Shown piece after piece: positions 1 through 22,265 of a stretch of DNA of 22,265 nucleotides. The DNA is from Nitrospirota bacterium. GTDB taxonomy: Bacteria; Nitrospirota; Thermodesulfovibrionia; Thermodesulfovibrionales; SM23-35. Each line of letters starts with the position of its first letter. Positions within the stretch are counted from its first letter, which is position 1. Location of the stretch: assembly GCA_029883145.1 (NCBI GenBank), contig JAOUJR010000001.1, positions 1-22,265 on the forward strand, read 5' to 3'. A model generated the notes under the pieces. It made no database searches, was not told the DNA's origin, and saw only the letters and a program-made list of their open reading frames with translations. A program made the translations under genes and the position numbers.

Positions 1-137
1 AAGATTTTATTGATTTGATCAAGACAAAGCTTTCCTCGGAGCTTGGTATCTCCGTTGAAGTGAAACCAGTAGAAAAAAAGACCCTTGAACGGTTTGAGGA
101 GAAGGCAAAGAGGGTTATAGATAAGAGAAAGTTGTAA
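1..137 (+). CDS. Phenylacetate-CoA ligase-like, C-terminal fragment
   Basis: Only the last 44 codons are in the window (reading from base 3, stop TAA at 135-137). The readable end contains SSELGISVEVKPVEKKTLER and then KAKRVIDKRK. This resembles the C-terminal lid domain of adenylate-forming ligases of the PaaK type, which end in a K-A-K-R-V-x-D motif. Such enzymes activate aromatic acids to CoA thioesters using ATP, in the cytoplasm. The adenylation domain lies outside the window, so the substrate cannot be judged; in anaerobic lineages PaaK-like proteins are often multicopy and of uncertain substrate. Family call is reasonable, exact function open. Confidence 0.6.
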   Translation, partial: DFIDLIKTKLSSELGISVEVKPVEKKTLERFEEKAKRVIDKRKL

Positions 138-192
138 GAGGCAAAGGGAGATAAAGGGGTTTAAAAGTCAGGCAAGATCCCCCTTTGCTCTT
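136..192 (+). terminator. Imperfect stem-loop after the ligase gene
   Basis: Bases 136-152 (AAGAGGCAAAGGGAGAT) can pair with 177-192 (ATCCCCCTTTGCTCTT), with one bulge and one weak pair, around a loop of about 24 bases. It starts inside the ligase stop codon and is followed by a short pyrimidine-rich run but no real poly-T tract. It may end the upstream transcript or protect its 3' end. The rest of 193-265 shows nothing I can interpret. Confidence 0.35.
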
Positions 193-265
193 CTTAATTC
201 CCAAAAATCGACAGAATGTTGTAGAATAAACTGAAAGAGCAATACCCAGGTGGAATAGACTGCAA

Positions 266-294
266 TTTAGTGTATCCCTCCATTTTGCTATAAA
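266..294 (+). promoter_or_regulatory. Possible extended -10 promoter of the helicase gene
   Basis: TATAAA at 289-294 is preceded by TGC (286-288), an extended -10 arrangement, with a weak -35-like TTTAGT at 266-271 and a 17-base spacer. Transcription would start near 301 and give a leader of about 80 bases carrying the short ORF at 338-379. Inferred from motif matching only. Confidence 0.4.
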
Positions 295-337
295 AATATC
301 TGGTAGCTTCGCATATAAGAGATAAAGGAGATTTTTC

Positions 338-379
338 TTGAGTTTAAATAAAAAGAGTTGGAAAACAGGAGAAGAATGA
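338..379 (+). CDS. 13-codon leader ORF in frame with the helicase
   Basis: A TTG codon at 338-340 has a strong Shine-Dalgarno AAGGAG at 325-330 with a 7-base gap. It opens 13 codons (MSLNKKSWKTGEE) ending in TGA at 377-379. That TGA directly abuts the helicase ATG at 380-382 and both are in the same frame. The short peptide may only serve to bring ribosomes to the helicase start, or it may regulate it. It could also be fortuitous, since the helicase has its own AGGAG at 367-371, and TTG is a weak start. Confidence 0.4.
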   Translation: MSLNKKSWKTGEE

Positions 380-1957
380 ATGTATAAGAGATTTTATGAG
401 TTTGGTCTTTCGGATGAGGTTCTGAATGCGCTTTCCGATATGGGGTTTGAAGAACCTACCCAAATACAGAAAATGGCAATTGGCCCTGCTCTTGAGGGGC
501 GGGACATCATAGGGCTGGCACAGACCGGCACGGGGAAAACAGCTGCCTTTGGTATTTCTATTGTTGAATGGCGTAAAAAAGGAAAAAGTAAAAACCCTTA
601 TGCCATCGTGCTTGCTCCTACGAGGGAGCTTGCGGTACAGGTAGCACAGGAGTTAAACAGAATAGGCCAGAATAAGGGAGTCACCTCAGTTCCGATCTAC
701 GGCGGACAATCCATTGAACGGCAGATACGAAGCCTGAAGAAAGGAGTTCATGTGGTAGTCGGCACGCCGGGGCGGGTAATAGACCATATACAGAGAAAAA
801 CCCTTGTTTTGAAAGATGTCGGTATCGTTGTCCTTGATGAGGCCGATGAGATGTTGAATATGGGCTTTATCGATGACATGGAAAGAATACTCAAAGAGGT
901 TCCAAAGGATCGGCAGACAATGCTCTTTTCAGCTACAATGCCCGAGGAAATTGTTCGAATTTCAGCCAGGTACATGCATGAGCCTGAGAAGGTCTATGTT
1001 GATGCCAAGAACCTGGTGGTCGCGAAGATAAAACAGATCTTCTATGAAGTCAGGGAAGAAGACAAGATAAAGGCGTTAACCCGGCTTCTGGACGTGGAGG
1101 ACCCTTCGTTAACGCTCATCTTCTGTCATACAAAAAGAGCTGTGGATGACGTGTCAGGACAGCTCAGGCAGATGGGCTATGATGCCGGCTCGATCCATGG
1201 AGATTATACACAGTCCCATAGGGATGAGGTGATGAATCAATTCAGGAAGGGCAACCTTGACATCCTTGTTGCCACAGACGTTGCTGCAAGGGGACTGGAT
1301 ATTCCTGATGTGACACATGTCATCAATTACAGCATTCCTCAGTACCCCGATGCATACGTTCACAGGATAGGCAGAACAGGCAGGGCAGGGAAATCCGGTA
1401 TTGCCATCACCCTTGTGACACCCAGGGAATATAGGCAGCTGAAACTTATTGAAAAATTTGCAAGAACAACCATCAAAAAGGCAAATCTTCCTACCCGGGA
1501 TGAAGTAACAAAGGCAAAGGAAAAAGAACTTGTTGATACCCTTGAAGACATAATCTCTAAAGGGAGCCACAGAAGGTATCTCTCTTTAATAGAAAGGCTC
1601 CTCACAAGGTACGCTCCGCAGGATGTCGCGGCAGCAGCCATGAGCCTCACTTCAGGAAATATGGAGGTTGAAGACATTGAAGAGTCTAAGTCACATTCCT
1701 CATCAGACCAGAATTTTACCAAGCTCTTCATGACGATAGGCAAAAAAGACAATATAAAGGTTGGCGATATCGTAAAATACGTTTCGGAGAGTACAAATAT
1801 CCCGGGGAGAAAAATCGGGAAGATTGCAATCCTCGATACGTTCAGTTTTGTAGAAGTCCAGGCTGATCTCGCAGATAAAGTCATTGGTGCGCTGAACGAC
1901 ATGATGCTAAAAGGGAAAAGAATTCGGGTCCAGCCTGCAAAGGAAAAAGTTGCTTAG
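380..1957 (+). CDS. deaD: DEAD-box ATP-dependent RNA helicase (CsdA/DeaD type)
   Basis: This is a cytoplasmic ATP-driven RNA unwinding enzyme of the kind that acts in ribosome assembly and cold-stress RNA remodelling. All core motifs are visible in order: Q motif PTQIQ (26-30), motif I AQTGTGKT (47-54), PTRELA (80-85), TPGR (129-132), DEAD (153-156), SAT (184-186), ARGLD (303-307) and HRIGRTGR (328-335). After a helical linker, residues of about 447-518 resemble the DbpA-type RNA-binding domain (KVGDIVKYV, GRKIGKIAI, FVEV). The protein is 525 residues, shorter than E. coli CsdA and without its long basic tail. The start at 380 has AGGAG at 367-371. It appears to be a single-gene unit, converging with the gene at 2027-2929. 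The exact paralogue (CsdA, RhlE or DbpA role) is not settled by sequence alone. Confidence 0.93.
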   Translation: MYKRFYEFGLSDEVLNALSDMGFEEPTQIQKMAIGPALEGRDIIGLAQTGTGKTAAFGISIVEWRKKGKSKNPYAIVLAPTRELAVQVAQELNRIGQNKGVTSVPIYGGQSIERQIRSLKKGVHVVVGTPGRVIDHIQRKTLVLKDVGIVVLDEADEMLNMGFIDDMERILKEVPKDRQTMLFSATMPEEIVRISARYMHEPEKVYVDAKNLVVAKIKQIFYEVREEDKIKALTRLLDVEDPSLTLIFCHTKRAVDDVSGQLRQMGYDAGSIHGDYTQSHRDEVMNQFRKGNLDILVATDVAARGLDIPDVTHVINYSIPQYPDAYVHRIGRTGRAGKSGIAITLVTPREYRQLKLIEKFARTTIKKANLPTRDEVTKAKEKELVDTLEDIISKGSHRRYLSLIERLLTRYAPQDVAAAAMSLTSGNMEVEDIEESKSHSSSDQNFTKLFMTIGKKDNIKVGDIVKYVSESTNIPGRKIGKIAILDTFSFVEVQADLADKVIGALNDMMLKGKRIRVQPAKEKVA

Positions 1958-2026
1958 TTCTTCCATGATGAGATAATCAATTGGACTGTTAAGTCCCCGT
2001 GATTTATGAGGTATTTGTGTTGGTTT

Positions 2027-2929
2027 TTATGGTGCTGAGATATGGGACTGCAATCGGTCAATAAGCGAGGCGGCTTTTAAAGGGTCTTTAAGGTTAATCA
2101 CGCCGAGAAGATAGCGGCCTGATTGCCGAACCATCACACCCTTATACAAAGGATCCTGAACAGTAATTGTTGCACCACTCGTACTTTTACTCAGATACGG
2201 CTGGACACCTGATTCATTCAGATACTTGATGTACTGTTCAAACGTGTATATAGAGGCTTTTGGTGATTCATCGAGGATAACAAACACCCTTACAGGTTTA
2301 CCATCGAGTGTCGCTTCCGCGATAAAACCTTTTTTGAGAAACGCATAGCCCAGCACACTTTGAGTAACGTACTTTTCTGTCTTTGGAGTGACATCGGGAA
2401 TTTTCAGGATTTCCAGTTCTTTTGGACGGGAAGATTCACCGGGAAGGTTTTTGGCAATCGCCTCTGCACAGGCAACGAACACAGCACGTTCCAGAGTTAA
2501 CGTACCTGAGGCAGCCAATCTCACAAAATAGCGATCTTTATAGAACATTAACTGTGAACTGGTCACGAAACCCTCACTCCCAATTTTAATCTCTTCTGCA
2601 TAAGGTATGCGGTAATTTGAGTATATGCCAAAGGCATCCAGCAATGACCCCATCTTAAAGATATCAGCAACAAGGGCAATGTTCGGATCACTTATTTTCA
2701 CATAAAGAGCCGAACCAACAATCTCAAAACCATAGGGGAAATAAAGTTCAGATTCACCATTGATATGTTCATAGAGGGTGTCCTTTGTGTAGCTGTTTAC
2801 CTTGCCTTCCATAATCCATCCTTCTGAGAAACCCGGTGAGGGCAACAGGGTTTCAATAGATGTATCAGCAGCAAACACAAAGGCATGAAAAATAAAAACA
2901 AAAAATAGAGAGATGATACGTATCTTCAT
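2027..2929 (-). CDS. Secreted protein of unknown function (DUF6599-like)
   Basis: This 300-residue protein has a clear N-terminal signal peptide: MKIRIISLFFVFIFHAFVFA, then a likely cut before ADTS. It should therefore be exported to the periplasm. The mature part has the pattern YEHINGESELYFPYGFE near residue 53 and later an IYSNYR stretch. These remind me of the DUF6599 family, whose function I do not know; the assignment is from memory and not certain. No cysteine pairs or catalytic motif stand out. Its ATG lies 6 bases after the stop of the Tat-exported aldo/keto reductase, so the two are almost surely co-transcribed and probably translationally coupled. Both are predicted to leave the cytoplasm, which suggests they work together. 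It converges on the helicase gene with about 70 bases between. Confidence 0.8.
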   Translation of the reverse strand: MKIRIISLFFVFIFHAFVFAADTSIETLLPSPGFSEGWIMEGKVNSYTKDTLYEHINGESELYFPYGFEIVGSALYVKISDPNIALVADIFKMGSLLDAFGIYSNYRIPYAEEIKIGSEGFVTSSQLMFYKDRYFVRLAASGTLTLERAVFVACAEAIAKNLPGESSRPKELEILKIPDVTPKTEKYVTQSVLGYAFLKKGFIAEATLDGKPVRVFVILDESPKASIYTFEQYIKYLNESGVQPYLSKSTSGATITVQDPLYKGVMVRQSGRYLLGVINLKDPLKAASLIDRLQSHISAP

Positions 2930-2935
2930 AATGAT

Positions 2936-4105
2936 TTATCCAAACAATGTCTGGGCTTTACGCATCCTGTGAGCAATAGTAATACCGTTGACGCAATGTG
3001 CAACACATTCAGAGCAACTGAGACATGCAGAAGCTGATTTGTCAGTTTGAATCTCATTGTAGGTTGACCGGGCAAGCTCGATGCTCCCATAGCCTTCTGC
3101 ATACATCAAGCAGCGGTTGATGATACTGATAGCCACGTTATTCCGGCATGTTGGCTCACACTTTGCGCAGAAGTGGCAATAATATGGCTGAATAGCTTCT
3201 GAGTAATGTTTGAGTATCTGCTCATCAGTGCGGGTTAGCTTCATTCCCATAACCGCAATGTCTTCCTTGAGCATCTCCATATCTTTCATACCGGGGATTG
3301 CACACGTCACATTCGTATCCTGGAGCACCCACTTGAGAGCAGCCTGGTGAGGGCTGATGGGTCCAAGTGCGTCAGTCTTATATCCACCTGCCTGTGTCTT
3401 CATGGCGACGATTCCAATACCGGCTTTTGCAGCGCGTGCAACTGCATTTTTTATCTCCATCTCACTTTTGAAGTTATACCCCACCAATGCCATATCAAAA
3501 AATTTCTCCGGGTCATCAACAAGGGCATTAAGAACCTCAGCCTGATTCGTGTGAGTGGTAATACCAAGGAAACGGACCTTGCCCTGTTTGCGGAGTTCTG
3601 TAAGTGCTTCACGTACCTCAGGGATAAATGCCCGTTCTTTACTCTTAAGGTTATGGAGCTGGATTACGTCTATATGGTCTATCTGAAGCTTGGAAAGGCT
3701 TGTCTCTACATCCTGAAAAATATCTTTTTTTGAATTTGATGTCGGGAGTGTTTTCGTTGCGACATAAACCTTGTTTCTAATGCCTTTAAGTGCCTTTCCG
3801 ACAATCTCTTCATTCCTGCCGTCCATGTACCTGCGCGCAGTATCAACGTAGTTGACACCGAGGTCAAAGGCAGCCCGCATCACCTCATTCTCTGGAGTGA
3901 GCATGGCGCCAAAGCTGACAACGGTGAGTTTCAGCCCTGTCCTCCCCAGTTTCCTATACACAGGCTGGATTGCTGCATTGAGCGCTGCACTTTCGGAAAT
4001 TCCTGCAATACTGCTCAGACCTGCTGCTGCGGTAGTGGCTCCTAAAACTCCGAGTTTCAAAAAGTCTCTGCGATTTATGAAATTATGATATTCTGACTGA
4101 CTCAT
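2936..4105 (-). CDS. Tat-exported aldo/keto reductase with two 4Fe-4S motifs
   Basis: The N-terminus has a twin-arginine signal (INRRDFLKLGVLG, then a hydrophobic AAAG stretch), so the folded protein is predicted to be exported with its cofactors. The aldo/keto reductase barrel follows, with the usual tetrad visible: Asp88 and Tyr93 (VDTARRY), Lys118 (VATKT) and His151 (IQLHN). At the C-terminus two CX2CX2CX3C clusters occur (Cys310/313/316/320 and Cys361/364/367/371), as in ferredoxin-like aldo/keto reductases. I chose the ATG at 4105 (389 residues) because AAAGGAG lies 5 bases upstream; a GTG at 4120 would put the start inside that site. The natural substrate is unknown. NAD(P)H is scarce outside the cytoplasm, so electrons may pass through the Fe-S clusters instead. 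It heads a two-gene unit with 2027-2929. Confidence 0.9.
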   Translation of the reverse strand: MSQSEYHNFINRRDFLKLGVLGATTAAAGLSSIAGISESAALNAAIQPVYRKLGRTGLKLTVVSFGAMLTPENEVMRAAFDLGVNYVDTARRYMDGRNEEIVGKALKGIRNKVYVATKTLPTSNSKKDIFQDVETSLSKLQIDHIDVIQLHNLKSKERAFIPEVREALTELRKQGKVRFLGITTHTNQAEVLNALVDDPEKFFDMALVGYNFKSEMEIKNAVARAAKAGIGIVAMKTQAGGYKTDALGPISPHQAALKWVLQDTNVTCAIPGMKDMEMLKEDIAVMGMKLTRTDEQILKHYSEAIQPYYCHFCAKCEPTCRNNVAISIINRCLMYAEGYGSIELARSTYNEIQTDKSASACLSCSECVAHCVNGITIAHRMRKAQTLFG

Positions 4106-4285
4106 GGCATCTCCTTTCACTTTGAGAAATTAAATATTATTTTATAAAACTACTATTAATATTTTAGCAGGAATTGTTTCTGAAAACTACAGAAAGAACT
4201 CAATACATTTTGACTGTGACAAAAATGTTTGCAACCTTTAACCGGGAGGGCTGTCAAGGATTTTTTGGTTTTTGAAGTCAAACCG

Positions 4286-4444
4286 TCAGTGATCAGCCTC
4301 CGGGCTTTTTTTTTCAGATTCTTCAGGTTTAGGCTTGCACACCGGGCAATAGAATTCCCCCTGATCCAGGAGGCACACATGCCCTCATTCAGGACAACAG
4401 ATACATTCATCTATCGGTTGCTTGCAGACAGGACATATCTCCAT
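4286..4444 (-). CDS. Small zinc-ribbon protein with in-frame UGA (Sec?)
   Basis: From ATG at 4444 the frame reads MEICPVCKQPIDECICCPE, then TGA at 4387-4385, then GHVCLLDQGEFYCPVCKP and a charged tail ending at TGA 4288-4286. Read through, it is a 52-residue protein with paired zinc-knuckle motifs CPVC (4-7), CPE-x (17-20) and CPVC (33-36). The TGA sits exactly where the second cysteine of the middle knuckle is expected. The frame, codon use and motif spacing stay intact on both sides. So either the UGA is read as selenocysteine, or it is a nonsense mutation of a TGT/TGC codon, or a base-call error. A hairpin meeting the bacterial SECIS rules follows it (4357-4373). I do not recognise the family or its function. 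An in-frame stop at 4453-4451 fixes the start, and there is no Shine-Dalgarno sequence. Confidence 0.55.
4357..4373 (-). promoter_or_regulatory. SECIS-like hairpin after the in-frame UGA
   Basis: On the minus strand CCTCCTG (4373-4367) pairs with CAGGGGG (4363-4357), seven pairs including one G-U, with a GAT loop (4366-4364). The loop begins with G, 18 bases after the UGA. This agrees with the bacterial SECIS model as I recall it: apical loop 16-37 bases after UGA, at least one G among its first two bases, and a stem of four or more pairs. The hairpin is short and could arise by chance in GC-rich codons. Confidence 0.4.
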
Positions 4445-4449
4445 AGAGA

Positions 4450-4458
4450 ATTATACCA
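4450..4458 (-). promoter_or_regulatory. Extended -10 promoter at the zinc-ribbon gene start
   Basis: Minus strand TGGTATAAT: a perfect -10 hexamer at 4455-4450 with the TGn extension. Only five bases separate it from the ATG at 4444, so transcription should start at or within a base or two of the ATG and give a leaderless mRNA. There is no convincing -35 element, which extended -10 promoters can do without. Confidence 0.45.
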
Positions 4459-4611
4459 CAGAAATTTCCGCCTTCATGATCAGAAGCATCATCATAAGGG
4501 AATGAAACTAATAGCGTCTCTCATCATCCTTAAAAAAAATACCAGATGAGCCTATAAGAATTCACCCTTAGGAGAGGCTCTCTCTGAAGACAATTCTCAT
4601 TATAAAGATGA

Positions 4612-4662
4612 ATATCCGCATTGCCTTCATATTATTTTAGATTATTTCCACAATGCGGATAT
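4612..4662. repeat. 12-base inverted repeat in an intergenic region
   Basis: ATATCCGCATTG at 4612-4623 is perfectly matched by its reverse complement CAATGCGGATAT at 4651-4662, with a 27-base AT-rich spacer. It lies in the 292-base gap between the zinc-ribbon gene and the helical-protein gene. No poly-T follows on either strand, so it does not look like a terminator. It may be a binding site pair, a structured RNA or a remnant of a small mobile repeat. I see no further gene in 4445-4736. Confidence 0.6.
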
Positions 4663-4736
4663 CTAAATATTGTAACTTGATAAGAAGTGTTTGCCTCTTC
4701 CATAAAGTGACCTAAAGGGTGATAACAGCAAAAAAC

Positions 4737-5018
4737 TTATGTTGGCATCCTCAGGTAAGCGATTTTCCCTGTCAGGGTGCGGATCTTCTGTTCTATTTCT
4801 GCTTTATCAGGACCCCACTCAGTCGGGCACTCTCTTTCGAGCCTTTTTATCCTATCATCAAGTTCTACAAAGAGCACATGAACATCTCTCACCTGATCTA
4901 TGACCTTTTCTTTCTCACCGGAAGAAACCTTATCCAATCTCGCAATAATATCATAGACCTTTGCTTTCCAGACTGCGAGTTCTGCTCCAAGGGTTTTACA
5001 ATAATCCTTTACATCCAT
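4737..5018 (-). CDS. Small helical protein of unknown function
   Basis: This 93-residue protein has no signal peptide or membrane segment. It is rich in charged and aliphatic residues in heptad-like spacing (DIIARLDKV, VDDRIKRLE-type patterns such as VELDDRIKRLERE, and IEQKIRTLTGKI), so it is probably a helical hairpin or coiled coil. Two cysteines occur (7 and 64), not in a metal motif. The start at 5018 is well supported: AAAGGAGG lies 6 to 7 bases upstream. I do not recognise the family. It stands alone, divergent from marC and upstream of the zinc-ribbon gene on the same strand but separated by nearly 300 bases. Confidence 0.75.
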   Translation of the reverse strand: MDVKDYCKTLGAELAVWKAKVYDIIARLDKVSSGEKEKVIDQVRDVHVLFVELDDRIKRLERECPTEWGPDKAEIEQKIRTLTGKIAYLRMPT

Positions 5019-5201
5019 AGCTACCTCCTTTTAATTTTAGAAATGGTTCACGAATAATACTATCAAATCAAACCAATCCAGGAACTTCCCTTATCACCTC
5101 CCTCCGAATAGATTTTGTACTTATAGGCAAAGCAACAAAGATGCCATTGTATAACTTATTGAATATATTTGGTTTTAAGAAAACAATACGTAGTCCAAGC
5201 A

Positions 5202-5234
5202 GACAATTTGTCCTGAGGGCAGGGCAAATTGCCC
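5202..5234. promoter_or_regulatory. Two related palindromes two helical turns apart
   Basis: GACAATTTGTC (5202-5212) and GGGCAAATTGCCC (5222-5234) are both odd-length palindromes with the shared core G-x-CAA-N-TTG. Their centres (5207 and 5228) are 21 bases apart, two turns of DNA, the geometry expected for two dimers on one face. They lie about 45 to 75 bases upstream of the marC -35 box and in the shared divergent region, so they could act on either gene. The rest of the 5019-5315 gap shows only the promoter listed next. Confidence 0.45.
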
Positions 5235-5279
5235 AAACAGTTTTGTGAGTAAAATTTAACTGTTGGCTGTGAGATTACT

Positions 5280-5308
5280 TTGACACTGGAGTAATGAGTA
5301 ATTATAAT
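5280..5308 (+). promoter_or_regulatory. Perfect consensus sigma-70 promoter of marC
   Basis: TTGACA (5280-5285) and TATAAT (5303-5308) are both exact consensus with an ideal 17-base spacer. Seven bases separate the -10 box from the marC ATG at 5316, so the start point is predicted at 5315 or 5316 and the mRNA should be leaderless. There is no Shine-Dalgarno sequence before the ATG, which agrees. Confidence 0.75.
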
Positions 5309-5315
5309 TACACTG

Positions 5316-5918
5316 ATGGGAAATATTATAAAAGTACTCCCCAACACCTTCATACCCCTTTTTGTTGCGATTAATGTTTTTTTGCTTCTTCCCATTTTTA
5401 TCTCGATGACGGAAGAGATGTCAAAGCCAAAGAGGCGAGAAGTCGTAAGAGAGTCGATACTGACAGCTATAATCGTAAGCCTTTTATTTATAGCGTTGGG
5501 AGAAGCAATTTTTCAAATATTAGGTATCACTACAGATGATTTCAAGATTGGCGGTGGGCTCGTGCTTCTTGTATTTGCAATTCTTGACCTTATAAAAAGC
5601 GGCGAGGAATGGAGGAAATCCATTGACAAAATGGGGGTGGTGCCTATTGGAGTGCCTTTAATTGTTGGGCCCGCAGTGCTCACCACCATCTTAGTGCTTG
5701 TAGATCATTACGGCATAATTCCCACTATTATCTCGCTTGTGCTTAATCTCTTCATCGTCTGGATTTCATTAATCAATGCCCAGCGGATTATAAATATCTT
5801 TGGAAGAGGAGGGATAATCGGAATCTCAAAGGTTATGGCACTTTTTCTCGCAGCAATCGCAATAATGATGATACGTCTTGGTGTGGAAAACATCGTAAAA
5901 CATCAAGCAGGCGGCTAA
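5316..5918 (+). CDS. marC: MarC family inner-membrane protein
   Basis: A 200-residue, very hydrophobic protein with about six predicted membrane segments (roughly 10-30, 46-68, 76-95, 105-128, 134-152 and 172-190). The start of the first segment (FIPLFVAINVFLLLPIF), the loop SMTEEMSK and the later GVPLIVGPAVLTTIL match the MarC/UPF0056 family, as does the length. MarC proteins are inner-membrane proteins of uncertain function; the old link to multiple antibiotic resistance is not well supported. The start at 5316 aligns with the family N-terminus and follows a promoter with no room for an untranslated leader. The next gene begins 20 bases after the stop, so they form one unit. Confidence 0.88.
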   Translation: MGNIIKVLPNTFIPLFVAINVFLLLPIFISMTEEMSKPKRREVVRESILTAIIVSLLFIALGEAIFQILGITTDDFKIGGGLVLLVFAILDLIKSGEEWRKSIDKMGVVPIGVPLIVGPAVLTTILVLVDHYGIIPTIISLVLNLFIVWISLINAQRIINIFGRGGIIGISKVMALFLAAIAIMMIRLGVENIVKHQAGG

Positions 5919-5938
5919 AAAGTTATAAGGAGTAATAG

Positions 5939-6418
5939 ATGCTTATCGGAATACTATCTGATACCCATGACAATTTAGTGAAGACAAGGAAAGCTGTCAA
6001 ATTATTCAACAACAAAAAGGTTGAATATGTAATTCATGCAGGAGATTATACGTCACCTTTTACCGTAAAACTTTTTGAGGAATTTAACTGTAACTATGAC
6101 GGAATATTTGGCAATAATGACGGGGACAAACTCCTTCTCCTTCAGAGGTCTGGGGGCAATATTCATAACCAGCCATATATATTCACACTTCATAATAGAG
6201 AAATTATTGTGATGCATGAACATCATGTTGTTAATGCACTTGCCAAAAGCGGTGACTATGATCTTGTTATCTATGGACATACACATAAGCCTGATATCAG
6301 AAAAGTGAAAAATACCCTGATTGTGAATCCAGGGGAAGCAGGAGCATGGCTTTATGGGAAGGCAACAGTGGCACTGGCAGATTTAGATACAATGAAGGCA
6401 GAGATTATCAAGCTTTAA
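5939..6418 (+). CDS. YfcE/MJ0936-type metallophosphodiesterase
   Basis: A 159-residue calcineurin-like phosphoesterase of the small YfcE/MJ0936 group. Metal-site motifs appear in order: SDTHDN (Asp8, His10), AGD (Asp36), GNND (Asn59 area), MHEHH (His93 area) and GHTHKP (His114, His116). Members hydrolyse phosphodiesters in the cytoplasm with two metal ions; the physiological substrate is usually unknown. The family usually has HG at the fourth motif, whereas here it reads HEHH, a small deviation. AAGGAG ends 6 bases before the ATG. It follows marC in the same transcript and converges on the SPOR gene with only two bases between the stop codons. Confidence 0.9.
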   Translation: MLIGILSDTHDNLVKTRKAVKLFNNKKVEYVIHAGDYTSPFTVKLFEEFNCNYDGIFGNNDGDKLLLLQRSGGNIHNQPYIFTLHNREIIVMHEHHVVNALAKSGDYDLVIYGHTHKPDIRKVKNTLIVNPGEAGAWLYGKATVALADLDTMKAEIIKL

Positions 6419-6420
6419 CC

Positions 6421-7599
6421 TTACTCTCGGGCAATGGAAGCCTTGATCTTTTCTTTTTTGATAATGTTTTCAGCAAACCTGGAAGCCTCTTTCTTGTTCT
6501 CAAACTTACCGATTAAAACCCTGTAGAGTGTCTTCTTATCCTTTGGTGTGGTTGTATGGACAAAAGTCTCATAACCCTTTTCTTTATATTGTTTCGCAAG
6601 AGTTTCCGCATTATTCTTATTCTCAAATGCGCCGATCTGAACAGAATAAATTACCTTACCTGAGGGTTTCACCTCAGGTTGAGGTACAGGAGAAGTAGGG
6701 GCAGGTGAGGGGATAGAATCAGGTCTCTTTTCCACAATTGCTTCCTGTGGTTTTTGTTGTTCCTGAGAGGGAGCAATGTCAACAGGCTTTTCTTGAACAG
6801 TTTCAGGAGGCCTCACCGCAACTGGTGCTTGAACTTTTTCCCATGGCAATGGAACTATTTTAAACAGCACAATTCCTGCTGCGCCGAGTATAATAATTAC
6901 AACAACAGCAATAATCGGCACAAATAACCTCTTTTTCGTGTCTCTTCTTAAGGGTCTTTTCATTGTATAAGTCTTTTTAGGCTTTTTCTCTATAATTTCC
7001 TCAGGTTTTTCGTGAAGAATCTGTTTCACTGCAGCCTTATCTGAAGAGACTATTTCTTCTTCTTTCAGCCACTCCATAGTTTTATCAGAAACATCTCTCT
7101 CTTCATCAATCTCCTTTGGAATTTCAGGTATCACAGGTTCTTCGATAGCTATGGTTTGTTCACTTTCATCTGAACTGACATCCTCCTCTATAACAGGTTC
7201 TGTAACAGGCTCGACATGAGCAGATTTCTCACCAAGGACATTCTCAGTTTTTGAAATAAGTTCTTCAGGGCTAAAGGGTTTTTTAAGTGAATCGACAATG
7301 CCGTAAAGGGAGGTGTAGCGAGGATCTATCGTTCCTTTAAATGTAGTGAGGACAACAATGGGCACATTCCTGAGCGGCTCCATATCATGAATTTCTTTAC
7401 ACATCTCTAATCCGCTTGTACCGGCTATAGCAGGATTGACAAATATCAATGATGGGGTGACCTTTTGTGCCATAGTAATGCCAAGATCACTACTTGAGGC
7501 TGTGAAAACAAGATAATCTTCAGATTCCAGAGTTGATACAATCTTCTGTGTTGTCTCTGTATCAGTATCGATTACAAGAATTGTTCCGCGTATTTTAAT
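6421..7599 (-). CDS. Pseudo-receiver / transmembrane / SPOR-domain protein
   Basis: A 392-residue fusion. Residues 1-120 are a response-regulator receiver fold: start KIRGTILVIDTD, then FVNPAIAG, VVLTT and LKKPF. The phospho-acceptor Asp is replaced by Asn55 and one acidic-pocket Asp by Thr12, so it is probably not phosphorylated; Thr85 and Lys107 remain. A long acidic, proline-rich linker leads to a basic patch and one membrane helix (about 225-248), then a proline-rich stretch and a C-terminal SPOR domain (about 317-392: YSVQIGAF, LYRVLIGKF). The positive-inside rule puts the receiver in the cytoplasm and SPOR in the periplasm. SPOR domains bind glycan strands lacking peptides, as made by amidases. 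The first ATG (7473) would cut the receiver in half. The frame opens upstream to an ATT at 7599, with AGGAG at 7610-7606 six bases away, after an in-frame TAA. It is the last gene after the amidase and actin genes. Confidence 0.85.
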   Translation of the reverse strand: MKIRGTILVIDTDTETTQKIVSTLESEDYLVFTASSSDLGITMAQKVTPSLIFVNPAIAGTSGLEMCKEIHDMEPLRNVPIVVLTTFKGTIDPRYTSLYGIVDSLKKPFSPEELISKTENVLGEKSAHVEPVTEPVIEEDVSSDESEQTIAIEEPVIPEIPKEIDEERDVSDKTMEWLKEEEIVSSDKAAVKQILHEKPEEIIEKKPKKTYTMKRPLRRDTKKRLFVPIIAVVVIIILGAAGIVLFKIVPLPWEKVQAPVAVRPPETVQEKPVDIAPSQEQQKPQEAIVEKRPDSIPSPAPTSPVPQPEVKPSGKVIYSVQIGAFENKNNAETLAKQYKEKGYETFVHTTTPKDKKTLYRVLIGKFENKKEASRFAENIIKKEKIKASIARE

Positions 7600-7627
7600 A
7601 AATTACTCCTCTATAATAGATTCTATT
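7597..7627 (-). promoter_or_regulatory. Ribosome-binding site, ATT start and small palindrome
   Basis: Minus-strand AGGAG at 7610-7606 is followed by six bases and ATT at 7599-7597. No ATG, GTG or TTG lies in frame between the upstream TAA (7605-7603) and the conserved receiver strand. Immediately upstream is the palindrome AATAGA-T-TCTATT (7627-7615), which could fold next to the binding site and affect access. Translation could also be coupled to the actin gene that ends at 7638. Confidence 0.55.
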
Positions 7628-7637
7628 TCTATTGAGA

Positions 7638-8666
7638 TTATAATGGCTCCCAGTATTTTACAGGCATATCCAGTGCAAGTTTGAGTGCACCATCTGAGCC
7701 TGCGAAGAGAGGGTTTTCCACGTGCGTTACGTTACAGGGACCGTACTCTTTCAATGCATTCTGTAAGTATTCACCTATGCCTCTTATCAGACTGCAGCCG
7801 CCTGCAAGCACAATGTTGTTCTTTATCTTTATCTGGAATTCAGGGTCAAATCGTGCGATCATCTCAGTGGTCGTTTCTATTATTGCAGGAAGAATGCTTT
7901 CACACGCGCGTTTTATCTCATTCTTAATATCGTGAATAACCGGCTTTCCGTCAACAGGGATTTCTACATGAATTTCGCCGGACACGTCCCTTACAAAACT
8001 GTATTTTTCTTTAAATTGGCGGACCATATTTTTATTAAACCTTGAGTTGGGGTACTTCTCGGTTAAATAGCTGTAAAGCTGTTCATCAATGTAATCACCG
8101 GCAGTCAATATAGTTTTCTGGTCCTCTTCGGATGGTATAGTGCCATGCATAATACAGAAGTCAGTTGTGCCGGCACCTATATCTATGACAAGCGCATTGT
8201 TCAGCAGGTTCATACCGTAAGCTACTGCAAATGGTTCTGATACAACCATGAGTGAATGTGCAAATTCTGAAGCAGCCTTTCTGATCGCAAGCTTGTTTAC
8301 CTTCAGTGTATCAGCAGGCACTCCAACAACAGCATGGATTTTCTGTTCAGGCGAAGGTTTTGCGAGTTCAATCAGATGTTTAATAATTTCTTTTACTGCA
8401 TCTTCACTTTTTTCAATACCTTCTTTTATGACGCCATGTTCAAGGGGTCTACAAAGGTCAAGCGAGAGTCTGTTTTTAAGAGCCTCTGAGCCAAAGAGTA
8501 CAGGCTTCCCCACTACCTGTAACGAAATAAAGTCTTTAGGCCAACCGACGTAACTCTCAATCCATTCTCTTGTCAGGTTACTTGCAGAGATTGAACTCCT
8601 CGATGTTCCAAGGTCAATTCCAGCAAATAAGATGCTATCTTGCTGTTGTGTGTCTTTTTGCTTCAT
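7638..8666 (-). CDS. MamK-like bacterial actin
   Basis: A 342-residue actin-fold ATPase expected to form cytoplasmic filaments. The nucleotide-site motifs are clear: GIDLGTSRSS (16-25), VSEPFAVAYG with Glu144, VIDIGAGTTDF with Asp162, and VLAGGCSLIRGIG (286-298). It matches MamK from magnetotactic bacteria better than MreB, by my memory of those sequences. Shared points are VGWPKD near residue 40, KEKYSFV, ACESILPAIIE, and the C-terminal PVKYWEPL, which parallels PPQYWRQL. Glu144 and Asp162 correspond to the catalytic residues described in MamK. There is no membrane segment. AAAGGAG lies 9 bases before the ATG. The gene overlaps the end of the amidase gene by 32 bases, so the two are tightly linked. 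No other magnetosome genes are present, so a role in cell shape, division or positioning is more likely than magnetosome alignment. Confidence 0.85.
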   Translation of the reverse strand: MKQKDTQQQDSILFAGIDLGTSRSSISASNLTREWIESYVGWPKDFISLQVVGKPVLFGSEALKNRLSLDLCRPLEHGVIKEGIEKSEDAVKEIIKHLIELAKPSPEQKIHAVVGVPADTLKVNKLAIRKAASEFAHSLMVVSEPFAVAYGMNLLNNALVIDIGAGTTDFCIMHGTIPSEEDQKTILTAGDYIDEQLYSYLTEKYPNSRFNKNMVRQFKEKYSFVRDVSGEIHVEIPVDGKPVIHDIKNEIKRACESILPAIIETTTEMIARFDPEFQIKIKNNIVLAGGCSLIRGIGEYLQNALKEYGPCNVTHVENPLFAGSDGALKLALDMPVKYWEPL

Positions 8667-9681
8667 AGCTTTTTTCTCCTTTATTTAAATAATCCAGTAT
8701 GCCGGCTTGCAGATAACGTGCAATATTTTCTCTGTGGCTTTCAGTGTTCAGTTCTATCTCTTCCTCTCTGTTACTAAGGCAGGAGACTTCTACCAGGACA
8801 GCAGGCACATCTACACCTAACAAGACAACAAATGGCGCCCTCTTTATGCCAGAGTTATACACATTTCCATTGTGTTTTTTGCTGTTCAAAAAAAGAACTT
8901 TCTGTATAGAAGATGCAAGCTCTTTAGATTCCTGCAGTTTTAACTTATCGCCAATCTTCATGATTATCTCCTTGAAGTCGCTCAATCCATATTGTGAGCC
9001 TATATTTTCCCTTTCCGCAAGCTTCAGTGTTTTTGCGTCAGAAGACGGGCCGAAATAATACGTCTCGATAATATTTATGGGCTTTGAAGGCAAATAATTG
9101 AGGTGTAAAGATATAAAAAGATCTGCCCTGCCTAAGCGGGCTAATTCTACCCGTTTGTTAAGGGGGAGTGTAGAGTCTTGTTCATGAGTCATGAGCACAT
9201 TGTAATTGCCATATTTTTTAAGCCGCTCTCTTAGTCGCTTTGCTATGTCCAGTGCTATATCTTTCTCTTTAGTTCCCATCTTTCCTGCAGTTCCTGAGTC
9301 AGAGCCACCATGTCCCGGATCTATCATAATTGTTTTTACCTCTAAACCGAACACGCGACTGAGTGGTATGTCCGGACCGCTCAGAAAAGCCTTATAATCT
9401 GAAGGGCTGACTGATTTTTCAGCAGGCAGTTGTTGCAATTCGGTTCCGAGAGAAGAAGGTTCTTGTGTGATAAGGCTTGCTGTTATCTGTTTTTCTGGAA
9501 ATTCTGAAAAGAGTGAGAGGTTTTGGTAATTCCAATGTCCTAAAACAGCGAGCAATACTATGAAGAAAAACAAAAACATTTTTTTGAGAAAAGAGGGCGC
9601 TTTATCTGAGAGAGCGTTAGAATGTTTCCCGATTATCCTTAGATTGTCTTCATAGATACCCCTGAGAATAGCGTTCCTCAT
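8635..9681 (-). CDS. N-acetylmuramoyl-L-alanine amidase (Amidase_3), membrane-anchored
   Basis: A zinc amidase that cuts the bond between N-acetylmuramic acid and the stem peptide, leaving denuded glycan. Numbered from the ATG at 9681 (348 residues): IDPGHGGSDSG with His124, Glu139 in TKEKDIA, SLHLN with His193, and VEVSCLSN with catalytic Glu298. A hydrophobic segment (about 33-50) after a basic N-terminus anchors it in the inner membrane with the enzyme in the periplasm; there is no obvious cleavable signal or AMIN domain. A GTG at 9732 would add 17 residues but has no ribosome-binding site, while the ATG at 9681 follows an AAGAGAG sequence, so I prefer 9681. The long stretch between the third motif and catalytic Glu resembles the regulatory helix region of AmiB/AmiC-type enzymes, which need activation. 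It is followed by the overlapping actin gene. Confidence 0.9.
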   Translation of the reverse strand: MRNAILRGIYEDNLRIIGKHSNALSDKAPSFLKKMFLFFFIVLLAVLGHWNYQNLSLFSEFPEKQITASLITQEPSSLGTELQQLPAEKSVSPSDYKAFLSGPDIPLSRVFGLEVKTIMIDPGHGGSDSGTAGKMGTKEKDIALDIAKRLRERLKKYGNYNVLMTHEQDSTLPLNKRVELARLGRADLFISLHLNYLPSKPINIIETYYFGPSSDAKTLKLAERENIGSQYGLSDFKEIIMKIGDKLKLQESKELASSIQKVLFLNSKKHNGNVYNSGIKRAPFVVLLGVDVPAVLVEVSCLSNREEEIELNTESHRENIARYLQAGILDYLNKGEKSYEAKRHTTAR

Positions 9682-9766
9682 TTTTAGCTCTCTTTTTTTG
9701 GGGATCATAGTAAACATAATATTAAGATTCACTTTAACAATTTATTTTAAAAAATTCAATGAATAT

Positions 9767-10738
9767 TCACACTGTCACACCGTCTATTCTCGTAAGTCCT
9801 GCTTCTTTTGCCATACATATTGCGTCGCTGTATTCTCTTCCGGTAATCCTTCTGTTGAGAGGTGGGTTATCAAAAGCCTTAAAGCACGGGTGGTATTGAT
9901 CCATGATATTGATATAGGTATTTTTTGAAATTTCCTCAGCAATGAATTTTACCACACCTGCGGTACCTGCAGTCCCTTCTGGAAGCACAAGATGCCTCAC
10001 GAGCAGTCCTCTCTGAGCAATACCGTTTTTTATTACAAGATCCCCGACCTGTCGATGCATCTCTTTTAGTGTAGCCATTGCGACCTCAGGGTAATCTCTG
10101 GCATCTGAATATCTGAAAGCCATCTCAGGGTCATAATATTTAAAATCCGGCATGTAAATATCAACTACCCCATCAAGCAGCTTTATTGACTGCATGGATT
10201 CATATCCGCCGCAGTTATACACAACAGGTATATTCACTCCTTTTCCTGATACAATCTGTAAAGCCCTGAGTATCATTGGCATCTGATGCGTTGGTGTCAC
10301 GAAATTTATATTGTGACACCAACTACGCTGCAATGAGAGCATTATATCTGAAAATTTTTCAAAGGATACCTCAACGCCTTCCCCATAATGGCTAATCGAA
10401 TAATTCTGACAGAAGATACAGCCGAGGTTGCAATTGCCAAGGAAAATAGTTCCTGAACCAAATCTTCCCACAAGTGGTCTTTCCTCGCCAAAATGAGGTC
10501 CCCAGCTCGATATGAATGGTTTATTTTCAGTCCTGCAAAAACCTATATGGCCAGATGTTCTGTCAACCCTGCATTCCCTGGGACATAGGGTACATTCCTT
10601 TAAAATCTCCTCTGCTTCTCTGACCTTATCAGTCAACACTCCGGGAGGGAGCAGGAGATAGGATGGAGTGAAATTATCTTTTATGCTTTCCACAATTTTA
10701 TTTGGATTCTGTTTTATATCCTCAGACCAAAACTGCAT
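9767..10738 (-). CDS. Radical SAM protein, PflX-like (COG1313 type)
   Basis: A 323-residue radical SAM protein. The cluster motif is GNCNLGCIFCQNY, giving Cys103, Cys107 and Cys110 in the CX3CX2C pattern that binds the 4Fe-4S cluster and S-adenosylmethionine. An extra N-terminal set, CTLCPRECRVDR with Cys49/52/56 and Cys68 (GFCRT), is typical of the PflX-like COG1313 group, related to pyruvate formate-lyase activating enzymes. The target of this group is not established as far as I know. There is no Shine-Dalgarno sequence before the ATG at 10738. It is the first gene of the minus-strand run leading to the amidase, actin and SPOR genes, with 85 bases to the preferred amidase start. Whether it belongs functionally with them is unclear. 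Confidence 0.85.
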   Translation of the reverse strand: MQFWSEDIKQNPNKIVESIKDNFTPSYLLLPPGVLTDKVREAEEILKECTLCPRECRVDRTSGHIGFCRTENKPFISSWGPHFGEERPLVGRFGSGTIFLGNCNLGCIFCQNYSISHYGEGVEVSFEKFSDIMLSLQRSWCHNINFVTPTHQMPMILRALQIVSGKGVNIPVVYNCGGYESMQSIKLLDGVVDIYMPDFKYYDPEMAFRYSDARDYPEVAMATLKEMHRQVGDLVIKNGIAQRGLLVRHLVLPEGTAGTAGVVKFIAEEISKNTYINIMDQYHPCFKAFDNPPLNRRITGREYSDAICMAKEAGLTRIDGVTV

Positions 10739-10745
10739 TATAAAA

Positions 10746-10775
10746 ATTAAATCTCTATTATTTTTATAATAACAA
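10746..10775 (-). promoter_or_regulatory. Possible promoter of the radical SAM gene run
   Basis: Minus-strand TTGTTA (10775-10770) and TTTAAT (10751-10746), spacer 18, four and five matches of six to consensus. Seven bases separate the -10 box from the ATG at 10738, so this would also give a leaderless or near-leaderless message, in line with the absence of a Shine-Dalgarno sequence. Weaker than the marC case. Confidence 0.35.
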
Positions 10776-10843
10776 ATTTGTCAGTCTTCCATACCTGCAT
10801 GAAAGTTTGGCTTGCTCATTGAGGTCTTCTCATTACGGTGTAA

Positions 10844-10873
10844 TTGACTTAACCTGAATTTAATCATTATAAT
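10844..10873 (+). promoter_or_regulatory. Promoter of the lysS-lol unit
   Basis: TTGACT (10844-10849) and TATAAT (10868-10873) with an 18-base spacer, near-consensus sigma-70 elements. Transcription should start near 10880 and leave a leader of about 54 bases before lysS. The only purine-rich site, AGGTAGG at 10914-10920, is 13 bases from the ATG at 10934, farther than usual. Confidence 0.6.
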
Positions 10874-10933
10874 CCCTAATCTACTCTAATCATTCGCATA
10901 AAATGACCTTAACAGGTAGGTAAACTATATTTT

Positions 10934-12415
10934 ATGGATATGAAAGAATTTAGTGATCTGATAGAGCAGCGAATCAAGAAACTTGAAGAATTGCGACAGA
11001 TGGGTATTGAACCATTTGGAGGCACGTTTTACGCGGAGAATCATGCATCAGAGCTCCAGGATAAATTTAATTCTTCAACAAAGGAATCCTTAGAGGAAAG
11101 CGTTGTTTCGTGTTCACTCGCAGGCAGGATTGTCTCTATGAGAGATTTTGGCAAGGCTGTCTTTGCTCATATTCAGGATGCGACAGGGAAGATTCAGCTC
11201 TATTTTAAAAAGGATGTCCTTGGAGAGAAACAGGTTATAGTGAAGAAGCTCGACATCGGGGACATAATCGGATTAAAAGGACAATTATTCAGGACAAGAA
11301 CAAATGAACTTACTATCGAGGTAAAGGATTTTGTCATTCTCGCAAAATCTTTAAGGCCCCTTCCCGAGAAGTGGCATGGATTAAAGGATATTGAGACGAG
11401 ATATCGACAGCGATATGTGGATTTGATCGTGAACCCTGATGTAAGGCAGACCTTTGCTCAGAGGAGCGTGATCATCAAGGCGATTCGGGACTTCCTCGAA
11501 TCGCAGGGATTCATCGAAGTTGAAACACCCATGATGCAGCAGATTCCCGGTGGCGCAACTGCACGGCCGTTCAAGACCCATCATATAGCGCTTGGCATAG
11601 ATTTATATCTCAGAATTGCGCCTGAGCTTTATCTCAAGAGGCTCCTCGTTGGCGGGTATGAACGTGTATACGAGCTTAACAGGAATTTCAGGAATGAGGG
11701 TATATCAACAAAGCATAACCCGGAATTTTCGATGCTCGAATTTTATATCGCTTACAGAGACTATAACTTCCTCATGTCTTTTACCGAAGAATTAATTTCC
11801 TATGTTGCTCACAGGGCTCTCGGGACATTAAAAATACCATACGGAGATACCACCATAGATCTCACTCCCCCGTGGCCAAGAATTCCGATGAGAGAAGCAC
11901 TGTTGCAGAAAGGGGTGCCCCCGGAGGTCTTGAATAATAGAGAAAAGGCAATAGCATGGGCAAAAGCACAGCACATAGAAATAAACGAAGATGCAACTCA
12001 TGGGAAAATCCTTGATGAGATCTTTAAGGAAAGAGTCGAGCCTGAACTCGTCCAGCCGACGTTTATCATAGATTATCCTGTTGAACTTTCGCCACTTGCA
12101 AAGAAAAAACAAGATAATCCAGAGCTTGTTGAAAGATTCGAACTTTTTATTGCATCACGAGAGATTGCGAATGCATTTTCAGAGCTCACTGACCCCATGG
12201 ATCAGCATGACCGGTTTGCAAAACAGGTTGAGGCAAAGAAACAGGGCGATGAAGAAGCACACTGGATGGATGAAGATTTTGTAAGGGCACTTGAGTATGG
12301 TATGCCACCCGCAGCAGGGGAAGGCATCGGAATAGACAGGCTCGTGATGTTACTGACGAATTCTCAGTCAATAAGAGATGTGATATTATTCCCGCAATTG
12401 AAGCCAGAACAATAA
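10934..12415 (+). CDS. lysS: Lysyl-tRNA synthetase, class II
   Basis: Charges tRNA-Lys with lysine in the cytoplasm. The 493-residue length is typical. A helical N-terminal extension is followed by the OB-fold anticodon-binding domain (about 61-135: GRIVSMRDFGKAVFAHIQD). The class II catalytic domain has motif 1 around GFIEVETPMM (192-201), motif 2 around FRNEGISTKHNPEF (252-265) and motif 3 GIGIDRLVML near 464-473. The IPGGATARPF and SREIANAFSELTDP blocks are characteristic of LysRS. Two ATG codons lie at 10934 and 10940; I keep the first, but the choice is not settled by a ribosome-binding site. It leads a unit with the Lol genes, lysS stop and the next start being one base apart. Confidence 0.97.
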   Translation: MDMKEFSDLIEQRIKKLEELRQMGIEPFGGTFYAENHASELQDKFNSSTKESLEESVVSCSLAGRIVSMRDFGKAVFAHIQDATGKIQLYFKKDVLGEKQVIVKKLDIGDIIGLKGQLFRTRTNELTIEVKDFVILAKSLRPLPEKWHGLKDIETRYRQRYVDLIVNPDVRQTFAQRSVIIKAIRDFLESQGFIEVETPMMQQIPGGATARPFKTHHIALGIDLYLRIAPELYLKRLLVGGYERVYELNRNFRNEGISTKHNPEFSMLEFYIAYRDYNFLMSFTEELISYVAHRALGTLKIPYGDTTIDLTPPWPRIPMREALLQKGVPPEVLNNREKAIAWAKAQHIEINEDATHGKILDEIFKERVEPELVQPTFIIDYPVELSPLAKKKQDNPELVERFELFIASREIANAFSELTDPMDQHDRFAKQVEAKKQGDEEAHWMDEDFVRALEYGMPPAAGEGIGIDRLVMLLTNSQSIRDVILFPQLKPEQ

Positions 12416-12416
12416 A

Positions 12417-13646
12417 GTGAACTTACCGTATCAGATATTTGTTGCTCTCAGATACCTCAAATCCCCGAAAAAACATAAGGGTATTTCAGTCAATACAGTA
12501 ATATCTATTGGAGGTGTTGCAGTCGGTGTGATGGCACTCCTTGTTGTTTTGTCTGTAATGAGCGGATTTCATGAAGACCTTCAGAAGAAAATACTCGGGG
12601 TGAATGCCCATGTGGTTGTCCTTGATTATAAAGGAACGATGCCAAAATACAAAGATGTAATCAAAGACTTAGAGGGCGAAAAAGATGTGGTATCATCTTC
12701 ACCATTTATTCTTGGACAGGTGATGGTATCATTCGGCAAAAAGACACATGGTGTGTTCATGAGAGGAATACTGCCTGAAACAGAGAAGAAGACAACAGAG
12801 ATAACGAAATTTATAAAAGATGGAAATCTTGAAGACCTCGCATCAAAAGACAAAATCCCCAATATTATCCTCGGAAGAGAGCTTGCATATAGTCTCGGTG
12901 TATTTAAGGGCGATACGGTCAATATTATTTCCCCGATTGGAGAGATAGGACCTCTGGGCATGCTCCCAAAAATGAAACAGTTCAAAGTCATCGCAACATT
13001 TGAAGTCGGAATGTTCGAATACGACACCAATCTTGTACTGACAGATCTCAAATCTGCACAGGAGTTTTTCGGATTGAAAGAAGATATTACCGGTATAGAG
13101 GTCAGACTGAACGATATTTATAAGGCGTCTAATGTGAGAGAAAGCATACAAAAGAAATTAGGGTTCCCTTTCTATGTGAGAGACTGGATGCAGATGAACA
13201 GAAATCTCTTTTCAGCCCTGAAATTGGAGAAGTTCGCCATGTTTGTCATACTTATCCTCATCATCCTTGTTGCCTCATTTAATATTGTGAGCACTCTTAT
13301 AATGAATGTAATTGAGAAGAGCAGGGAGATTGCAATATTAAAGGCGATGGGCGCAACGAACAAAGGCATTATGAACATATTTATGTTTCAAGGATTATTC
13401 ATAGGACTTTTTGGAACCATTATCGGAATTGCTGGAGGGTATCTGTTGGGCTATATCTTAAACACATACCAGATTATCAAGCTTCCTGCTGATGTGTACT
13501 ATTTAAGCCATCTTCCCGTGAAGATGAAACTTTTCGATTTTCTTACTGTGTCAGTTTCTGCGATTTTCATCAGTTTCATAGCAACTCTCTATCCTGCATG
13601 GCAGGCAGCAAAACTTAACCCAGTAGAACCGTTGAGGTATGAGTAA
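12417..13646 (+). CDS. lolC: Lipoprotein-releasing ABC transporter permease (LolC/E)
   Basis: Inner-membrane permease of the exporter that extracts lipoproteins from the inner membrane for transfer to the outer membrane. The 409-residue protein has the family layout: one membrane helix near 24-47, a periplasmic domain of about 220 residues, then three helices near 273-297, 323-348 and 375-395. The coupling motif EKSREIAILKAMGA (300-313) contacts the ATPase. The C-terminal PAWQAAKLNPVEPLRYE is typical. It starts with GTG at 12417, one base after the lysS stop, with no clear Shine-Dalgarno site, so translation is probably coupled. Only one permease gene is present next to the ATPase, so it may work as a homodimer (LolF-like) rather than as a LolC/LolE pair; a second permease elsewhere cannot be excluded. 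Confidence 0.93.
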   Translation: MNLPYQIFVALRYLKSPKKHKGISVNTVISIGGVAVGVMALLVVLSVMSGFHEDLQKKILGVNAHVVVLDYKGTMPKYKDVIKDLEGEKDVVSSSPFILGQVMVSFGKKTHGVFMRGILPETEKKTTEITKFIKDGNLEDLASKDKIPNIILGRELAYSLGVFKGDTVNIISPIGEIGPLGMLPKMKQFKVIATFEVGMFEYDTNLVLTDLKSAQEFFGLKEDITGIEVRLNDIYKASNVRESIQKKLGFPFYVRDWMQMNRNLFSALKLEKFAMFVILILIILVASFNIVSTLIMNVIEKSREIAILKAMGATNKGIMNIFMFQGLFIGLFGTIIGIAGGYLLGYILNTYQIIKLPADVYYLSHLPVKMKLFDFLTVSVSAIFISFIATLYPAWQAAKLNPVEPLRYE

Positions 13647-13654
13647 GTGAGCAT

Positions 13655-14356
13655 ATGAAGAATTTGATCGAAGTCCAAAACCTGAAAAAACATTTTACTA
13701 CCAAAGCAGGCGAGCTTCAGGTTCTGAAGGGTGTTGACCTTTCGATCAAGGAAAGAGAGATGGTCGGGATAGTCGGTGCCTCAGGCGTGGGCAAGAGCAC
13801 GCTCCTCCATATCCTCGGAGCACTTGATAGTCCGACTTCAGGAAAGGTCTTTTACAATGGCAATGATATATTCTTGCTCGATGAACATTCACTTGCTTAC
13901 TTCAGAAACAAATCAATCGGATTTGTGTTTCAGTTCCATCACCTTCTCCCCGAATTTACCGCACTTGAGAATGTAATGATGCCAGGACTTATAAGTATGG
14001 GGTCAAGTGTCCAAGGGTTCAAGGGGTTAAGTTATAAAGAGGTCAAAGAAAGGGCTGAAAGACTGTTAAATGAGCTGGGGTTGTCGGAAAGAGAAAGCCA
14101 CAGGCCAGGGGAACTTTCAGGTGGTGAGCAGCAGCGCGTTGCTGTTGCGCGTGCACTCATCCTCGAGCCAAATGTAGTTCTTGCAGATGAACCCACAGGC
14201 AACCTTGATACCACTACAGGTGAAGAACTTTTTAATCTTCTCGTTAATCTCAATAAAGAGAAAGGAATCACATTTGTTATCGTCACACATAATGAGTCTC
14301 TCTCAAAACGCTGTCACAGAATATTCAAGATGGTGAATGGGAGAGTAGTTGATTGA
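13655..14356 (+). CDS. lolD: Lipoprotein-releasing ABC transporter ATPase LolD
   Basis: Cytoplasmic ATPase that powers the Lol exporter. The 233-residue protein has Walker [10 protein letters not shown] (41-49), Q-loop Gln93 ([11 protein letters not shown]), signature [14 protein letters not shown] (153-166), Walker B VVLADEP (174-180) followed by TGNLD, and the switch His in VTHN. The [18 protein letters not shown] pattern is typical of LolD rather than MacB. A short extra stretch near 112-126 ([15 protein letters not shown]) is longer than in E. coli LolD. It follows the permease by 8 bases, with only a weak ribosome-binding site, and ends the unit, converging on the MazF-like gene 19 bases away. 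Confidence 0.95.
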
Positions 14357-14375
14357 CAGTTGGAGATTAAGGATT

Positions 14376-14714
14376 TTATTCACCTATTATTTCATTCAGT
14401 CCCTCAACTATTTGAGCTAATTCCTCCGGAGAGGCTCTGCCCATCAGTTTCCCGATCCTCTCTACTGAGAGTGTCCGAATTTGACTTATTTTGACCCACG
14501 AACGCTTCGGCAAATCACCCGTATTTAACTCCAAGGTTAGCGGAAAACCAGCGCGTTGAGGTTGACTGGTAATTGCTACTGCTATCACAGTCCCAGAATG
14601 TTCGTTAAAAACGTCATGGCTTAAAATCAAAACAGGCCGTAAGCCTGCTTGCTCACGGCCTCGCACAGGATTTAAATCTGCCCAGCGAATATCACCCCTC
14701 AGTATTCGGGCCAT
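14376..14714 (-). CDS. MazF/PemK-type toxin (endoribonuclease)
   Basis: A 112-residue protein of the MazF/PemK family, which cleaves mRNA at short sequence motifs and arrests growth when free of antitoxin. Family hallmarks are RGDIRWADLNPVRGREQ (6-22), GLRPVLILS (24-32), IAVAITSQ (44-51) and WVKISQIRTLSVERIGK (72-88). The catalytic arginine and Thr/Ser of MazF are expected in GLRP and AITS and are present. Its start overlaps the end of the antitoxin gene by 16 bases, the usual antitoxin-first arrangement, which keeps the toxin coupled to the antitoxin. It looks intact. Cleavage specificity cannot be told from sequence. Confidence 0.92.
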   Translation of the reverse strand: MARILRGDIRWADLNPVRGREQAGLRPVLILSHDVFNEHSGTVIAVAITSQPQRAGFPLTLELNTGDLPKRSWVKISQIRTLSVERIGKLMGRASPEELAQIVEGLNEIIGE

Positions 14715-14941
14715 TCAGTCAAATCCTTAGTTAAACCTTCTTCTGCCATCGCCTTTTCAAAGTTCGGGTCAAGCTTTCTACATTCTCTTGCTAAACGGCT
14801 ACGTTCTATTCTTTCCAGCTTTTCTTTTACGGCTTCCTGGATTGCTTGACTCCGACTGGAAAACATGTGTCCTGTGACGAGGTGGTCTAATCGTTTGACA
14901 GAGTCTTCTTCCAGAGTTATTGCAATTTTTGTCTTACTCAT
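14699..14941 (-). CDS. Ribbon-helix-helix antitoxin (MazE-like)
   Basis: An 80-residue protein. The N-terminal half (KIAITLEEDSVKRLDHLV, then SSRSQAIQEAVKEKLER) fits a ribbon-helix-helix DNA-binding fold: a beta strand, then two helices. The acidic C-terminal half (DPNFEKAMAEEGLTKDLTEW) is the kind of flexible tail that wraps the toxin. GGAGG lies about 6 bases before the ATG at 14941. It precedes and overlaps the MazF-like toxin gene. As usual for such pairs it should repress its own promoter, and a small palindrome is present there. Confidence 0.9.
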   Translation of the reverse strand: MSKTKIAITLEEDSVKRLDHLVTGHMFSSRSQAIQEAVKEKLERIERSRLARECRKLDPNFEKAMAEEGLTKDLTEWPEY

Positions 14942-14953
14942 AATTCGCCTCCG

Positions 14954-14989
14954 TAGTATTACTATATATCATACCAATAAAAAAGTCTA
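14954..14989 (-). promoter_or_regulatory. Toxin-antitoxin promoter with overlapping operator
   Basis: Minus-strand TAGACT (14989-14984) and TATAGT (14966-14961) with a 17-base spacer form a plausible promoter. The palindrome TAGTA-T-TACTA (14954-14964) overlaps the -10 box, a good position for autorepression by the ribbon-helix-helix antitoxin. Inferred from motif and position. Confidence 0.5.
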
Positions 14990-15036
14990 CTTAAGCTCGA
15001 TATTCCCTGTAGACTTGCTAAAGTGTTCCCTTGTTT

Positions 15037-15166
15037 GTCATTCCGCACTTGATGCGGAATCCAGGGTTTCCCGTGAAAACGGGAATCCAGTTCCTTTAGT
15101 TCCCCGCTTTCGCAGGGACGCCCCGTACTTGATACGGGGCTGGATTCCTGCTTTCGCAGGAATGAC
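15037..15166. repeat. 130-base composite palindromic element
   Basis: Bounded by GTCATTCC (15037-15044) and its reverse complement GGAATGAC (15159-15166). Inside are four clear hairpins in tandem: TTCCGCA/TGCGGAA, TTCCCGT/ACGGGAA, GCCCCGTA/TACGGGGC and ATTCCTGC/GCAGGAAT, with a weaker one between. This is the look of dispersed, non-coding palindromic repeats (REP or MITE-like) common in many environmental bacterial genomes. It lies between the antitoxin gene and the HNH gene. I see no gene in 15167-15348. Confidence 0.8.
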
Positions 15167-15348
15167 GCATACGCATAGTTACATGTATATTCAGATACCT
15201 TGTGGTCTTACCGCAGGGTTTTTACTGGTTTTTAATTTTTGTGGCATAACTGTTCCAGCACAAAAGAAGTCCCGACCAATGTCAGGATTTGGTAAGTCTT
15301 TTGCAACGTGTTAGCCATCCGTTGCAGGCAGTCATAATCCATTTAGTT

Positions 15349-16020
15349 CTACAGATTGCTTTTCCCGATGTTACATTGTTCACAAAGTGTTTGTAAATTT
15401 TCTATTACAGTTTCTCCACCTTTGGACCATGAATGTATATGGTCAATCTGCAAGATTACACCAATATGGGTAGCTGGACTTCTGCCGCACATTTGACATT
15501 TAAAATTATCTCTTCTCATAACAAAAAATCGCATGCGCCATGAAATCTCCCTTTTCGTTTTGTGCAATCTTTCCACAGGTGTTATTTTCGGTTGGCGGAC
15601 AACAGGGATTTCCTCTATGTTTTCTGGTGACTGATTTACAAAACTAATAAAGCTTTTTAGTGCATTGCGCCATGAACCAAACCTTCGCGTATATGCTTTT
15701 ACGCCATAACGTGAAAGAGGCTTTTTCATCTCTCTAAATCTTGGCTGTTGCCCTAATGTTCGCCAAACCGCCTCCAGATTTTCAAAAAGTTCCTCCACGG
15801 TAGTGCCATATTTGATCGACTTTTCCAGTCCAGACAATTCTAAAACTTGTAACCAAGAATCAAATCTCTTAAAAATTGTTCGAGAATGAAATTTCCCATA
15901 TTTATCATACTCGCGTGTTGTAAGGGTATTTTTGTTCAATCTTTTTGCTACAGCGCGGGCATCCTCTATGAATTCTTCAAGTGGCGTATTTCTTTGAAAA
16001 TTATCTAATTCAAATTTCAT
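15349..16020 (-). CDS. HNH endonuclease with homing-type DNA-binding repeats
   Basis: A 223-residue putative DNA endonuclease. Two N-terminal repeats (about 8-66 and 73-126) share the pattern of a helical block, a Y/F-G-K/V stretch and RFxSWxxAL (KRFDSWLQVL, RRFGSWRNAL). This resembles the homing-endonuclease-associated HNH repeat thought to read DNA. The C-terminus is an HNH nuclease: Cys175-x2-Cys178, LQIDHIHSWSKGG with catalytic His194, Asn208 in ENLQTLC, and Cys213-x2-Cys216, ending NIGKSN. GAGG lies 3 bases before the ATG. It is free-standing, not in an intron or intein that I can see, and lies beside a repeat and a toxin-antitoxin pair, so it is likely mobile. A restriction-like or repair role is possible but unsupported. 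Confidence 0.85.
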   Translation of the reverse strand: MKFELDNFQRNTPLEEFIEDARAVAKRLNKNTLTTREYDKYGKFHSRTIFKRFDSWLQVLELSGLEKSIKYGTTVEELFENLEAVWRTLGQQPRFREMKKPLSRYGVKAYTRRFGSWRNALKSFISFVNQSPENIEEIPVVRQPKITPVERLHKTKREISWRMRFFVMRRDNFKCQMCGRSPATHIGVILQIDHIHSWSKGGETVIENLQTLCEQCNIGKSNL

Positions 16021-16157
16021 AAGCCTCAGTGTAACTCCTATGACTTAGGATACTCTTTAATATTTCTTGTCTCCACCTGCAATGAGCAACTAACTTGTTC
16101 GTTTCCGAACTGCTTCGATAAATTTTATCACATATCACCTCTTCTTGAGCATGAAGG

Positions 16158-17174
16158 TTATGTTGCTAAATTTTTCTTAATTACTTCATAAACCTTCTCT
16201 ACTGACAGGTTATTCATGCACTTTATATCATCACATGTCTTCTTGAAGCACGGTGCACATGAAGTATCTTCCTTAATCACGGTATGTCCTTTTCCGTAAG
16301 GTCCTGTTCTTTTTGGGTCTGTAGGTCCGAAAATGGCAAAAACAGGGATACCGAGGGCTGCGGCAATATGCATAGGACCTGAGTCATTGCTCACCACAAA
16401 GCGTGCACCTCTCATTACTTCTATCAATCCCTTCAGCTCTGTCTTCCCTGCAAGAGATATTGCCTTCCCATTTGAATGAGCAACAATTTCATTTGCAATT
16501 TTTGTGTCTCCCTTGCCCCCTATGATCACTGTCTTTAAAGGAAGTAGCGATGAGAGTTCTCCAAACTTCTCTGAAGGCCATCTCTTGGTTTTCCATCTTG
16601 CACCAGGGACGATGACAGCATAATCCTCAGAAAGTGATGAGTGATGAGTGACAGGTGACGAGTTAAAAGATAATGGGAAAGGAAAACATATGTCTGTTGT
16701 TGTACATCCTAAAAAATCTGCAATCTTCAAATATCTGTCAATAGCATGAATATCCTTTCCACCCTCAATTTTATGAGTATAAAAGAATCTGCTTCCCTCT
16801 CTTGCCTCTTTAAAACCAACTCTTAATGGAGCACCTGTCATCATAGTAATGATACCACTCCGTAAAAGTCCCTGAAGGTCTACGACAATATCAAAATGTT
16901 CTTTTCGTAATTTCCTGAAAAGGGCATGAAGTTCTTTAAATGAATGAGGAATATGAGTTGTCTTTTTCCACATGTCCTTATTTATCAACCAGATTTTATG
17001 TATCATTGGATGTCCTGTGAGAAGACCTTCCAGTCCCTTTGCAATAACCCAGTGAATCTCTGCTTTTGGAAATCGCTCTTTCACTGCATTCAAAAATGGC
17101 AGGCTGTGCACCACATCACCGAGAGAGCTTGGCTTCACGATAAGTATTTTTTTAGGAGTTTTTATTTTTTGCAT
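16158..17174 (-). CDS. waaC: Lipopolysaccharide heptosyltransferase I-like (GT9)
   Basis: A glycosyltransferase of family 9 that adds heptose from ADP-heptose to the inner core of lipopolysaccharide at the inner face of the inner membrane. N-terminal domain: IVKPSSLGDVVHSLP (12-26) and VVDLQGLLRSG (97-107). C-terminal domain: VPGARWKTKRWP (189-200), VSNDSGPMHIAAALG (261-275) and FGPTDPKRTGPYG. The cysteine-rich CAPCFKKTC region is shared with its neighbour. The first of the two heptosyltransferases usually reads SSLGD, hence the type I call; the exact sugar and acceptor are inferred. The linker between the two domains (about 173-182) is encoded by a heptanucleotide repeat. It follows the fused heptosyltransferase gene by 6 bases, with AAGG 4 bases before the ATG. 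Confidence 0.88.
   Translation of the reverse strand: MQKIKTPKKILIVKPSSLGDVVHSLPFLNAVKERFPKAEIHWVIAKGLEGLLTGHPMIHKIWLINKDMWKKTTHIPHSFKELHALFRKLRKEHFDIVVDLQGLLRSGIITMMTGAPLRVGFKEAREGSRFFYTHKIEGGKDIHAIDRYLKIADFLGCTTTDICFPFPLSFNSSPVTHHSSLSEDYAVIVPGARWKTKRWPSEKFGELSSLLPLKTVIIGGKGDTKIANEIVAHSNGKAISLAGKTELKGLIEVMRGARFVVSNDSGPMHIAAALGIPVFAIFGPTDPKRTGPYGKGHTVIKEDTSCAPCFKKTCDDIKCMNNLSVEKVYEVIKKNLAT
16634..16661. repeat. Heptanucleotide tandem repeat inside waaC
   Basis: Four seven-base units on the plus strand: GTGATGA, GTGATGA, GTGACAG, GTGACGA. On the coding strand they encode a polar stretch (PVTHHSSLS) in the interdomain linker. Since seven is not a multiple of three, loss or gain of a single unit would shift the reading frame. 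Confidence 0.75.
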
Positions 17175-17180
17175 ATAACC

Positions 17181-18728
17181 TTAGCCCTGGAGTAATAACT
17201 CATGATTTTTTACTATCCAGTTCACAGCCTCGGTAAGGTTCTCCGCAATAAAATCAGCATATAGTGAATCCTTTACCACACCTGTCTTCACCAGAATTCC
17301 CTTTGCACCCACTGCCTTTGCGAGAAGCATCTCTGTTTCTTTATCTCCTACAATAAAAGATTTTTTAAAGTCTATCCCATGTTGAGCCCTTGCTTTAAGA
17401 AGCATTTGAGGTTCGGGTTTTCTGCAGGGACAGTGTTCTTCTGGATGATGCGGACAAAAGTAAAAATCATCAAAGTTGTATCGTTCAATAAAAATATTAT
17501 TTATATATCGGACAAAATCTTCTTCAATAATTCCTTTCGCAATACCTGATTGGTTGCTCACCCCGATGAGTTTAAACCCTCTTCCTTTAAGAGACTTTAC
17601 CTCCTCAATGTCTAAGAAAGGATGGAAGTCATCATACTTATTGAGATAGCCCACATCTTTACAGAGGGTCCCATCCCTGTCAAAAAAAACTGCAGGCCTG
17701 TCTGGCAATATCTTTTTTATTCCATGATACACATCATCTGAGGTTATTGCATACATACATCTTAAATCATTATCTTTACACGTACGTTCAAAACAGGGAC
17801 TGCATGAGATATCAGGATGTATTACCACGTTACTGCCTCCGTCTGCCTTGGGCAGAGGGCCTGTCAATTTTGGATCTGTAGAACAAAATAGTGCAACAAG
17901 AGGTGTTCCTACTGCATAGGCAATGTGGAGTGGACCTGAATCATTGGTAAGAAAGACATCACATTCTGAGATGAATGAAATAAGTTCCCGCAGAGATGTC
18001 CTTCCTGCGAGAAGGAGTTTATTTTCAGGGATATGTTTATCAATTTCCTGTGCAATGTCTACTTCATTCTTTCCCCCAAAGATTATCACACTTCCGTCAG
18101 TATCTCGTATAAACCAGTTCGCAATCTCAGCAAACCTCTCAGGAAACCACCTCTTCGCAGAACCATATGTTGCACCAGGATTAATTCCTAAGACAGGTCT
18201 TTTGATATCTTTCAATAGCTTTCTCGCACTCAATCGTTCATCAAGTGTGAGATATATGTAGGGATCAGAATATTCTTCTTTTATTCCTAACTGTTCAAGA
18301 AGATTCAGGTAGTAGTTCACCTGATGTACTTTCCCTGCATTTTGAGGCACGGGGACTGCTGTGGTAAGAAGAAAACCTCTGCCATCACTGCGATACCCTG
18401 TTCTCTCCTTTATTCGCGCAAGAAATGTAATCAGGGCAGCATCAAATGCATTTTGAAACAAGATTGCACTGCAGAAATCTTTTTTATTCAACATCCATGA
18501 AAGTTTTATTTTTCCGATAATGCCTTTGTGTTCATCGTTGTAAATTATTATTTCGTCTACATTTGGGTTATTTTCAAAGATCTGTGATACCCACGGTTTT
18601 ACAAGGATAGAGATTTTTGCTTCAGGCATGGCTTTTCTCAGGGACCTTAATGCAGACAGTGTCATTACCGCATCTCCTATCCAGTTCACTCCCCTGACAA
18701 GTATATTCCTGCATGATTTGTTCAACAT
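17181..18728 (-). CDS. Heptosyltransferase II fused to heptose bisphosphatase GmhB
   Basis: A two-enzyme fusion of 515 residues from the ATG at 18728. Residues 1-340 are a family 9 glycosyltransferase of the WaaF type: NILVRGVNWIGDAVMT (8-23), GATYGSAKRWFPERF, LTNDSGPLHIAYAVG (260-274) and CSPCFERTC. Residues about 343-515 are a HAD phosphatase like GmhB, which removes the 7-phosphate from heptose 1,7-bisphosphate. It shows FFDRDGT with Asp350 and Asp352, VSNQSGIAKG, the zinc loop CPHH...CPC (Cys425, His427, Cys433, Cys435) and FIVGDKETEM. One protein thus carries a step in making ADP-heptose and the step that uses it. A TTG at 18746 would add six residues but lacks a ribosome-binding site. 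The preferred ATG matches the family start, though GAGG is 12 bases away. waaC follows 6 bases after the stop. Confidence 0.92.
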   Translation of the reverse strand: MLNKSCRNILVRGVNWIGDAVMTLSALRSLRKAMPEAKISILVKPWVSQIFENNPNVDEIIIYNDEHKGIIGKIKLSWMLNKKDFCSAILFQNAFDAALITFLARIKERTGYRSDGRGFLLTTAVPVPQNAGKVHQVNYYLNLLEQLGIKEEYSDPYIYLTLDERLSARKLLKDIKRPVLGINPGATYGSAKRWFPERFAEIANWFIRDTDGSVIIFGGKNEVDIAQEIDKHIPENKLLLAGRTSLRELISFISECDVFLTNDSGPLHIAYAVGTPLVALFCSTDPKLTGPLPKADGGSNVVIHPDISCSPCFERTCKDNDLRCMYAITSDDVYHGIKKILPDRPAVFFDRDGTLCKDVGYLNKYDDFHPFLDIEEVKSLKGRGFKLIGVSNQSGIAKGIIEEDFVRYINNIFIERYNFDDFYFCPHHPEEHCPCRKPEPQMLLKARAQHGIDFKKSFIVGDKETEMLLAKAVGAKGILVKTGVVKDSLYADFIAENLTEAVNWIVKNHELLLQG

Positions 18729-18816
18729 ATAATAGTTTAACCTCAATCATACAGAAATTTCATGGCAAAGACATGACTTTTTCTTGACCGGAGATTCAAT
18801 CCACAAGTAAAATTGT

Positions 18817-18845
18817 TTCAAGTCTTTTAAAATAGTTATTATAAA
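18817..18845 (+). promoter_or_regulatory. Weak candidate promoter for ftsY
   Basis: TTCAAG (18817-18822) and TATAAA (18840-18845) with a 17-base spacer. If used, transcription starts near 18852 and the palindromic element at 18854-18974 would form most of the leader. The -35 match is poor, so this is tentative. Confidence 0.3.
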
Positions 18846-18853
18846 CCAGAGTT

Positions 18854-18974
18854 CAGCGATAAGGACATTAGAACAGTATCTGCATTGTCATTGCGTGCAC
18901 CCAGCGGGTGCGTGGCAATCACATTTTCCATAGGGCGAGATTGCTTCGTTTCACTCGCAATGACGTTATCGCTG
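18854..18974. repeat. Nested palindromic repeat before ftsY
   Basis: GTCATTGCG (18887-18895) and CGCAATGAC (18956-18964) bound a 78-base element with internal hairpins (GCACCCAGCGGGTGC, and an arm GCGTGGCAATC against GAGATTGC). This type is widespread in environmental bacterial genomes. Outside it is a further inverted pair, CAGCGATAA (18854-18862) and TTATCGCTG (18966-18974). The whole lies in the gap between the heptosyltransferase fusion and ftsY; no gene is visible in the gap. Confidence 0.75.
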
Positions 18975-19011
18975 GATTTAAATAAAAAGTAAGTAATTAA
19001 ATGGAGGGACA

Positions 19012-19917
19012 GTGGGATTTTTTGAAAGGCTCAAAGAGGGTCTCACAAAGACGAGAAAAGGATTTGTTGAAAAGGTAGAGTCTCTATTCACCGGTCGAAA
19101 GATTGATGAAGAAACCCTCGATGAACTTGAAGAGATACTCATTGCATCTGATGTGGGGACAAATGCTTCAGCAGAAATCATAAGAACAATCAGGGAAAAA
19201 TCCGAGAAAGGTGAAATCAGTGATGTAGATTCTGTAAAAGAATTAATCAAGAAAGAGATGGTATCTCTCCTTGGCAATTCGCAACCCATTACAGTCTATG
19301 GAGATAAGCCTTTCGTGATTCTTGCTGTTGGTGTAAATGGTGTGGGGAAAACGACAACCATAGGGAAACTTGCATACAGGTTCCACTCTCAAGGGCTCTC
19401 TGTTATACTTGCTGCAGGAGATACGTTCAGGGCTGCGGGAATCGAGCAGCTCGAGATATGGGCGAAAAGGGCAAATGCTCAGTTTGTGAAACATCAGAGC
19501 GGTTCAGATCCTGCTGCAGTTGCCTTTGATGCCATTGCTGCAGCCAGGCATAGAGATGTTGATGTGGTGATAGTGGATACAGCCGGCAGGCTGCACACAA
19601 AAAGCCCTCTCATGGAAGAACTCAAAAAAGTGAGGAGAGTCATTGAGAAGACAATGGATGGCGCGCCTCAGGAAATTCTTCTTGTGGTTGATGCAACGAC
19701 AGGTCAGAATGCTTTGAGACAGGCAGAGATGTTCAATAATACGATTGGAGTGACAGGTGTTGCCCTTACAAAACTTGATGGTACCGCAAAAGGCGGAATC
19801 GTTTTTGCAATAAAGAAGGACTTTGGAATACCGGTGAGACTTATAGGAGTTGGTGAAGGCATGGACGACCTTCAGGACTTTAATCCGCAGGAGTTTGTAG
19901 AAGCGCTTTTTTCATAA
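19012..19917 (+). CDS. ftsY: Signal recognition particle receptor FtsY
   Basis: GTPase that docks ribosome-SRP complexes at the membrane for insertion of inner-membrane proteins. The 301-residue protein has an N domain (1-90, helical bundle with ALIASDVG-like EILIASDVG) and the G domain: GVNGVGKTT (107-115), GDTFRAAGIEQL (136-147), IVDTAGR (187-193), TKLDG (253-257) and a C-terminal GVGEGMDDLQDF. It lacks the long acidic A domain of E. coli FtsY and so has the compact form. It starts with GTG at 19012, with GGAGG 5 bases upstream. It stands alone on the plus strand. Its last 38 bases overlap the end of the convergent PBP1A gene. Confidence 0.97.
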   Translation: MGFFERLKEGLTKTRKGFVEKVESLFTGRKIDEETLDELEEILIASDVGTNASAEIIRTIREKSEKGEISDVDSVKELIKKEMVSLLGNSQPITVYGDKPFVILAVGVNGVGKTTTIGKLAYRFHSQGLSVILAAGDTFRAAGIEQLEIWAKRANAQFVKHQSGSDPAAVAFDAIAAARHRDVDVVIVDTAGRLHTKSPLMEELKKVRRVIEKTMDGAPQEILLVVDATTGQNALRQAEMFNNTIGVTGVALTKLDGTAKGGIVFAIKKDFGIPVRLIGVGEGMDDLQDFNPQEFVEALFS

Positions 19918-21712
19918 ATTCGATCCATATCGGAAGTGCTGCCCTTGAACCTGTTTCCCTTTGACCAATTGGTGTGTGGTCATCTCTTCCAACCCAGACA
20001 CCAACAACAAGTCTGTCATCAAATCCTATGAACCATGCATCCGTGTAATTATTTGTTGTCCCGGTCTTTCCATATACAGGCCTGCCAAGCTCTTTTGCCC
20101 TCTGCGCTGTTCCTTCTTTTATAACCGCATTGAGTGCTTGCTTCATCTCCCCGATACTCTCTTTATCAATTACCTCATTTATCTCAGGTCTGGTTTCTTC
20201 AAGAACTGCGCCATCTCTATTCATTATTCTCTCATAAGTGATCGGCTCTATAGTTGATCCTGTTGCAAAAGTAGAGTATGCAGAAACCATGTCCATAAGG
20301 GTGACATCAGAGGCACCAAGTGCAGTCGGCAGGTAGGGCTGCAGAGTGCACTTAATACCGAGCCGCTGAGCAGTCTCTATGACATTTTTTATGCCGACTC
20401 TGTCAGCGACCCTGATAGTCGCAGAATTTAAAGATTTCGCAAGTGCTGTTTTGAGGGTAACCACTCCATAGTATTTCCCATCGTAGTTTTTAGGAGACCA
20501 GACCTTACCCTGACGTGAACCTTTGAACGATATCGGCGAATCAATAATTGTATCTTCTGATGCCATTCCATTCTCAAATGCGGTGAGATAGACAAATGGT
20601 TTGAATGCTGAACCTGGCTGTCTTAATGCCTGTGTTGCCCTGTTGAACTGGTTTTTCCAGAAATTAAGACCGCCTACCATTGCTTTTATATGTCCTGTCC
20701 GGAGATCTAATGCGATTAATGATGCCTGAACTCCGAGCTTTACTCTTTTCTCAACTGCCTCAATCCCTTTTTTTACTGCCTCTTCTGCTATATTTTGCAT
20801 CCTGTGATCAATAGTTGAGTAAATCTTGTACCCTGCAGTGTATATTTTATTGCCATATTGTTGTTCAAGCCTCTGCCTCAAAGATTCTATGAAATAGGGT
20901 GCCTCATATTTCCTCATATGTGGTGTCTTTGGTAGAGGTTCATTCATTGCCTTGTCAAATTCTGCCCTGGTGATAAAATTATAATTAAGCATCTTTTTCA
21001 ATACAACAGAACGCCTTTCCATTGCCTTATCGGGTCTTTTAAAGGGAGAGAAAAGAGAAGGTGCTTTAGGAAGCGAGGCGAGGAGCGCTGCCTCTCCAAG
21101 AGTAAGTTCATTCACTGATTTTCCAAAATATGTCTGTGAAGCTGCCTCAATACCATATGCCCTTGTCCCAAAGTATGCCTGGTTTAAATAGAGACCGAGG
21201 ATTTCATCCTTTGTATAGTGTCTTTCTATCTTAATAGAGAGCACTGCTTCCTTCAATTTCCTTTTTATTGATCTTTCACTTGTAAGAAAAAGCATCCGTG
21301 CAAGCTGTTGGGTAATAGTGCTTCCTCCCTCAACAATGCCTCCGGCCTTTATGTCATGCCATAGTGCCCTCGCTATGCCTATTAAATCAACCCCGGGATG
21401 AGCATAAAACCTGATGTCTTCTACAGAAATGAATGCCTTTTTCAAATGGTCCGGTATCTGATAATGCGGGATAAATGTCCTCCGTTCAATGTAGAGTTCC
21501 GCAATAACTTTTCCTTCACTTGAATAGACTCTGGATGATTCTATCGGTGTGTATTCCTCAAGTGTTTTAATTTTTGGGAGGTCAAAAATAATCCAGTATA
21601 CAGAACCGCAGAGAATACCCACAAGAGCAGAAGAGATAATAAAGGCAATGAATATTTTTTTGGAGAATGACATTTTCTTCGCTTTTTCGACTTCCAGCTC
21701 GGGTCTCCTCAT
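19880..21712 (-). CDS. mrcA: Penicillin-binding protein 1A, class A
   Basis: Bifunctional peptidoglycan synthase anchored in the inner membrane with both active domains in the periplasm. The 610-residue protein has a membrane helix (about 19-43). The glycosyltransferase family 51 domain shows SVEDIRFYAHPGVD with catalytic Glu98, EGGSTITQQLARM and KEAVLSIKIER. The transpeptidase has the SxxK motif GSAFKPF (nucleophile Ser368), SLN (427-429) and KTGTT (549-553). It is shorter than E. coli PBP1A (about 850) and lacks its large insert. The ATG at 21712 has no Shine-Dalgarno sequence but sits 6 bases after a TATAAT box; an internal ATG at 21673 is an alternative start. The gene converges on and overlaps ftsY. 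Confidence 0.95.
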   Translation of the reverse strand: MRRPELEVEKAKKMSFSKKIFIAFIISSALVGILCGSVYWIIFDLPKIKTLEEYTPIESSRVYSSEGKVIAELYIERRTFIPHYQIPDHLKKAFISVEDIRFYAHPGVDLIGIARALWHDIKAGGIVEGGSTITQQLARMLFLTSERSIKRKLKEAVLSIKIERHYTKDEILGLYLNQAYFGTRAYGIEAASQTYFGKSVNELTLGEAALLASLPKAPSLFSPFKRPDKAMERRSVVLKKMLNYNFITRAEFDKAMNEPLPKTPHMRKYEAPYFIESLRQRLEQQYGNKIYTAGYKIYSTIDHRMQNIAEEAVKKGIEAVEKRVKLGVQASLIALDLRTGHIKAMVGGLNFWKNQFNRATQALRQPGSAFKPFVYLTAFENGMASEDTIIDSPISFKGSRQGKVWSPKNYDGKYYGVVTLKTALAKSLNSATIRVADRVGIKNVIETAQRLGIKCTLQPYLPTALGASDVTLMDMVSAYSTFATGSTIEPITYERIMNRDGAVLEETRPEINEVIDKESIGEMKQALNAVIKEGTAQRAKELGRPVYGKTGTTNNYTDAWFIGFDDRLVVGVWVGRDDHTPIGQRETGSRAALPIWIEFMKKALLQTPAD

Positions 21713-21718
21713 TGATTA

Positions 21719-21747
21719 ATTATACCCTATCATAAGTTATGTATCAC
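21719..21747 (-). promoter_or_regulatory. Promoter of the PBP1A gene, probably leaderless
   Basis: Minus-strand GTGATA (21747-21742), 17-base spacer, and TATAAT (21724-21719), four and six matches of six. Six bases separate the -10 box from the ATG at 21712, placing the predicted start point on the A of the ATG. Confidence 0.6.
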
Positions 21748-21771
21748 AGAGTTCAAATGAAAAGGCGTTTG

Positions 21772-21828
21772 CCCCGTAGGAACTCCCAACGGCCATGGGG
21801 ATAATAAATCCCGGTGGAATTTACGGGG
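21772..21828 (+). other. Structured intergenic element upstream of leuD
   Basis: CCCCGTA (21772-21778) pairs with TACGGGG (21822-21828). Nested inside, CCATGGGGAT (21793-21802) pairs with ATCCCGGTGG (21808-21817) in nine of ten positions around an AATAA loop. There is no poly-T tail, so it is not a simple terminator. I could not match it to a riboswitch or T-box class I know. It lies between the PBP1A and leuD promoters and could be transcribed RNA, a DNA cruciform or a dispersed repeat. Confidence 0.45.
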
Positions 21829-21858
21829 TTTACTCTCAATCAATCAATTACATATAAT
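21829..21858 (+). promoter_or_regulatory. Candidate leuD promoter
   Basis: TTTACT (21829-21834) and TATAAT (21853-21858) with an 18-base spacer, four and six matches of six. The spacer holds a TCAA/CAAT tandem run. Transcription would start near 21865, leaving a leader of about 36 bases with AAGGAGGAG ahead of the leuD ATG. If this is the main promoter, the structured element just upstream is not in the leuD message. Confidence 0.5.
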
Positions 21859-21900
21859 AACTGCTGAGCAAGAATACTTCATTGAAGATAAGGAGGAGTG

Positions 21901-22265
21901 ATGCTTTTCAGAGGCAGGGTGTGGCGATTTGGTAATGATGTTGATACAGATGCGATTATTCCTGCAAGGTATCTGAATACATCTGATCCAGGAGAGCTCG
22001 CACAACATGTGATGGAAGATATGGATAAGGATTTTCCCCGTAAGGTAATGCGAGGTGATATTATTGTTGCAGGAAAGAATTTTGGTTGTGGTTCATCGAG
22101 GGAACATGCACCGATTGCAATAAAGGCAGCAGGAGTCCAGGCAGTTGTTGCAAAGAGTTTTGCAAGGATTTTCTACCGGAATGCCTTCAATATCGGACTT
22201 CCCATCTTTGAATCTCCTGAGGCATCAGAGAAGATTAAAGAGAAAGATGATATAGAGATTGATGC
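21901..22265 (+). CDS. leuD: 3-isopropylmalate dehydratase small subunit, N-terminal part
   Basis: Small subunit of the enzyme that isomerises 2- to 3-isopropylmalate in leucine synthesis. It works in the cytoplasm with LeuC, which carries the Fe-S cluster. About 121 codons are in the window and the gene runs off the end. Clear motifs are [18 protein letters not shown] (10-27), the swivel-domain loop [14 protein letters not shown] (58-71) and [18 protein letters not shown]. The compact N-terminus is of the short type shared by archaeal-like LeuD and homoaconitase small subunits, so a related substrate is possible, but leuD is the usual case in bacteria. The ribosome-binding site AAGGAGGAG ends 2 bases before the ATG, slightly close for its last bases but good for its first. 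Confidence 0.92.

Follow-up and report, generated by a model that had tools for sequence, protein, structure and literature searches.

Three closely spaced genes on the minus strand of a Nitrospirota contig (JAOUJR010000001.1) raise the question of which of their products form a functional unit, and how such a unit could act on the cell wall. The genes lie in the order amidase, actin and a third gene for a membrane protein with receiver and SPOR domains. The window, the whole stretch of DNA analysed here, comprises 22,265 nucleotides. In an earlier sequence-only reading the three genes were described as overlapping or 38 nt apart, and reading frames and domain searches agree with this description; 38 nt separate the actin from the third gene. 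The results suggest that a conserved amidase-actin pair in some Nitrospirota and Acidobacteriota represents an undescribed route for steering wall cutting from inside, and that the membrane protein often following the pair may bind the cut wall.

The sequence-only reading had placed the amidase start at 9681. This codon is internal to a conserved cytoplasmic tail, part of which it would remove. Because the alignment of relatives extends 5' of 9681, the start is very probably the ATG at 9717 (or 9708). Inspection of the 5' end of the third gene revealed no ATG, GTG or TTG. Initiation at ATT 7599 is probable, because the first strand and helix of the receiver are conserved and AGGAG precedes this codon; most relatives have an ATG one codon downstream of this position. 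A scan for promoters and terminators delivered no more sites than shuffled sequences. The radical-SAM gene upstream was rejected as a member of the unit, since among the loci scanned it is a neighbor only at L189 and L031, the latter coinciding with L002.

Table 1. Features of the amidase-actin locus, with window coordinates.
Feature	Position	Strand	Basis
Membrane-anchored N-acetylmuramoyl-L-alanine amidase (Amidase_3), 360 aa from ATG 9717	8635..9717	-	Pfam, AmiC structure match, alignment of relatives
Conserved cytoplasmic tail, residues 12-31, motif about [RK]xx[IL][LI]xx[AV]xx[DE]N	9625..9684	-	Conservation across relatives
Invariant Asn25 codon of the tail	9643-9645	-	Asn in all 81 rows that have a letter there
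Single amidase TM helix, residues about 47-64	9526..9579	-	Hydropathy of relatives; AlphaFold2 helix 42-69, block pLDDT 70, 83, 51
Periplasmic amidase domain	8683..9351	-	His136, Glu151, His205, Glu310 invariant in aligned relatives
Amidase/actin reading-frame overlap, 32 nt	8635..8666	-	Sequence
MamK-like actin of the amidase-paired clade, 342 aa	7638..8666	-	NF040964, 5jyg match, tree
Shine-Dalgarno-like AGGAG preceding ATT 7599	7606..7610	-	Sequence
Bitopic pseudo-receiver-TM-SPOR protein, 392 aa, probable ATT start	6421..7599	-	Pfam Response_reg and SPOR, AlphaFold2 model
Cytoplasmic pseudo-receiver domain	7249..7581	-	Pfam, alignment, AlphaFold2
Asn at the phospho-acceptor position, residue 55	7435-7437	-	Alignment
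Membrane-spanning helix in the third protein (aa 226-248)	6856..6924	-	AlphaFold2 helix H226-248, low to moderate confidence
Periplasmic SPOR domain, residues 318-387	6439..6648	-	PF05036 E 1e-16; pLDDT mostly >90

The first protein is, as had been read from the sequence, a membrane-anchored peptidoglycan amidase with one transmembrane helix. Read from 9681, it matches the Pfam model PF01520 (Amidase_3) with 148.8 bits (E 2.1e-43), and the structure of AmiC (4bin) with E 6.1e-32; Pfam gave no match to an AMIN domain. The residues H136, E151, H205 and E310, which we take to be the zinc ligands and the catalytic glutamate of Amidase_3, are intact. Unlike the AmiA/AmiC type, which is secreted by a signal peptide and often has an AMIN domain, the protein carries its transmembrane helix after the conserved tail.

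The second protein scores 407.3 bits against the MamK subfamily model NF040964, just above the cut-off of 400, in keeping with its first description as a MamK-type actin, and its closest solved structure is MamK (5jyg, E 1.6e-86). The cut-offs were not reached for the MreB model NF010539 (90.2 bits, cut-off 293) and the BeeR model (219.6, cut-off 530). The two Acidobacteriota members of its clade that were scored, L065 and L173, remain below the NF040964 cut-off with 372.2 and 355.9 bits. Before the tree was built, rows scoring below 200 bits (e.g. L071-L085), short rows and rows almost identical to others were omitted. In this tree the actins that adjoin an amidase form one clade (84 of 102 rows, SH-aLRT 95), separate from the f3-type and the Planctomycetota actins. 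MamK of strain AMB-1 falls outside this clade on a long branch, its exact place being unsure. Sixteen rows were labeled as lacking the amidase; three of these (L139, L142 and L161) lie inside the clade, and their labels are artefacts of over-long ORFs, because an amidase is seen directly upstream. The paired actins stand beside magnetosome MamK as a separate clade.

The NCBIfam assignment, with its score just above the cut-off, could be taken for a sign of a magnetosome, of another organelle system, or of what remains of one, with MamK in its usual role. MamP, the single magnetosome gene tested, is present in 11 of 101 Nitrospirota genomes. These 11 are precisely the genomes whose actin is 45-48% identical, and no MamP was found in the 22 genomes that hold the amidase-actin pair; the paired actins branch apart from the 45-48% actins, and no other mam gene was found among the 15 window proteins scanned. 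A magnetosome remnant was rejected because of the MamP distribution and the actin tree, and we regard the whole organelle explanation as extremely improbable. Several positions separate paired from unpaired actins, e.g. G83, R129 and E256, the last of which is also present in AMB-1 MamK; these positions are at most a hint of an interface.

Amidase and actin are present in the same 22 of the 101 Nitrospirota genomes, always adjacent, and neither is present in the other 79, which is far beyond chance. When two genome sets are combined, all 37 genomes with an actin of at least 66% identity carry the adjacent amidase. In Acidobacteriota the actin occurs in 41 of 396 genomes, and the amidase accompanies it in 39 of the 39 inspected (38 wide loci plus G402, represented as L065/L101; the amidase was counted in L158, where it is split over two ORFs, and in L152, where it is cut by the contig end). 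Two Aminicenantes genomes (L058, L059) also hold the pair, and these cluster together with L174 and L175 among the Nitrospirota in both the amidase and the actin tree, as if transferred as a pair. Path distances in the two trees correlate with r 0.974 (84 rows). At the 30 Planctomycetota actin loci examined (89 genomes) no amidase was found, L217, L219 and L227 offering less than 700 nt of upstream sequence. The phylum of G405 has such an actin in 13 of 247 genomes, with the amidase in G996 and none in 11, while the upstream sequence of G405 is too short. In the Nitrospirota genomes amidase and actin are an inseparable pair at the center of the neighborhood, unlike the placing in the sequence-only reading, which had given the central part to the SPOR protein.

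The cytoplasmic tail of the amidase is conserved, with a mean of 2.06 bits versus 0.98 in the juxtamembrane stretch and 1.14 in the linker, and Asn25 is the sole invariant column of the alignment outside the catalytic domain. The motif was found in 77 of 83 amidase tails, against 0.12 in shuffles. Three of the six misses (L033, L152, L158) are truncated or broken ORFs; the other three (L067, L150, L153) keep the Asn and differ in one residue. The conserved positions 14, 17, 18, 21, 22 and 25 share one helix face, and AlphaFold2 predicts a helix at residues 7-28 with modest confidence. Of the 22 pair genomes, 21 have a second Amidase_3 match; G078 has a single one. The 20 paralogues fetched, from 20 of these genomes, start by reading with a signal-like helix, and none of them has the tail motif. 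For these reasons the paired amidase is regarded as an extra enzyme, and the ordinary septal amidase was rejected as its identity.

Perfect co-occurrence with the actin is a feature of the tailed amidase and not of the SPOR protein. We infer docking of the cytoplasmic tail on the actin. Its partner could instead be another cytoplasmic protein or the membrane. In that case nothing more than shared expression within a single envelope pathway may join the pair, with the tail binding membrane, divisome or a chaperone and the actin acting separately. Operon neighbors often share a pathway without contact, and directly after the tail comes a basic segment with possible affinity for lipid. Lipid binding, however, would not need an invariant Asn, the motif is missing in all 20 paralogous amidases fetched, neither member occurs alone in the 101 genomes, and the pair appears to have moved as a pair into the lineages of L174, L175, L058 and L059. 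Joining by co-expression only is accordingly judged improbable, and docking of the tail on the actin is preferred.

The third protein contains, as anticipated, a receiver domain (Pfam Response_reg, 53.2 bits), one transmembrane helix and a SPOR domain (61.4 bits), but the receiver has Asn in place of the phospho-acceptor Asp. A basic flank suggests an N-in bitopic protein with C-terminal SPOR domain. The cut-off of the FtsN equivalog model was not reached (45 bits, cut-off 107.65). The phospho-acceptor Asp is absent from all 34 aligned copies, including that of the window, so phospho-signaling via the receiver was rejected for these; the more distant relative L178 retains the D. A fold check indicated an ordinary receiver fold with the FrzS receiver among the top matches, which adds little.

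Proteins of this receiver-TM-SPOR type are present in 22 of the 22 pair genomes, adjacent to the pair in 17, elsewhere in four (G024, G036, G042, G060) and undecided at a contig end in one. They also occur in at least 19 of the 79 genomes without the pair, including G016, which has an actin remnant; the count is a lower bound, as up to 18 candidates per genome were scored at an E limit of 1e-20. The scan matched 21 pair-less genomes, in two of which (G026, G038) the receiver protein lacks SPOR. Across the 37 Nitrospirota pairs of the combined sets the gene adjoins 29, is not adjacent in seven and is undecided at a contig end in one; in L018 and L087 the contig stops before the SPOR part is complete, and in L019 this part is split over two frames. 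The three-gene neighborhood, whose rarity in relatives would have spoken against the sequence-only reading, is thus conserved. The SPOR step of the mechanism set out below is nevertheless not tied to the actin, because of the seven non-adjacent pairs and the pair-less genomes.

The sequence-only reading makes the SPOR protein essential as a link, with the periplasmic domain bound to denuded glycan and the cytoplasmic receiver to the actin filament. The frequent adjacency and the presence in every pair genome speak for this, and the copies located elsewhere in G024, G036, G042 and G060 led us to give it more weight. Other TM-SPOR proteins occupy the same place in six Acidobacteriota loci (L065, L138, L140 and L158 by Pfam, L139 and L141 by reading), and receiver-like proteins flank the Geobacteraceae actin L069, which lies outside the paired clade. 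Against an essential link stand the seven separated pairs, the pair-less genomes with the protein, the pseudo-receiver without phospho-acceptor, the replacement of the protein in some Acidobacteriota, and the PilZ-bearing proteins that hold its position in other pairs. An AMIN domain at the end of these PilZ proteins was suggested by eye, but one of five gave E 0.018, below the cut-off, and profile comparison with the PDB was unconvincing. Several Acidobacteriota pairs have by reading no adjoining envelope gene. A receiver-to-actin link of this kind is consequently possible but rather unlikely.

The explanation we prefer, and consider fairly probable, is a two-protein device: an actin scaffold would hold the amidase in position by the tail of that enzyme, and the product would be read by the SPOR protein. 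The MamK-like actin would polymerize on the cytoplasmic side of the membrane, and the amidase, anchored by one transmembrane helix, would reach it through its N-terminal cytoplasmic helix. The actin would thereby choose the envelope sites at which stem peptides are cut by the amidase, with denuded glycan left behind. Where present, the bitopic pseudo-receiver-SPOR protein would bind this glycan and report or reinforce the site from the membrane, as a form of feedback. A wider proposal is put forward more tentatively, as plausible but somewhat short of probable: that an actin clade in Nitrospirota and Acidobacteriota steers a peptidoglycan hydrolase, with the amidase as the membrane-spanning cargo or anchor of the filament via its invariant-Asn helical tail, and that bitopic partners of several interchangeable kinds (pseudo-receiver-SPOR proteins, other SPOR proteins, and PilZ proteins whose end may resemble AMIN) tune the system from signals such as c-di-GMP and cut wall.

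Among bacterial actins, MreB places wall synthases and FtsA organizes the division machine, and the confinement of wall hydrolases in space is mostly explained through periplasmic activators. A tail-bearing hydrolase always beside its own actin would give the cell interior a direct way of placing wall cutting outside. If true, this would suggest a function for a MamK-like actin branch outside magnetosomes and a small peptide-actin contact, and would be, to our knowledge, the first cytoskeleton whose hydrolase itself crosses the membrane to the filament. No description of the amidase-actin pair was found in the open-licence PubMed Central literature, in line with the sequence-only reading, which knew of no described system with the three genes.

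MamK of magnetotactic bacteria is the nearest described actin family, from which the paired actins differ by their separate clade, the amidase alongside and the absence of mamP from the pair genomes. MreBH of Bacillus subtilis is an actin homologue of the MreB family reported to direct a cell-wall hydrolase, LytE, which is a secreted endopeptidase without cytoplasmic tail. The E. coli divisome combines, as here, an actin relative (FtsA), a bitopic SPOR protein (FtsN) and Amidase_3 enzymes making the SPOR ligand; its septal amidases are secreted. There the docking tail sits on the SPOR protein and the actin is FtsA, whereas in the present pair it is the amidase that carries the conserved tail, and the actin belongs to the MamK-like group. 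PilM-PilN of type IV pili involves another actin family, and we know of no hydrolase in this system. According to PMC7613929, the actin relatives FtsA and PilM bind short cytoplasmic tails of bitopic proteins in their IA-IC cleft, FtsA that of FtsN and PilM a tail of about 30 residues of PilN. The docking site here would differ, because BeeR, which is close to MamK, has the canonical Ia, Ib, IIa and IIb domains according to the available part of PMC11929497. That part makes no mention of an amidase for the BeeR actins of Verrucomicrobiota, from whose model the window actin is also set apart by its score; like the paired actins, they are MamK-related and found in non-magnetotactic bacteria, with function unknown (PMC11929497). 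For RgsS-AmiC of Sinorhizobium meliloti the available part of PMC7822825 names no dedicated actin partner, and the likeness lies in the SPOR protein, which reads amidase-processed peptidoglycan as a landmark (PMC7822825).

Contig 436, the window, belongs to a 2.23 Mb genome that is 86.6% complete. The coordinates of the sequence-only reading were correct overall, except for two starts, those of the amidase and the SPOR protein. The amidase probably begins at the ATG listed in the table below. For the SPOR gene ATG, GTG and TTG are all absent 5' of its conserved first strand (window 7599), and a rare start codon with AGGAG upstream is likely, the alternative being an assembly error at this point. 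The radical-SAM gene also lies upstream in locus L031 and beside the SPOR gene in L189, and its conservation is not general.

Genes of the amidase-actin neighbourhood and further genes of the window
Feature	Position	Strand	Start and arrangement	Assignment
Amidase	8635..9717	-	ATG 9717 (probable)	Amidase_3, E 2.1e-43
Actin	7638..8666	-	overlaps amidase by 32 nt	NCBIfam MamK subfamily, 407.3 bits, cut-off 400
Third gene (SPOR protein)	6421..7599	-	38 nt past actin; ATT 7599 (most likely)	receiver-like domain (REC), one TM helix, SPOR domain
Radical-SAM gene	9767-10738	-	adjoins amidase on upstream side	AmmeMemoSam-like (below cut-off)
Type II toxin-antitoxin pair	14376-14941	-	toxin gene overlaps antitoxin-like gene	PemK/MazF-like toxin; ribbon-helix-helix antitoxin-like (Pfam)
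HNH endonuclease	15349-16020	-	between toxin-antitoxin pair and glycosyltransferase genes	homing-endonuclease-associated repeats (HNH_repeat 88.8 bits)
Glycosyltransferase fusion	17181-18746	-	single frame	glycosyltransferase family 9 (heptosyltransferase) + HAD-like hydrolase domain

The genome and 100 relatives were each searched with all three proteins. Among these 101 genomes the actin was matched at 66% identity or more in 22 and at 45-48% in 11, while the rest gave matches at MreB level at best, apart from a broken actin remnant in G016. Strong matches to the amidase (E < 1e-88) were found in the 22 genomes with the actin at 66% or more and in no others, nearly full-length in 21 and from residue 100 in G034; the next-best matches reached 1e-42 and all started at residue 93 or later. 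The amidase lies directly 5' of the actin in all 22 loci. A wider sample of 395 genomes of the phylum contained the actin at 66% or more in 35 and at 42-48% in 19, and with both samples merged an amidase adjoins the actin in 37 of the 37 genomes with at least 66% identity. All genome sets are samples that include many incomplete assemblies.

Because one locus (L065) originated from Acidobacteria RBG_13_68_16, 396 genomes of its phylum were searched as well, of which 41 gave an actin match with an E-value of at most 1e-55. The amidase is present in all 39 actin genomes examined (38 wide loci and L065/L101, with G535 and G679 left out), split over two ORFs in L158 and cut by the contig end in L152. 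Two genomes of Aminicenantes also carry the pair. A MamK-like actin was found in 89 of 246 Planctomycetota genomes, with no amidase at the 30 loci examined (e.g. L215-L243), and in 13 of 247 genomes from the phylum of G405, with an amidase in one (G996) and G405 not judgeable.

In a tree of 102 rows (quick IQ-TREE search) the paired actins form a single clade of 84 (SH-aLRT 95); three of its rows were labelled unpaired by the script, and each has an amidase directly upstream. Sixteen loci fall outside the clade, 13 without an amidase and three (L026, L176, L177) not judgeable. In Geobacteraceae (L069/L177) a MamK-like actin outside the clade is flanked on both sides by receiver-like proteins, of which the one upstream was identified by reading only. 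Amidase (residue 111 onward) and actin path distances correlate with r 0.974 over 84 rows. In both trees the Acidobacteriota pairs L174 and L175 fall inside Nitrospirota or closest to them, and the Aminicenantes pairs group with G037, G024 and G036, so that amidase and actin genes seem to have been transferred jointly.

Among the 101 genomes, MamP was detected in the 11 whose actin is 45-48% identical and in no others (one match above the curated cut-off, the other ten by E-values of 1e-62 or better); it occurs in 0 of the 22 pair genomes. This distribution makes a magnetosome reading of the pair very unlikely.

The amidase carries about 45 residues N-terminal to its TM helix. Across 84 amidases, tail residues 12-31 average 2.06 bits per column, compared with 0.98 for the next 15 residues, 1.40 for the TM helix, 1.14 for the periplasmic linker and 2.60 for the catalytic part. 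Asn25 is the sole invariant column outside the catalytic domain (81/81 rows with a letter), and the same rows all have Arg or Lys at position 14. Positions 14, 17, 18, 21, 22 and 25 share one helix face, and AlphaFold2 predicts a helix at 7-28 with modest confidence (block pLDDT 55 to 72, 29 sequences). As a guard against forced alignment, a regular expression placed before the TM helix, composed after viewing the tails, was applied; it matches 77 of 83 amidases, where shuffling predicts 0.12. The six misses comprise three truncated or broken ORFs and three tails that retain the Asn with one substitution each. The motif occurs in none of 20 Amidase_3 paralogues used as control (from 20 of the 22 pair genomes). 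Residues 1-75 searched against 5.8 billion proteins gave 15 proteins out of 43 candidates; every one is an Amidase_3 protein, and the window's amidase is among them. Because a tail so conserved sits on a periplasmic enzyme, a cytoplasmic partner would be required, and since the actin is the one cytoplasmic protein always encoded beside the amidase, we infer it to be that partner. In the favoured reading, which is somewhat probable, the actin would act as a scaffold on which the amidase is positioned by its own cytoplasmic tail.

The sequence-only reading had instead made the SPOR protein part of the system, its receiver linking the cut wall to the actin. All 22 pair genomes among the 101 do encode a REC-TM-SPOR protein, which speaks for a SPOR protein as part of the system; against this, at least 19 of the 79 pair-less genomes encode one too. 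A link through the receiver appears rather unlikely. The gene adjoins 29 of the 37 Nitrospirota pairs (SPOR end cut by the contig end in L018 and L087, gene split over two frames in L019); one case (L007, G070) is undecided at a contig end, and in seven (L009, L012, L020, L022, L095, L096, L098) it is not adjacent. A receiver-PilZ protein occupies its place in L022/L196, and for the four of the seven genomes that were checked (G042, G060, G036, G024) REC-TM-SPOR is encoded elsewhere. In G023 it directly follows the radical-SAM gene that in the window lies 5' of the amidase, and in G016 it lies beside the broken actin fragment, so the pair can be lost with the SPOR gene retained. None of the 34 aligned receiver copies, window included, has Asp at the phospho-acceptor position, which is occupied by N, K, R, S or E; the more distant L178 keeps D. 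The fold of the pseudo-receiver is still that of an ordinary receiver. REC-TM-SPOR proteins of 350 to 660 aa form a widespread separate family in Thermodesulfovibrionales, pair present or not (L183-L193, L197, L264-L268, L271-L276), with a second SPOR protein directly downstream in L264 and L265.

Behind the Acidobacteriota pairs, six loci encode a TM-SPOR protein whose cytoplasmic part differs: L065, L138, L140 and L158 according to Pfam, L139 and L141 by reading. Each of the six proteins contains a clear hydrophobic stretch. PilZ proteins directly follow the pair in L148, L154, L155 and L173; their TM stretch is clear in L155 and L173, borderline in L148 and weak in L154, and their C-terminal domain is AMIN-like in appearance, its AMIN identity not confirmed. 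These proteins are a possible link to c-di-GMP. Behind many other Acidobacteriota pairs an unrelated gene comes next (by reading). Since TM-SPOR, PilZ and REC-TM-SPOR proteins occur in the same place, the position is often that of a bitopic envelope protein with exchangeable parts.

The proposed positioning of the amidase by the actin resembles MreBH with LytE in Bacillus subtilis, where an actin is reported to direct a hydrolase. No description of a gene pair of amidase and MamK-like actin was found among the papers listed in searches of the open-licence literature, subscription papers and preprints being outside the scope. The term amidase occurs 0 times in the available portion of a paper on diverse magnetosome actins (PMC10653835). 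BeeR is described as a MamK-related actin of non-magnetotactic bacteria with unknown function (PMC11929497). Among the nearest precedents is S. meliloti, in which amidase-processed wall serves a SPOR protein as a landmark (PMC7822825). Also among them are FtsA with the tail of FtsN and PilM with that of PilN, actin relatives that bind a cytoplasmic tail (PMC7613929).
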